52,611 nucleotides of DNA from a virus: positions 1 through 52,611 of IMG/VR virus record IMGVR_UViG_3300047378_000193; one strand, written 5' to 3'. Made by a program: the position numbers and the translations under genes. How positions within the stretch are numbered: the stretch's first letter is position 1; each line of letters starts with the position of its first letter. Below the pieces are notes generated by a model. The model did no database searches, was not told where the DNA came from, and saw only the letters and a list, made by a program, of their open reading frames with translations. Positions 1 through 52,611 of this stretch are shown piece by piece.

Positions 1-110
1 TCATAGTATATATCTATTACTTTAGATTTTTGTTCGCTAGTTAGATCACCCCAGTCTTTCTTGAAGAGGTTTCTTGATATTTTTAATAGTGCGTAAGATT
101 TTGTCGCCAT
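1..110 (-). CDS. Small hypothetical protein, cut by the left window edge
   Basis: Reading leftward from an ATG at 110-108, the frame stays open to the window edge (36 codons). The protein begins MATKSYALLKISRNLFKK and continues with WGDLTSEQKSKVIDIYY. It is basic at its N-terminus and I do not recognise a family. If the window ends are joined as a circle, the frame reads two more codons (E, L) and stops at TAA, giving 38 aa. It would then overlap the start of the gene at the other window end, a tight spacing typical of this leftward operon. It lies just downstream of the tRNA-like hairpin. That it is a gene is inference from the clean frame and the A/T-rich leader. Confidence 0.4.
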   Translation of the reverse strand, partial: MATKSYALLKISRNLFKKDWGDLTSEQKSKVIDIYY

Positions 111-134
111 AATTTTATAGTTTTATTAGTTAGT

Positions 135-174
135 AGTCGTTAGTGGAATCGAACCACCTCTAACCTTTACGACT
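135..174 (-). other. tRNA-like minihelix hairpin (T-arm plus acceptor-like stem)
   Basis: On the minus strand this reads AGTCG, a bulge, TTA, a bulge, GTGG, loop TTCGATT, CCAC, TAA, CGACT. The 3' side is twelve contiguous bases that can all pair, as in the stacked acceptor and T stems of a tRNA, and GGTTCGATTCC matches the tRNA T-loop consensus exactly. I could not build a normal D arm or a 7-base anticodon loop upstream, so it is not a standard tRNA gene. It could be a degenerate tRNA, a tRNA-like processing or attachment element, or a chance hairpin. Confidence 0.35.
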
Positions 175-190
175 TAGTTACTCGATAGTA

Positions 191-418
191 CTATTGTTCT
201 AGTACTTCTCGAGCGATCACTGGTACACTTGTACTTGAAGTATAAGATTTATACTTGATGAAGCACGCCATTGTGTCTAGTTTTGACTTCATTACTTCAT
301 ACACTTTATCGTGATTGTAAGTAACTGTTTTACCATTTTTGAAGTTGACAGTGATTAGTTGATTTTTACCGATTAAAGATTTTCTTATTACAAATCTTTT
401 TGAAATTAAAGTTGACAT
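191..418 (-). CDS. 75 aa protein, paralogue of the gene at 777-1007
   Basis: The function is not recognised. The protein is clearly homologous along its whole length to the one at 777-1007: both have (S/T)L.SKRF..RKSLI near the N-terminus, then (V/T)FKNGKT, YNHD, VMK.KL(D/E)TM, and KYKSYTSSTS followed by PV..R near the C-terminus. It is soluble, with mixed charge and no signal or membrane segment. The start ATG follows an A/T-rich leader (TTTAAATATAATAACT). A copy of the 39-bp motif lies upstream at 448-486 and a tRNA-like hairpin lies downstream. The two paralogues appear to be the first genes of the leftward transcript, the usual place for early host-takeover or regulatory proteins; that role is inference. 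Confidence 0.75.
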   Translation of the reverse strand: MSTLISKRFVIRKSLIGKNQLITVNFKNGKTVTYNHDKVYEVMKSKLDTMACFIKYKSYTSSTSVPVIAREVLEQ

Positions 419-447
419 AGTTATTATATTTAAAAGTTATTAATTAT

Positions 448-486
448 TTACATAGTTATTATCCATTGAGTACTGTATTTTGTTTG
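448..486 (-). promoter_or_regulatory. 39-bp repeated motif, copy 1
   Basis: On the minus strand this copy contains CAAACAAAATACAG, an 11-base spacer measured from ATAC, then GATAATAACTATGTAA. Its two relatives at 577-615 and 1045-1083 have the same length, orientation and internal spacing. It sits about 30 bases upstream of the 75 aa gene. The fixed spacing of two conserved blocks suggests a promoter or a DNA-binding site of the phage. It does not match the Bacteroidota TAnnTTTG promoter on the minus strand. Confidence 0.55.
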
Positions 487-576
487 AATACGAGTGTACT
501 TTTGTTTATTAGTAGAGAAGTAGTAGATAGTCTTACTCTAAGTCTCTTTGTTTGTAACTTAACTTATTAGTTGTTG

Positions 577-615
577 TTACATATATATTATCAGAGAGCG
601 ACCGTATTATGTTTG
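577..615 (-). promoter_or_regulatory. 39-bp repeated motif, copy 2
   Basis: On the minus strand this copy contains CAAACATAATACGG, the same 11-base spacer measured from ATAC, then GATAATATATATGTAA. No open frame follows it before copy 1. The roughly 90 bases between copies 2 and 1 include complementary ends (AGAGA and TCTCT on the minus strand), so it could drive a short untranslated RNA or act in tandem with copy 1. On the plus strand, TATGTTTG within this copy fits the Bacteroidota -7 box, but no matching upstream box was found. Confidence 0.5.
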
Positions 616-639
616 TAAGAAATATAAAGAAAAGAAGAG

Positions 640-700
640 CGAAGTGCAGAGTTTCTACGAAGTGCTATACACGAGGTGTATTACCTCCACACTCGCGTAG
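640..700. other. GC-rich structured segment with a direct repeat and nested stems
   Basis: This is a GC-rich patch in very AT-rich surroundings with no open frame. CGAAGTGC occurs twice (640-647 and 658-665). CTACG at 655-659 pairs with CGTAG at 696-700. CGAGGTG at 672-678 pairs with CACaCTCG at 688-695, with one bulged A, and the two 3' arms are directly adjacent. This resembles a branched RNA or a DNA hairpin site. It lies just downstream of the 76 aa gene on the minus strand, so it could be the 3' end or a processed part of that transcript. The rest of 616-776 shows no gene. Confidence 0.35.
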
Positions 701-776
701 GACGGAGTCTACTCTTCCGATTCTATTTCAAGATCAGGCCAATGTAGTTTATTAGATTATCTTACTAGTGCAGTAA

Positions 777-1007
777 TTAGTCTGTAATTAATACAGATCT
801 AACTACTACTGGAATACTAGTTGATGAGGTATATGACTTATACTTTTCCCAACAGTTCATAGTTTCAAGTTTTGCTTTCATAACATTGAAGGCATCGTCA
901 TGATTATACTTTGCAGTCTTTCCATTTTTAAATGTTACTTCAATAATAGTGTTAGTGTTGATTAACGATTTGCGAACTAAGAATCTTTTTGATTGTAATG
1001 TTTTCAT
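777..1007 (-). CDS. 76 aa protein, paralogue of the gene at 191-418
   Basis: The function is not recognised. It shares its whole length with the 75 aa protein at 191-418 (SKRF..RKSLI, TFKNGKT, YNHDDAF, VMKAKLETM, KYKSYTSSTSIPVVVR) but is clearly diverged, so the duplication is old or both copies are under selection. It has no membrane segment. Copy 3 of the 39-bp motif lies about 40 bases upstream, and a GC-rich foldable segment lies downstream, before copy 2. The order motif, small gene, foldable RNA is therefore repeated for both paralogues. It is the first gene leftward of the divergent control region. Confidence 0.75.
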   Translation of the reverse strand: MKTLQSKRFLVRKSLINTNTIIEVTFKNGKTAKYNHDDAFNVMKAKLETMNCWEKYKSYTSSTSIPVVVRSVLITD

Positions 1008-1044
1008 AATGTAAGTATTTAAGTTTGTTATTAATATGTTTAAG

Positions 1045-1083
1045 TTACATAGATATTATCAAGATTGATCCGTATTTTCTCTG
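1045..1083 (-). promoter_or_regulatory. 39-bp repeated motif, copy 3
   Basis: On the minus strand this copy contains CAGAGAAAATACGG, the 11-base spacer measured from ATAC, then GATAATATCTATGTAA. It is the outermost of three copies and lies directly upstream of the 76 aa gene. It is probably the main leftward promoter or a regulator binding site. A T-rich run precedes it on the minus strand. Confidence 0.55.
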
Positions 1084-1180
1084 AAAAAAAATAGTTTGTA
1101 AATAAAAAGTAAAACATAAAATATATAAAACATAAACAACTGAAAATCAAGGGTATATATACAAAAAACTAAAAAAACAA

Positions 1181-1260
1181 AGGGGGCCCGCAATTGTAAA
1201 AGTAAAAAGGTAAAACGCTGGTAGTCAAGAAGTTAGGGGGCAACCCCATACCCCTCTATA
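1181..1260 (+). other. GC-rich non-coding island in the divergent region
   Basis: This non-coding segment contains AGGGGGCCCG at 1181-1190 and a hairpin GGGG-GCAA-CCCC at 1236-1247 with a GNRA-type loop. A competing pairing is possible between AGGGG at 1235-1239 and CCCCT at 1251-1255. It lies between the leftward and rightward gene blocks and is followed by a terminator-like hairpin, so a short structured RNA is one reading. The flanking parts of 1084-1180 and 1333-1385 are A/T-rich and show no gene. Confidence 0.3.
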
Positions 1261-1281
1261 CGTAACGTGTTTTTTAAAACA

Positions 1282-1332
1282 GTGACATAAGCCTGTTAAG
1301 GTTATATAGTAAGGGGCTATTGTCACACTTTT
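1282..1332 (+). terminator. Terminator-like hairpin upstream of the rightward genes
   Basis: GTGACA, two unpaired bases and AGCC (1282-1293) pair with GGCT, two unpaired bases and TGTCAC (1315-1326), followed by CACTTTTTA. This is an intrinsic-terminator shape placed before, not after, a plus-strand gene. It could end a short RNA made from the GC-rich island, act as an attenuator for the rightward operon, or be part of an origin or regulatory structure. Confidence 0.4.
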
Positions 1333-1385
1333 TATAATTGTTAGTTGTATTGAACATACAAGTAAATAACCGCCTTTTCATGTAA

Positions 1386-1400
1386 GTATATAATGTATAC
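1386..1400 (+). promoter_or_regulatory. Possible -10 region or operator upstream of the rightward block
   Basis: GTATATAATGTATAC is an inverted repeat (GTATA / TATAC) around a TATAAT-like core, 16 bases before the first rightward start codon. It could be a -10 element or a regulator binding site. No convincing -35 box was found, so this is a weak call. Confidence 0.2.
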
Positions 1401-1415
1401 ACTAATACTAATCAT

Positions 1416-1685
1416 ATGCCACAAAAACTATCACCTAAAGCTTCAGCAGCTAAAAAGAAACGGGATTTAGCAGCAGCTAACTCAGCAGACAGGAAAGCTA
1501 AAAGAGCTGATAGCCAGAAAAAGCGTAGAGCAGCTACAAAAAAGTATGGTGCAAACTGGCTAAAGGGTAAAGACTACGACCACAATACAGGAAGATTCAC
1601 ATCGACATCTCATAATAGAGGCGGAACACAGTCGAAGAATAAGAAAGATGGTACTAAAGCAGAGAAAAAACAATCAAGAAAGTAA
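1416..1685 (+). CDS. Small very basic protein
   Basis: This 89 aa protein is rich in Lys, Arg and Ala. Its first half is a long Ala/Lys-rich stretch likely to be helical, followed by WLKGKDYDHNTGRF and a SHNRGGTQSKNKK tail. There is no membrane segment. I recognise the KDYDH..T..F...HNRGG pattern only loosely from other marine phage small proteins of unknown role. The charge suggests binding to nucleic acid, but that is inference. It is the first gene of the rightward block and its stop is directly followed by the ATG of the next gene (1686). The start follows a TACTAATCAT leader without a Shine-Dalgarno sequence. Confidence 0.65.
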   Translation: MPQKLSPKASAAKKKRDLAAANSADRKAKRADSQKKRRAATKKYGANWLKGKDYDHNTGRFTSTSHNRGGTQSKNKKDGTKAEKKQSRK

Positions 1686-2384
1686 ATGGCAATAATATAT
1701 TCATATCCTTACGATCAAACAGTAAATGATGCAGACGCATGGGTAGGTACTGACTCCATCACTAGGAAGACTAAGCAGTATACAGCTAAAGCTATAGCAG
1801 ATTATCTAAATATAAAAGGTAAGATAGCTGTCGCTAGTCAAATGAATTATCAATTTATCACAATACCATCAAATAAAGCAGGTACTTTTGCTTTTGCTTC
1901 CGGAAGTGGTGATGGTACAGCGTGGTCAAACATAAGTTCCATAGTAATATCAAACAAAGATCTATCCGGTCAGGTAGTTTCACCTTTTTTAAATTATTTA
2001 GTAGGAGAAAACATATTATTTCAAGACGTATCTGCTAAAGGATCTTTTGGTCATTATAAAATGACAGGGTATACTCAAATCGGTACAACAGATTTCTACA
2101 CATTGACTCTACAATACATAGGTGGTAGCGGTTCTATAAATATAGATCACTACTATACTATTGTAAATTTCACTCTTCAAAGCCTTTCTGATAAAACTTT
2201 CGTATATGAGCAAGTGGTACCAGGAATAACATGGAATATTCAACATGATTTAGATAAGTTTCCTTCTATAACAGTAGTAGACACTGCTGAGACGGTAGTG
2301 GTAGGAGATTATACTTATATAGACAAAAACAACGTAACACTAAACTTCTCAGCTCAATTCGCTGGTAAAGCATACTTAAACTAA
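1686..2384 (+). CDS. Tail-fibre-associated protein
   Basis: This 232 aa protein starts at the base after the preceding stop. The N-terminal part (about 1-45) has YSYPYDQTVNDADAWVGTDS and then TKQYTAKAIADYL, a pattern I know from the N-terminal docking parts of marine phage fibre proteins. The middle is beta-rich. The last 60 residues (V.PGITWNIQHDLDKFPS, then VVVGDYTYIDKNNVTLNFS and FAGKAYLN) match a common phage C-terminal beta domain of unknown fold that often ends fibre proteins. It probably sits at the base of, or forms, a short fibre. It is followed by two longer fibre genes. Confidence 0.6.
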   Translation: MAIIYSYPYDQTVNDADAWVGTDSITRKTKQYTAKAIADYLNIKGKIAVASQMNYQFITIPSNKAGTFAFASGSGDGTAWSNISSIVISNKDLSGQVVSPFLNYLVGENILFQDVSAKGSFGHYKMTGYTQIGTTDFYTLTLQYIGGSGSINIDHYYTIVNFTLQSLSDKTFVYEQVVPGITWNIQHDLDKFPSITVVDTAETVVVGDYTYIDKNNVTLNFSAQFAGKAYLN

Positions 2385-2406
2385 AAACAATATAAAATAA
2401 AAAACA

Positions 2407-4101
2407 ATGGCAATTAATTATTTAAACACGGTTAATCTTAATAAGAACCAATTAGAAAACGCCGCAATACAAAATCTATCTTCGGATCCAGCTTCAGGGG
2501 TATTAGGTCAAGTATACTTTAACACAAGCGACGGGGTATTAAAAATATGTACAACAGCAGGTAGTCCAACTGGCGCTGTTTGGTCTGAAGTAGGTGGTGG
2601 TGTTGAAACACTGATCACAACTGATGGTACTTACATCGATCTAACACCTAACGCAGCATCTACTGGAGATGTAACAGTTACCGCTGATTTGTCCGCTGTA
2701 GATGGGACAGCTGCTTCAACAGTTAGATTCTTAACTAAAGATAACAAGTGGGCGGTACCCGCTTTTGATGATTACTCAAGTTGGTCATTAGAAGGTGATA
2801 GTGGAACCGCTGAGACTGTAAGTTCTGGAGAAACTGTAGATATTGCTGGTGGATTAAAAATAACCACTGATATAGCTGCTAATAGAACCTTAAACATAGT
2901 TCACGACTTACAAGCTCAAGCAGATACCACATCGACTGCAACTCCAGCTTATGGAGGAACTTTCACCACAATTGATACTGTTACAAGAGATACAACAGGT
3001 CACGTTACTGGTATAAACGTAAAAACAGTAACAATACCCGCAGCTGAAGATTACACGTTTATTGTAACAGCTGATTCAGGAACTGATCAAACAATAGATA
3101 ATGGCGATACTCTAGATATAGCCGGTGGTACTAATATAACCACAGTTGTTGGAGCAACAGATACGGTAACGGTAAATTTAGATGATAGTATAGATCTAGC
3201 AGGTGAATTAACAGTATCTGGAACCGGGCAATCAAGTGTTGCGGGTCAATTAACAATACCACAAACTCCTTCAGCTGATACAGACGCTGCTTCAAAACAC
3301 TATGTTGACCAAGCGGTAACTGGAGCATTAAGCTATCAAGGTGGTTATGACGCATCGACAAACTCACCTGATCTAGATACAAATTCTAGTATTGAAGTTA
3401 AAAAAGGTTGGACATACACTGTTACAGCGGATGGTTTATTCTTTACAGAACAGGTAAGAGTAGGTGATGTACTTATTTCTGAAGCTGATCAAGCCGCAGG
3501 TGCTAGTGCTTTAGCTAACTGGACAACGGTTCAAAACAATGTTGATCTAGCTGATGCTTCAACAGTTGGTATTGGAAATGTAGTTCCTGGAACTAGCGCA
3601 ACAGTAACTGCACCATACTCAAACGGTACAGCTACTTTAGATGTTGTAGATTCTACAGCTAGTCAAAAAGGTGCTGTAATAGTCGCAGAGTCAGATCCTA
3701 TAGAAGTTTCATACGCGAGTGGAACTGCAACTGTTAGTATAAAAGATTCAGCTGCTGCTCAAAAAGGAGCTGTGATCGTTGCTGGTGGAACTGGTATATC
3801 AGTTGCTTACGCTTCAGGTACAGCTACCGTGTCTGCTACTGCTAACGGTGCAAGACAAGATTTACTTTCTACTGATTCTAATGTTACTAGAACAGAGGCT
3901 AACGGTATAACAACTTTCGCGTTAGATGTCGGAGCAATACTAGGTTCAACTAGTGCTTTAGATGTTAAAGCTGAAATTATATCTGCTGCGGGTCAAACAG
4001 TTTACACAGATATAACAAGATCAGGTACTACTTTAAATGTTATATTTACAGGTTCTGTAGCTGATTCTGCTTACCAAGCTTTGCTTATTGACATAGCGTA
4101 A
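2407..4101 (+). CDS. Tail fibre protein with internal repeats
   Basis: This 564 aa protein starts MAINYLNTVNLNKNQLENA, an N-terminal segment typical of fibre proteins in related marine phages, followed by a VYFNTSDGVLKIC unit. Two related units (about 130-170 and 215-255) share the pattern D.GT...(T/S)..SGET(V/L)DIAGG. A second pair near 415-470 repeats QKGAVIVA, then YASGTATVS. The protein is rich in Thr, Ala, Gly and Asp and poor in Cys, as expected for a trimeric beta-structured fibre. I infer an extended virion fibre. The C-terminus (VKAEIISAAGQTVYTDITRSG onward) is a compact beta-rich tip with no recognised enzymatic motif. Confidence 0.75.
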   Translation: MAINYLNTVNLNKNQLENAAIQNLSSDPASGVLGQVYFNTSDGVLKICTTAGSPTGAVWSEVGGGVETLITTDGTYIDLTPNAASTGDVTVTADLSAVDGTAASTVRFLTKDNKWAVPAFDDYSSWSLEGDSGTAETVSSGETVDIAGGLKITTDIAANRTLNIVHDLQAQADTTSTATPAYGGTFTTIDTVTRDTTGHVTGINVKTVTIPAAEDYTFIVTADSGTDQTIDNGDTLDIAGGTNITTVVGATDTVTVNLDDSIDLAGELTVSGTGQSSVAGQLTIPQTPSADTDAASKHYVDQAVTGALSYQGGYDASTNSPDLDTNSSIEVKKGWTYTVTADGLFFTEQVRVGDVLISEADQAAGASALANWTTVQNNVDLADASTVGIGNVVPGTSATVTAPYSNGTATLDVVDSTASQKGAVIVAESDPIEVSYASGTATVSIKDSAAAQKGAVIVAGGTGISVAYASGTATVSATANGARQDLLSTDSNVTRTEANGITTFALDVGAILGSTSALDVKAEIISAAGQTVYTDITRSGTTLNVIFTGSVADSAYQALLIDIA

Positions 4102-4118
4102 CAACAAACTCAAATTAA

Positions 4119-7100
4119 ATGGCGATAAATTTTTTAAATACAGTCGCGGTAGACGAAAGCGTACTATTCGTAGATACAATTAATGACCGAGTAGGTGTTG
4201 GAACTTCCACACCTGGCTCGGTATTAGATGTCCAGGGAACGCAAGGGCAATTATTTTCTGTAACTGACGACTTGTCAGGAGAGATATTTGCCGTGTCTGA
4301 TATTTCGGGAGTACCTATTATGACCGTTAACTCAAGCGGTGTATCTTATTTTGACGGTAATGTAGGTATAGGTACTACTAGTCCTACAGCTCCGTTAGAT
4401 GTAAACGGGGTAATAAGATCTAGAGGAGGTTCCTACTCAGCAGATACTGACACTAAAACAGATGTTGGACTTGTAATACCTGAAAATGATTTTATATATA
4501 CAGCTGATGGTTCTGATTATTTAAGACGATTGATTGGGAAAACTAGTGATGTTATTCAGATTGGAGAACCTGGAACTTCCCTTATAGATGGTATAAATTT
4601 AAAACCTGGAACCACAGGAGGTTATGTACAGGTATTTAACAATAATTCTATTGTTGCTAAATTTGTAGATGGTAGACTAGGTATCGGAAATACTAGTCCT
4701 GGGGCTAAGTTACATATTGACAGCGGGGATTTAGGTACAACAAACAACAACACAACTACTCAAGCTATATTTTCTGCAGACAATGCTAACGTGTCTAAAT
4801 TATACATACAAGATTATAGAACTGCAGATGGGAGCGATTGGACGACTTCTGGAAAAAGAATTCAAGAAAAAATTGATTCTACTTGGATGGGGTATGTTCA
4901 GTTCAATGGAGATTCGAACAATGGTGGTATGTCTTTTGGAACAGGAACAAATTCAACCCAAGGAAGTGTAGCGGAAAGAATGCGTATCACCTCCACTGGT
5001 AGTGTAGGTATAGGTGCTACTAATCCATTAGAAGAGCTAGATGTTAGATCTACATCATTCTCTACAGTAGCTGTTTCAACAGATAGAAATTCAGCTACGG
5101 AGAACATTGGTTCTTTTGCTTTCTATGGTCGTAATAATGCTACAACTCCAGAGAGATTACTATATACAAGGGTTATGTCAAGTATGTCAAGTGTCACCGA
5201 TGGAGCTGAAAGCGGTGATATTTACTTTCAACAAATAGACAATGGAACAGTCGGTGAAACTGTTAGGATTTTATCAAGTGGAAATGTAGGTATAGGGACT
5301 GCGAGCCCTACAGCTGATTTACATGTTCAAGGATCTTCTGAAACAGATGTACCAATATTAAGAGTCGGAGGTTTTGGAAATTCAGGATCCAAACTAGAAC
5401 TTGCTGAGACTTTAACTAATGGAGATATGAACTACGGTTTTTCGTTTTTTAACGACGGAAACAGTAGTAATACTCTAATGATTAAAGCTCACCAAAACAG
5501 CACCACTGGTACTACAGCTATAACTATAAATAGAACTAACGCCCTTACTACTTTCAGCACAGTTCCAATAGTAGGTACAAGAACCGCTGGAGATAACTCA
5601 ACATACGCAGCTTCAACTGCTTATGTAGATGCGGCAACAGGGGCTATTCCTATCGGGGACTACTTACCACTAGCTGGTGGTACAATGTCAGGTGATATAA
5701 ACATGGCAGGTAATAGTATAACTGGTTCCAATTACAATATAAGTGGAGTAAATCAACTTACCATAAATGATCCAGGTGAAGGTATTGTGTTTAGTGGTAC
5801 TACAAACGTAAATCTTTATGTTATAGACGACACTACAGACAGTATTGTAAACTTTGATAACGCTAGTGAAATAAGAAGAAATGGTGTTAGAGTAGCTGAT
5901 GTCCCTTATGTAGCTTCAAGAAGTCAACAATTAATGACAAATTACAATGGGTTGCTAGGAAACAATTATAATTTTCCTGGCTGGACTTTTGACGGTGAAG
6001 AGGCTAATTATTCCCCAGGCTCTTTTAAATTTGTCGGTAGTTCTGGTAATTCATTTACTTCAGAGTATATGGCAGTTGACACTGCTTATAAATATAAAAT
6101 GTCTCTTGACGCTAAAACTTTAAATGGAGTAGGAAGATACTATTGCATGACTCTATGTTATGATGTTGATAAGAACCAGATCAACGCACAACATCACATG
6201 TATAGAGCTAATACCTCTACTACTTTAGCTGTAGCTTTAAATCCCGGAGATACAACTGTAACTTTAGCAGGTACAGGATCTAATTGGTACGATGGAGGTA
6301 CAGCGGGTGTAAGTACACATCTAAGATCTCTTATAATATGGGAATACACAAATAGTCATGGTTATACTTACCCTCCAGAAACATACTCAAGATTATGGTA
6401 TGGTAACGCTTGGGATCCAAACAGTATAAATGGCAACGTTATAACGCTTAGAACTGCGTGGACAGGGCCTTCTTATCCAGTAGGTACTCGATTAAGCAAT
6501 GGTAGTGCAGGTGGATCTTACAAATACAATGTAATGTCTAACACCTTGTTAACTACTGATTGGGTGCAGTACTCAGGTTTTATGGACGGTGTTGATTTAT
6601 CAGGTACTAATGTGTCTAGTAAATTTCCTCCAGGTACAGCTCAAATCAAGATGGGTTTTTTACCTAACTACAATTCTGGTGCCACAGGTGCTGATACCAT
6701 TTGGATTACTAATTTTAACGTTGGAATTGATACTGTACTTACTAAAGGTGATCAGAGCATTGCCGGCACAAAAACGTTTACAACAGTACCGGTTGTTGGG
6801 ACCATGGCGGTAACTGATGATTCTACCTCTGCTGCTTCTACTGCTTGGGTAAAAGATCAAGCGTATATAACTTCAGCTTCAGTTGGTGACGGGGAAATAA
6901 ACGGAGCAACCTCTGGTCTTGGTATTTCTGGCTCAATGAGTGCTACAGCAAATCAAGCTGGTAATACTACATTTACAGTAACATCAAATGCTGCAACAGC
7001 TGCAACGGCTAATACTATCGCGTATAGAGATAGCTCTGCTGACCTTACCGCAAGATTATTTAGAGCTAATTATGCAAATCAGAACACAATAAGCGGGGCA

Positions 7101-7799
7101 ATGGCTTTTAGGGTTAACAATGGTACAGATAATTACACGCGTTATTGCAGTAGCTCTTCTGCTATTAGAACGTTTTTAGGAGTACCTGCTTCAGGAGATT
7201 TAAACAATTACTTACTAAACACAACAGATACGTTTACTGGCTCATTAATTATAGACGGAGACATAAGAGGTAATGGCCAGCAGCTTATATTAAACGCAGG
7301 TGAATCCGGTAGCTACGCTACGGGGCAGACAAATGAACATGTTTATATTAACGCAGAAGGAGGATTAATTGTAAGCTCTTCTCCGGATAACTGGGGTAGT
7401 GGTTGGGCAGGTAGAAATACAGCTCATATAAATAAAGCAGATGCATCATCATATTTACCTGGTGATTTATCAATAGCTTCAGCTTTACTCTCTAACCAAG
7501 AAAACACAGATATAGATACAGGAGCTGAAGTAGTTGCTCAGGTTGCACACGCTACCTATACAGCAGCTTTCTTTGACTTTGTAGTTAAGAAAGGTACAAA
7601 TGTAAGATCAGGTACAGTTTATGCTTGCCACAATGGAGATACAACTCCTTTAGTAGAATTTACAGAAACATCGACAAATGACTTAGGTGACACATCGGAT
7701 GTTACATTAAGTGTAGATATATCAGGAGCTAATATGAGGTTGTTAGCAACAGTGACTTCAGATGATTGGAGTGTTAAATCATTAATAAGAGCAATATAA
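4119..7799 (+). CDS. Long tail fibre with GIGTTSP-type repeats
   Basis: This is a 1226 aa virion fibre. Residues about 30-75 form a module (LDVQGTQGQLFSVTDDLSG, then IFAVSDISGVPI) shared with the fibre at 9840-13556. At least five copies of a (V/L)G(I/V)G..(S/N)P....L.V motif follow in the first 430 residues, the pattern of a beta-helical shaft that carries receptor-binding tips. Later come LPLAGGTMSGD, a standard fibre motif, and two copies of a TFSTVP(I/V)VGT....DST.AAST unit. A beta-rich domain near 600-880 (aromatic-rich, with WYDGG and WEYTNSHGYTYPPE) could be a carbohydrate-binding module. Unlike the fibre at 9840, it lacks an S74 C-terminal domain. Confidence 0.8.
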   Translation: MAINFLNTVAVDESVLFVDTINDRVGVGTSTPGSVLDVQGTQGQLFSVTDDLSGEIFAVSDISGVPIMTVNSSGVSYFDGNVGIGTTSPTAPLDVNGVIRSRGGSYSADTDTKTDVGLVIPENDFIYTADGSDYLRRLIGKTSDVIQIGEPGTSLIDGINLKPGTTGGYVQVFNNNSIVAKFVDGRLGIGNTSPGAKLHIDSGDLGTTNNNTTTQAIFSADNANVSKLYIQDYRTADGSDWTTSGKRIQEKIDSTWMGYVQFNGDSNNGGMSFGTGTNSTQGSVAERMRITSTGSVGIGATNPLEELDVRSTSFSTVAVSTDRNSATENIGSFAFYGRNNATTPERLLYTRVMSSMSSVTDGAESGDIYFQQIDNGTVGETVRILSSGNVGIGTASPTADLHVQGSSETDVPILRVGGFGNSGSKLELAETLTNGDMNYGFSFFNDGNSSNTLMIKAHQNSTTGTTAITINRTNALTTFSTVPIVGTRTAGDNSTYAASTAYVDAATGAIPIGDYLPLAGGTMSGDINMAGNSITGSNYNISGVNQLTINDPGEGIVFSGTTNVNLYVIDDTTDSIVNFDNASEIRRNGVRVADVPYVASRSQQLMTNYNGLLGNNYNFPGWTFDGEEANYSPGSFKFVGSSGNSFTSEYMAVDTAYKYKMSLDAKTLNGVGRYYCMTLCYDVDKNQINAQHHMYRANTSTTLAVALNPGDTTVTLAGTGSNWYDGGTAGVSTHLRSLIIWEYTNSHGYTYPPETYSRLWYGNAWDPNSINGNVITLRTAWTGPSYPVGTRLSNGSAGGSYKYNVMSNTLLTTDWVQYSGFMDGVDLSGTNVSSKFPPGTAQIKMGFLPNYNSGATGADTIWITNFNVGIDTVLTKGDQSIAGTKTFTTVPVVGTMAVTDDSTSAASTAWVKDQAYITSASVGDGEINGATSGLGISGSMSATANQAGNTTFTVTSNAATAATANTIAYRDSSADLTARLFRANYANQNTISGAMAFRVNNGTDNYTRYCSSSSAIRTFLGVPASGDLNNYLLNTTDTFTGSLIIDGDIRGNGQQLILNAGESGSYATGQTNEHVYINAEGGLIVSSSPDNWGSGWAGRNTAHINKADASSYLPGDLSIASALLSNQENTDIDTGAEVVAQVAHATYTAAFFDFVVKKGTNVRSGTVYACHNGDTTPLVEFTETSTNDLGDTSDVTLSVDISGANMRLLATVTSDDWSVKSLIRAI

Positions 7800-7800
7800 T

Positions 7801-8520
7801 ATGGGATTTTATAGAGGGCCAAATATAGTAACGGATGGATTAGAACTTGTAGTTGATATTGCAAGTGAAAGATCTTATCCAGGTTCAGGTACAACAGCAA
7901 CTTGTTTAATTTCCGGAAAAACATTTACCCCAGATGTTAATGCACCTACTTTTGTTACAACGGGTATAGCGCATATGGATATGGAAAAAGACAACCCAGA
8001 TAATTTAAAATCTACTTCTGGCTACACGGGTATAAACACGCAAAATGCTTATACAAGAATTGGTTGGTTTAATATAGAGTCATCTGATGGTAATTTTAAA
8101 CCTATTATTGGTAACGTTGTAGGAAACAATATAAACATGGGTTTAACTATCGCTAATTATAGATTACATTTTCGTCAATACAGTAATTCTGCGAGTGGAG
8201 GAACAAGTAGTGGAGACTATGGTGTTAGTGGAACTGCACAAATACCTGCTAATACTTGGGCACAAGGAGCTATAGTTGTTAATAGATCAGCTCAAACATT
8301 AAAGTTTTATATTAATGGTGTTTTAGATAAAAGTACATCTATACCAGCAATAGGAAACTCAAATAGCGATTATGTTTTAATTGGTGGACCTGATAGTGAT
8401 TCTTATAGTGGAGCAAGATATTTTGACGGTAAAATAGCTCGCGTATCACATTACAACAGAGAACTAACAGTAGCAGAAATTGCTCAAGACTATAACGCAT
8501 TAAAATCAAGATTTATATAA
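7801..8520 (+). CDS. LamG/concanavalin-like lectin, tail adhesin
   Basis: This 239 aa protein begins MGFYRGPNIVTDGLELVVDIASERSYPGSGTT, the diverged front of the phage LamG-type adhesin family (normally TDGL.L.LDA...SYPG.GT.W.DLSG). The domain fills the protein: strands around YTRIGWFNI, WAQGAIVVNRSAQTLKFYINGV and YVLIGGPD follow the jelly-roll LamG order, in which W..G..V......K.Y.NG is typical. It ends ARVSHYNRELTVAEIAQDYNALKSRFI, the conserved tail of the family. It probably binds a surface glycan of the host. The stop is followed after 1 base by the next lectin's ATG, and both share N- and C-terminal motifs, so they are likely paralogues. Confidence 0.8.
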   Translation: MGFYRGPNIVTDGLELVVDIASERSYPGSGTTATCLISGKTFTPDVNAPTFVTTGIAHMDMEKDNPDNLKSTSGYTGINTQNAYTRIGWFNIESSDGNFKPIIGNVVGNNINMGLTIANYRLHFRQYSNSASGGTSSGDYGVSGTAQIPANTWAQGAIVVNRSAQTLKFYINGVLDKSTSIPAIGNSNSDYVLIGGPDSDSYSGARYFDGKIARVSHYNRELTVAEIAQDYNALKSRFI

Positions 8521-8521
8521 C

Positions 8522-9154
8522 ATGGGAGCATACGGAGGACCAAATATAATAACGGATGGGTTAGTGCTAGCATTAGACGCGGGTAGTGAAAGAAGCTATC
8601 CAGGTACGGGAACTACTTGGTATGATTTATCAGGGCAAAACGCTCATGCAGAAGCTGTTAATATGCCTACCTGGAATTCAAATGGGTATTTTGAATTTGA
8701 TGGTACAAATGACGAATTTCATAGTGTAGATATGTCTCAAGAATATAGAGATTTATTTTTTGTATTTGAATCAGATGATGCTGGTGGCGGATTGAGTATG
8801 TTATTTGGAAAATATAACGATCAAGATGACTCAATGAGATTTAATAATGGTGAAATAAATTCAGTTCCAGATATAAATGATTGGCAGTATGGATCAGTTT
8901 CTGACGTTTTTATAAATGGTGAAACAGACGCTTTATCTTCAGGTAACTATGATCTGGGTGGAAAAATGAACTTTGTTAGAAGCTATAGAAGTAACACTAG
9001 CGGCTTTGGCACTTCGTTTAGATACGAAATATCATCTTCTTTTTACGATAGAAGATTAAAGGGGAATTTAGCGCTAATACTTTGCTATAATAGAAAATTA
9101 ACTGATGCGGAAGTATCTAAAAATTATAACGCACTAAAATCAAGATTTATATAA
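8522..9154 (+). CDS. LamG/concanavalin-like lectin, tail adhesin
   Basis: This 210 aa protein has the family signature in its purest form: GGPNIITDGLVLALDAGS, then SYPGTGTTWYDLSGQ, and NGYFEFDGTNDEF. These mark the LamG/concanavalin-like jelly roll common in phage adhesins. The C-terminus (LILCYNRKLTDAEVSKNYNALKSRFI) matches that of the preceding lectin. The centre is diverged and shorter, as expected for a receptor-binding face under selection. Its stop codon overlaps the next start by one base (TAATG), so translation is probably coupled. I infer a role in host glycan recognition. Confidence 0.8.
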   Translation: MGAYGGPNIITDGLVLALDAGSERSYPGTGTTWYDLSGQNAHAEAVNMPTWNSNGYFEFDGTNDEFHSVDMSQEYRDLFFVFESDDAGGGLSMLFGKYNDQDDSMRFNNGEINSVPDINDWQYGSVSDVFINGETDALSSGNYDLGGKMNFVRSYRSNTSGFGTSFRYEISSSFYDRRLKGNLALILCYNRKLTDAEVSKNYNALKSRFI

Positions 9155-9804
9155 TGTACGTAGGGCCAAACTTAGGAGTATATGAAAACAACCCAGCTAA
9201 ATCTGGGTATGATATTTTGCAGAATAACAAATCTGTACCTAGTGGTTCTTACTGGGTGAAAACATCTACTATGTCTTCTGCTCAAAAAATGTATGTAGAT
9301 ATGGTGACAGCGGGAGGCGGGTGGACGTTAATAGTTTGTTCTGAAACACAAGGATCCGCATGGAATACAACAACTGTACTGTCATTAAATAGCTCAACTC
9401 CCAGTATAACAAGTAATTACTCTATACTTAGTTTAGCTGATTCATTAAAGACAAATTTAAGTGGAAAACTAAATTATAGAATAGATGCAGAAACAATGGG
9501 TACTTGGGGCGGAATATGGGAAGCGGATTTTGATAATACCTTTATAGCAACAGACATGTCCAATGAAATTGCTACTAATCTTGTAAAATGGAACACTTGG
9601 ACTATAAATAGCACAGTTGGATCAAATCAAGCTGTATCAAATAGGATGCCTTGGATAGGTACAGGAAATAAAACTTTAAGTACTTGGAATAACACGGGAT
9701 CCTGGTGGGGTACATTAGTTTCTAAATATAGCGGTTACAACCCTGCTCCTTACATATCACCACAAAAACAACAACCAGGTATAATTTGGTACTGGGTAAA
9801 ATAA
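9154..9804 (+). CDS. Fibrinogen-like (FReD-type) lectin, tail adhesin
   Basis: This 216 aa protein starts MYVGPNLGVYENN, keeping the GPN motif seen at the N-termini of the two preceding lectins. It then follows the fibrinogen C-terminal domain pattern: SGSYWVKTS, then MYVDMVTAGGGWTLIV, where fibrinogen-related proteins have G.Y.I.......V.CDM.T.GGGWT. It is Trp-rich to the end (SWWGTL and PGIIWYWVK). Fibrinogen-like domains bind acetylated sugars in animal lectins, and a similar role on the phage tail is inference. The Cys of the usual CDM is replaced by Val (VDM), so the usual disulphide is absent. Confidence 0.7.
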   Translation: MYVGPNLGVYENNPAKSGYDILQNNKSVPSGSYWVKTSTMSSAQKMYVDMVTAGGGWTLIVCSETQGSAWNTTTVLSLNSSTPSITSNYSILSLADSLKTNLSGKLNYRIDAETMGTWGGIWEADFDNTFIATDMSNEIATNLVKWNTWTINSTVGSNQAVSNRMPWIGTGNKTLSTWNNTGSWWGTLVSKYSGYNPAPYISPQKQQPGIIWYWVK

Positions 9805-9839
9805 AATAATAACTTTTTGGATATTGAAAAAAAGATAAT

Positions 9840-12800
9840 ATGGCAAACGAATTTAAAGTAAAAAAAGGATTAATTGTTGCAGGCGCATCAGGCGGAACTG
9901 TTGTAGATGTTCAAGGTTCACAAGGGCAACTGTTTTCAGTAACCGATGACTTAAGCGGATCTATATTCGCCGTGTCAGATATATCTGGTGTACCAATACT
10001 TGATATTAACTCAAACGGAGTTTCATACTTTACCGGTCCGATTGGCATTGGAGTACCGTCACCTAGCACACCATACTATCTACAAATGACATCTGGAGCT
10101 GGAGCAAATGGGGATTGTATTTTAGGTATTTTCGCAGACGCAGATGGCACAACCACTCAAAGTAGCCCTAAAATAGTAATGGGTAAAAATGGAAATGCTA
10201 ATTTCTTCGTTGTTGAAATGGATGACAATCATAGAACTTCATTTGCAAACGCAGTAGGTCACTACTTTCAGAGTGGCTATGTTGGTATAGGAATGACTGC
10301 TCCATTACAACCGTTGTCTATAGAAAACTCTTCTTCGCCTTTAATAAAGATAAGGAATACAACCAACGGAGGTGGAGCTGGTATTGAGTTTAATGACAAT
10401 GGCACATCCACTGCAACTCAAAACGGTAGAATAACATACTATCATAGTGATAGTAATTCTCAAGGAGGCGGTTCTTCTTTTTGGCTTACAGGTGAGGATG
10501 ATCAAACTTTAGTACTTGCTAACAATGGTAGAGTAGTTGTTCAAAAATCTGGATCTGCCTCAGAAGTAGGTTATGGTTTTTATGACGATGTAAATACTGG
10601 TATGTACCGCGTTTCTGCTGACGCATTAGGTTTTTCAACCGGTGGAACTAGAAGATTAGATATGAACAACGGTGGTGTTCGTATAGGTACAGGTGCAAGG
10701 GTTACAACAATACTAGATCAAGACGATATGTCTAGTAATAGCGCTACAGCGCTTGCTACGCAACAAAGCGTTAAAGCTTACGTTGACAACGCTATCGCTG
10801 GCGTGCCGCAAGGTGATATAACAGAGGTGGCTGCTGGTACTTTTTTAACGGGTGGAGGTACTTCTGGTGCTGTAACGCTTAACGCGGACGCGTCAAAATT
10901 AGCTCACATTGTTGATAGCTCTAGTGGCTCTGCTGCTGCTGGGTGGATAACAGTAGCTCAAGCGTCAGGTTCTAGAAAAGCTGGAGAGATTTATGTAACA
11001 GACGGGGACTCTGGTGATCATTCTTATATTAGGATAGAATGGATGCGTAGCTATAATGATAGTAATTTTACAGTGCTAAATTGTGGAGGTCACCAAAATA
11101 GAATACAAGGAGTTAGAGTATTAGAAGAGACCGCAGATACAACGTATGGTAAAAAATATATTCAAGTAAAAGTTACAGTAGCTAGTACTTACTACGTTAT
11201 TGTAACAGCGCCAGGGACTATACCTGCCTATGGGGACTTTACGGCAGAAACACCGGTATTAGAAAATAGTAAGACCGGTTACAATATAAAAGGTAACACG
11301 CTAGAAGACTTGCAGAACTCAAGTATTGGATCAGAACAAGGTATTACTTCTGGAGGTAATATAGAATTAAATGACGCACGTTATGTTTTCACTAAAGGAG
11401 ATGTATTATCACTTTCAGCTGGTGGCGCTGGATCTGGTACAGAGATAGAGGTGGATGACGCTGAAAGTATAATAAAGATAAAATCAGACTTGATAACTAG
11501 TGGGCAAGTTATCATGTCTAGTGCGGTTACTAATGGAGACGACGTGTTTAGAGCAAACCCAGCGCTTGGTACCTTCACTTTAGGTGATATAGAAGAATTA
11601 GGAGATGGTGCTTTAATACAGTCTGACACGAGTGTTATTAAATTAGTGAACACAAGCGTTGACTCATTGACAGCAGATAGTAGTAATAACGTATCAATCC
11701 CTAATGGAAATCTTGTAGTGAGTGGAAGCACAACCGCTAACTCACTAGTTAAAGATGGTGGAACAAGTTCTCAATTCTTAAAAGCTGATGGAAGTGTTGA
11801 TTCAAACACGTATTTAACAACTGAGACTGGTGCTAGAATGATTCAGTTCAATAGATCAGGTATAAACTCTAGTACATACACTATGCTAGCCACTGTTAAT
11901 GGTGATCGCCTTGGTTCTATTTTAAAGATGACAATGACTGGTACAAGTGGCAACGTGGTATTTGCTTGTACTTTTGATATAACAGTAAATCATTCACAAG
12001 ACATACACGTTAAATCTTCTAATGGTGATTACACAGAAGTTACATTAAGAATAACATCTGACAATAATGAAGATTTTTCTATTGAAGCTAAACACAACGG
12101 TTCAACTACTACAGAAGCTGAAGTATGTATATATCCATTAGCTGATGAAATAGTTACACCAACAACTACAGATCCAGGTTACACAGGCGCTGCATACGAA
12201 CATACAGCTACCGAAGGTTGGCGTTATGGTGGAGAAGATGGAAACGTAGAATCTTCTAATGTTATTGTTGATGGTAAAATAGGTATAGGAACGACTAGTC
12301 CTGCTACTGGGTTAGAAGTTAATGGAGATATTGGAATAGGTCGAACTGCTGGAGGTTACACATTTAGAGAAACTGTTGGAGGGGCTGAAAGAGCTTCCAT
12401 TAAATCAAGTGCTACTAATGAATTAATATTTAGTTATGGTGCCAGCGATGAAGCTATGCGTATTGATGATTCTGGCAATGTGGGTATTGGAACGACTGAC
12501 CCCCAGGCAAAACTAGAGGTACAGGGAGGCGCTCCATTTATCTACATTACCGATACTACAGAAACAGATTCAGGTATAATATTTAGAGATCTACAAGCGG
12601 ACATGAGTCAAGCTGCCGCAATAAAATTTAATTCAAGCGACAATAAGCTTAAATTCTATAATAACGATGCAGCAACTGTAAGGATGACTATTGATACCGC
12701 GGGTAGCGTAGGTATCGGAACTACTACTCCTGGCGATAAATTACACGTCAATGGCACCGTTAGATCTCAAGCTCCAACAACTAGTGATTGGGCAGTTTTA

Positions 12801-13556
12801 GGTTATAATAGCTCAGGGAACGCCCCGTCGGGGTTATGGTTTGACAATGGAGACGGTGAGCTGCTACTTAGAGATGATAGCGGTAACCTAAATGTTAGAT
12901 TAAGATCTGACACTAGTAGCTACATTAATGGAGGTAATTTAGGTCTAGGAACTACAAGTCCTAACTTGAAACTCGATGTAATATCGGGAACTAATAATGG
13001 TATTAGAATATCAGCAACAGATACCACTAGTAACTGGAGAGATATTGACATAAGATCATATGTATCGCAAGCACAAGCAGATGCTTTGCCGGACGGATCA
13101 GCCATATACACTACAAATCCAACATCTCAAACAGAAACAGCATTTTCTAAATACGGTGGATTAGTACTACAAGGTAGAGATGATGGAAACTCTAGTTTTG
13201 CTATTAGACTAGGTAACGGAGGTGGTTATGCTACTAGAATGTTCATGGGAGCAACTGGTGCTACTGTTTTTTCAAATACGGTTACAGCTACAAACTTTAT
13301 ATTATCCTCAGATGAAAGATTAAAAGAAAACGTTAAGAAAGTATGTGATAATAGAGTTAAAGCGGATTGGAAAACTTTTGAATTAAAAACAGATAAAGGG
13401 CAGAAAAGATACGGTGTTATAGCTCAAGAGTTAGAAAAGTCTCACCCTGAATTTGTTAATACAGACACAGAAGGATTTAAATCAGTCAAGTATATAGATT
13501 TACTAATTGCTAAAATTGCTGAGCTAGAAGCAAGATTAGAAAAACTAGAAAAATAA
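9840..13556 (+). CDS. Long tail fibre with C-terminal S74 self-cleaving chaperone domain
   Basis: This is a 1238 aa fibre. The N-terminal module at about 20-65 (VDVQGSQGQLFSVTDDLSG, then IFAVSDISGVPI) is shared with the fibre at 4119-7799. Six (V/I/L)G(I/L)G......L.V-type repeats are spread from about 75 to 1045. The last 85 residues are a peptidase S74 intramolecular chaperone: SSDERLKEN with the Ser1157/Lys1162 dyad, then YGVIAQELEKSHPEFV, SVKYIDLLI and a C-terminal coiled coil (AELEARLEKLEK). In this family the domain drives trimer folding and then cuts itself off before the Ser. The stop overlaps the next start (TAATG). Confidence 0.9.
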   Translation: MANEFKVKKGLIVAGASGGTVVDVQGSQGQLFSVTDDLSGSIFAVSDISGVPILDINSNGVSYFTGPIGIGVPSPSTPYYLQMTSGAGANGDCILGIFADADGTTTQSSPKIVMGKNGNANFFVVEMDDNHRTSFANAVGHYFQSGYVGIGMTAPLQPLSIENSSSPLIKIRNTTNGGGAGIEFNDNGTSTATQNGRITYYHSDSNSQGGGSSFWLTGEDDQTLVLANNGRVVVQKSGSASEVGYGFYDDVNTGMYRVSADALGFSTGGTRRLDMNNGGVRIGTGARVTTILDQDDMSSNSATALATQQSVKAYVDNAIAGVPQGDITEVAAGTFLTGGGTSGAVTLNADASKLAHIVDSSSGSAAAGWITVAQASGSRKAGEIYVTDGDSGDHSYIRIEWMRSYNDSNFTVLNCGGHQNRIQGVRVLEETADTTYGKKYIQVKVTVASTYYVIVTAPGTIPAYGDFTAETPVLENSKTGYNIKGNTLEDLQNSSIGSEQGITSGGNIELNDARYVFTKGDVLSLSAGGAGSGTEIEVDDAESIIKIKSDLITSGQVIMSSAVTNGDDVFRANPALGTFTLGDIEELGDGALIQSDTSVIKLVNTSVDSLTADSSNNVSIPNGNLVVSGSTTANSLVKDGGTSSQFLKADGSVDSNTYLTTETGARMIQFNRSGINSSTYTMLATVNGDRLGSILKMTMTGTSGNVVFACTFDITVNHSQDIHVKSSNGDYTEVTLRITSDNNEDFSIEAKHNGSTTTEAEVCIYPLADEIVTPTTTDPGYTGAAYEHTATEGWRYGGEDGNVESSNVIVDGKIGIGTTSPATGLEVNGDIGIGRTAGGYTFRETVGGAERASIKSSATNELIFSYGASDEAMRIDDSGNVGIGTTDPQAKLEVQGGAPFIYITDTTETDSGIIFRDLQADMSQAAAIKFNSSDNKLKFYNNDAATVRMTIDTAGSVGIGTTTPGDKLHVNGTVRSQAPTTSDWAVLGYNSSGNAPSGLWFDNGDGELLLRDDSGNLNVRLRSDTSSYINGGNLGLGTTSPNLKLDVISGTNNGIRISATDTTSNWRDIDIRSYVSQAQADALPDGSAIYTTNPTSQTETAFSKYGGLVLQGRDDGNSSFAIRLGNGGGYATRMFMGATGATVFSNTVTATNFILSSDERLKENVKKVCDNRVKADWKTFELKTDKGQKRYGVIAQELEKSHPEFVNTDTEGFKSVKYIDLLIAKIAELEARLEKLEK

Positions 13557-13984
13557 TGGGTGTACCTAATACAAGCACTTTCTCACTACAGGATGTTGTT
13601 GATGAAGTAAATCCAACTACAGATGATCTAGTTGATTGCTTTGCTGACGCTGTAGCTAGTAGCTTTGACTCTACTTACAGCGGATCAAAAGATAATTTAT
13701 TAAACTTTAGGAACTACGGAGCGGTAAGTTTAACCCTATTTAAGATTGACAATAGTGCCTCTTATGGAAATGCTGTCACAGCTTGCTCTCTTGGTAGTAG
13801 TACTACACTAAGGAACCTTTGGCACAACGGTTCCGGAACATACCCTAGCGTCGGAGACACTATATATCAAGATAGTGCTGGTCTTTATACTTATATTGCC
13901 CCAAATTACTGGTATGTCCCCGCTGGAGATCTTACATTTGATGTAAATAATTCGGGAGTTGTAATAGATGTAGTTGACTGCTAA
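13556..13984 (+). CDS. Small tail-associated protein
   Basis: This 142 aa protein has two parts. Residues 1-55 (MGVPNTSTFSLQDVVDEVNP, TDDLVDCFADA, YSGSKDNLLNFRNYG) form a segment common in marine Bacteroidota phage tail proteins, probably a docking domain. Residues 56-142 form a small beta domain with three Cys and aromatic residues (SGTYPSVGDTIYQDSAGLY, YWYVPAG) that may be a tip or binding module. It is coupled to the preceding fibre (TAATG). I do not recognise an enzyme motif; the role in the tail tip is inferred from position and from the shared N-terminal domain. Confidence 0.65.
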   Translation: MGVPNTSTFSLQDVVDEVNPTTDDLVDCFADAVASSFDSTYSGSKDNLLNFRNYGAVSLTLFKIDNSASYGNAVTACSLGSSTTLRNLWHNGSGTYPSVGDTIYQDSAGLYTYIAPNYWYVPAGDLTFDVNNSGVVIDVVDC

Positions 13985-13999
13985 CCCTGATAAATAAAA

Positions 14000-14031
<32 letters not shown>

Positions 14032-14032
14032 A

Positions 14033-14464
14033 ATGGCAATTACTTACAAATGGGATATCCCAGCAATGAACGCGCACATTCAAGCAGAAGGTGAAGAAAA
14101 CGTAATCTACACAGTACATTACAGGTACACTGGTTCCGAAGAATCTAATGGACAGGTTTATTCATCAACTACTATCGGTACTCAATCTTATACATACGTG
14201 GCAGGAGAGCCTTTTACACCTTACGAAGACACTGAGGCTTTTGAAAATGTAGTTATAGGATGGTTAGAGGATTCTTTAGACGTGCAAGCGATGCAAGCTA
14301 GTATAGATGCAAACATACAATCTCAAATTACACCTGTAAACGAGGACTTATACTTCACTTGGCAAGACGTAGTTCCAGACCCAATTGTTGAAGAGTCTCC
14401 AGTGGTACAGCCTTCAGATCCTGAAGAGGGTGATCCAGAAACAACTGAATCAGTTAGTAGTTAG
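14033..14464 (+). CDS. Conserved phage protein near the tail-fibre genes
   Basis: This 143 aa acidic protein has MAITYKWDIPAMNAHIQAE, then VIYTVHYRYTGSE, SSTTIGTQSYTYVAGEPFTPYED and VVIGWLEDSLD. This matches a small protein family common in cyanophages and other marine phages (TY.W.I......, then Y...G.Q.......FTPY, then V..W). Its role is unknown; in other phages it also lies next to tail-fibre genes. The last 30 residues are Glu/Pro/Ser-rich and probably disordered. The start is set by the TAAA-repeat leader. It is the last gene before the groEL leader. Confidence 0.65.
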   Translation: MAITYKWDIPAMNAHIQAEGEENVIYTVHYRYTGSEESNGQVYSSTTIGTQSYTYVAGEPFTPYEDTEAFENVVIGWLEDSLDVQAMQASIDANIQSQITPVNEDLYFTWQDVVPDPIVEESPVVQPSDPEEGDPETTESVSS

Positions 14465-14501
14465 GTAAAAAACTACTATTTCAAGTGATGATATAAATAT
14501 A

Positions 14502-14528
14502 TCAAATCAAATCAAATTCAATTAAATT
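14502..14528 (+). promoter_or_regulatory. Repetitive A-rich leader of groEL
   Basis: Three TCAAA units (14502, 14507, 14512) are followed by TTCAATTAAATT directly before the groEL ATG. There is no Shine-Dalgarno sequence. The design resembles the A-rich leaders at 36262-36272 and 18870-18889. It probably aids ribosome loading in a Bacteroidota host. Confidence 0.4.
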
Positions 14529-16085
14529 ATGTCAGACAAAATTGTTAAAAACTTGAATTTTGGAGAAGACGCCAAGATTACAGTGTTTAAAGGTATAGAG
14601 AAACTAACAAAAGCAGTTAGCTCTACATTAGGAGCTAGCGGTAAATGCGTTATATTAGAAGACGGTAGTGGTAAACCAGTTATAACCAAAGATGGTGTAA
14701 CTGTAGCTGATTCAATAGTATTATTAGACCCCGTAGAGAATATGGGTGCCACTCTTTTAAAAGAAGCCGCTAGAAAAACAGTTAAAGAAGCGGGAGATGG
14801 GACGACTACTGCCACGGTATTAGCTCACTCTATACTCAAACAAGCTTACGAGCTTGACAAGGATTACAATAGTAGAGACTTAAAAAACGGTATTAACACC
14901 GCTGTTGAAAAAGTTGTTAAATATTTAGAAAAAAATTCCATACAAGTAACTGGTGACATGATTGATTCTGTGGCCACTATATCGACAAATAACGATCCAA
15001 GCTTAGGTAAGGTTATTGGAGATGCTTTTAGATCAGTAGGAGAGACCGGTGTGGTTATGATGGAGCCTACAAGTGAGTCTGAAACTTATGTTGACGTTGT
15101 AGACGGAATACAATATGAAAAAGGATTAACAAACTCTAATTTTATAACAAACAGGTCAACCAAAGAAGCTGTACTTGAAAACCCTTTAGTATTGCTAGTT
15201 GATTCACCTATAGAAAGTATTAGGCAAATTCAATCTGTATTAGAGTACGTTATTAAAAATACAAAGTCATTACTTATTGTTGCTGATATAGATCAGCCAG
15301 TCTTATCAGCGTTAGCGATGAATAAGGTTAAAGGAAATATAAAGGTAAATGTTATTAACGCACCTACCTTTGGTATCAATAAAAAAGATACACTAACGGA
15401 TTTATCTATGTTGACTGGAGCTACTATTATCAACGAGGATCTTGGAGATGATTTAGATCTTATATCGGTAGATAAGCTAGGTGAATGTGTTAGAAGTGTA
15501 ACTGGTGAACAAGATACTATTATACAAATAAAAGAAACACCAGAAGAAGTAAATGAACTTATTCGTAAAATTAAAGAACAGCTTGAGACTGAAAAATCTC
15601 CTGCAAATGTTATACGACTTGAAACTAGACTTGCACGTTTATCTGCTAAGGTTGCAATTGTCAAGGTTGGAGCGAATTCAGACATTGAACTTAAAGAAAA
15701 AACAGACAGAGTCGAAGACGCTATCTGTGCTACAAAAGCCGCAATCAAAGAAGGTATAATTCCAGGAGGAGGTATTACTCTGCTCAACGCGTCTACGTAC
15801 ATAAAAGCTAAGAACAAAGGCGAAGAAGTTTTATTAGAAGCTATAAAAGCGCCTTACGAGACTATACTATCTAACGCTGGTTTAGAATTAGTTTATCCTG
15901 ATAGAAAAAATAGAGGTTTAAACGTGGTTACAGGTAAAGACGTAAATATGGTACGAGCTGGCATTATAGATCCGCTACTGGTTACTAAAAGTGCCTTAAG
16001 AAATGCGGCTTCAGTAGCAACTACTATATTATCTACAGATTGTGTAATCAATAATTTAAGAGTTGGAGATGAAAGCAATAGGTAG
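14529..16085 (+). CDS. groEL: GroEL-type chaperonin
   Basis: This 518 aa protein is a group I chaperonin that folds proteins in an ATP-driven ring in the cytoplasm. All three domains are present. The equatorial ATP site includes ITKDGVTVA (Asp55), the hallmark GDGTTTATVL (89-98) and the late PGGG loop. RVEDAICATKAAIKEG carries Asp397, equivalent to the ATPase Asp398 of E. coli. The apical domain lies roughly between 185 and 370. The C-terminus (LLVTKSALRNAASVATTIL) is canonical, but the usual GGM-rich tail is missing, which explains the length below about 545 aa. The end overlaps groES. The phage probably uses it to fold its own capsid or fibre proteins, or to replace host GroEL; that is inference. 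Confidence 0.95.
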   Translation: MSDKIVKNLNFGEDAKITVFKGIEKLTKAVSSTLGASGKCVILEDGSGKPVITKDGVTVADSIVLLDPVENMGATLLKEAARKTVKEAGDGTTTATVLAHSILKQAYELDKDYNSRDLKNGINTAVEKVVKYLEKNSIQVTGDMIDSVATISTNNDPSLGKVIGDAFRSVGETGVVMMEPTSESETYVDVVDGIQYEKGLTNSNFITNRSTKEAVLENPLVLLVDSPIESIRQIQSVLEYVIKNTKSLLIVADIDQPVLSALAMNKVKGNIKVNVINAPTFGINKKDTLTDLSMLTGATIINEDLGDDLDLISVDKLGECVRSVTGEQDTIIQIKETPEEVNELIRKIKEQLETEKSPANVIRLETRLARLSAKVAIVKVGANSDIELKEKTDRVEDAICATKAAIKEGIIPGGGITLLNASTYIKAKNKGEEVLLEAIKAPYETILSNAGLELVYPDRKNRGLNVVTGKDVNMVRAGIIDPLLVTKSALRNAASVATTILSTDCVINNLRVGDESNR

Positions 16086-16329
16086 AAATTTAATTATAAA
16101 AAAAATAAAAGAAGGGACCACTAAAACTAAAGGTGGTCTACTTCTTGCTGAATCACATAGAGAAGATATTAGATATATAGAAGCTAGTGTAATTTCTATC
16201 GGAAGTGATGTAGTTGGCGTTAGTGAAAATGATAAAATATTTTTCGATAGACACGCCGGTCACAAGATAGAAATAGATAGAGATTTTTATCATGTCATTA
16301 AACTAGAGGATATAGTTGTTGTTTTATGA
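16069..16329 (+). CDS. groES: GroES-type co-chaperonin
   Basis: This 86 aa protein forms the lid of the GroEL ring. MKAIGRNLIIKKI starts the beta barrel. TTKTKGGLLLAES (18-29) is the mobile loop, with GGLLL at the GroEL-contact tripeptide. The core IEASVISIGSDVVGVSENDKIFF and the C-terminal strand complete the Cpn10 fold. I chose the ATG at 16069. An in-frame TTG at 16063 would add two residues but is a weaker start. The gene overlaps groEL by 17 bases and its stop overlaps the next start (ATGA), so the three are probably translated together. Confidence 0.93.
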   Translation: MKAIGRNLIIKKIKEGTTKTKGGLLLAESHREDIRYIEASVISIGSDVVGVSENDKIFFDRHAGHKIEIDRDFYHVIKLEDIVVVL

Positions 16330-16772
16330 AAAGACTAGACGCAAGAGATGTCAAAGACATGAACTTGTTAAAACATTATCGTATAATACGTAAATGGGCC
16401 TGCAAAAACAACAATCTAAATGACGCTGATTTAGAGCTTCTAATATATCTTGATTGCATAGAGCATTTCTCTAAACAAGATTTTAAAATAGGTTCATATT
16501 CTTACAGTTGGGACAATAGACGTTGGAACAAGCTGTTAAAAGCCGGTTGGATAAAAGTTTGGAGACCTAGAAATAGAACAACTCAACTATATAATATATA
16601 TCAAGTTTCTTTTAAAGGTAAGCAACTCATAAATAGAATATATAGAATAATGCTAGGTGAAGATGATATACCAACTAGTTCTAGAAGAAATAAAATAATA
16701 AGCGGTAATAGTTATACAGATAAAGTTTTAACTACAGCCATACATAATGTTAATAACGATAAAGAAAGATAA
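16326..16772 (+). CDS. Winged-helix-like protein
   Basis: This 148 aa basic protein is probably DNA-binding. DLELLIYLDCIEHFSKQDF, then WDNRRWNKLLKAGWIKVWRPR, TTQLYNIYQVSFKGKQLINRIY and a last helix follow the order of a MarR/PadR-like winged helix: helices, then a recognition helix ending in LLKAGWI, then the wing, then the FKGK.L helix. The C-terminal 35 residues are Ser/Asn/Lys-rich and likely disordered. It overlaps groES by 4 bases (ATGA). It may regulate late genes or act with the chaperonin pair; nothing in the sequence decides between these. Confidence 0.6.
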   Translation: MKRLDARDVKDMNLLKHYRIIRKWACKNNNLNDADLELLIYLDCIEHFSKQDFKIGSYSYSWDNRRWNKLLKAGWIKVWRPRNRTTQLYNIYQVSFKGKQLINRIYRIMLGEDDIPTSSRRNKIISGNSYTDKVLTTAIHNVNNDKER

Positions 16773-16774
16773 CT

Positions 16775-17107
16775 ATGCCTACTTACAAACAAGACTTAAA
16801 AGCTACAACAGGCAACGCACCTATAAAGTATGTTGACCCGTTAACTGGACAACAGATCCCAGATCAACAACTAACATACGCTACGCCTACTCCAGGTAAT
16901 CAAATGGGTTTAGCTAAGCCATTATTTAACCAAGCTGTCACTAATGCTGGTGAACAAATATTTGGTAGTGTAGAGCAAAGACAAAAATCTATGCAAAATC
17001 AAGCTGGTGTAATTCAGACTCCAATGTACTTTAAAGATCAAACAGGAGATGGAAAGATCACTAAAGCAGATGTTATAAAAGCAAGAACTGAAGGATATAA
17101 AGAATAA
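16775..17107 (+). CDS. Small protein with an EF-hand-like loop
   Basis: This 110 aa protein is largely polar, Gln/Thr/Pro-rich and probably extended. Near its C-terminus DQTGDGKITKAD (88-99) fits a calcium-binding EF-hand loop: acidic or polar at positions 1, 3, 5 and 12, Gly at 6, Ile at 8. A following helix (VIKARTEGYKE) is present, but I see only one loop and a weak preceding helix. I do not recognise the protein otherwise. It starts 2 bases after the preceding stop. A virion-associated role is possible because it lies with small late genes. Confidence 0.6.
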   Translation: MPTYKQDLKATTGNAPIKYVDPLTGQQIPDQQLTYATPTPGNQMGLAKPLFNQAVTNAGEQIFGSVEQRQKSMQNQAGVIQTPMYFKDQTGDGKITKADVIKARTEGYKE

Positions 17108-17118
17108 ATATATAAATT

Positions 17119-17319
17119 ATGGCAAAAAAAGTAACAAAAGCTGACACTAACGCCGGAGGCGTTGTTGGTGAAAACACTATATGGGACGGACCACTAAGTC
17201 AACTAGGTAGACCACATGGTAAAGGGTCTAGTAGTGGATCTAAAGGTATGAAGTTAAAGTTAGCTGATTGCGGTTGTGATTCGTTAAAAAAACCAATAAC
17301 TCAAAGAGCTAAAGGATAA
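17119..17319 (+). CDS. Small Gly/Ser/Lys-rich protein with a CGC motif
   Basis: This 66 aa protein is unrecognised. The first half has GGVVGENTIWDGPLSQLGRPHGKG, followed by a Ser/Gly linker and KLADCGCDSLKKP. The CGC pair could bind metal or form a disulphide. It is one of a run of small basic late genes (16775-18432) with almost no spacing. The start follows an AAATATATAAATT leader. Confidence 0.5.
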   Translation: MAKKVTKADTNAGGVVGENTIWDGPLSQLGRPHGKGSSSGSKGMKLKLADCGCDSLKKPITQRAKG

Positions 17320-17320
17320 C

Positions 17321-17473
17321 ATGGGGTCACTAGGAGATATAAAACTGTATATGATAAACGCTAGCGCTTTAGCTGTGTCTATGTCTAACATAGATGTAGT
17401 ATTAAAACTAACATTATTAGCTGTTTCTATTGGTTATACTATTCAGAAATGGTATAACTTAAATAAAAAGTAA
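17321..17473 (+). CDS. Short single-span membrane protein, candidate class II-type holin
   Basis: This 50 aa protein starts at ATG 17321, 1 base after the preceding stop. It reads MGSLGDIKLYMINASALAV, followed by a hydrophobic span (VVLKLTLLAVSIGYTIQ) and a basic tail (KWYNLNKK). Small size, one clear membrane segment (perhaps a second weak one at 10-22) and a charged tail are features of short phage holins such as that of T7. A holin would make inner-membrane lesions and release the endolysin encoded at 47013. This is inference; a virion membrane or structural role is also possible. Confidence 0.6.
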   Translation: MGSLGDIKLYMINASALAVSMSNIDVVLKLTLLAVSIGYTIQKWYNLNKK

Positions 17474-17474
17474 T

Positions 17475-17738
17475 ATGGCAAAATTAGATAAATCTAAAAT
17501 GGCTTGTAATAAGCCTAAAAAAACACCAAGCCACGCTACTAAGTCTCACGTAGTAAAAGCTTGTTCAGGTGGTAAAGAGAAAATAATTAGGTTTGGTCAA
17601 CAGGGAGTTAGCACTGCTGGAAAGAAAACTGACGCTAAGTCTAAAGCTAGAAGAGCTAGTTTCAAAGCTAGACATGCTAAAAACATAAAGAAAGGTAAAA
17701 TGTCAGCTGCTTATTGGGCTGATAAAGTTAAATGGTAA
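17475..17738 (+). CDS. Small basic protein with RFGQQGV / RRASFKARH motif
   Basis: This 87 aa protein is very basic. MACNKPKKTPS at 9-19 is followed by KIIRFGQQGVSTAG, then KARRASFKARHAKNIKKGKMSAAYWADKVKW. The (R)FG.QG..........RR..F..RH......S..YWA...KW pattern recurs in many phages and some large DNA viruses in a family of unknown function. Its charge suggests binding to nucleic acid in the virion. It starts 1 base after the holin candidate's stop, and two Cys in the N-terminal third are typical of the neighbouring small proteins. Confidence 0.7.
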   Translation: MAKLDKSKMACNKPKKTPSHATKSHVVKACSGGKEKIIRFGQQGVSTAGKKTDAKSKARRASFKARHAKNIKKGKMSAAYWADKVKW

Positions 17739-17751
17739 AAACAAAATAATT

Positions 17752-17880
17752 ATGTACGGAAAAAAATCACCAGCCAAAATGACGCACGGTAAATCGCCAG
17801 TTAAAAAGAAAGTATCTTTTGTTTCTAAGCACTGCGCTAAAAACACTCCTTTACAGAAAAAAGGTTGTAAAAAATACTAA
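17752..17880 (+). CDS. Tiny basic Cys-containing protein
   Basis: This 42 aa protein (ATG 17752) begins MYGKKSPAKMTHGKSPVKKK and ends HCAKNTPLQKKGCKKY. The KSPAK / KSPVKK motifs and two Cys recall its neighbours and the 43 aa protein at 47471. These SP-K repeats resemble those of DNA-binding tails, but the role is unknown. It fits exactly between two genes with spacers of 13 and 1 bases, which supports it being real. Confidence 0.55.
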   Translation: MYGKKSPAKMTHGKSPVKKKVSFVSKHCAKNTPLQKKGCKKY

Positions 17881-17881
17881 C

Positions 17882-18190
17882 ATGTCTTTTAAGCTTAAAC
17901 CACCGTTTGATTGCAATAATACTCCTATATATCGAGTTGATATGGAAGAAGGTGTTTTAGGTATGGCTAATAATAATGGTACTATACTTATAAATAAGTA
18001 CCTAAGCCCAGCTCAGTCTAAAAAAGTTATAAGTCATGAAATGATCCATATAGACCAAATGAAGCGCGGCGATTTAGATTATGATGACAACAATGTGTAC
18101 TGGAAAGGTAAAAAATATTCAAGAGCTCAAATGAAAGAAGGAGCTAAAAACCTACCTTGGGAAGCTGAGGCGTATAAGAAAGCAAAATAA
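17882..18190 (+). CDS. Small putative zinc metallopeptidase (HExxH)
   Basis: This 102 aa protein uses the ATG at 17882, one base after the preceding stop. An upstream in-frame start at 17819 would run back through the previous gene and is rejected. SHEMIHIDQM (51-60) contains HExxH with an ordered helix, and LPWEAEAY near the end supplies a Glu that could be the third zinc ligand, as in minimal gluzincins. The target could be a virion protein or the host envelope. It lies between small basic proteins and the 3TM holin candidate, so a lysis or maturation role is possible. Activity is inferred from the motif only. Confidence 0.65.
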   Translation: MSFKLKPPFDCNNTPIYRVDMEEGVLGMANNNGTILINKYLSPAQSKKVISHEMIHIDQMKRGDLDYDDNNVYWKGKKYSRAQMKEGAKNLPWEAEAYKKAK

Positions 18191-18192
18191 CT

Positions 18193-18432
18193 ATGGCATT
18201 TAAAGTAAAAAGATTCATATCACCTCTTCATGTGAAAGAAGATCCTAAAAAACCAGAGATAAAAAAACCAAAGGCAGCAAAAGACGTCAAAGGATTTGAC
18301 GAGCAGTTTGAAACTGTTAAAGCAAAATATCCAAAATCAATGGTTACAAGAGTGAAAAACAAATTAGGTTCATATAGTGTTAGAAAAGGATCTGGTCAAT
18401 TTACATATACTCCAGGAAAACCAGTTGACTAA
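18193..18432 (+). CDS. Small Lys/Pro-rich protein
   Basis: This 79 aa protein is not recognised. The N-terminal half is Lys/Pro-rich and probably disordered. The second half has GFDEQFETVKAKYPKSMVTRV and then a small beta-like tail (LGSYSVRKGSGQFTYTPGKP). It starts 2 bases after the zincin and its stop overlaps the next start by one base (TAATG). Confidence 0.5.
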   Translation: MAFKVKRFISPLHVKEDPKKPEIKKPKAAKDVKGFDEQFETVKAKYPKSMVTRVKNKLGSYSVRKGSGQFTYTPGKPVD

Positions 18433-18833
18433 TGAAAAAGATATTAGAATTTTTCAGTACTAAAGTTTTTAAACAAGTTGGTGATGTAGTCGATGACTTA
18501 TTTACCAGCGAAGAAGAAAGGCTAGCCGCTAGAAATAAAATATTTAAAGTATTACAAGATGCACAATTAGAACTGCAAAAAATGCAAACCGAAATAATTG
18601 TAGCAGAAGCTAAAGGTAACTGGTTACAAAGAAGCTGGAGACCGATACTAATGCTTTCATTTGGTTTTATAATTATATATACTAAATTTATATCACAACT
18701 ATCTACACATTTAATAACACCTGCGTTAGAACCAGAATTCTGGAATTTACTTGAAATAGGTATTGGAGGTTATGTAATAGGTAGAAGTGGTGAAAAAATA
18801 GTAGATAAATTAGCACCAATGTTTAAAAAGTAA
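18432..18833 (+). CDS. Holin of the 3TM (gene-transfer-agent type) family
   Basis: This 133 aa protein has an amphipathic and coiled N-terminal half (FTSEEERLAARNKIF, then LQDAQLELQKMQTEI), then NWLQRSWRPILMLSFGFIII, a hydrophobic span to about residue 86, and a second span with IGIGGYVIGRSGEKI. The WLQRSWRP....FG.......G.GGYV.GRS.EK pattern is that of the 3TM holin family, which makes inner-membrane holes for release of phage or gene-transfer-agent particles. It lies far from the endolysin (47013) in the same transcription direction. Two holin candidates (this and 17321) may act as a pair, for example holin and antiholin. Confidence 0.8.
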   Translation: MKKILEFFSTKVFKQVGDVVDDLFTSEEERLAARNKIFKVLQDAQLELQKMQTEIIVAEAKGNWLQRSWRPILMLSFGFIIIYTKFISQLSTHLITPALEPEFWNLLEIGIGGYVIGRSGEKIVDKLAPMFKK

Positions 18834-18889
18834 AAATAATAGAAACAAGTAATAATAGTAGTAATAGCAACCAATTAAATTAAATCAAA

Positions 18890-19156
18890 ATGTTAAAAAT
18901 CAAAGAAGAACAATTAGAAAAAATTAAAGAGCAACAAGGTAGGCTTCAAAACGTGTTAACTGATATAGGAGTTATCGAAGTTCGTAAACATGAAACATTA
19001 CATGCTCAAGCAGCTATTTCTCAGGAAATACATGAAACTAAGAAAGAACTCGAAGAAGAGTATGGAGCTATCAATATCGATATGACAGATGGTAGTTATA
19101 CTTTAATTGAACAAGAACAAGAAGCTGAATTATCAGTTGTTAAATCAGAAGACTAA
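18890..19156 (+). CDS. Small coiled-coil protein
   Basis: This 88 aa protein is mostly helical with a strong heptad pattern (IKEEQLEKIKEQQGRLQNVL, then HETKKELEEEYG), ending in a short strand segment (NIDMTDGSYTLIE). Similar small coiled-coil proteins ending NI(D/N)..DGSYT are found upstream of terminase genes in marine phages; their role is unknown. The leader AATTAAATTAAATCAAA precedes the ATG. Its stop overlaps the next start (TAATG). Confidence 0.6.
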   Translation: MLKIKEEQLEKIKEQQGRLQNVLTDIGVIEVRKHETLHAQAAISQEIHETKKELEEEYGAINIDMTDGSYTLIEQEQEAELSVVKSED

Positions 19157-19383
19157 TGAGTTCTGTAATTAGAAAAATAAGTATAGGTTCTGATTACAAA
19201 AATGATGCAATGCATTACGCTGTAAGTCAGCAAGTTTATGGAGGTCATACTATATCAGCTATACTATACTCCGAAGAAGATGACTCTTACAGTATATATA
19301 TTAAAAAGAAAGACGAGATAATGCCATGGAAGAAGTTTAATTCTAACATGGCTATATCCGTTGAATACGACTTAGAATATTAA
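19156..19383 (+). CDS. Conserved small protein upstream of the terminase genes
   Basis: This 75 aa protein reads MSSVIRKISIGSDYKNDAMHY, followed by QQVYGG and MPWKKFNSNMAISVEYDLEY. The pattern S.IRKISIG.DYK..AMHY......G...I......................WKKF...MP.S.EY is one I associate with a small protein of marine phages sited just before the terminase. It is compact and beta-rich, with no known function. Both ends overlap neighbours by one base (TAATG), so it is tightly coupled in the packaging operon. Confidence 0.65.
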   Translation: MSSVIRKISIGSDYKNDAMHYAVSQQVYGGHTISAILYSEEDDSYSIYIKKKDEIMPWKKFNSNMAISVEYDLEY

Positions 19384-19988
19384 TGAATAGTTTATTTGAC
19401 TTTATCGTAAAACCCATAAAAAAGAGATACGACAACGAAATCAAAGTAGGTGACAAAAGCCTAATAACTAATGCAAATACTGAAGACTTTAAAGCTGTTA
19501 GCAATAAAGCTGTTGTAGTCTCTACTCCATCAGCTTATAAAACGCTTATTAAAAAAGGCGATATTGTTATTATACATCACAACGTTTTTAGAAGTTTTTT
19601 TGACATTAGAGGTAAAAGAAAAGATAGTAGATCTAAATTTATAAATGATCTATACTTTTGTTCACCTGATCAAATATATTTATACAAAAACTCTGGTCAT
19701 TGGAAATCTTTTCAAGATAGATGCTTTGTAAAACCATTGTTAGATAATAATGATCTAACGCTGGATAAAGAGAGAAAGCTTATAGGAATACTAAAATATG
19801 GTAATAGTTCCTTAGAAGCCGTTAAAATTGCTCCTGGAGACTTAGTAGGTTATACGCCTTACGGTGAGTTTGAATTTATAATTGATGGAGAGCGATTATA
19901 TTGTATGAAATCAAATGATATTGTAATTAAATATGAATACAAAGGAGACGAAGAAGAGTATAATCCAAGCTGGGCAAGCAGCAGTTGA
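19383..19988 (+). CDS. Tandem GroES-like (Cpn10-fold) protein
   Basis: This 201 aa protein appears to contain two Cpn10-like halves. The first has FIVKPIKKRYDNEI, AVVVSTPSAYKTLIKKGDIVIIH, then a bulge and FCSPDQIYLY. The second has CFVKPL, LIGILKYGNSSLEAVKIAPGDLVGY, then EFEFIIDGERLYCMKSNDIVI. The order (VKP strand, GD.V turn, IDG/DI end) matches GroES, but the mobile loop is not obvious. It may be a virion-assembly co-chaperone or a structural beta-barrel protein. It overlaps the next gene by 56 bases in another frame. The fold call is inference from pattern and needs a structure prediction. Confidence 0.5.
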   Translation: MNSLFDFIVKPIKKRYDNEIKVGDKSLITNANTEDFKAVSNKAVVVSTPSAYKTLIKKGDIVIIHHNVFRSFFDIRGKRKDSRSKFINDLYFCSPDQIYLYKNSGHWKSFQDRCFVKPLLDNNDLTLDKERKLIGILKYGNSSLEAVKIAPGDLVGYTPYGEFEFIIDGERLYCMKSNDIVIKYEYKGDEEEYNPSWASSS

Positions 19989-20205
19989 AGAATTGATAAA
20001 GGTAGCTAAAGAAGCTATTGTAGATTCTGATGATGATATTTCTGCTGACAGATTGAAAAACGCTGCAGCTACAAAAAAACTAGCTATATTTGATGCTTTT
20101 GAAATACTTAAACGTATTGAAGACGAAGAGAATATGCTTAACGAAAAACCTGTAGAAAAGAAAGAAAAAGCTTTTAAAGGTTTTGCAGAAGGAAGATCCA
20201 AGTAA
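19933..20205 (+). CDS. Probable small terminase subunit
   Basis: This 90 aa, mostly helical protein ends exactly at the ATG of the large terminase (TAATG), the usual place for the DNA-recognition subunit of the packaging motor. Helices include AAVEELIKVAKEAIV, then DRLKNAAATKKLAIFDAFEILKRI, with a Lys-rich tail. The repeated helix hairpin with AAATKKLAIFDAF resembles small proteins at this position in related marine phages. I see no clear helix-turn-helix, so the role rests on position. The 56-base overlap with the preceding gene is unusual for this genome, where most overlaps are 1-4 bases. Confidence 0.55.
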   Translation: MNTKETKKSIIQAGQAAVEELIKVAKEAIVDSDDDISADRLKNAAATKKLAIFDAFEILKRIEDEENMLNEKPVEKKEKAFKGFAEGRSK

Positions 20206-22415
20206 TGTACGAGCAATCACTATATAAAATACTACCTAATTATATAAAACCTAAAGTTTTAAATAAAAACAACAGGTATAACAAGTGGGCTTACGGTTAT
20301 AACAGTGAATTTGATATGATTGTTATCAGCAAGACTGGTAAGATAGGTGAAATTTACGAAATACAAAACATAAAAATAGCTTTACCTAAAGATGAAGACG
20401 TTGTCGCGTTCGAAGGAAATAAATGGAAACACATTGAATATCCTAAAGAGCTTTCAAAGATAAAATCAGTATTTGATTGGGACGAGCATCCTGTGCAATT
20501 TAAAGAAAAATGGTATGACTATATTGACGAAGAGTTTAAAAGACGTGAAAAAGGTTTTTGGTTTTATAACAAAGATAAGCCTTGTTACATTACTGGTACT
20601 CACTACATGTACCTGCAGTGGTCCAAAATTGATGTTGGGCAGCCAAACTTCAGGGAATCGAACAGATTATTCTTTATATTCTGGGAAGCTTGCAAAGCAG
20701 ATGTACGTTGTTACGGAATGTGCTATCTTAAGAACAGACGGTCAGGGTTTTCTTTCATGGCCTCAGGCGAGACGGTTAATCAAGCTACAATATCCACAGA
20801 CTCTAGATTCGGAATTTTATCAAAGTCTGGCCCAGATGCGAAAAAGATGTTTACTGATAAAGTTGTACCCATCTCGGTTAATTATCCCTTCTTCTTCAAA
20901 CCAATCCAGGACGGTATGGACAGGCCGAAGACGGAGCTTGCCTATAGAGTACCCGCGTCAAAATTCACCAGAAAAAAACTTGACACCAATGAAAAGCTAC
21001 AGGAAATCACCGGGCTCGATACAACGATCGACTGGAAGAACACCGGGGACAACTCGTACGACGGTGAAAAATTAAAGCTTTTAGTTCACGATGAGAGTGG
21101 AAAGTGGGAAAAACCTACAAATATACTAAACAACTGGAGAGTTACAAAAACCTGTTTAAGATTAGGTTCTAGAGTTATAGGTAAGTGTATGATGGGAAGC
21201 ACGTCAAATGCTTTAGATAAAGGTGGGGAGAATTTTAAAAAATTATATTATGATTCCGACGCAACAAAAAGAAACCGCAACGGACAGACTAGCTCGGGAC
21301 TATATAGTTTGTTCATTCCTATGGAGTGGAACTACGAAGGATTCATTGATTCTCATGGATTACCTGTATTCGATACACCGGAAGAGGAAGTTTTAGATCC
21401 TTTAGGTGATATTATAAATCAAGGAGTAATAGAACATTGGCAGAATGAAGTTGATGGCTTGAAAGATGATCAAGACGGATTAAATGAATACTATAGGCAG
21501 TTTCCAAGAACAGAGGAACACGCTTTTAGGGATGAGGCTAAAGAGTCTTTATTTAATCTAACTAAAATATATGAGCAAATAGATTATAATGCTGATCTAC
21601 AGAATACTTCTACTGTAACAACAGGTAGTTTTATGTGGGAAAACGGGGTAAAAGACAGTAGAGTATTGTTTTACCCTAACAAAGATGGAAGATTTAAAAT
21701 ATCTTGGGTTCCACAGGTTGAATTACAAAATAGAATAGTTGTTAAAAATGGTATTAAATACCCTGGTAACGAGCACTGTGGAGCTTTTGGCTGTGATAGT
21801 TATGATATATCAGGTACTGTTGATAAAAGAGGTTCTAATGGATCTCTACACGGTTTAACAAAATTCTCTATGGAAAACGTACCACCAAATGTATTTTTTC
21901 TAGAGTATATAGCTAGACCTCAAACTGCTGAGATATTTTTTGAAGATGTGTTAATGGCTTGTGTATTTTACGGTATGCCTATATTAGCAGAGAATAATAA
22001 ACCTAGATTATTGTATCATTTTAAAAGAAGAGGATATAGAGGTTTTTCAATGAATAGGCCAGATAAAATATATAATAAATTATCTATAACTGAAAGAGAA
22101 ATTGGTGGTATACCTAACTCTAGTGAAGATATAAAACAAGCACACGCTGCAGCTATAGAATCATATATAGAAGAGAACGTAGGTAACACACCTAATGGTT
22201 ATGGTAGTATGTATTTTCAGAGAACATTAGAAGACTGGGCTAAATTTAATATAAATAACAGAACAAAACACGATGCTTCTATAAGTTCCGGTTTAGCTAT
22301 AATGGCTTGTAACAAGAATAGATATATGCCTACCGCTAAAAGAGAACGTAAAAATATAGACTTAGGTATAAAACGATACGATAACAAAGGAATGTCGTCA
22401 AAAATTATAAGATAA
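20205..22415 (+). CDS. terL: Terminase large subunit
   Basis: This 736 aa protein is the ATP-driven motor and nuclease that packages phage DNA through the portal. The ATPase has LKNRRSGFSFMASG (Walker A-like, 175-188) and KLLVHDESGKW (Walker B, Asp296/Glu297). The GSTSNALDKGGE segment is a likely coupling motif. The nuclease begins at AFGCDSYDIS (Asp531). It is longer than typical, with about 160 residues before the ATPase, including GFWFYNKDKPCYITGTHYMYLQWS, a segment also seen in crAss-like and marine phage enzymes. From about 20,690 to 21,060 codon and base use become distinctly GC-richer than the flanks, suggesting recombination. Confidence 0.93.
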   Translation: MYEQSLYKILPNYIKPKVLNKNNRYNKWAYGYNSEFDMIVISKTGKIGEIYEIQNIKIALPKDEDVVAFEGNKWKHIEYPKELSKIKSVFDWDEHPVQFKEKWYDYIDEEFKRREKGFWFYNKDKPCYITGTHYMYLQWSKIDVGQPNFRESNRLFFIFWEACKADVRCYGMCYLKNRRSGFSFMASGETVNQATISTDSRFGILSKSGPDAKKMFTDKVVPISVNYPFFFKPIQDGMDRPKTELAYRVPASKFTRKKLDTNEKLQEITGLDTTIDWKNTGDNSYDGEKLKLLVHDESGKWEKPTNILNNWRVTKTCLRLGSRVIGKCMMGSTSNALDKGGENFKKLYYDSDATKRNRNGQTSSGLYSLFIPMEWNYEGFIDSHGLPVFDTPEEEVLDPLGDIINQGVIEHWQNEVDGLKDDQDGLNEYYRQFPRTEEHAFRDEAKESLFNLTKIYEQIDYNADLQNTSTVTTGSFMWENGVKDSRVLFYPNKDGRFKISWVPQVELQNRIVVKNGIKYPGNEHCGAFGCDSYDISGTVDKRGSNGSLHGLTKFSMENVPPNVFFLEYIARPQTAEIFFEDVLMACVFYGMPILAENNKPRLLYHFKRRGYRGFSMNRPDKIYNKLSITEREIGGIPNSSEDIKQAHAAAIESYIEENVGNTPNGYGSMYFQRTLEDWAKFNINNRTKHDASISSGLAIMACNKNRYMPTAKRERKNIDLGIKRYDNKGMSSKIIR

Positions 22416-24806
22416 ATGAAAGTATACACCAATGGTAATAGCTCTTTCCCTAGCCAAGTAGTTAGCGATGAAGTCAAAGCAAGCTTAGATTATGGTATTC
22501 AAGTAGCTAGGGCTATCGAGGGAGAGTGGTTTCAAGAAGGTCGTTCTGGAAACAGATACGCTCAAAGCTATAGCAGTTACCACCAACTTAGATTATACGC
22601 TAGAGGTGAGCAATCTATAGCGAAGTATAAAGATGAGTTATCAATAAATGGTGATTTATCTTATTTAAATTTAGACTGGAAACCAGTACCAGTTATACCT
22701 AAGTTTGTAGATATCGTAGTCAACGGGATGTCTAATAAAGAATACGATATAGTTGCTTACGCGCAAGATCCTGAAAGTCAAAAGAAAAGAACAGATCATG
22801 CTAATGAGATAGCGGCAGATATGGTTGCTCAAGACTTGATACAGCAAGCAAAAGAAAACACTGGATTAGATTTTTCAAGATCAAAATTAAAACAAGACGA
22901 ACTACCTTCTAACCTTGAAGAGCTAGAGTTGCATATGCAATTATCTTATAAACAAGGTGTTGAAGTTGCTGAAGAAGAAGTTATAAACAACACTTTAGCT
23001 AGAAATAAATATAATCTAACAAGACGTAGATTAAATCATGATTTAACAGTCTTAGGTATAGCTGCGGTAAAAACAGGTTTTAACCCTTCAAACGGAGTTA
23101 CTATAGATTATGTTGATCCAGCTTATATGGTTTACTCGTATACTGAAGACCCTAACTTTGAAGACATATACTATGTTGGTGAAGTAAAATCCATAACTAT
23201 ATCTGAATTAAAAAAGCAGTTTCCAAACATATCTGAAGAAGAATTAGATTCTATACAGAAAATGCCTGGCAACTCTCAATACGTAACAGGTTGGGGTAAC
23301 TATGACTCAAACACTGTTCAAGTCATGTATTTTGAATACAAGACTTATATGAACCAAGTGTTTAAAATAAAAACAACAGACAGTGGTTTGGAAAAAGCTA
23401 TAGAAAAAACAGATAGCTTTAATCCACCGTCTAATGACAATTTTGAAAGAGTAAGTAGAAGTATAGAGGTTTTATACACTGGTGCTAAGGTTTTAGGTAA
23501 CAACCATATGCTAGAGTGGAAACTAGCTGAAAACATGTCTAGACCTTATGCTGATACAACAAAGGTGGAGATGAACTATTCTATATGCGCACCTAGAATA
23601 TACAAAGGAAGAATAGAATCTATAGTTAGTAGAATAACTGGTTTTGCTGATATGATTCAGTTGACACACTTAAAACTACAGCAAGTGATGTCTAGAATAG
23701 TACCTGACGGTGTGTTCTTGGATATGGACGGTTTAGCAGAAGTTGACTTAGGTAACGGTACAACTTATAACCCAGCTGAAGCTTTAAATATGTATTTCCA
23801 AACAGGTAGTGTTGTAGGTAGATCGCTTACACAAGACGGTTCTCTAAACGCTGGTAAAATACCTGTTCAAGAATTAGCATCATCATCAGGACAATCTAAA
23901 ATACAAAGTTTAATAGGTACTTATCAGTACTATCTACAGATGATAAGAGATGTAACTGGTTTAAACGAAGCTAGAGATGCTTCTACTCCAGACAAAGATT
24001 CTTTATTAGGTTTACAGAAAATGGCTGTAAACGCTTCAAATACAGCTACTAGGCACTTGATGCAGGCTCAGTTGTTTTTAACTTTAAGAGTTTGCGAGAA
24101 TATTTCTTTGAAAATTGCTGATTCTTTATCATACCCATTAACGGCTAATTCATTAAAGCAAAGTATATCTAATTACAACTTTCAAACCCTTAAGGAAATT
24201 GAAAGCTTAAACTTACATGATTTTGGTATATATCTAGAATTAGAACCTGACGAAGAAGAAAAAGCTAAACTAGAGCAAAACTTACAAATAGCACTTCAGA
24301 CTCAAAGTATAGATCTTGACGACGTTATAGATATACGACAAGTTAGGAACTTAAAAATGGCTAATCAGTTATTAAAGCTTAAAAAGAAAAAGCGTCATCA
24401 ACTAAAAATGGCTGAGCAACAGGCTAATATTCAAGCTCAAGCACAAGCAAATGCTCAAGCAGCGGAGAAAGCAGCGATGGCTGAAGTACAAAAACAGCAA
24501 GCACTTACTCAAGAGAAAGTTAGTGTAGAGCAAGCTAAGTCACAGTTTGAAATACAGAGAATGCAGACAGAAGCTCAAATAAAGAAAGAGTTAATGGCTG
24601 AAGAATTTAATTACCAATTCCAGCTAGCTAAAATAAAAATCGATGCAGAAAAAAGCAAAGATGCTGAAATAGAAGATCGTAAAGACGAAAGAACAAGAAT
24701 ACAAGCTACACAGCAATCAAAAATGATAGCTCAAAGACAGAACGATGAGTTACCTAAAGATTTTGAATCATCAGCTTTTGATGACTTAAATGGCTTTGGT
24801 TTATAG
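22416..24806 (+). CDS. Portal protein
   Basis: This 796 aa protein directly follows the terminase, the usual place of the ring through which DNA enters and leaves the capsid. N-terminal helices (YHQLRLYARGEQSIAKYKDEL) and NLDWKPVPVIPKFVDIVVNGM match the portal start of podoviruses and crAss-like phages. RRRLNHDLTVLGIAAVKTGF and VDPAYMVYSYTEDPNFED belong to the wing/stem region. After about residue 630 the protein becomes a Gln/Ala/Glu-rich coiled coil (AEQQANIQAQAQANAQAAEK and following), a long barrel or internal extension. The final residues are acidic. The next gene is the scaffold, which supports the call. Confidence 0.85.
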   Translation: MKVYTNGNSSFPSQVVSDEVKASLDYGIQVARAIEGEWFQEGRSGNRYAQSYSSYHQLRLYARGEQSIAKYKDELSINGDLSYLNLDWKPVPVIPKFVDIVVNGMSNKEYDIVAYAQDPESQKKRTDHANEIAADMVAQDLIQQAKENTGLDFSRSKLKQDELPSNLEELELHMQLSYKQGVEVAEEEVINNTLARNKYNLTRRRLNHDLTVLGIAAVKTGFNPSNGVTIDYVDPAYMVYSYTEDPNFEDIYYVGEVKSITISELKKQFPNISEEELDSIQKMPGNSQYVTGWGNYDSNTVQVMYFEYKTYMNQVFKIKTTDSGLEKAIEKTDSFNPPSNDNFERVSRSIEVLYTGAKVLGNNHMLEWKLAENMSRPYADTTKVEMNYSICAPRIYKGRIESIVSRITGFADMIQLTHLKLQQVMSRIVPDGVFLDMDGLAEVDLGNGTTYNPAEALNMYFQTGSVVGRSLTQDGSLNAGKIPVQELASSSGQSKIQSLIGTYQYYLQMIRDVTGLNEARDASTPDKDSLLGLQKMAVNASNTATRHLMQAQLFLTLRVCENISLKIADSLSYPLTANSLKQSISNYNFQTLKEIESLNLHDFGIYLELEPDEEEKAKLEQNLQIALQTQSIDLDDVIDIRQVRNLKMANQLLKLKKKKRHQLKMAEQQANIQAQAQANAQAAEKAAMAEVQKQQALTQEKVSVEQAKSQFEIQRMQTEAQIKKELMAEEFNYQFQLAKIKIDAEKSKDAEIEDRKDERTRIQATQQSKMIAQRQNDELPKDFESSAFDDLNGFGL

Positions 24807-24857
24807 TAGCTAGCTTTAATTAAAAGCAAATTTTTAACTATTTAATTATATTATATT

Positions 24858-26021
24858 ATGTCACAAGAAAAACAAGAGGGAGATTTCTCCTTAAAGGGTA
24901 AAAAAATTAAACCTAAAAATTTAGGTAAAACGCAAAGCGAACCTATAAAAGTTGATTTATCTAAAAACAGTGAGGAGCAAGATGTTACTAAAGTAGTAAT
25001 TAACGCTGAAGAAGATACAACAGAGGGGGTTGTTCAAGAGGTTGTTGAGGAGGTTGTTGAAGAAAAAAACCTTCAAGAACAAGAAACAGTACAAGAAGAT
25101 ACACCTATTATACAGGAAGTAACTAACGAAGAAACTGAAGATGAAGCAGAAGTATTAGAGGAGCAGTTAGAACAAGCTATAGTCGAGCAAAAAGCTGGGA
25201 TTGATTTGCCAGAAAATATTGAAAAGTTAGTTTCATTTATGAAGGAGACTGGTGGTACAATAAACGACTATGTTAGATTAAACGCTGATTACTCTAATGT
25301 CGATAATGATACATTACTTAAAGAGTATTACAAAAAAACAAAACCTTACTTAGATAGTGAGGATTTAAGTCTTTTACTTGAGGATTTTTCTTATGATGAA
25401 GAAATAGACGAAGAAAGAGATATACGCAAGAAGAAACTTGCATTTAAAGAAGAAGTTGCGAAAGCTAGAAGTTTTTTGGAGGAAACAAAGAGTAAGTACT
25501 ACGACGAGATCAAGTTGAGACCGGGCGTAACTCAAGAACAACAAAAAGCTGTAGACTTTTTCAATAGATATAACGAAGAGCAAGGCAAAGCTGAGCAACA
25601 ACATGAGTTATTCAAGGACCAAACTAAAAAACTATTCTCACAAGATTTCAAAGGTTTTGATTTCAATTTAGGAGATAAGAAATTCAGGTATGGTGTAAAG
25701 GACCCTAGTAAAGTTGCAGAAACCCAGTCAAACATTAATAACATCGTAGGGAAGTTCCTTAATCAAGATGGTAGTGTTAAAGACCCAGCGGGTTATCACA
25801 AAGCAATGTACGCCGCTGCTAATGTCGATACTATTGCTAATCATTTTTACGAACAAGGAAAAGCTGATGCTGTTAAACAAGTTGTAGACAGTTCAAAAAA
25901 TCCAAGTCAAACCTTAAGGCAATCGCCTCAAACAGGTTTTAAAGATGGTATCAAAGTAAAGGTGTTAAACGAGGATGCTTTAAGTTCATCGAAATTAAGA
26001 ATAAAAAAAATAAAAATTTAA
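24858..26021 (+). CDS. Capsid scaffolding protein
   Basis: This 387 aa, very acidic, Glu/Gln-rich protein directly precedes the major capsid gene. The N-terminal 100 residues are low-complexity (VVQEVVEEVVEEKNLQEQE), the middle is helical with a DYSNVDNDTLLKEYY segment, and the C-terminus is basic (LRIKKIKI), as expected for scaffold contact with the capsid inner face. In phage heads such proteins guide shell assembly and then leave. The call rests on composition and position between portal and capsid genes. The leader TTAATTATATTATATTATG is nearly the same as that of the gene at 27556. Confidence 0.75.
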   Translation: MSQEKQEGDFSLKGKKIKPKNLGKTQSEPIKVDLSKNSEEQDVTKVVINAEEDTTEGVVQEVVEEVVEEKNLQEQETVQEDTPIIQEVTNEETEDEAEVLEEQLEQAIVEQKAGIDLPENIEKLVSFMKETGGTINDYVRLNADYSNVDNDTLLKEYYKKTKPYLDSEDLSLLLEDFSYDEEIDEERDIRKKKLAFKEEVAKARSFLEETKSKYYDEIKLRPGVTQEQQKAVDFFNRYNEEQGKAEQQHELFKDQTKKLFSQDFKGFDFNLGDKKFRYGVKDPSKVAETQSNINNIVGKFLNQDGSVKDPAGYHKAMYAAANVDTIANHFYEQGKADAVKQVVDSSKNPSQTLRQSPQTGFKDGIKVKVLNEDALSSSKLRIKKIKI

Positions 26022-26040
26022 CATTTAAAATCATTTAAAA

Positions 26041-27468
26041 ATGGCATTAAACAACGCATTCGGTTCAATTAAGCCGAGTCAAAAACAACAATTACTGTCT
26101 GATAACTATTTAAGTTTTACAGACGGATCAGGAAACGATTTTGCACAACAATATCTACCTGAAATTTATGAACAAGAAGTAGAGCGTTATGGAAACAGAA
26201 CGTTATCTGGATTCTTACGTATGGTAGGTGCTGAAATGCCTATGAGCTCTGATCAAGTAGTATGGTCTGAACAAAACAGATTACACGTTGCTTACAATGA
26301 CGTAACTGTTGCTACAGCAACTACTTTGACGTTTGCTATTGGAGCGGCGACTGAAGTAAACAACGTTATTTCTAAAAACGACACTATTGTAGTTATGGAT
26401 CCATCTAATGGATTAGAAGTAACAGCATTGGTAACAGATAGTGTTAATACGTCTGCTACTTTAGCTACTCTTACAGTTGCTACTTATACTGGAGCTGATC
26501 TTGACGCTACTTTCAACGTTGCTGATACTGGACTTAAGATTTTCGTATATGGATCTGAGTACAAAAAAGGAACTGGAGACGCTGATATTAAATCAATCAC
26601 TCCTTCTTTTACGCAGTTTTCTAATTCACCTATCATCATTAAAGACAAATACGCTATCTCTGGATCTGACGCTGCTCAGATTGGATGGGTTGAAGTTGCT
26701 ACTGAAGATGGAACTGGAGGATATTTATGGTATCTAAAAGCTGAATCTGAAACTAGATTACGTTTTGAAGATTACTTAGAAATGTCTGTAGTTGAGGGAA
26801 CTAAAGCTGCTGCTGGATCAGGGGTTGCTGCTATCGCTGGAGATGTTAAGTACAAAGGAACTGAAGGTTTATTTGCTGCTGTAAAATCAAGAGGTAACAT
26901 TTATTCTGGATTTGCACCTGCTGCTGGGGTATTAACGGATTTTGACGCTATACTTAAAAACTTAGATACTCAAGGAGCTATCGAAGAAAATATGTTATTC
27001 GTTAATCGTCAACTTTCTTTAACTATCGACAATATGTTAGGTGGAGTATCTGCTGGACCAAACGGTGGTGTTGCTTATGGGTTATTTGAAAATTCAGAAG
27101 ACATGGCATTAAACTTAGGTTTCTCAGGATTCAGAAGAGGTTCTTATGACTTCTACAAGACTGACTGGAAATACTTAAACGATGCATCTACAAGAGGAGC
27201 TGTTTCTGACGCAGGTATCGAAGGTATCTTAGTACCAGCTGGAACTTCTACAGTTTATGATCAAATTTTAGGAACTAACATTAGAAGACCTTTCTTACAC
27301 GTACGTTATAGAGCATCTCAAAGTGATGACAGACGTATGAAGTCTTGGTTAACTGGATCTGTTGGTGGAGCTTACACTTCTGATCTTGACGCAATGGAAG
27401 TACACTTCTTATCTGAAAGATGTTTATGTGTACAAGCAGCAAACAATTTCGTATTGTTTACTGACTAA
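26041..27468 (+). CDS. Major capsid protein
   Basis: This 475 aa protein fills the place after scaffold and has composition and layout of an HK97-fold shell protein. The N-terminal arm (FGSIKPSQKQQLLSDNY) is followed by AQQYLPEIYEQEVERYGNRTL, a likely spine-side helix. A beta-rich segment (about 95-165, ATATTLTFAIGAA, then TVATYTGADLDATF) looks like an inserted domain. The long second half has FSGFRRGSYDFYKTDWKYLND. Codons are more uniform than in neighbours (GGA, GCT, TCT preferred), a sign of high expression. A strong hairpin terminator follows. I did not find a sequence motif that alone proves the fold. Confidence 0.85.
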   Translation: MALNNAFGSIKPSQKQQLLSDNYLSFTDGSGNDFAQQYLPEIYEQEVERYGNRTLSGFLRMVGAEMPMSSDQVVWSEQNRLHVAYNDVTVATATTLTFAIGAATEVNNVISKNDTIVVMDPSNGLEVTALVTDSVNTSATLATLTVATYTGADLDATFNVADTGLKIFVYGSEYKKGTGDADIKSITPSFTQFSNSPIIIKDKYAISGSDAAQIGWVEVATEDGTGGYLWYLKAESETRLRFEDYLEMSVVEGTKAAAGSGVAAIAGDVKYKGTEGLFAAVKSRGNIYSGFAPAAGVLTDFDAILKNLDTQGAIEENMLFVNRQLSLTIDNMLGGVSAGPNGGVAYGLFENSEDMALNLGFSGFRRGSYDFYKTDWKYLNDASTRGAVSDAGIEGILVPAGTSTVYDQILGTNIRRPFLHVRYRASQSDDRRMKSWLTGSVGGAYTSDLDAMEVHFLSERCLCVQAANNFVLFTD

Positions 27469-27492
27469 TACAAGAGTAAATTACTGTAATTT

Positions 27493-27519
27493 TTACCCTC
27501 GTTATATCAACGGGGGTAA
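27493..27519 (+). terminator. Hairpin terminator after the major capsid gene
   Basis: TTACCCTCGTT (27493-27503) pairs with AACGGGGGTAA (27509-27519) over 11 pairs with one T-G wobble and a 5-base loop. Downstream DNA is T-rich but has no uninterrupted run. It probably limits read-through after the capsid gene or protects its mRNA 3' end. Confidence 0.7.
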
Positions 27520-27555
27520 TTATTACCTTTATTAACATTTTTATTATATTATATT

Positions 27556-28374
27556 ATGGCAAATCAAGCTAAAAAAGCAGTAGTAAAAGCAGAGGTTGCA
27601 CCTCAGCATATTAAAACAAAACAAGCACCAGCTGAACCAAAATGGGAGATAAAAGATAGAACTTATATTTTAAAGGGTTCATACACTCCATTAACAGCTA
27701 CTCTACCGTCTAGACACTCTAGTAGATTCCCTTTACTATGGTTCGATGAAAAAACCGGGGAGCAAAAAGAATTAAGATACGCAACCAATCAAAATTCACC
27801 ACTTGTAGAAAAACAAAAAGGTGAATCAACACTTGGTCATGTGGTATTTAAAAACGGTACTTTATTTGTACCTAAACAAAAACAAAATTTACAGAAATTA
27901 CTATCTATTTACCACCCTTCTCTAAATGTTAAATACTATGAATTTAGCAAAGTAGAAAAAGCTACTGACGATCTAGTTTATTTAGAAATGGAAATAGAAG
28001 CTTTAAATGCGGCTAAGTCAATGGATGTTGATCAAGCAGAAGCTATATTAAGAGTAGAAGTAGGATCTGAGGTTTCAAAAATGACTAGTAGAGAAATAAA
28101 AAGAGATCTTTTAATGTTTGCTAAGAGCAATCCAGATTTATTTATCGATCTAGCTAATGATGAAAACGTACAATTAAGAAACTTTGCTATTAAAGCGACA
28201 GAAGCAGCTATAATTAAATTATCTGCAGACCAAAGAACTTTTGTTTGGGCTTCTAATGGAAAGAAACTTATGACAGTACCTTTTGATGAGCACCCATACT
28301 CAGCTATGGCGGCTTTCTTTAAAACAGATGAAGGCTTAGAAGTTTTCAAATCTATAGAGAAAAAGTTTCTATAA
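27556..28374 (+). CDS. Conserved virion-region protein
   Basis: This 272 aa protein has WEIKDRTYILKGSYTPLTATLPSRH, then FPLLWFDEKTGEQKELRYATNQNSP, STLGHVVFKNGTLFVPKQK and LQKLLSIYHP. I associate this pattern with a protein found near capsid genes of marine and crAss-like phages, without an agreed function. The first half is beta-rich, the second helical (ALNAAKSMDVDQAEAILRVEV). It sits between the two hairpin terminators that bracket it, so it may be transcribed at its own level. It could be a capsid-associated or accessory protein. No enzyme motif was seen. Confidence 0.65.
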   Translation: MANQAKKAVVKAEVAPQHIKTKQAPAEPKWEIKDRTYILKGSYTPLTATLPSRHSSRFPLLWFDEKTGEQKELRYATNQNSPLVEKQKGESTLGHVVFKNGTLFVPKQKQNLQKLLSIYHPSLNVKYYEFSKVEKATDDLVYLEMEIEALNAAKSMDVDQAEAILRVEVGSEVSKMTSREIKRDLLMFAKSNPDLFIDLANDENVQLRNFAIKATEAAIIKLSADQRTFVWASNGKKLMTVPFDEHPYSAMAAFFKTDEGLEVFKSIEKKFL

Positions 28375-28392
28375 CATGTAATACTAATATAT

Positions 28393-28416
28393 AGAAGATC
28401 GCTTCGGCGGTCTTCT
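28393..28416 (+). terminator. Hairpin with TTCG tetraloop
   Basis: AGAAGATCGC (28393-28402) pairs with GCGGTCTTCT (28407-28416), with one T-G wobble, around the very stable TTCG loop. AATAC / GTATT can extend the stem further out. There is no long T run after it, so it may be a transcript 3'-end or processing/stability hairpin rather than a classic terminator. Confidence 0.65.
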
Positions 28417-28442
28417 CTGTATTATAATAAAAAAACTAACAA

Positions 28443-29135
28443 ATGGCAATAAGCGTAGACACGGTTTATAAAACAGTCTTATTAATACTAAATAAAGAGC
28501 AAAGAGGTTATATGACCCCTGACGAGTTCAATAAGATAGCTACTCAAGTTCAACTTGAAACTTTTGAAAACTACTTTGAAAGTCTAAACCAACAGCTTAG
28601 AGTGCCAGATAACGATAGTGAATACGCTGATCGTATAAAAAATATTGATGAAAAAATAGCTATATTTAAAAAATATGCAACAACTAACTATTCAACAGAT
28701 CACTTCGAACTACCAAGTGACTTATATAGGTTAGGTACTGTTATTTATAAAGATGAGATAGAAGCTCAGTTAGTGCAAAGAAACGACCTTCTATACGTTA
28801 ATCAATCGCCTTTAACCAAACCCACTGAACATTACCCGTTATATTTATACGAGGATAATAAACTTTATTTAAAACCTAACACTATACAATCTAACATTAG
28901 TATTTCTTATGTTAAAAAACCAGCTAATGTTGTTTGGAATTTTGAAATACCTGATGGGCAGAACTACTACCAATACATACCTTTAGGTTCTCAAGATTTT
29001 GAGTTAGACACATCAGAGCAACCTGAGGTTATTATAAAAATATTACTATATGCTGGCGTTGTGGTTAAGGACTACAACCTAGTAAACCTTACTGCTCAAC
29101 AAGTACAAGCAGAACAAATAAACCAAAAAAGCTAA
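28443..29135 (+). CDS. Head-tail connector (ring) protein
   Basis: This 230 aa protein starts MAISVDTVYKTVLLILNKEQRGYMTPDEFNKIATQVQLETFENYF, a signature I recognise from a family of connector or ring proteins in crAss-like phages and marine podoviruses. It is probably an adaptor ring below the portal. The middle has DHFELPSDLYRLG and a beta segment (YPLYLYEDNKLYLKP, then ISISYVKKPANVVW) that recurs in this family. The C-terminus is helical and Gln-rich. It precedes a second connector gene by 6 bases. The exact ring layer cannot be told from sequence. Confidence 0.7.
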   Translation: MAISVDTVYKTVLLILNKEQRGYMTPDEFNKIATQVQLETFENYFESLNQQLRVPDNDSEYADRIKNIDEKIAIFKKYATTNYSTDHFELPSDLYRLGTVIYKDEIEAQLVQRNDLLYVNQSPLTKPTEHYPLYLYEDNKLYLKPNTIQSNISISYVKKPANVVWNFEIPDGQNYYQYIPLGSQDFELDTSEQPEVIIKILLYAGVVVKDYNLVNLTAQQVQAEQINQKS

Positions 29136-29141
29136 TAAACT

Positions 29142-30365
29142 ATGTCTATACCTAATGGAGGTTTAATAACCGAAAATAACCGTCAGTATTATGCAGGAGC
29201 ACAAAGCTTTTTGTCCACTGCTAACCAGACATTGTTTGGACCAACAACGTTTGATACAAATTTAGTTTTTGGTAGCTATAATCCTGTAGAACCTGAGTAT
29301 TCTAACAATAATTTTAAACTATATACAGCTGCACCTGGGCAGCAAGTTTACACAGAGTACACTGCAGGTTACAGTGTTGAAAATAATACTATAACTTTCA
29401 ATACAGGTTTAGCTGAAAATACTTCTGTAGCTGTTCAATTAAAATCTCAAACAGGTGGCGAGTATGGAAATAGAGATGCCTACGGTAACACTGTTGAAGA
29501 AAACTGGGGATCTTACTCGTATACTAAATTAAATGATATAGTAAGTAACTTCATGGTAGCTTATGTTGGAGCTGGTAAAATAGTGTCTGATGTGAAAAGA
29601 ACAGATGTTGTTTTCTTTGCTAAAAGAGCTATGCAAGAATTTAGTTATGATACATTGAAAAGTGTAAAATCACAAGAACTAACTATACCACCTAGTCTAA
29701 GTGTTGCTATGCCACAAGACTATGTTAATTACGTAAATATGTCATGGGTAGATAACTCAGGTATAAAACATATCATATATCCAACTACACTAACAAGTAA
29801 CCCAACAGCTATACCTTTACAAGATGATAATGGTATACCAGTACAAGATGGTTTTGGTGAAAACATACAAGGAACCTCTATAACAGAAGAGAGATGGGAC
29901 ACTAACGGTATTGGTGTAATTAACAACCAAATACAAGATGGATCACCTGTCTGGGCCAACATATATGGTGGAGGCTTTGGTCAAGGTTTTGCTTGGCAAA
30001 ATGGATTTTACGGTATACAACCAGAGGTTAGTCAAATTAATGGTTGGTTTACTATAAATGAAAGAGAAAATACTTTTTCTTTCTCAAACGACTTAGTTGA
30101 TCGTCTGATCATTTTAGAGTACATTTCTGATGGTTTAGCTTATGACTTAGATACTAGAGTCCCTAAGATGGCTGAAGAAGCTATGTACGCTTATATACTG
30201 CATGCTATAGTTTCTACTAGAATAAATCAACCTGAGTACTTAGTTCAGAGATTGAAACAGGAGAAAAGCGCTAAATTAAGAAATGCTAAAATAAGATTAT
30301 CTAATATTAAACTAAGCGAATTTGTTCAAGTTATGCGAGGTAAATCTAAATGGATAAAACACTAG
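29142..30365 (+). CDS. Head-tail connector / neck protein
   Basis: This 407 aa protein has an N-terminal beta domain (RQYYAGAQSFLSTANQTLFG), then a part with KLNDIVSNFMVAYVGAGKI, KRTDVVFFAKRAMQEFSYDTLKSVKSQEL and LSVAMPQDYVNYVNMSWVD, a pattern found in neck proteins of related phages. The C-terminal helices (AEEAMYAYILHAIVSTRIN, RLKQEKSAKLRNAKIRL) suit an inter-ring contact. The gene lies between a connector and the muzzle genes. I infer it seals the portal channel or forms the second ring. The central glycine-rich loop (ANIYGGGFGQGFAWQNGFYGI) is unusual. Confidence 0.7.
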   Translation: MSIPNGGLITENNRQYYAGAQSFLSTANQTLFGPTTFDTNLVFGSYNPVEPEYSNNNFKLYTAAPGQQVYTEYTAGYSVENNTITFNTGLAENTSVAVQLKSQTGGEYGNRDAYGNTVEENWGSYSYTKLNDIVSNFMVAYVGAGKIVSDVKRTDVVFFAKRAMQEFSYDTLKSVKSQELTIPPSLSVAMPQDYVNYVNMSWVDNSGIKHIIYPTTLTSNPTAIPLQDDNGIPVQDGFGENIQGTSITEERWDTNGIGVINNQIQDGSPVWANIYGGGFGQGFAWQNGFYGIQPEVSQINGWFTINERENTFSFSNDLVDRLIILEYISDGLAYDLDTRVPKMAEEAMYAYILHAIVSTRINQPEYLVQRLKQEKSAKLRNAKIRLSNIKLSEFVQVMRGKSKWIKH

Positions 30366-30371
30366 AATTAA

Positions 30372-33300
30372 ATGGCTGAGATTAAAAATACTTTTCTAAA
30401 ATCTAAGATGAATAAAGACTTAGATGATAGACTTATACCTAATGGTGAGTATCGCGACGCACAGAATATATCTGTAGGTAAATCAGAAGACGCAGATGTT
30501 GGTGCTTTAGAAAATATTATAGGTAATGCTAATATAACTGAAAACCTACCAGAAGGTTATGCGAGTACTTGTGAGATTGTAGGTTATTTTTCTGATAACA
30601 CTAACAATAAAATAATAACTTTTGTAACAAACTACAAAGATCCTAACCCTTCTAGTCCCACTTACTTATCAATAGCTAATACCTATAGTCCATCAACTGA
30701 TTTTCCTTTAGCTGGAAGCTATCAATCACATATATGTATATATGATCAGGATAATCCAGATTATTCAATAATAGTAAGCGGAGATTTTTTAAACTTTTCA
30801 ACTACTAATAAGGTTTTAGGTGTTAGCTTGATAGAGGATTTACTTTTCTTTACAGATAATAGAAACCAACCTAGAAAAATAAATATAAACTCAGCTATAA
30901 ATAACTCTAACTACTATAACACTGAAGACACTATATCTGTAGCTAAGTACAATCCATATGAGGCTATAAGTTTATTGAAAAAAGTTAGCAAAAAAACAAC
31001 CTCAGCATCAACTAGTAGCTCAACTATTAATGTTGAAAACACTGATGATATAGAAGTTGGAATGATTGTTGTGGCTAAAAACGTAGATGGTACAACCGCT
31101 ATAGAAGGTTTAAATTTTGTAACCGTTGACAGTAAAACAAGTAACACTGTTACTTTATCTACTCAAATCGGCGCAACTACGGTTTTGATTCCCTACAACG
31201 CTACTGTTAGCGACAATGCTACTGTTACTTTCTTAAAGTCAACCATGACTAAGGAAGATCCCGCAGATGGTTGGCCAGGTGATCCTGACTTGCTAGAAGA
31301 CAAATATGTTAGATTTTCTTATAGATTTAAATTTGATGACGGAGAACATTCTTTGATGGCTCCTTTTACTCAAATAGCTTATGTACCTAAAAATAAAGGT
31401 TATTTTAGAGAAGGTGATGAGGACGCTTCGTATAGATCAACTATATTAGAGTTCATGGAGAACGAAATGAATAACATGGAACTGTTAATACCTTTACCGT
31501 CTAAAGGTGCTGATCTAGAAAGTCAATACAAGATAACACATTTAGATGTACTGTATAAAGAATCTGATGCTTTATCTGTTAAAGTTTTAGAAACACTACC
31601 TATTAATACTATACCCTCATCAGATTTACAGACAAACATATATTCTTATCAATATCAATCTAGAAAGCCATACAAAACGCTACCTGAGTTTGAAACAACT
31701 AGAGTGTATGACAAGGTTCCAATTAGAGCTTTATCTCAAGAAACTTCTGGTAATAGAGTTATATATGGTAATTTTTACGATAGATACTCTTCACCTAACT
31801 CTATTGATTACTATGTTGGTTCTTTTGCAAAAGGAACCGTTAACTTTGATTCTTGGGTGGAATACCCTAACCACACGTTGAAACAGAATAGAAACTATCA
31901 AGTTGGTTTTATCTTATGTGATAAGTTTGGTAGACAAACTCCTGTTATATTATCTCCGGTAGATTTAACAGGTATAGAAACTGGAACTAGTGAGTTCAAA
32001 GGTGGATCAACTATTTACAATCAGTACTACGACGGGTCTAATCAACCAGTAATAAAGAACTGGTTTGGTGACGCTATTAAAGTTGTTGTACAAAATAAGA
32101 TATCAAATGGTGTTAACGACACTAATAATTTGAGTCAAGCTGGGCTTTACGCTATACAGTATCAAAATACAGCTTTTTCTGGTATAGGTTTTTCTATTGA
32201 TTCTGCTTCTTTTACCGATAGTTCTCAAGATGAATTAAGTTTTACTTTAGATTCTTCAAACTCAGACAATGCTAGTATACCAAGAATTGGTGATTACCTA
32301 AGAGGTGAGTATAGAGACTACGTAAAAGTAACCAGCGTGGACAGCACCTCCGCTCCTACATATGTAGTTCAAGCCGACGGAGCTATAAGCGATAGTTATT
32401 TACACAAAGATAACTTAAGTAATGATATAAAATTTGCTTACATAATAAACCAAGTTGGTTGGTATTCTTATAAGATTGTTGTAAAGCAAACCGAACAAGA
32501 ATACTACAACTGTTATTTACCTGGTATATTGGATGGTTACCCAGCTCATGTTGGAACTTCTCCTTATCCTACTAATGAAGACGGTAAAACAGCTCATATC
32601 GTTTTAATAAACGACAATATAAATAAAATACCTAGAGATTTATCTGAAGTCGGGCCAGATCAAAAACAGTATAGAAGTTCTGTACAGTTGTTTGGTAGAG
32701 TTCAAAACAATTTTGTATCAGCAACAACTTCTAATACACAATACTTTCCAGGTTCTTCAACAGATACAGCGTCTACAATAGCTACAGCTAATGATTTAAA
32801 CATGGGTTATGCACATGTTCAAACCGTTAATAACTTCTATCAGTTAGATACAAATCCACTTATAGCTAGAATATCTACACTACAACAATCTATAGGTGTT
32901 ACAAATGCTAACATGGAGCCTTTTTTAGCGGTGTATGAAACAGAACCAGTAAATTCTTTGTTAGATATATTTTGGGAAACTACAACAACTGGTTTAATAT
33001 CTGATTTAAACGAAGATATACTAACTGGCTCTAACGCTCCTATAGGTATAACACCAACTGGTTTTTTGTTTAAAGAAAACCAAAATCCTAATGGAACTGG
33101 AACTACTACGGGAGCTTCAGACTCTCCTTATATTACAGATTACTTTTATCCATTATCACCAGAAGGAGCGTCGCTAACAAGCACTACAAACCCAGTACTT
33201 GCTGTTACAGATAACAATAGCCCAGCTAACCCTCTATATTTCTTTGATGTTGAACAAGAGACTAACGCTGGACCAAACTACGGTGCTTATAGAATTAAGA

Positions 33301-34874
33301 TAAACAACAGTTATTTTGCTTATTTCTCTAAAGATTTTAACACTACTGATAGTTATAATTTTTCTTTAACTGTTACCGATGTTGATAGTAATGTGGTTTC
33401 TATACCTTTTACAGGTTCTTTAACTAACATTCAACCTTTTCTTTCATCTACAACCCCACCAACTCTAACGCCATCGCCACAGGTTTTACCTTTATTAACT
33501 ACGCCACTTTATGAAGCTCTTGATCCTAACGCTAGTTTTCACATTGGTAATGTTGGACTACCTGCTAATGGATCATTAAGTATTAGTGATTTTGGTCAGC
33601 AGACAGGTGTATTCCTACACTCTGTACCTCCTCCTGCGACAGCTTTTGGACTTCCTTATTCTACTATTTTAATAAATTCACAAAGCGGAAATATTTCATG
33701 GGGAGGTTTAAAACTTGAAGGTTATTATGAATCTCAAGTAAAAGTAAAAGATGCTTTAATAAGTTATCAAACTACTGGAGGAATATCCTCTCAAGGTACA
33801 GAATCTACAGGAAGCTTAACAAGTATCATATACGATCAACCTATAAGAGTAGTACCTGCTGACTGTAATTTATCTACTAGTTGTCAATTAAGTTCTAGTA
33901 ATGGTAATCAAAGAGATCAAGTATTTTCACAAACTGAATCTTCATTTGGTTGGAGATTTGGATCAGCGCTGGGTGGACTACCTCCTGGTTTTGTAGCAAA
34001 TCAAAGTAATGTTCAGAGTATTTCTTTTGATGGTCTACAATCTGGTACCGTGTTATTTGATCTAATGGTTCAAACAATTAAATCTAGTGGTGTTAACTGT
34101 AAAGCCGCGTTTAAGTGGAGAATATGGAAAAGAGCTAATAGTGGTAGTTCTTGGAGCACTCAAGGTGTTGTAAGCACTAACGCTGTTGATTTGAATTCAG
34201 ATAATGGAACTGTTGGCTTAGGTTCAGGTTGGATATCTGATTCAGGTTCTAGGTTTATTTGTACAAGTATTAATCTTAATACAAATTCTCAAATACATAT
34301 ACCTATAGCTTTGTCACAAAAAGGAGAATACTTTATAGAGTGTAGAGGTTATAGAATAGGTACAGGTGTCGCTAGTTGCTGGGTAAATGCAACCGATGCA
34401 AACTACCCTACCTGCGTACCAGTAAAAGGTACTAATTTAATAAGTGGTACTGGTAGAGACGCCGACTACTTTCAGTACTCAACAGCGAGTGGTTCTTCTA
34501 GTGGTCTTTCAACTGCTTGTGCTTTTACTTTAAACAATACTGCTTACGCTAGAACCCCATATTCACATGTTGTAGAACAATTTTTTTCAGACACGACATT
34601 GGCTAGTGGTACATATACAGGCGCTTCATCAGCTTATCTTACCTCTTACGATTACGTACCTGATTCTTCAACTACAAACGGTAGCGATATAGCTTTACAA
34701 TATGCTTCTAACTTTAAAAATGTCATAGATGATCCAAACGACGGTAGAACTAGAATAGGTTTTATTGATCCTTTCCAAGGTTCAGGTAATAGTTCACTCA
34801 AGAGACAACCGTGTTCTACTAACGGAACTTACCAGAATCTCAGGTACAGGGTATACTACAATGAAGATTACTAA
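30372..34874 (+). CDS. Large tail protein, N-terminal part of muzzle/stabilisation protein
   Basis: This 1500 aa protein begins NTFLKSKMNKDLDDRLIPNGEYRDAQNISVGKSEDADVGALEN, the signature of the phage stabilisation (T7 gp12-like or muzzle) family that forms the tail nozzle. KVLGVSLIEDLLFFTDNRNQPRKINI belongs to the beta-propeller part. The middle includes YDKVPIRALSQETSGNRVIYGNF. From about residue 880 to the end the sequence is Ser/Thr/Gly-rich and adhesin-like, with many short Ser/Thr-rich stretches and several Cys late in the chain. In relatives one polypeptide also includes the domain encoded by the next gene (34910), so this tail protein appears split. Confidence 0.75.
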   Translation: MAEIKNTFLKSKMNKDLDDRLIPNGEYRDAQNISVGKSEDADVGALENIIGNANITENLPEGYASTCEIVGYFSDNTNNKIITFVTNYKDPNPSSPTYLSIANTYSPSTDFPLAGSYQSHICIYDQDNPDYSIIVSGDFLNFSTTNKVLGVSLIEDLLFFTDNRNQPRKININSAINNSNYYNTEDTISVAKYNPYEAISLLKKVSKKTTSASTSSSTINVENTDDIEVGMIVVAKNVDGTTAIEGLNFVTVDSKTSNTVTLSTQIGATTVLIPYNATVSDNATVTFLKSTMTKEDPADGWPGDPDLLEDKYVRFSYRFKFDDGEHSLMAPFTQIAYVPKNKGYFREGDEDASYRSTILEFMENEMNNMELLIPLPSKGADLESQYKITHLDVLYKESDALSVKVLETLPINTIPSSDLQTNIYSYQYQSRKPYKTLPEFETTRVYDKVPIRALSQETSGNRVIYGNFYDRYSSPNSIDYYVGSFAKGTVNFDSWVEYPNHTLKQNRNYQVGFILCDKFGRQTPVILSPVDLTGIETGTSEFKGGSTIYNQYYDGSNQPVIKNWFGDAIKVVVQNKISNGVNDTNNLSQAGLYAIQYQNTAFSGIGFSIDSASFTDSSQDELSFTLDSSNSDNASIPRIGDYLRGEYRDYVKVTSVDSTSAPTYVVQADGAISDSYLHKDNLSNDIKFAYIINQVGWYSYKIVVKQTEQEYYNCYLPGILDGYPAHVGTSPYPTNEDGKTAHIVLINDNINKIPRDLSEVGPDQKQYRSSVQLFGRVQNNFVSATTSNTQYFPGSSTDTASTIATANDLNMGYAHVQTVNNFYQLDTNPLIARISTLQQSIGVTNANMEPFLAVYETEPVNSLLDIFWETTTTGLISDLNEDILTGSNAPIGITPTGFLFKENQNPNGTGTTTGASDSPYITDYFYPLSPEGASLTSTTNPVLAVTDNNSPANPLYFFDVEQETNAGPNYGAYRIKINNSYFAYFSKDFNTTDSYNFSLTVTDVDSNVVSIPFTGSLTNIQPFLSSTTPPTLTPSPQVLPLLTTPLYEALDPNASFHIGNVGLPANGSLSISDFGQQTGVFLHSVPPPATAFGLPYSTILINSQSGNISWGGLKLEGYYESQVKVKDALISYQTTGGISSQGTESTGSLTSIIYDQPIRVVPADCNLSTSCQLSSSNGNQRDQVFSQTESSFGWRFGSALGGLPPGFVANQSNVQSISFDGLQSGTVLFDLMVQTIKSSGVNCKAAFKWRIWKRANSGSSWSTQGVVSTNAVDLNSDNGTVGLGSGWISDSGSRFICTSINLNTNSQIHIPIALSQKGEYFIECRGYRIGTGVASCWVNATDANYPTCVPVKGTNLISGTGRDADYFQYSTASGSSSGLSTACAFTLNNTAYARTPYSHVVEQFFSDTTLASGTYTGASSAYLTSYDYVPDSSTTNGSDIALQYASNFKNVIDDPNDGRTRIGFIDPFQGSGNSSLKRQPCSTNGTYQNLRYRVYYNEDY

Positions 34875-34909
34875 TGTAATATGTTAATAAAATAAGTGAT
34901 AATAAAACT

Positions 34910-36262
34910 ATGTCAGCAACTTTAGAAGTAAAATACTTTAACTCTTTCTGGATAAAGAAGATGAAATCAATAGTTGACGCTGGGGATGCGGTCGTAGAAG
35001 ACTTAGTTCCAGGTGGTTATAACTCTAGTGTAGCAACTCCAAACGAAGACTGGTATATTGAAGAGGCTAGAATACGAGGTGGCTACAATAATACTTCTGT
35101 AGATTTTGGAGTTAAAGCTTATTTAGTTGAAGAAGATGATCAACAACAACATAGATTTAACTCTATGATATATTCTGGTGTATTTAATTCTAGAACCGGA
35201 GTAAATAGAACTAATGTTTTCTCAGTGGGTGATGATATAACTAGATCAGCAGATCCTGCCAACGGTAGTATTCAAAAGCTTTATGCTGAAGACTCTAACT
35301 TAATAGTTTTACAAGAGGATAAAGTGAGTAGAGCTTTGATAGATAAAGACGCTATATATTCTGCAGAGGGTAATAGAGCTATAACATCCTCAACACAAGT
35401 TATTGGTGAAATAGTTCCTTACGCAGGTAAGTATGGTATAAGTGATAACCCAGAGTCTTTCGCTGTTTATGGTTATAGAAAATACTTTACAGATAGAAAA
35501 AGAAATGCTGTTTTAAGATTATCTATGGATGGTTTAACAGAAATATCATCTTATGGCATGCAAGACTTTTTTAGAGATAATCTAGGTCACTTAAACTCAT
35601 CAGACAACATTATTGGAGCTTGGGACATACATAATAAAAACTACGTAGTATCAATACAAAAAAATAACGGAGGGAATCAAGGTTATAAAACTTTAAACTT
35701 TGATGAAAGCGTAAATGGTTGGACTAGTTTTTTAAGTTTTGAGCCTGGTTTTATGTTTAGTTTAAACACATCGTTTTACTCTACTAAAAATGGTAAAATA
35801 TGGCAACATTATATTTTTAATGGTCAACTTAAAAGAGGAGTGTTTTACGATACAGTGTACTCATCTTCTGTGGAGCTTGTGTTTAACGCTAATCAATCCT
35901 TAGTTAAAAACTTTAAAACAGTTAACTATGAAGGTAGTAAAGATTGGAAAATGGATTCAATGGCTACCTCATCAGATAGTGCGTTACCTATATCTAGATC
36001 TATAAACGTACTCACAGAAGCATCAAACTTACAGGATTTAGAGAACCAATTACTACACAATAACTTTAAAGTGAAAGAAGGTAAGTATTTTGCAAACATT
36101 ATAAATAATAGTGTGTCTAGAGCGGGTGAGGTTACATGGGGTCAATCGAGTTCTGGTATTAAAGGTTTCTTTGCTACTATTAAAATGAGTGTTGATAACA
36201 ACTTGGTTGGTAAAAAAGAATTATTTGCTGTATCTACTGAATATGTAGAGTCATCATACTAA
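34910..36262 (+). CDS. Tail muzzle/stabilisation protein, C-terminal part
   Basis: This 450 aa protein has YAEDSNLIVLQEDKVSRALIDKDAIYSAEG, then VIGEIVPYAGKYGISDNPESFAVYGYRKYFTD and RLSMDGLTEISSYGMQDFF. I recognise these from the later part of the phage muzzle/stabilisation protein, typically fused after the NDRLIPNGEYRDA-type N-terminus. Here that N-terminus is in the preceding gene. The two parts probably assemble together at the tail tip. The gene starts after a 35-base gap with its own ATG, so the split is not a simple frameshift. The C-terminal region (GVFYDTVYSSSVELVFN and following) is beta-rich. Confidence 0.7.
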   Translation: MSATLEVKYFNSFWIKKMKSIVDAGDAVVEDLVPGGYNSSVATPNEDWYIEEARIRGGYNNTSVDFGVKAYLVEEDDQQQHRFNSMIYSGVFNSRTGVNRTNVFSVGDDITRSADPANGSIQKLYAEDSNLIVLQEDKVSRALIDKDAIYSAEGNRAITSSTQVIGEIVPYAGKYGISDNPESFAVYGYRKYFTDRKRNAVLRLSMDGLTEISSYGMQDFFRDNLGHLNSSDNIIGAWDIHNKNYVVSIQKNNGGNQGYKTLNFDESVNGWTSFLSFEPGFMFSLNTSFYSTKNGKIWQHYIFNGQLKRGVFYDTVYSSSVELVFNANQSLVKNFKTVNYEGSKDWKMDSMATSSDSALPISRSINVLTEASNLQDLENQLLHNNFKVKEGKYFANIINNSVSRAGEVTWGQSSSGIKGFFATIKMSVDNNLVGKKELFAVSTEYVESSY

Positions 36263-36272
36263 ATTAAATTAA

Positions 36273-36680
36273 ATGAAATTAAATGTACGTAAACTTGCTG
36301 ATAGCGATTGGGAAACTCTTTGTTATTGGTGGGAACAATGGCCTAAATGGCAAAATCCGCCTAAAAGTTTTCTACCAAATAACGGAACAGGTGGTTTAAT
36401 GGTTGAAAAAGATAATCAACCTATTGTTGCAGGTTTTCTTTACTTTACAAATTCCGATGCTGTATTACTTGAATGGATCGTTTCAAATCCAGACTACAGA
36501 GATAAAGATCGTAAAAAAGCTATAGAGCTTTTAATAGCTACAGCAGAGAACGTATGTAAAGAATCTGGTAAAAAATACATGTTTAGTATAGGTAGAAATA
36601 AACATTTGATAGAAACACATAAAAAATTAGGTTGGACTGTAGATGACAGCTCATCATACGAAATAATAAAAACAATATAA
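36273..36680 (+). CDS. GNAT-family N-acetyltransferase
   Basis: This 135 aa protein has the compact GNAT order: KLNVRKLADSDWETLCYWW (first strand-helix), then GGLMVEKDNQPIVAGFLYFTNSDAVLLEWIVSNPDYRDKD (central strands and acetyl-CoA binding turn), AIELLIATAENVCKESG (helix) and KYMFSIGRNKHLIETHKKLGW with VDDSSSYE (end). The usual Q/RxxGxG/A pyrophosphate loop is changed to DYRDKDRKKA, so the cofactor loop is atypical. It lies inside the tail gene cluster after an A-rich pentamer leader. The substrate is unknown: a phage structural or host protein, or a small molecule. Confidence 0.7.
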   Translation: MKLNVRKLADSDWETLCYWWEQWPKWQNPPKSFLPNNGTGGLMVEKDNQPIVAGFLYFTNSDAVLLEWIVSNPDYRDKDRKKAIELLIATAENVCKESGKKYMFSIGRNKHLIETHKKLGWTVDDSSSYEIIKTI

Positions 36681-36681
36681 C

Positions 36682-37443
36682 ATGGGACTAGTAACAGCAA
36701 TAGCAGCGGGAGGCGCGTTGATATCAGGTATTGGAGCAGCGGTTGGAGCTAATGCAGCTTCAAAAGAAGCAAGAAGGGCTGGAAACGCGCAGAGAGCAGC
36801 TCAAGCAGAATTAGATCGCTTAAAAAGAAGTAGGCAAACAATTATAAATCCATACGAATCAACAACTGATTTGTCTGGTTTAGCTACTGATCTTTCAGAT
36901 CAATTAACTAATCCTTTTGCTAGTTTAGGTGTTGCTACGCAAGCTGCTGAAATACAAATAGAACAAGCTGACATAGCTTTAGCTAATACACTCGACACTA
37001 TTAGAGCAACTGGATCAAGTGCTGGTGGCGCGACAGCTTTAGCTCAAGCTGCTTTATCATCTAAGAAAGGAGTAGCTGCTAATATAGAAGCTCAAGAAGC
37101 TCAAAACGAAAAACTAAGAGCTCAAGGTGAACAGCAACTTCAGTCTCAAAAAATGTCAGAGCAACAGCGTTTACAAAGCATCGCTATATCTGAAGGTCAG
37201 AGAGTACAAGCTGCTGATGCCGCTGGAAAACAATTTGAGTTTGGTGCTCAAGAAAACAGAACAAACGCTGACTTAGATAGAGCCGCTAGTCAAATATCGC
37301 AAGCTCAAGCACAACGAGCTCAAGCAAATCAAGCAAAAGCAAGCGCTATAGCTGGAGGTTTTTCAGCTATTGGAAGTATAGGTAGTAGTTTAATTTCGGC
37401 TGAGGGAATGGCTCAGTCTGGAGGCGGTTCAATCTTTGGCTAA
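36682..37443 (+). CDS. Internal virion protein, Ala/Gln-rich
   Basis: This 253 aa protein has an N-terminal hydrophobic glycine-rich segment (LVTAIAAGGALISGIGAAVGANA), then a long Ala/Gln/Glu-rich helical region with many coiled-coil heptads, and a C-terminal glycine-rich segment (IAGGFSAIGSIGSSLISAEG). The composition and layout match the small ejection protein of podoviruses (T7 gp14-like), which forms a membrane channel extension at infection. It is followed by two larger internal virion proteins. It starts 1 base after the GNAT stop. The role is inferred from composition and position. Confidence 0.65.
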   Translation: MGLVTAIAAGGALISGIGAAVGANAASKEARRAGNAQRAAQAELDRLKRSRQTIINPYESTTDLSGLATDLSDQLTNPFASLGVATQAAEIQIEQADIALANTLDTIRATGSSAGGATALAQAALSSKKGVAANIEAQEAQNEKLRAQGEQQLQSQKMSEQQRLQSIAISEGQRVQAADAAGKQFEFGAQENRTNADLDRAASQISQAQAQRAQANQAKASAIAGGFSAIGSIGSSLISAEGMAQSGGGSIFG

Positions 37444-37463
37444 TAAATAAATAAATAAATAAA
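37444..37463 (+). repeat. TAAA tetranucleotide repeat, 5 units, in a leader
   Basis: Five TAAA units directly follow the preceding stop and end one base before the ATG at 37465. This is a shorter version of the tract at 14000-14031. Confidence 0.9.
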
Positions 37464-37464
37464 C

Positions 37465-39129
37465 ATGAGTTATAGAAATCCACCTATAATCGTAGATAGA
37501 TCTACAGACGTCTGGGGAAAAGCAATAGCTAATTTCGGTAAGCAAGTAGCACAGGGAATACTAAGTATTGGTGAGGCAAAGAAAAAAGCTGGACAAGCTC
37601 AAGCTGCAAAAGCTGCAAAAGACGCTGCTGCAATGCAAAAGTTAACGACAGCTACTAGAGAATCTTACATGAGTGAATTTAGAGATAAATACATTGCATT
37701 GAAAAAGAAAGATGGTAATTTAGCTGAGCAGTTTAAGACACAGACAATGATTGACCTAAATGGTGCTGACGGAAAGGTAGGAGCTATTGATGCTCAAGTG
37801 CAGTTGTCTTTAAATAGCAATTTAAGTGCTGATCAAATAAAAGAATACAACGATATAGTTGATAGTGCTAAAATGTATCAAGCTCAAGCTGTTGATGGTT
37901 TTGGTAAGGTTATATCTGGTATAGATAATGTAAACTCTAAATCAGATCAATTGTTAGCTAAACCTGGTGGTTGGACGTTTAAAGGTAATAACAATTTTGA
38001 AAGACTACAAAATCAATTAGCATACTACGCTGTTGATGTTGACAAGATGATAAACCCTGATGTTAAAGAGTCTAGGAAATTAACAAAAGGTGAAAATGGT
38101 GAAAACTTTTTAGAAGCTACTACGTTGGTTCCTGTGGATCAATTTAATGAAGGTGGTGCTTTCTCAGGTCAACTAACCTCAGAGCAAGAAAAAGGAATGG
38201 AAAAAGTTGTTGAAGACGGTAAAGAGTATTATAAGTTTTCTTTTAAAAGAGATGCAAATGAATGGGATGGTGAATTTATAGTAGATATAGATGAACTACC
38301 TAATTACTCTGAGGTTTACCAAGAGGCCGGAATAGAAGATAAGAAAGGTACAATAAATCAAAAACTTACTGGGCAAATTGAAATAGCTGAAGGTGGCTAC
38401 GAGGATAAGGAGGAATTAATAGATATTGAAGCCATAAGAAACAACAGAGGTTTAAACGATATTATGTTAGGTAAAGCTGGTGCAATAGAGGAAGGTGATG
38501 ATGCATCAAAGCAGGCTTTTCTTAACTTTGCACTCGGTAAAGGTGGTACAACTATTAAAGAGTTTAACAAACAATACACTACATCTGAAGGTAGAATACA
38601 GCACATAAAAAACTTATTAATAGATGATTCTATTAGTAAGAAATTTGGGGAAAAATATAGTAGTAGAAAAGCTACTTCAGATGACGTTGAACGTTTAAGA
38701 GCTTTCAACCCTGCTTCCACAGTTTCCGAAGGTGATGAAATTTTATTCAGTAACATTGGTAGTAAAAAAGCTAAAGTAGAAGATCCTGATAAAGTAACAG
38801 AAGGCGATATAAAGAGAGCTGAGTATAAAAAAATGGTAGAATACCTTGACACTAGATTTACACCTGATAATCTAACATTTGAATCAGTTGAAAGTTTAGC
38901 TAACGAAGAAGGTATAACAGTTGTGCCTATGTATGCTGGAGAAGATGATGAAAAACCTTCAGAGATAAAAGTAGGTAAGCTAACAATAAAGCCAGGTGAT
39001 AGCCATGAGAAAATAAAGAAAATACTACTAATAGCCGGCGGTGTTAAACCTAAAGACGCACAAGCTTTAATTGACGGTAAAGAAATATTATTTAGACCAA
39101 ACACAGGTAATCTACCAATAAAAAAATAA
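37465..39129 (+). CDS. Internal virion protein (medium)
   Basis: This 554 aa, mostly helical and acidic protein starts with PPIIVDRSTDVWGKAIANFGKQVAQGI, a pattern (P.I.D.S...WG.A...FG.....) I associate with an internal virion protein in marine podoviruses. The long body alternates Lys/Glu/Asp helices with short beta segments (EFIVDIDELPNYSEVYQEAG). The C-terminus has a lysin-like pair of beta strands with IKVGKLTIKPGDSHEKIKKILLIAGG. It probably is ejected with DNA. No enzyme motif was seen. Confidence 0.65.
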   Translation: MSYRNPPIIVDRSTDVWGKAIANFGKQVAQGILSIGEAKKKAGQAQAAKAAKDAAAMQKLTTATRESYMSEFRDKYIALKKKDGNLAEQFKTQTMIDLNGADGKVGAIDAQVQLSLNSNLSADQIKEYNDIVDSAKMYQAQAVDGFGKVISGIDNVNSKSDQLLAKPGGWTFKGNNNFERLQNQLAYYAVDVDKMINPDVKESRKLTKGENGENFLEATTLVPVDQFNEGGAFSGQLTSEQEKGMEKVVEDGKEYYKFSFKRDANEWDGEFIVDIDELPNYSEVYQEAGIEDKKGTINQKLTGQIEIAEGGYEDKEELIDIEAIRNNRGLNDIMLGKAGAIEEGDDASKQAFLNFALGKGGTTIKEFNKQYTTSEGRIQHIKNLLIDDSISKKFGEKYSSRKATSDDVERLRAFNPASTVSEGDEILFSNIGSKKAKVEDPDKVTEGDIKRAEYKKMVEYLDTRFTPDNLTFESVESLANEEGITVVPMYAGEDDEKPSEIKVGKLTIKPGDSHEKIKKILLIAGGVKPKDAQALIDGKEILFRPNTGNLPIKK

Positions 39130-39137
39130 CTACAATT

Positions 39138-42100
39138 ATGTTTAAATTAGAAGGTGAACAATACTCATTAGAGCAAGTAACTTCAGCTGCAGAGCAATCT
39201 AACATGTCTCTTGAAGATTATTTAAAAGAGTATAACATTAAAAAGTTAGAAGAAACTGTAGAGCCAGTGGAAAAGCTAAAAGATGTTGTAGAAAAGGATG
39301 CAACTGTAACATCGATAAAACCGGAGCAAGCATCCGAGAATACGGAATTAGAGCAGGTAGATACTTCTTTGGAGTTACAAGATCCTGATCCAGACAAACC
39401 TTTATCTGCTAGTGAAAAAAGAATAGCAACTAGAAAAAAGAGAAAGCAAGAAAAAATAGACGCTTTAAAAGCTGAAGCAATTTCAGCCACTAATGAGATA
39501 CAAGGTAGAGTTAATAATATACCAGAGCAAGATATAATAAGTGCTCAGGCTAATAACTATTTTGGACCTATAAAGAGTAGAGAAGACAGAACAACCGTGA
39601 GTAAAACCATGGTTGGAATGATGGGGCCAACAGTGTCTTTTGAACCTACATTTGAATCAGATGAAAGTTATACTAAATACTTGAAAGAAACCTTAGGTAA
39701 AAAGTATGATCAATATCTAGGTTATTTAGATACAAAAAAAATAAAACCTTTAGACGTACAGAATAAAGCTCAGTTAGAAGAAATATATAATGAATCTGAA
39801 TTACAGGTTAAAGACAAAGTGTATAGCAACAGCTTGTTTAACGTGCCTGAAGATGTGCAAGAGTATATGGTGGCTAGTCCAGACTTTGCTAGTGGCGCAG
39901 AAAGCTTAGAAGCTCAAAAGTTTTTAATTCAAGAGCAAAAAGAAAGTATAGATCAAAACTACAAAAGTTACGAAGAGGCTAAAAAACAATGGGAATCTGA
40001 AGCCTTACCACTTAAACAAGATGTTGAAGACATTAAGAATCAAATAGATAGATTTAAGTTTTATTCCGCCGGTGCATCTCAAGAGCAAGCGGATCAATAC
40101 AATGAATTAATAGAAACTTATAACTATAAAATACAGCAGTGGGAGGAAAAAGGTTTTAACGACTTACCTGTGTTTTTGAACTCACAAGCTAAACTAGTAA
40201 ACTCACAGCAAAAAGATTACTCTAAGATGCTTGATGACTCTAGAAAAGCTTTAGTGGAGTCTGATTTGTTTGAAAAAAATCTAAAAAAAGATTATTCAGT
40301 AAGCGCTAGAGTTGGTAGAGCTTTCGATGAGTTCTTTGTGCAGTCTGGTAGGAATTTTATAGATTTAACAGCTGAGATAGGATTAAAAGCTGCTAGAACA
40401 GCTGGTTTTGCTTATCAACCTCTTTCTTTCTTAACGAGTCCAGAGAATTCAGCAAAAGTAGATTCTTTAATAGAGACTATACAAAAGAACAACAAAAACT
40501 ATAACCTAGGTATGACTTCTAAAAGAGAAAACATACCTACAGCACCATCAATAGATGATATAGGTAAAGATGGTTTATCTGTGTGGGACTGGACTTCTAT
40601 ATCTCTTCAAGATAGTTCACCAACAATATTAACTACCTTTGTACCTGGTGGTCTTGGTATAAAAGGAGCTGCTAATGTTTCTAAAGCAGTGAAAACTGGT
40701 AAAGGAGTAAAAGACGCCTTACAAAAACAAAAAGCCCTATGGCTAGCTGGTAAAAGGACTGTTCAAGGAACCTTTTTTGTCGCTGAAACAGGTGGTAAAT
40801 ATGGAGAGTTGCAAACTGACGAAGCTTCTAGGGAAAAAGAAATAAAGTTTTTATACTCAAAACTAGACAATACGGAAAGTGTAGAGGATAAGACCAAGAT
40901 ATACGATAGAATTAAAGATCTAGAAGAAGTAGAAGATTATAGTTTACTACAAAAAGCGTTTACATCATTTGGAGCTGGGGCTACAGCCACTTATCTTGAG
41001 AGTATAGGTACTTTAAAGATGCTAGAACCAGCCAAAGGACTAGCAAAGCAAATAGGTATAAGTGCTGCTAAAAAAGAACTTTATAAGCAACCTGTCAGAT
41101 TTAGCGCTAATTTAATAGGTAAAACTTTATCAGGTTTAAAGTCTCTACCTAAAAATTTAATTGGAGAAACATTAGAAGAAGCTGCTACAGAAATATCTCA
41201 TAACGCTTTAGATATACTAGTGTTAGATGAGAATAAGTCCATGTTTGAAGGTGTAGACAAAGACTTTATAGCTAATACTATGGTTAGTAGTTTTGGTATC
41301 ATGGCTCCTAAAACAGGTGGTAATATACTAAACATTGTTAAAAGTGAGTTTAGAACTAAAAGTGAAATATTTGATAACCAAAAACTAGCTAGTGAACTTA
41401 TAGAGTTAAACGAGTCAACAACGCCAGAAAACTCAAAACAACTTAGAGATAGAAAAAAACAAGTGCTAAAAGAGTTAGCTCTTAGCGACGCTATTAGTTT
41501 GCATAAGTTAAGGTATATGACAGCGGCTCAAATAGAGGAAGTTGCTGACATTAACAGGCAAATGAGGCAAGTTAATGGTAAGTTTGCACAGTTAGGTGGT
41601 TTAGGTGATTTAGGTGAAGCTGAAAACAAACGTGTTAAAAAACAACTAGAAAATGAGTACTCTAGCTTAACCACTGCTAGGCAAGAACTTCTAGACGCTA
41701 AACAAAGATCAAACGCTAAGAAAGCCGCAAATATAAATGAAGCTTTAGGTAACGCTGCTAGAAATTCTGAATCAGCTTTTTACTTCGGTGTTAATAACTT
41801 TTACAACGATCTTACTATGACTCAAATGGGTGACGGTGATTTTATTTCTATAAAAGGTGAAATAATAAAAGATAAAGATGGTAAAGCTATAATAAAATAT
41901 GAAAACCTAGACGATCAACTAGCTAAGTACAAAGAAAAATTATCTGAAGAGGAATTCAACAAGTTTAAAAAAGAAATTGAAGACGGAGACTTTAATGCTA
42001 AGCAGTTTGGAAAAGATATAATAGTAAACCAACCTGTTATAGACAGGAATATAGCTTTAGCGCCTACAAAAACAAGTGCTCAGTACGCGGCTGTTGCTCC

Positions 42101-45100
42101 ACTAGAAGAATTATTCCACTTAAGTGTAGCTCAGAAAAGTATAAAATTTGACTCTACAGCTAAAAATGCTGTTTTAGAAGCTGAAAAAGTATTAAAAGAG
42201 AAAAAAGATCTTGGTGTTATCTCTGAAAAAGACTACAATGGTTTAAAGAAAAGATTTGATCTTTATAGAGACGGCAAAGATTTTAATGCTGAAGAATTTA
42301 TAGCTCAAATTAATAACGCTATATCTTTAGGCGCTATAAACAGATCAGACTTAGAATCAACACCATCATTCAAAAAGTTTTTAAATAACACTATTAGATC
42401 TACATTTGGTGATATGTCTTGGATGCTAAGGTTAGAAAACTCTGACGATGTTTTTAATCTTGTTAAAAATTTCCAAACAGATGTTTCTAAAGGTGTAACT
42501 TTCCAAGCACCTGATAAGGAGGAGGTTAAAACTTCTTTATCTGAAGATATTCAAAACGATTTAGAAAAGCTAGAAGATAGTTACTTTGATGGAGAGATAG
42601 ACGAATATCAATTCGAACAAAAACGTGATGATTTAGAGCGTAAATTAAAACAAGCTGAAGAATCAGAAACTGTAGAAAAAGCAGAAGCTAAAGCTGTAAA
42701 AGAAATTGACTCTGTAGATAAAATAGTTAAAGAAGCTACTACAAGAGTATTTAAAAGCCCTGAGGTTTCTGAAAAAAATAAAAAGATAGCTTCAATTAAT
42801 GAAGACATCGTAAAAGAAATGACAGCTTTAGGTGCTAATAGAATTTCTGATATAAAAGATCCTGATGTTAAAAAAGCTATAGTCGACAAATTAGGTAAGA
42901 ATAATATTGGTGCTGTTACTGAGTTAGCTAAAAAAGCAGCAGCCACTAGTAGAAACCTACCTATAGACGAAAACTTAAAAGTAGGCTACGAAGAATTCTT
43001 TTTAGGTTTTAGTGAAGAGTTATCTGCTCTTATAAATTCCTATAAAGTTAATGTTGATGGTAAACAAGTTCCTTTCGGTGCTTATATGAATCAAAACTTA
43101 CCTATTAGATATGGTAATATACTAGAAAGATCTTTAAAAGGTAAATTAAAAGGATCTGAAAGTTTATCTAGTGATAAAAATGTAAAGAAAGAAGTGGGGT
43201 CTTTCACAGCAGAACCTTCAATCGAAACAACTACCGCTAGTCAAGAAACTGTATTAGATCAAATAGATGTAAGAAAGTTTGGCCCAGCTAAGGATAAAGT
43301 TGATGAAGTATCTAGTATAGTGCAAGTTGAAGATGGAGAAAGACCTACTTATAAACAGTTAGCGGATAAGTTTATAGAACCTGTTTCTATGGAGCTGTTC
43401 AATGTACCTGGTAAAAAAATACAGGGTAAAGCAACTTTAACAGATGCTGAAGCAAAATCCCTACAAAGATTGTTTGTTAGTCCTGATAACGTTAGAAAGC
43501 TTGTAAAGACTATGCCTCCTTACAACGTTGCCACTAGTGAAGCTGTTGTTGGTGATCAAGGTGAAATAATAGATGTATCTAAAGATATTAGAGGTAGATC
43601 TATAGGTTTATCAAATAAATTTATCAAACAATTTTACCAACCAGTTAATAGAGCTATACCTGGTATTTCTAGTCCAAAAGGTAGAAGCTTAGGTCAAACA
43701 AGTCAAGGTCAAGTATATGAGTTAAAGCCCGAGTTTAAGGGTAGAGTCTCTAACGAAGCCATAAAACAAATTCAAAACAGTGTAGGTGTTACAGAAGCTG
43801 GTGTACCTAATGAAAAAATATCCGCTGATAATAGAACTAAGTATGGTACTACTCTAACAGGTTTTGCTAAAACTTATATAGCTAATGTTATAAATATAAC
43901 AGGTAGATCTAAGCAAGCTATTAAGCAAGAGCAAGCTGATACAGCTGCTGGTAAAGCTAACATGATGCTTAGTAAAGCTGATAAAAGTTTTTTAGCTATA
44001 ACTGGTAAAGAGGCTAATATAGATTTTAATGATAAAAAAATAGTTAAAAAATTAAAACAAGATGTTTTTTCTATACTAGGAAACTCAGAGTTTGGTGATT
44101 TTAACGAAGAAGAGTTTGTTAAATACTTACTACCTTTAGCTACCAAAGGTTATGATTATAGATTTAAAACAGTAAATGGTAAGAGAGTTTTAGTTGATGA
44201 TTCTAAAAACACTAGAAATGTAATATTTCAAGGTAGAAGAGACTTCTTTAAGTCATATAATGAATATAGAAAAAGTAAAGGCTTAAAGCCTGTAAAACAT
44301 ATTAAAAACGCTAGAACTATTACTTTTAAAGACTCTTCAGGTCAGAATAAAACAATAAAACTAGCTATCTTAAAAAATCAATCAACTATAGGTTTAAACT
44401 CAGGTAAGTTTGGTGAGACGTTAGAGGATAGAGTTTTAACGGCTCAGGATCAAAGGAACGGCTTGAAAAGAATTATAGTGAGTTTGAAAAAGTTTGCAGA
44501 TGAAAATCCAAACGATTTAACCACTGTACCAATGTTTTTAACCATGTTAAATAGTAACACTGACGGTTTAGTTAGAACAGCGGCTATACCTAAGTGGATA
44601 ATGTACAAAGAAGGTTTAAAAGACTCTGACTATGTGTATGAACACACTCAAACAGCTTCTGACACTATAGTAGAGCTTATGAGAGCTATATATAAAAGCA
44701 AAAACAATGCTGAGTTATTAACGGAGTTTGATAACATAATGAAGCACTTTGATGTTGCTATTATACCTAAAGAAAATGATAAGAAAGTAAATACACTTTA
44801 TAAGCAAAACGGTCCTAAAGAAGGTGATGTTTCTAAAACAAGGTATGATGTTAAAATTAAATACCCTGGAGAAGATGGCTTCCCTGTTAGATATGAGTCA
44901 GCTAACAAATTAAACGATGCAGGCATAAAGCTACAGTCTCTAAATGATTTTGTAGATACTAAAAAAGAAACAACATTAGGTAAACAAAGTAAAGCTGAGA
45001 AAATAAATTTAAGCAAAACTTTTAACGATATACTAGAGAGCAAATCAGGTATACCTAGTAAAAAGAAATACGGTATTGTTGAGGCTATAACAAAAGGCGC

Positions 45101-47012
45101 TAGTAAAGGTAGATTTAATTTCTTTATACCGCCATCTGCAGAAGATTTTGTTGGTTTATTATATCCTACACTTGGAAAAGGGAAAATTGGTGATGCTCAA
45201 ATGTCTTGGTACAAGGCTAACTTAATAGATCCATACGCTGAAGCTATGAATAAATTAAGTAAGGCTCGTGTGTATTTAACAAACAACTATAATCTATTGA
45301 AAAAACAATTAGGTGTTGTACCTAAGAATTTATCTAAGAAAATAGAAGGAACAGATTACACTAAAGAACAAGCAGTGAGAGTGTATATATGGAATAAACA
45401 AAAAATGAATATTCCTGGTATTAGCAAAAGAGATATTAACAAGTTAAGTAAGTTCGTGAAAAACGATGCTAACTTACAAACGTTTGCTGATCAATTAATA
45501 AACATGCAATTAGGTGATGGCTACGCTAAACCAAAAGAAGGTTGGCCTGCTGGAACTATAACAACAGATATACTCGAAGGATTAAATACCACCAAGAGAG
45601 CTAAGTACTTAAAAACATGGCAATCAAATGTAGACGCTATATTTAGTGAAGATAACCTAAACAAGTTACAAGCTATATATGGTTTAAACTATAGAAAAGC
45701 ATTAGTGAACATGTTAGAGAGAATGAAGACTGGTAGGAATAGAAGTTTCCCAGGTGATACATTAACAGGTAGGTTTACTGATTGGTTAACTGGTAGTGTT
45801 GGTGCTATAATGTTTTTCAACACTAGATCAGCAGTTCTACAAACAATATCAGCTATAAATTTTATTAACTTCAAAGATAACAATGTGTTCGCAGCTGCTA
45901 AAGCTTTTGGTAATCAAAAACAGTATTGGGCAGACTTTATGACGCTAATGAACTCTGACTTCTTAAAAGAGAGACGTGGAGGTTTACGTATGAATGTAAA
46001 TGAAGCTGACATTGCTGATATGGCTAAAAAAGGTGGTGTTAGAGGAGCTATAAGTAAATTACTAGAACTAGGTTTTGCACCTACACAGATAGCGGATAGT
46101 TTTGCTATTGCTTCTGGTGGATCTACTTTTTATAGAAATAGAATAAATACTTACAAAAAACAAGGTTTATCAGATAAGCAAGCTGAGAAAAAAGCTTTTG
46201 AGGATTTTAGAGAGACAGCTGAAGAGTCACAACAATCATCTAGAGCAGATAGAATATCTATGCAGCAAGCAAGTCCGCTAGGGCGTGTTGTATTAGCTTT
46301 TGCAAATACTCCAGCGCAATATGCTAGAATTATAAAAAAAGCCGCTAGCGATCTTAAAAACAACCGAGGTGATCGTAAAGAGAATATATCTAAGATAATT
46401 TATTATGGAGCTGCACAAAACTTAATATTTAATGCTTTACAACAGGCTTTATTTGCTCTTGCTTTTAGCGATGAGGAACCTGAAGATGAGAAAAAAGAAG
46501 AAAAGTACTTAAATATAGCCAATGGTATGTTAGACTCAATACTAAGAGGTGCTGGAATTGGTGGAGCTATTGTTACTGTTGGTAAAAATACAGTTATTAA
46601 AATAGCAAAAGAACTTAAGAAAAGTAGACCTCAACTTAAAAATATAGCTCTTGAGTTAGCAAAAATATCACCTCCTGTTTCAGCTAAGTTATCTAGACTA
46701 CAACAAGCTGGTAGATCTTACGATTGGAATAAAGACGAAATGATGGAGAAAGGTTTTAGTTTAGACAATCCAGCTTACTTGGCTGGTGCTAATGTTATCT
46801 CTGCTCTTACAAATATACCACTTGACAGAGCTATTAAAAAAGCTAACAATGTTGTTTCAGCTACTTCACAGGATTTAGAAGCTTGGGAACGTATTGCTTT
46901 AATAGGTGGTTGGCAAGACTGGGAGTTAGGTATTAAGAAAGATGAAAAACCTAAAAAATTAAATAAAAAGAAATTAAGAAAAAAACTTATAAAAAAGACT
47001 TTAATAAAGTAA
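39138..47012 (+). CDS. Giant internal virion protein (2624 aa)
   Basis: This is the largest gene in the window. It begins MFKLEGEQYSLEQVTSAAEQ, then a Lys/Glu-rich disordered region. An ejection-type helical body covers about 250-1200, with a hydrophobic patch at about 510-530. Large regions near 1600-2450 resemble phage polyvalent-protein modules: FFIPPSAEDFVGLLYPTLGKGKIGD, then IMFFNTRSAVLQTISAINFINFKDNN, QKQYWADFMTLMNSDFLKERRGGL and RVVLAFANTPAQYARIIKKA. At residues 988-994, PLEELFH sits where a zinc HExxH could be, but the first His is Glu. The gene takes the T7 gp16-like slot, followed by the endolysin. No RNA polymerase motif was seen. Confidence 0.7.
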   Translation: MFKLEGEQYSLEQVTSAAEQSNMSLEDYLKEYNIKKLEETVEPVEKLKDVVEKDATVTSIKPEQASENTELEQVDTSLELQDPDPDKPLSASEKRIATRKKRKQEKIDALKAEAISATNEIQGRVNNIPEQDIISAQANNYFGPIKSREDRTTVSKTMVGMMGPTVSFEPTFESDESYTKYLKETLGKKYDQYLGYLDTKKIKPLDVQNKAQLEEIYNESELQVKDKVYSNSLFNVPEDVQEYMVASPDFASGAESLEAQKFLIQEQKESIDQNYKSYEEAKKQWESEALPLKQDVEDIKNQIDRFKFYSAGASQEQADQYNELIETYNYKIQQWEEKGFNDLPVFLNSQAKLVNSQQKDYSKMLDDSRKALVESDLFEKNLKKDYSVSARVGRAFDEFFVQSGRNFIDLTAEIGLKAARTAGFAYQPLSFLTSPENSAKVDSLIETIQKNNKNYNLGMTSKRENIPTAPSIDDIGKDGLSVWDWTSISLQDSSPTILTTFVPGGLGIKGAANVSKAVKTGKGVKDALQKQKALWLAGKRTVQGTFFVAETGGKYGELQTDEASREKEIKFLYSKLDNTESVEDKTKIYDRIKDLEEVEDYSLLQKAFTSFGAGATATYLESIGTLKMLEPAKGLAKQIGISAAKKELYKQPVRFSANLIGKTLSGLKSLPKNLIGETLEEAATEISHNALDILVLDENKSMFEGVDKDFIANTMVSSFGIMAPKTGGNILNIVKSEFRTKSEIFDNQKLASELIELNESTTPENSKQLRDRKKQVLKELALSDAISLHKLRYMTAAQIEEVADINRQMRQVNGKFAQLGGLGDLGEAENKRVKKQLENEYSSLTTARQELLDAKQRSNAKKAANINEALGNAARNSESAFYFGVNNFYNDLTMTQMGDGDFISIKGEIIKDKDGKAIIKYENLDDQLAKYKEKLSEEEFNKFKKEIEDGDFNAKQFGKDIIVNQPVIDRNIALAPTKTSAQYAAVAPLEELFHLSVAQKSIKFDSTAKNAVLEAEKVLKEKKDLGVISEKDYNGLKKRFDLYRDGKDFNAEEFIAQINNAISLGAINRSDLESTPSFKKFLNNTIRSTFGDMSWMLRLENSDDVFNLVKNFQTDVSKGVTFQAPDKEEVKTSLSEDIQNDLEKLEDSYFDGEIDEYQFEQKRDDLERKLKQAEESETVEKAEAKAVKEIDSVDKIVKEATTRVFKSPEVSEKNKKIASINEDIVKEMTALGANRISDIKDPDVKKAIVDKLGKNNIGAVTELAKKAAATSRNLPIDENLKVGYEEFFLGFSEELSALINSYKVNVDGKQVPFGAYMNQNLPIRYGNILERSLKGKLKGSESLSSDKNVKKEVGSFTAEPSIETTTASQETVLDQIDVRKFGPAKDKVDEVSSIVQVEDGERPTYKQLADKFIEPVSMELFNVPGKKIQGKATLTDAEAKSLQRLFVSPDNVRKLVKTMPPYNVATSEAVVGDQGEIIDVSKDIRGRSIGLSNKFIKQFYQPVNRAIPGISSPKGRSLGQTSQGQVYELKPEFKGRVSNEAIKQIQNSVGVTEAGVPNEKISADNRTKYGTTLTGFAKTYIANVINITGRSKQAIKQEQADTAAGKANMMLSKADKSFLAITGKEANIDFNDKKIVKKLKQDVFSILGNSEFGDFNEEEFVKYLLPLATKGYDYRFKTVNGKRVLVDDSKNTRNVIFQGRRDFFKSYNEYRKSKGLKPVKHIKNARTITFKDSSGQNKTIKLAILKNQSTIGLNSGKFGETLEDRVLTAQDQRNGLKRIIVSLKKFADENPNDLTTVPMFLTMLNSNTDGLVRTAAIPKWIMYKEGLKDSDYVYEHTQTASDTIVELMRAIYKSKNNAELLTEFDNIMKHFDVAIIPKENDKKVNTLYKQNGPKEGDVSKTRYDVKIKYPGEDGFPVRYESANKLNDAGIKLQSLNDFVDTKKETTLGKQSKAEKINLSKTFNDILESKSGIPSKKKYGIVEAITKGASKGRFNFFIPPSAEDFVGLLYPTLGKGKIGDAQMSWYKANLIDPYAEAMNKLSKARVYLTNNYNLLKKQLGVVPKNLSKKIEGTDYTKEQAVRVYIWNKQKMNIPGISKRDINKLSKFVKNDANLQTFADQLINMQLGDGYAKPKEGWPAGTITTDILEGLNTTKRAKYLKTWQSNVDAIFSEDNLNKLQAIYGLNYRKALVNMLERMKTGRNRSFPGDTLTGRFTDWLTGSVGAIMFFNTRSAVLQTISAINFINFKDNNVFAAAKAFGNQKQYWADFMTLMNSDFLKERRGGLRMNVNEADIADMAKKGGVRGAISKLLELGFAPTQIADSFAIASGGSTFYRNRINTYKKQGLSDKQAEKKAFEDFRETAEESQQSSRADRISMQQASPLGRVVLAFANTPAQYARIIKKAASDLKNNRGDRKENISKIIYYGAAQNLIFNALQQALFALAFSDEEPEDEKKEEKYLNIANGMLDSILRGAGIGGAIVTVGKNTVIKIAKELKKSRPQLKNIALELAKISPPVSAKLSRLQQAGRSYDWNKDEMMEKGFSLDNPAYLAGANVISALTNIPLDRAIKKANNVVSATSQDLEAWERIALIGGWQDWELGIKKDEKPKKLNKKKLRKKLIKKTLIK

Positions 47013-47474
47013 ATGGATAAAATAAGCGATCATATAACATTACGCGAGGGTATAAATTCTTATACAGCTAAAAGAATGGGTATAGAAAACATACCTGATG
47101 AGTATCAGATTACTAACATGTATATATTAGCTCATAAGGTTTTTGAACCTTTACGTAAATGGGTTGGCGGTCCTATAAAAATAAACTCTTTTTTTAGATC
47201 AATAGAGTTAAACGAAGCAATAGGAGGTAGTTCAACATCACAACATTGTGAAGGCAGAGCTATGGATATAGACGATACTTATGGTTGTAAAACTAACTCT
47301 GAGATGTTTAACTATATTAAAGACAACTTAGATTTTGATCAGTTGATATGGGAGTTTGGAGATGATGAAGAGCCAAATTGGATTCATGTAAGCTACTGTT
47401 CAACAGATGAAAATAGAAAAAGATGCTTAAAAGCATATAAAGATAACGGAATAACTAAATACGAAATAATATGA
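47013..47474 (+). CDS. Endolysin, M15-type peptidase
   Basis: This 153 aa protein is a zinc D-Ala-D-Ala-type peptidase that cuts peptidoglycan cross-bridges. VGGPIKINSFFRS precedes SSTSQHCEGRAMDID with His78 and Asp85, and WIHVSY supplies His125, the three usual zinc ligands of the M15_3 family. LIWEFG is another family motif. There is no signal peptide, so it needs a holin (candidates at 17321 and 18432). It starts directly after the giant virion gene. Its end overlaps the next gene (ATGA). Confidence 0.9.
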   Translation: MDKISDHITLREGINSYTAKRMGIENIPDEYQITNMYILAHKVFEPLRKWVGGPIKINSFFRSIELNEAIGGSSTSQHCEGRAMDIDDTYGCKTNSEMFNYIKDNLDFDQLIWEFGDDEEPNWIHVSYCSTDENRKRCLKAYKDNGITKYEII

Positions 47475-47602
47475 AAACACCATTGTATAAAAAAGCAACT
47501 TGCTGGAAAGGATATAAATCAGTAGGAAAGAAGAAATCACCTAGCGGAAAAAAGACTAAAAGTGGAAGAATAAAAATGGTAAACAACTGCGTGAAGAAAT
47601 AA
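47471..47602 (+). CDS. Tiny basic Cys-containing protein
   Basis: This 43 aa protein (ATG 47471) overlaps the endolysin stop by 4 bases (ATGA). It reads MKTPLYKKATCWKGYKSVG, followed by KKKSPSGKKTKSGRIKM and VNNCVKK. It belongs with the small basic Cys-containing proteins at 17475 and 17752 by composition (KKSP, two Cys). It is the last gene of the rightward block before the terminator. Function is unknown; DNA binding or virion packing is a guess. Confidence 0.6.
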   Translation: MKTPLYKKATCWKGYKSVGKKKSPSGKKTKSGRIKMVNNCVKK

Positions 47603-47652
47603 GGAACAAAAAACATATAGGCGTACCATACCTAAAAGTTCCTGTAACCAAG

Positions 47653-47682
47653 AAAGGGCCCTCGTATTGAGAGCCCTTTTTT
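47653..47682 (+). terminator. Intrinsic terminator at the end of the rightward block
   Basis: AAAGGGC-C-CTC (47653-47663) pairs with GAG-A-GCCCTTT (47669-47679), with one C/A mismatch, loop GTATT, and a T run to 47682. It is the clearest terminator in the window and lies at the junction of the converging gene blocks. Confidence 0.85.
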
Positions 47683-47708
47683 AGTATACATGTGTATAGC
47701 ATATTGAG

Positions 47709-47744
47709 TTTTTTATACATATTAGTTTTTATATGTATAAAAAA
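47709..47744. repeat. Perfect AT-rich inverted repeat between converging blocks
   Basis: TTTTTTATACATAT (47709-47722) and ATATGTATAAAAAA (47731-47744) are exact inverted copies with an 8-base loop. A smaller inverted repeat TATACA-TG-TGTATA lies at 47685-47698. They sit between the rightward terminator and the 3' end of nrdA, and may end leftward transcription. The A-tail orientation is not the usual one. Confidence 0.6.
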
Positions 47745-47761
47745 GTCATAACTTTTAGCCT

Positions 47762-49480
47762 TTAGCCATCACAAGCTAAACAATCTTCATTCATTGCTTG
47801 CTGAGCTATATCACCACGTAAAACAGATTCTGTTCTAGTATAATATAAGGTTTTAACACCTTTCTTCCAAGCATCAAAATGAACTTTATTCAACCACTTA
47901 GGTGTAGCTTCAGACGGAAAAGCTAAGTTTAAACTAACCGACTGATCTATATATTGTTGCCTCAGTCCAGCTTGATTAACTAATTCCAGTTGATTAATCT
48001 CTTTAAACGTTTTAAAAACTTCCTTAGCAGGTATGTCGTGAAGTAAAGTAACACCATCAAGAGCATCGATACCCTGTACGCTACCTCCGTCAGCCAATAT
48101 TTTATCCCATGTTTCATTGTTATTAATTTTTAGTTTTCTTAATAGCTTTACTAACGTCGGATTTTTCCTAATAAAAGTCCCCTTTGCACTCTGTTCTGTA
48201 AAAACATTTGCAGCCCACGGCTCAATACCTGGACTAACATTACCGCTAAGCTTACTATTACTGACAGTAGGAGCGATAGCCCTAAGATGAGTGTTACGCA
48301 TACCCGTGCCAACACACCAAAGAGGTTCCCCATAGATCTCAGCAAGATCTCTAGAGGCTCTTTCACTTTCGATTTTAATCTGGCTAAATATCTTCCTTGT
48401 TTCAAACTGAGCAAGTAAACCTTCAAAAGGAATGCTTTTTTCTTGGAGATAGGTGTGCCATCCAAGTACACCCAGCCCAAGTGCTCTTCCTTTTTGAGCA
48501 GAACGAACGGCATTTTCAAAACCTCTAAGTCCTTTTGCTCTTTGAATAAACTCCTCCATAACGCCGTCAAGAAACCACGTAGCGTCGTATATAAGGTTAG
48601 TGTCTTTCCATTCTTCATATTTTGCTAAATTTAATGATGACAAACAGCATACAAAGCTATGATTCTCATCTGTTGTTAATGTTATCTCCGAACATATGTT
48701 AGTCATATGTACTTTTAATCCGTTGTCTTTATATGCTTCTGGATTTGCTTTATTAACATTTCCTTTAAACATAATATACGGTTCTCCAGTTGACTTTCGT
48801 TTTCTAAGTAATTTACTCCATCTAGATCTTGCTTCTTTATCTCCTTGTTCAAGCTTACGCATAAACTTGTCACCAATAATTGCGCACTGATGTAAGTTAA
48901 GCGATTGTCTGTTAACATCTCCTTTAGGTTCCCTGATTTCAAGCCACTCCTCGAAGTCATCATGTTCAATGTTGATATTAACTGAGGCAGCTCCACGACG
49001 GACACTCCCTTGATTAGTTGCAAGAATTGTTGAGTCATATATCTTGCAGAAAGGTACGACTCCATCTGATGTTCCATTACCTGTTATTCTAGCGCCAGCG
49101 GGTCTAATTTGATTTATACCGATACCAACTCCACCGCCATGCTTAGCGAGTAGCATCATCTCTAAATTTTTACTACCTATGTCCTGTATCGAATCTGCTA
49201 CATCAATCCCAAAACAGCTAATAGGCAAACCGCGGTCAGTACCAGTGTTGCTGAGTACAGGGCTAGCAAGACAAAGCCAGCCATTCCAGATGTATTCAAA
49301 AAACTTTTCAGCCATTTCAGGTTTATAAAGTCTACGAGCAACCGTTTTAGCGACTCTTTGGTATGCTTCTCTAGGCGTTTCTCCGTCAAGTAAATATCCC
49401 CCGGATATTGTCTTCTTGTATACGTCCGTATTACCCCACGCAGGGTAATCTTCTCCTTTGATCCATTCATTATTCCACAT
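47762..49480 (-). CDS. nrdA: Ribonucleotide reductase class I, large (alpha) subunit
   Basis: This 572 aa protein reduces ribonucleotides to deoxynucleotides for phage DNA synthesis. SCFGIDV carries the first redox Cys (Cys89). NICSEI (261-266) holds Asn261, Cys263 (thiyl radical) and Glu265. CCLSS (278-282) contains the second redox Cys. LYYTRTES (Tyr546-Tyr547) is the radical-transfer pair, and the C-terminus NEDCLACDG has the CxxC exchange pair (567, 570). It lacks the N-terminal ATP-cone of the full-length enzyme (about 750 aa), so dATP feedback is probably absent. It is translationally coupled to the upstream gene (TAATG). Confidence 0.95.
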   Translation of the reverse strand: MWNNEWIKGEDYPAWGNTDVYKKTISGGYLLDGETPREAYQRVAKTVARRLYKPEMAEKFFEYIWNGWLCLASPVLSNTGTDRGLPISCFGIDVADSIQDIGSKNLEMMLLAKHGGGVGIGINQIRPAGARITGNGTSDGVVPFCKIYDSTILATNQGSVRRGAASVNINIEHDDFEEWLEIREPKGDVNRQSLNLHQCAIIGDKFMRKLEQGDKEARSRWSKLLRKRKSTGEPYIMFKGNVNKANPEAYKDNGLKVHMTNICSEITLTTDENHSFVCCLSSLNLAKYEEWKDTNLIYDATWFLDGVMEEFIQRAKGLRGFENAVRSAQKGRALGLGVLGWHTYLQEKSIPFEGLLAQFETRKIFSQIKIESERASRDLAEIYGEPLWCVGTGMRNTHLRAIAPTVSNSKLSGNVSPGIEPWAANVFTEQSAKGTFIRKNPTLVKLLRKLKINNNETWDKILADGGSVQGIDALDGVTLLHDIPAKEVFKTFKEINQLELVNQAGLRQQYIDQSVSLNLAFPSEATPKWLNKVHFDAWKKGVKTLYYTRTESVLRGDIAQQAMNEDCLACDG

Positions 49481-49758
49481 TATGTTAAATATAATATTAT
49501 GTAGGCTATTGCTACGTTTAAATTAACTGCAACTAAGTTCCATTGCTTAGCCACAAATACTTGCGGTATTGATATTATACCTGCTATTACATATGTTACC
49601 ATACCTATCTTGTCTGGTAGTAAATGAGGACTCATCATCATAAATGAAGTCCCCATATATCCTAATCTACTTGATAACCTCTCTACTGGAGTCAGCTTTT
49701 TCTGCCTCACTAGACTCTTGAGCCACTTTTTCTTTAAGCTTTTCGATAGCTTTTTCAT
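49480..49758 (-). CDS. Small membrane protein
   Basis: This 92 aa protein begins with a basic stretch (KKLSKSLKKKWLKSLVRQKK), then ERLSSRLGYMGTSFMMMSPH and hydrophobic spans (VTYVIAGIISIPQVFVA, WNLVAVNLNVAIAYIILYL). This SRLGY.G.......L....G...YVI.G....PQVF.AKQWNLV..N pattern is one I associate with small phage membrane proteins between nrd genes. The role is unknown. It overlaps the upstream coiled-coil gene by 92 bases; an inner start at 49656 (58 aa) would reduce the overlap but remove the ERLSSRLGY segment. Confidence 0.6.
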   Translation of the reverse strand: MKKLSKSLKKKWLKSLVRQKKLTPVERLSSRLGYMGTSFMMMSPHLLPDKIGMVTYVIAGIISIPQVFVAKQWNLVAVNLNVAIAYIILYLT

Positions 49759-49906
49759 ATCCTTCCATGTTTTTTATTGTCTCTAATGTACCTACAGCTA
49801 AATCTTTTAGATAACTATTTTCATCTAACAGTTGCTGAGCTACTCTTACTAATGCTTCTATTTTTTTCTCTAATAGATCTAATCTACTTTGTTTTTGTTT
49901 TGTCAT
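49667..49906 (-). CDS. Small coiled-coil protein
   Basis: This 79 aa protein is helical with heptads: MTKQKQSRLDLLEKKIEALVRVAQQLLDEN, then YLKDLAVGTLETIKNMEGYEKAIEKLKEKV, then an acidic/Ser tail. A similar LE..++AL..V...LL.EN..L++L.VG.LE.IK...GY.+AI..LK protein is found in nucleotide-metabolism clusters of other marine phages, function unknown. It lies between nrdB and the membrane protein gene. Confidence 0.6.
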   Translation of the reverse strand: MTKQKQSRLDLLEKKIEALVRVAQQLLDENSYLKDLAVGTLETIKNMEGYEKAIEKLKEKVAQESSEAEKADSSREVIK

Positions 49907-49924
49907 TTTATAATAAATTATTTG

Positions 49925-50893
49925 TTACCATATGTCTTCAAAGTCCTCTCCTTCATTCGCTTTCGAATAATCCGTCGGCCTAATAGCAAAAAAATCAGTA
50001 TGAGTGACGCCCCCGGTAAGATGATAAAACCAATCGAGATTATTCGCTGCCTTTTGGTCGTATGCAAAGTAGTTACCCAAATCGACATAACCAAGTTCCA
50101 CAAGTTTTTCATTTGTTCTTTTCTTTATAAAGTGTTTTAAATCATTAGCAGATATTCCCTCTATATCACCCATCTCAAACATCTTATTGATATACTTTGT
50201 TTCTAAAGATACCATTGTCTCAGCAGCTTTTATAACATCTTCTCTACATAAATGCAACAGTTGATCATCTTCTTCACACATATGTCTAAACAATTTACAA
50301 CCCATTTTACTATGTAATGATTCGTCTCTTACAGACCATTTCATTTGTTGCCCAATACCTTTAAGCAAATTTCTAAGCTGAAAAGAATAAAGTACCGCAA
50401 AAGCAGAATATAAAGAAACTCCTTCGGCAAATGCAGAAAATACAGCAAGAGACTTAGCGATACTAGTTCTACTGTTGCCAGTATAAGATACGAGATTATC
50501 AAATCTATCTGCTGTAGCAGGTTCATGTAAAAACGCTTCATAGTCTTCTAGTTTTAAAGTTTCATTTAAATAACTATAAGCAACAGCATGTATTGTTTCT
50601 TGAGAACCAAACATCATTGCCATTTGTTGGATCTCGTGTTTTGGAAACCATCCAACAACTTTTTGAGTCCAATAATCGGAAACTGCGCATTCTGTTTGAG
50701 CGAACCCAAGTAAAATATTTCCGACGAGGTTTTTTTCTTTTTCGTTAAGTTTTTCATTCCAATCTTTTATATCGCTTTGCATTGAGATCTCTGTGTGTAA
50801 CCAAAATGCTTGTGCTTGTTTTAACCAGCCCTCAGTATAATACTCAGGATATTCAAATGGTTTATACGCTACGCGCTCATCAAACAATCCCAT
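49925..50893 (-). CDS. nrdB: Ribonucleotide reductase class I, small (beta) subunit
   Basis: This 322 aa protein makes the radical used by NrdA. Metal ligands are TE68 in LLGFAQTECAVSDYW, Glu99 and His102 in QETIHAVAY, Glu157 in FAEGVSLYSAF, and Glu191/His194 in RDESLHSKMG. Tyr106 sits four residues after His102, at the radical-Tyr position. The first ligand is Glu, where the E. coli enzyme has Asp. The C-terminus (NEGEDFEDIW) is the acidic tail that docks to NrdA. Its start overlaps the stop of the small gene upstream (TAATG). Together with NrdA it raises dNTP supply. Confidence 0.95.
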   Translation of the reverse strand: MGLFDERVAYKPFEYPEYYTEGWLKQAQAFWLHTEISMQSDIKDWNEKLNEKEKNLVGNILLGFAQTECAVSDYWTQKVVGWFPKHEIQQMAMMFGSQETIHAVAYSYLNETLKLEDYEAFLHEPATADRFDNLVSYTGNSRTSIAKSLAVFSAFAEGVSLYSAFAVLYSFQLRNLLKGIGQQMKWSVRDESLHSKMGCKLFRHMCEEDDQLLHLCREDVIKAAETMVSLETKYINKMFEMGDIEGISANDLKHFIKKRTNEKLVELGYVDLGNYFAYDQKAANNLDWFYHLTGGVTHTDFFAIRPTDYSKANEGEDFEDIW

Positions 50894-51045
50894 TATTTAA
50901 ATACTTTTAATGATATATCAAGGAATGGTATATAAAATACGTGTATTGAGAAATCCTCCTCTATATAAGATCTAAACCCTAATAATACCCCTGGATAAAG
51001 TCCAAACTCTATAATCCAAGCTGTTTCGTTTTCTTTGTCTTTCAT
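50893..51045 (-). CDS. Small conserved protein upstream of nrdB
   Basis: This 50 aa protein has WIIEFGLYPGVLLGFRSY, then FSIHVFYIPFLDISLKVFK. I associate the EFG.YPG.L.G.R.Y.........Y.PF.D+.L.. pattern with a tiny phage protein next to ribonucleotide reductase genes; its role is unknown. I chose ATG 51045, because its ATGA overlaps the stop of the gene upstream. A second ATG at 51051 would add two residues. Its own stop overlaps nrdB (TAATG). It is shorter than usual gene-finding limits, so easily missed. Confidence 0.7.
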   Translation of the reverse strand: MKDKENETAWIIEFGLYPGVLLGFRSYIEEDFSIHVFYIPFLDISLKVFK

Positions 51046-51212
51046 GTGCATATAATATTATATCTTTTATGTAATTGTTCTATATCTGTTGATCTTACTC
51101 TACCTTTTGCTTCCCAGCTCCATTTAACAAACTTGTCAATCTGACGCTCAGCATATTTTTGTCTTGCTATCCTTTTTGCTTCGAAAGGATTAACCTTACT
51201 GTCTCGTCGCAT
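51042..51212 (-). CDS. Small basic protein overlapping the endonuclease I gene
   Basis: This 56 aa protein starts at ATG 51212 inside the end of the endonuclease I gene and stops at TGA 51042, overlapping the next start (ATGA). It reads MRRDSKVNPFEAKRIARQKY and continues with AERQIDKFVKWSWEAKG and TDIEQLHKRYNIICT. It is basic, helical and Trp-containing. The composition and coupling on both sides make it a convincing gene, although I do not recognise it. Confidence 0.65.
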   Translation of the reverse strand: MRRDSKVNPFEAKRIARQKYAERQIDKFVKWSWEAKGRVRSTDIEQLHKRYNIICT

Positions 51213-51625
51213 TCTTTTTGATTTTGTGGTTTGTATAATGTGTGTCCAGGAAACTGCTTAGATACCAGTAACTTAAACATTTTCCATCGCATAGGAAAAG
51301 ATTCATTTGCTCTACCTTTTGTTTCAATTATAAAATCATCGCCTATGAAATCAGGTGTGTACTTAATAGGTAGTATACGTTTACAACCTCTATTTTTATA
51401 CTCACCCTTACCGTTAGATTGTCTTTCATAGACTTCATTTTCAAAATGAAAACCACTTAATAAAACAAATGTTTCTCCTTCATATTTTGTTTTTATCCTA
51501 GCCTTCCTTAACGCGATGTACATGTACTTTTCAAGCCCTGAAGCAAAGTCGATACCGTCATACGATACCTTCTTTGCTCTTACTGGACCACGTTTACCGC
51601 TTTTTCTTTTATAAGTTTTCTTCAT
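51167..51625 (-). CDS. T7-type endonuclease I (Holliday-junction resolvase)
   Basis: This 152 aa protein has FASGLEKYMYIALRKARIKTKYEGETF, then ILPIKYTPDFIGDDFIIETKGR and RWKMFKLLVSKQFPG. This is the order of T7 endonuclease I: Glu in the first helix, then the PD...ExK core (Pro-Asp in YTPDF, Glu and Lys in IIETKG). The enzyme cuts branched DNA made during replication and helps packaging, and in T7 helps degrade host DNA. The N-terminal basic tail (KKTYKRKSGKRG) is extra. It overlaps the upstream gene by 17 bases. Confidence 0.8.
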   Translation of the reverse strand: MKKTYKRKSGKRGPVRAKKVSYDGIDFASGLEKYMYIALRKARIKTKYEGETFVLLSGFHFENEVYERQSNGKGEYKNRGCKRILPIKYTPDFIGDDFIIETKGRANESFPMRWKMFKLLVSKQFPGHTLYKPQNQKECDETVRLILSKQKG

Positions 51626-51902
51626 AATGTTTACCAGTGTTACCGTTTTGACCTATAACGTCCATTCGGTTAATCATAACCTCTTCTATTTCATCAGTCA
51701 AACAACGTCTTGCAGCTTCAATATATAATAAAGCATCCATTAACTCTTCTTGAACATCAACTAAAAACCTATCAAGATCTTTTTCTTGACCCTCTATTTC
51801 CTGCATCATTGTAGCGCCATACTTTTTTTGACCTATTAAACTACGTTGATCCATTTTAGCTAGTACTTTCTGAACTATCTTATCTTCTGTTTTTATTCTC
51901 AT
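51609..51902 (-). CDS. MazG-like small protein
   Basis: This 97 aa helical protein has DQRSLIGQKKYGATMMQE, then DLDRFLVDVQEELMDALLYIEAARR. The R..IGQ..YG....... and EEL.DAL.Y.E..R pattern is common in phages and is related to all-alpha NTP pyrophosphatases; EE..DA resembles half of their metal site. It may hydrolyse a nucleotide or bind one, but catalytic completeness is unclear. Its start overlaps the upstream MazG stop (TAATG), so the two may work together. Confidence 0.6.
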   Translation of the reverse strand: MRIKTEDKIVQKVLAKMDQRSLIGQKKYGATMMQEIEGQEKDLDRFLVDVQEELMDALLYIEAARRCLTDEIEEVMINRMDVIGQNGNTGKHYEENL

Positions 51903-52611
51903 TATAATGTCTGCTTTACAAATGTTCCATTAATCATTTTACCTTGCCTAGATTTTATAACATCGTAAGCGCTACTTATACAGTCTTCTATATTATGACC
52001 TCTTAATTTAGCTAGGTTTGTTAATACAACAACCATATCACCAATAGCATCAATTACTTCAGGCTCGTCGTTTTTTAATATAGCTTGAGCAAGCTCACCA
52101 GCCTCTTCCATGAGCTTAACATATTGAGTTCTAGCATCACCTGATTTATATATTCCTTTATCATCAGCCCACTCTCTTATTAACTCAAACTGATTTTTAT
52201 ACGAGTATAGTTTCTCTGGATATGTAGAGTTGGTTGTATCTTTTAGACTAAAACAGGCTTCGTGAAAAGCCTTATTGTAAATGTAGCTTCGATTGTCATT
52301 GTACATCGAAGTGATTGCGTTTTTAATTATCCAAGGTATAGTATCTTTTGTTAATTCAAAATTATAACCTTGTGGTGTTTTCCATTTTAACCCTATGTTG
52401 TCCATAAGATGTCCTTTTAATTTATTGACTGGAACTGGAAACGTACTTGTTTGTTCTGTTGGATTAATTTTCATGTTTAATTTAAATAGATTTTTATAAA
52501 GTGTTCTGTCTTTCTTATAGCCATAAGACTGTTGAAGCTCTATTTCGCGGTTAGATACATAATCTATATCTTCTGACTGCTCAAGAACTTCATACTCACC
52601 CTCCTTATAGC
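51902..52611 (-). CDS. mazG: MazG-type nucleotide pyrophosphohydrolase, open at the right window edge
   Basis: The frame is open from the window edge. Its C-terminal part has KLMEEAGELAQAI, then EPEVIDAIGDMVVVLTNLAKLRG, the EExxE...ExxD metal site of all-alpha NTP pyrophosphatases that remove (d)NTPs or ppGpp. An ATG at 52474 (190 aa) has a good A-rich leader (TTTAAATTAAAC). However, 45 more codons upstream stay open and look coding (EGEYEVLEQSEDIDYVSNRE, then YGYKKDRTLYKNLFKLN). If the window is circular, an in-frame ATG at 4-2 would start this longer form. The extra segment could be a separate gene fused in frame. Confidence 0.75.
   Translation of the reverse strand, partial: YKEGEYEVLEQSEDIDYVSNREIELQQSYGYKKDRTLYKNLFKLNMKINPTEQTSTFPVPVNKLKGHLMDNIGLKWKTPQGYNFELTKDTIPWIIKNAITSMYNDNRSYIYNKAFHEACFSLKDTTNSTYPEKLYSYKNQFELIREWADDKGIYKSGDARTQYVKLMEEAGELAQAILKNDEPEVIDAIGDMVVVLTNLAKLRGHNIEDCISSAYDVIKSRQGKMINGTFVKQTL

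Follow-up and report, generated by a model that had tools for sequence, protein, structure and literature searches.

The left end of the viral DNA analysed here carries copies of a promoter motif that recurs before the early genes of related phages, and at the level of sequence comparison a clade-wide array of phage promoters was established. With moderate confidence, we read the segment at positions 1 to 1,083 as the front end of the early gene cluster that reads leftward, in which sigma-type phage promoters would be read by the host RNA polymerase together with a phage sigma factor and from which two small RNAs would be made as proposed below. The clade consists of uncultured viruses whose hosts are probably marine Flavobacteria.

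The window, meaning the whole stretch of DNA analysed, was a 52,611-base IMG/VR record, and its source is an uncultured podovirus with a host that probably belongs to the Flavobacteria. For the terminase of the window, identity was 64% with ctfjg026 (MW202828), 44% with the Flavobacterium 'elemo' phages and 29-38% with Cellulophaga and Tenacibaculum phages, among them phi46:3, which is classed in Pachyviridae. Structural genes were found on the rightward strand, and genes for nucleotide metabolism together with early genes on the leftward strand, at the right end of the window and at 1-1007. Compared to the 58.8 kb relative G001, a portion of the leftward cluster was absent between the two contig ends of the window, which we estimate at about 14 kb. 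A 2,624-aa giant virion protein was encoded at 39138-47012; its conservation was mainly in the last 690 residues, and it had no match among known proteins.

The first-pass annotation had described three 39-bp motifs with a shared orientation and a fixed 11-base spacer. In the whole window, GATAATAnnTATGTAA had just three exact matches, located at 448-463, 577-592 and 1045-1060, all on the minus strand and each preceded by ATAC and then exactly 11 bases (ATAC-11-GATAATA), which bears out both orientation and spacing. The motif exists, but it extends over about 42 bp (TTACAAAnTAAATACGA-N9-GATAATATannTGTAA), with an extra TTACA block 5' of the part described, and the three minus-strand motifs belong to this longer element. 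All three copies were confirmed, but a fourth and weaker one had been overlooked. The promoter copies and the elements lying between them were as follows.

1045-1083 (-): copy 1 of the promoter motif, 36 bits, preceding the gene for the 76-aa protein; +1 predicted near 1048.
577-615 (-): copy 2 of the promoter motif, with 42 bits the best-scoring one; +1 predicted near 580.
448-486 (-): copy 3 of the promoter motif, 36 bits, preceding the gene for the 75-aa protein; +1 predicted near 451.
745-787 (-): fourth promoter copy, weaker, 23 bits; predicted +1 near 749.
662-672 (-): GTGTATAGCAC element, which in many relatives recurs a short way upstream of motifs.
487-576 (-): stretch between copies 2 and 3, 90 bases with no obvious open reading frame.

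The copy at 745-787 overlapped the end of the 76-aa gene, stood before the RNA element at 693-740 and was kept in L002, L003 and L009. The stretch at 487-576 was 85-96% conserved in L002, L003 and L011.

When the relatives were searched with the seed TAC-N11-GATAAT alone, 183 sites were found, with a strand ratio of 171:6 in favour of the gene strand. Positions outside the seed were also conserved in these sites, namely C in ACAAA (99%), G after TAC (78%), A after GATAAT (95%) and a purine at the predicted +1 (99%), and conservation reached +14. With a position weight matrix, the five near-complete genomes were found to carry 11, 12, 22, 10 and 10 sites; four of them thus had 10-12, and the 22 sites of G013 include two near-identical repeated stretches. 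Nearly all of these sites lay on the leftward strand, with one divergent exception, and the sites were mostly intergenic and typically 25-65 nt upstream of genes. The seven opposite-pointing sites in relatives were all located at the head of the cluster, adjoining a leftward site. In a scan of 2.9 million viral contigs that allowed spacings of 6-14, there were 142 matches at N10 compared to 20 at the eight other spacings together, and the ACAAA block was present in none of the 20. The reversed pattern, used as control, gave no match in 16 genomes. In bacterial genomes the spacing distribution was flat, with 13 matches at N10 and 8-17 at the others, and full motifs occurred in only three contigs of that set, binned in metagenome genomes; these are probably phage because each encodes a homologue of the 75-aa protein. 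No motif was found in the sister phages MW202828, elemoE and phi46:3.

The earlier suggestion of a phage-specific promoter heading the leftward genes therefore finds good support in the strand bias, the fixed spacing, the typical distance of 25-65 nt and the absence from host genomes. Its assignment to one local module was too narrow, the motif being the general promoter of the leftward early and replication half in the clade. Loss of the motif with retention of the genes was looked for in relatives carrying the 75-aa gene and was not found; most of them have the motif directly upstream.

The motif contains an imperfect dyad, TTACA...TGTAA, and could be taken for an operator bound by a phage repressor or activator, a reading that we regard as very unlikely. 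The partial dyad symmetry and the very high conservation would suit an operator, as would the perfect palindrome GTGTCGTTAACGACAC before the early genes of a sister phage, but a symmetric operator needs no orientation bias such as 171:6, and the near-constant distance to gene starts, the -10-like block and the +1 purine argue for a promoter. The palindrome was observed in MW202828 at 43867-50116 (L116), where it precedes about ten early genes and is hairpin-capable; whether it serves as an N4-like hairpin promoter or as an operator is posed here as a question.

As a sigma-type promoter, which is the reading we prefer, the motif would consist of TTACAAA (-38 to -32), AAATACGA (-29 to -22) and GATAAT (-12 to -7), and would be repeated before early genes and operons. 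Setting GATAAT at -12 to -7 placed +1 on the 99% purine, with a pyrimidine before it, and we infer that GATAAT is a -10 box with the +1 purine 12 bases on. Among 26 RNA elements with a GATAAT upstream, 19 had the start of their CCTG core 14-16 nt beyond the G at -12. The sigma-type +1 is supported because the conserved RNA of the 693-740 type begins there.

This start position, with conservation to +14 and 99% purine, fits a sigma factor better than a phage or virion RNA polymerase of the T7-like or N4/crAss-like kind, which we consider quite improbable as the reader. Such an enzyme would account for the fixed spacing and for AATACGA, which equals -16 to -10 of the T7 promoter and would make the G of GATAAT the +1, and giant virion proteins of 2,600-3,900 aa stand where N4-type phages encode their polymerase. 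Yet no match to the RNA_pol family (PF00940) was found in 14 genomes, in a search whose control was itself silent, the D.DGD motif was absent from the giant proteins tested, which had no PDB relative, and the RNA element begins at the sigma-type +1. Like N4 (Schitoviridae), the clade comprises podoviruses whose late genes end with one for a giant virion protein; unlike in N4, the polymerase signature was not found in the clade, and the clade promoter is not a hairpin. A giant protein without D.DGD and without Pfam or PDB match was considered as a crAss-like virion polymerase and rejected.

The leftward cluster of G001 encodes a 253-aa sigma70-family protein. The Pfam family Sigma70_r2 was matched at 3e-5 (24.1 bits compared to a cut-off of 24), profile comparison with PDB chains of SigA, FliA and RpoD gave E values of about 1e-8, and Foldseek returned SigA with a probability of 1.00. 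Homology to both region 2 and region 4 was thus found, with region 4 below the Pfam cut-off. The sigma gene is missing from the window, presumably because the contig is incomplete. It was present in 12 of the 13 relatives with the motif and in none of the three motif-free sister phages, profile search included, and 22 of the 23 motif contigs that reached 55 kb encoded it within the same cluster. Two contigs caught at other spacings had neither the clade sigma nor the clade terminase. The motif was found in 66 of 80 sigma loci, with 323 sites on the sigma strand compared to none on the opposite strand and none in the shuffle. Promoter and sigma thus co-occur, in evidence that is comparative throughout, and shared descent alone could link both. 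G010 and G036 had the motif with no sigma detected, and both may be incomplete. In G006 and G030, the terminase or sigma frames were interrupted by many stops, probably due to sequencing indels. The phage sigma had no match among 50,697 isolate phage records.

From these comparisons, it is likely that the phage sigma reads the motif, and the reader would be host RNA polymerase carrying the 253-aa factor. In the E. coli sigma factor, Q437 and T440 read position -12. In the profile alignment to SigA, their places are taken by a G and by an R that does not vary, a combination that would suit the G at -12. Phage sigma factors with promoters of their own include T4 gp55 and SPO1 gp28. The clade resembles phiEco32 (gp36) and phage 7-11 in combining a phage sigma70-family protein with a repeated phage-specific promoter, which for the phiEco32 sigma is TAATGTATA (PMC4331800). 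Unlike in the phiEco32, 7-11, T4 and SPO1 systems, the clade motif is 42 bp long, is built of three blocks and precedes early genes, among them operons leading to the sigma gene, and the host group is another one.

In L317 and L339, and weakly in L352, the sigma was present with a variant promoter, ACACGGA-N19-GATAAT, in which the -38 to -32 block (TTACAAA) was replaced, AAATACGA was gone and the GATAAT -10 was unchanged. No change in sigma region 4.2 was seen to accompany the altered upstream block in these three loci; since region 4.2 was constant despite the change, the upstream blocks may be recognised by another factor, perhaps a second one encoded by the phage. A possible candidate is the neighbouring 206-aa helix-turn-helix protein. 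Its gene was observed adjoining that of the sigma at 55348-55968 (-) in G001 and at 9381-10004 in L317. The late genes had a separate short motif, (C/T)A(A/T)GTRATnATA, with a log-likelihood of 65.6 compared to about 31 in shuffles. A copy of this candidate late promoter was observed in the window at 1379-1390 (+), and others upstream of the late genes of relatives. Because the late genes have a different motif, the sigma could serve them instead, and it may serve late promoters as well as or instead of the early ones. The sigma gene is itself downstream of motif promoters, and therefore another factor must start the cascade.

These limits bear on an alternative in which the unmodified primary sigma of the host reads the motif, perhaps assisted by an activator of the phage that binds the upstream blocks, and the phage sigma turns on late genes by the logic of T4 or phiEco32. 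That the host enzyme must start any cascade, that late genes carry a motif of their own and that region 4.2 does not track the upstream-block change all favour it, and the early genes of phiEco32 and 7-11 use host promoters (PMC4331800). We nevertheless consider it unlikely, as the motif lacks the flavobacterial sigmaA box TAnnTTTG (PMC9723704), which its position profile did not fit at -12 to -5, bacterial genomes showed no enrichment of the motif, and the three sister phages are without both sigma and motif. Initiation in Bacteroidota is by hypothesis shared with flavobacterial sigmaA promoters, and the clade motif has GATAAT plus upstream blocks instead of that box. A search of the leftward strand of the clade phages for consensus host-type promoters found none in the spaces between genes.

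With the phage sigma as the preferred reader, copies 1045-1083 and 448-486 would give rise to the transcripts for two early proteins.

777-1007 (-): small protein of 76 aa, the first member of a conserved pair; 34 relative loci.
191-418 (-): 75-aa small protein, second copy of the conserved pair.

The two proteins were 66% identical (E 7e-36), and their genes come after motif copies 1 and 3, respectively, in accordance with the paralogous pair of the first-pass annotation. Most of the 34 loci with relatives of the 76-aa protein showed the same block upstream. The pair was kept in G001, G002, G011 and G012 and in fragments in G013, and it was absent from the three motif-free sister phages. Fold and family searches with the 75-aa protein, for whose module the first-pass annotation had suggested a possible host-takeover role, gave no match. 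Weak Pfam and PDB matches, enterotoxin B among them (E 0.007-0.04, over a short stretch), were taken as chance, and SspE (PADLOC, 2e-4, 42 residues) was rejected, the paralogue giving it no support.

Two small RNAs, supported by compensatory changes across aligned relatives, were located on the same strand.

135-174 (-): 40-nt tRNA-elbow minihelix, 16 nt after the stop codon of the 75-aa gene.
693-740 (-): structured RNA, GGCCTG-hairpin-GGAAGAGTAGACTCCGTCCTAC, 72 bits to model R1.

Foldable segments had been noted at 135-174 and 640-700, as the ends of a duplicated module. Comparison supports RNAs at both places, but they are of two unrelated types, and single-sequence folding did not support them (z -0.41 and -1.45, not significant). 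The segment 640-700 flanks, on the downstream side, a conserved element with its core at 693-740. As their foldable segments are unrelated, the two modules do not form identical units.

The minihelix had a 6-bp acceptor, a AAAGGTTAGA linker (GGTTA), a 5-bp T stem, a TTCGATT loop and the tail ACTA, with the anticodon arm and D stem both missing, so that it forms no tRNA cloverleaf. ARAGORN and Rfam found no tRNA in the window, and the element had no Rfam match. The search yielded 34 distinct copies, every one of them on the same strand as the motif, compared to none in reversed sequence; 33 of the 34 lay outside open reading frames, and most were 5-192 nt after a stop codon. The minihelix follows a gene of the 75-aa family in the window and in L002, L003, L014, L017, L019, L022 and L032. 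Compensatory changes were found in 9 of 11 pairs. Among 23 sequences, 99.6% of the cells were paired (65% when shuffled), a percentage that arises partly by construction since the search required pairing, and covariation was 0.896 compared to 0.251; slid controls were at most 49% paired. The reversed sequence and the swapped control (5.7 versus 2.9 of 6 pairs) are for that reason the fairer measure. The position of the minihelix suggests a 3'-end processing signal; most likely, the transcript of the 75-aa gene would end in it, with a cut by RNase P or RNase Z setting the 3' end of the mRNA.

The RNA at 693-740, which the weak copy 745-787 would produce, had the consensus GGCCTG-hairpin-GGAAGAGUANACUCCGYC. 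Distinct full elements numbered 78, and for 71 of these the locus also had a motif on the same strand; the core alone was matched in 17 further places, where the 5' part mostly differed. The covariance model gave 97 matches, 96 of them beyond the window, in relatives. Among 88 distinct sequences, 68 double-change cells were counted compared to 22.5 in shuffles (0/500), and slid controls failed. No Rfam match was found even at E 5. An origin of GATCGGAAGAG from an Illumina adapter was rejected, as it varies and covaries across independent metagenomes. A conserved, terminator-like hairpin, GTGACA..AGCC...GGCT..TGTCACACTTTTT, was observed at 1283-1345 (+), and also before the RNA of the 693-740 type in several relatives.

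Relatives do contain genuine tRNA genes, and the two elements might be remnants of tRNA genes and DNA sites. The compensatory changes in the minihelix and the excess of double-change cells in the second RNA weaken this explanation, because decaying genes do not keep pairing, and we hold it to be hardly probable at all.

Other elements of the relatives also resemble tRNA or tmRNA. Perfect acceptor partners were found in 44 tRNA-like elements not called by ARAGORN, compared to a chance expectation of about 11 among all 64. The 80-nt elements scored 57-65 bits against RF00023 (gathering 47).

L141 1298-1377, L334 5301-5383, L221 969-1049 and L447 724-805 (-): 80-nt tmRNA-like RNAs with G3-U70, A73 and tail ACTA.

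The 80-nt elements had the tRNA-like domain of tmRNA, with G3-U70, a stemless D-loop and a T-arm, and no tag-peptide frame or pseudoknots, 306 model positions being reduced to 13 bases. With lower scores included, RF00023 matches occurred in 15 of 38 genomes, several of them weak. Long tRNA-like elements, GGGCGTG...CACGTCCA and AACTAGG...CTAGTTA, were observed in many relatives (for example L276, L287, L325 and L002 9061-9160); their middles were variable, with no recognisable anticodon arm, and some abut the next promoter motif.

Like tRNA minihelices and the tmRNA domain (RF00005, RF00023), the clade elements have an acceptor stem, a T-arm with TTCGATT and a GG in a D-loop-like linker; unlike those families, their tails are mostly ACTA rather than ACCA, and the window element matches no Rfam family. 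Tentatively, and with rather low confidence, we propose that the 40-nt minihelices at gene 3' ends and the tag-less 80-nt tmRNA-like domains form a new class of tRNA mimics, which host tRNA-maturation enzymes would cut to punctuate early operons and of which some would perhaps be alanylated decoys of tmRNA/SmpB or EF-Tu, beside a self-contained sigma regulon.

These findings provide a readable transcription program for an uncultured phage group, one that the known sister phages do not have, in hosts whose own promoters are atypical. The sigma and promoter pair, if true, would offer a ready-made tool for orthogonal expression in Bacteroidota. As far as the Rfam library and literature were searched, the tRNA-elbow RNAs are undescribed, and the 40-nt form is near the lower size limit for an RNA with an intact tRNA elbow. 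With the tag-less tmRNA domains, the choice between decoy and processing signal becomes a testable question, and both the viral takeover of transcription and the purpose of such RNAs become testable.
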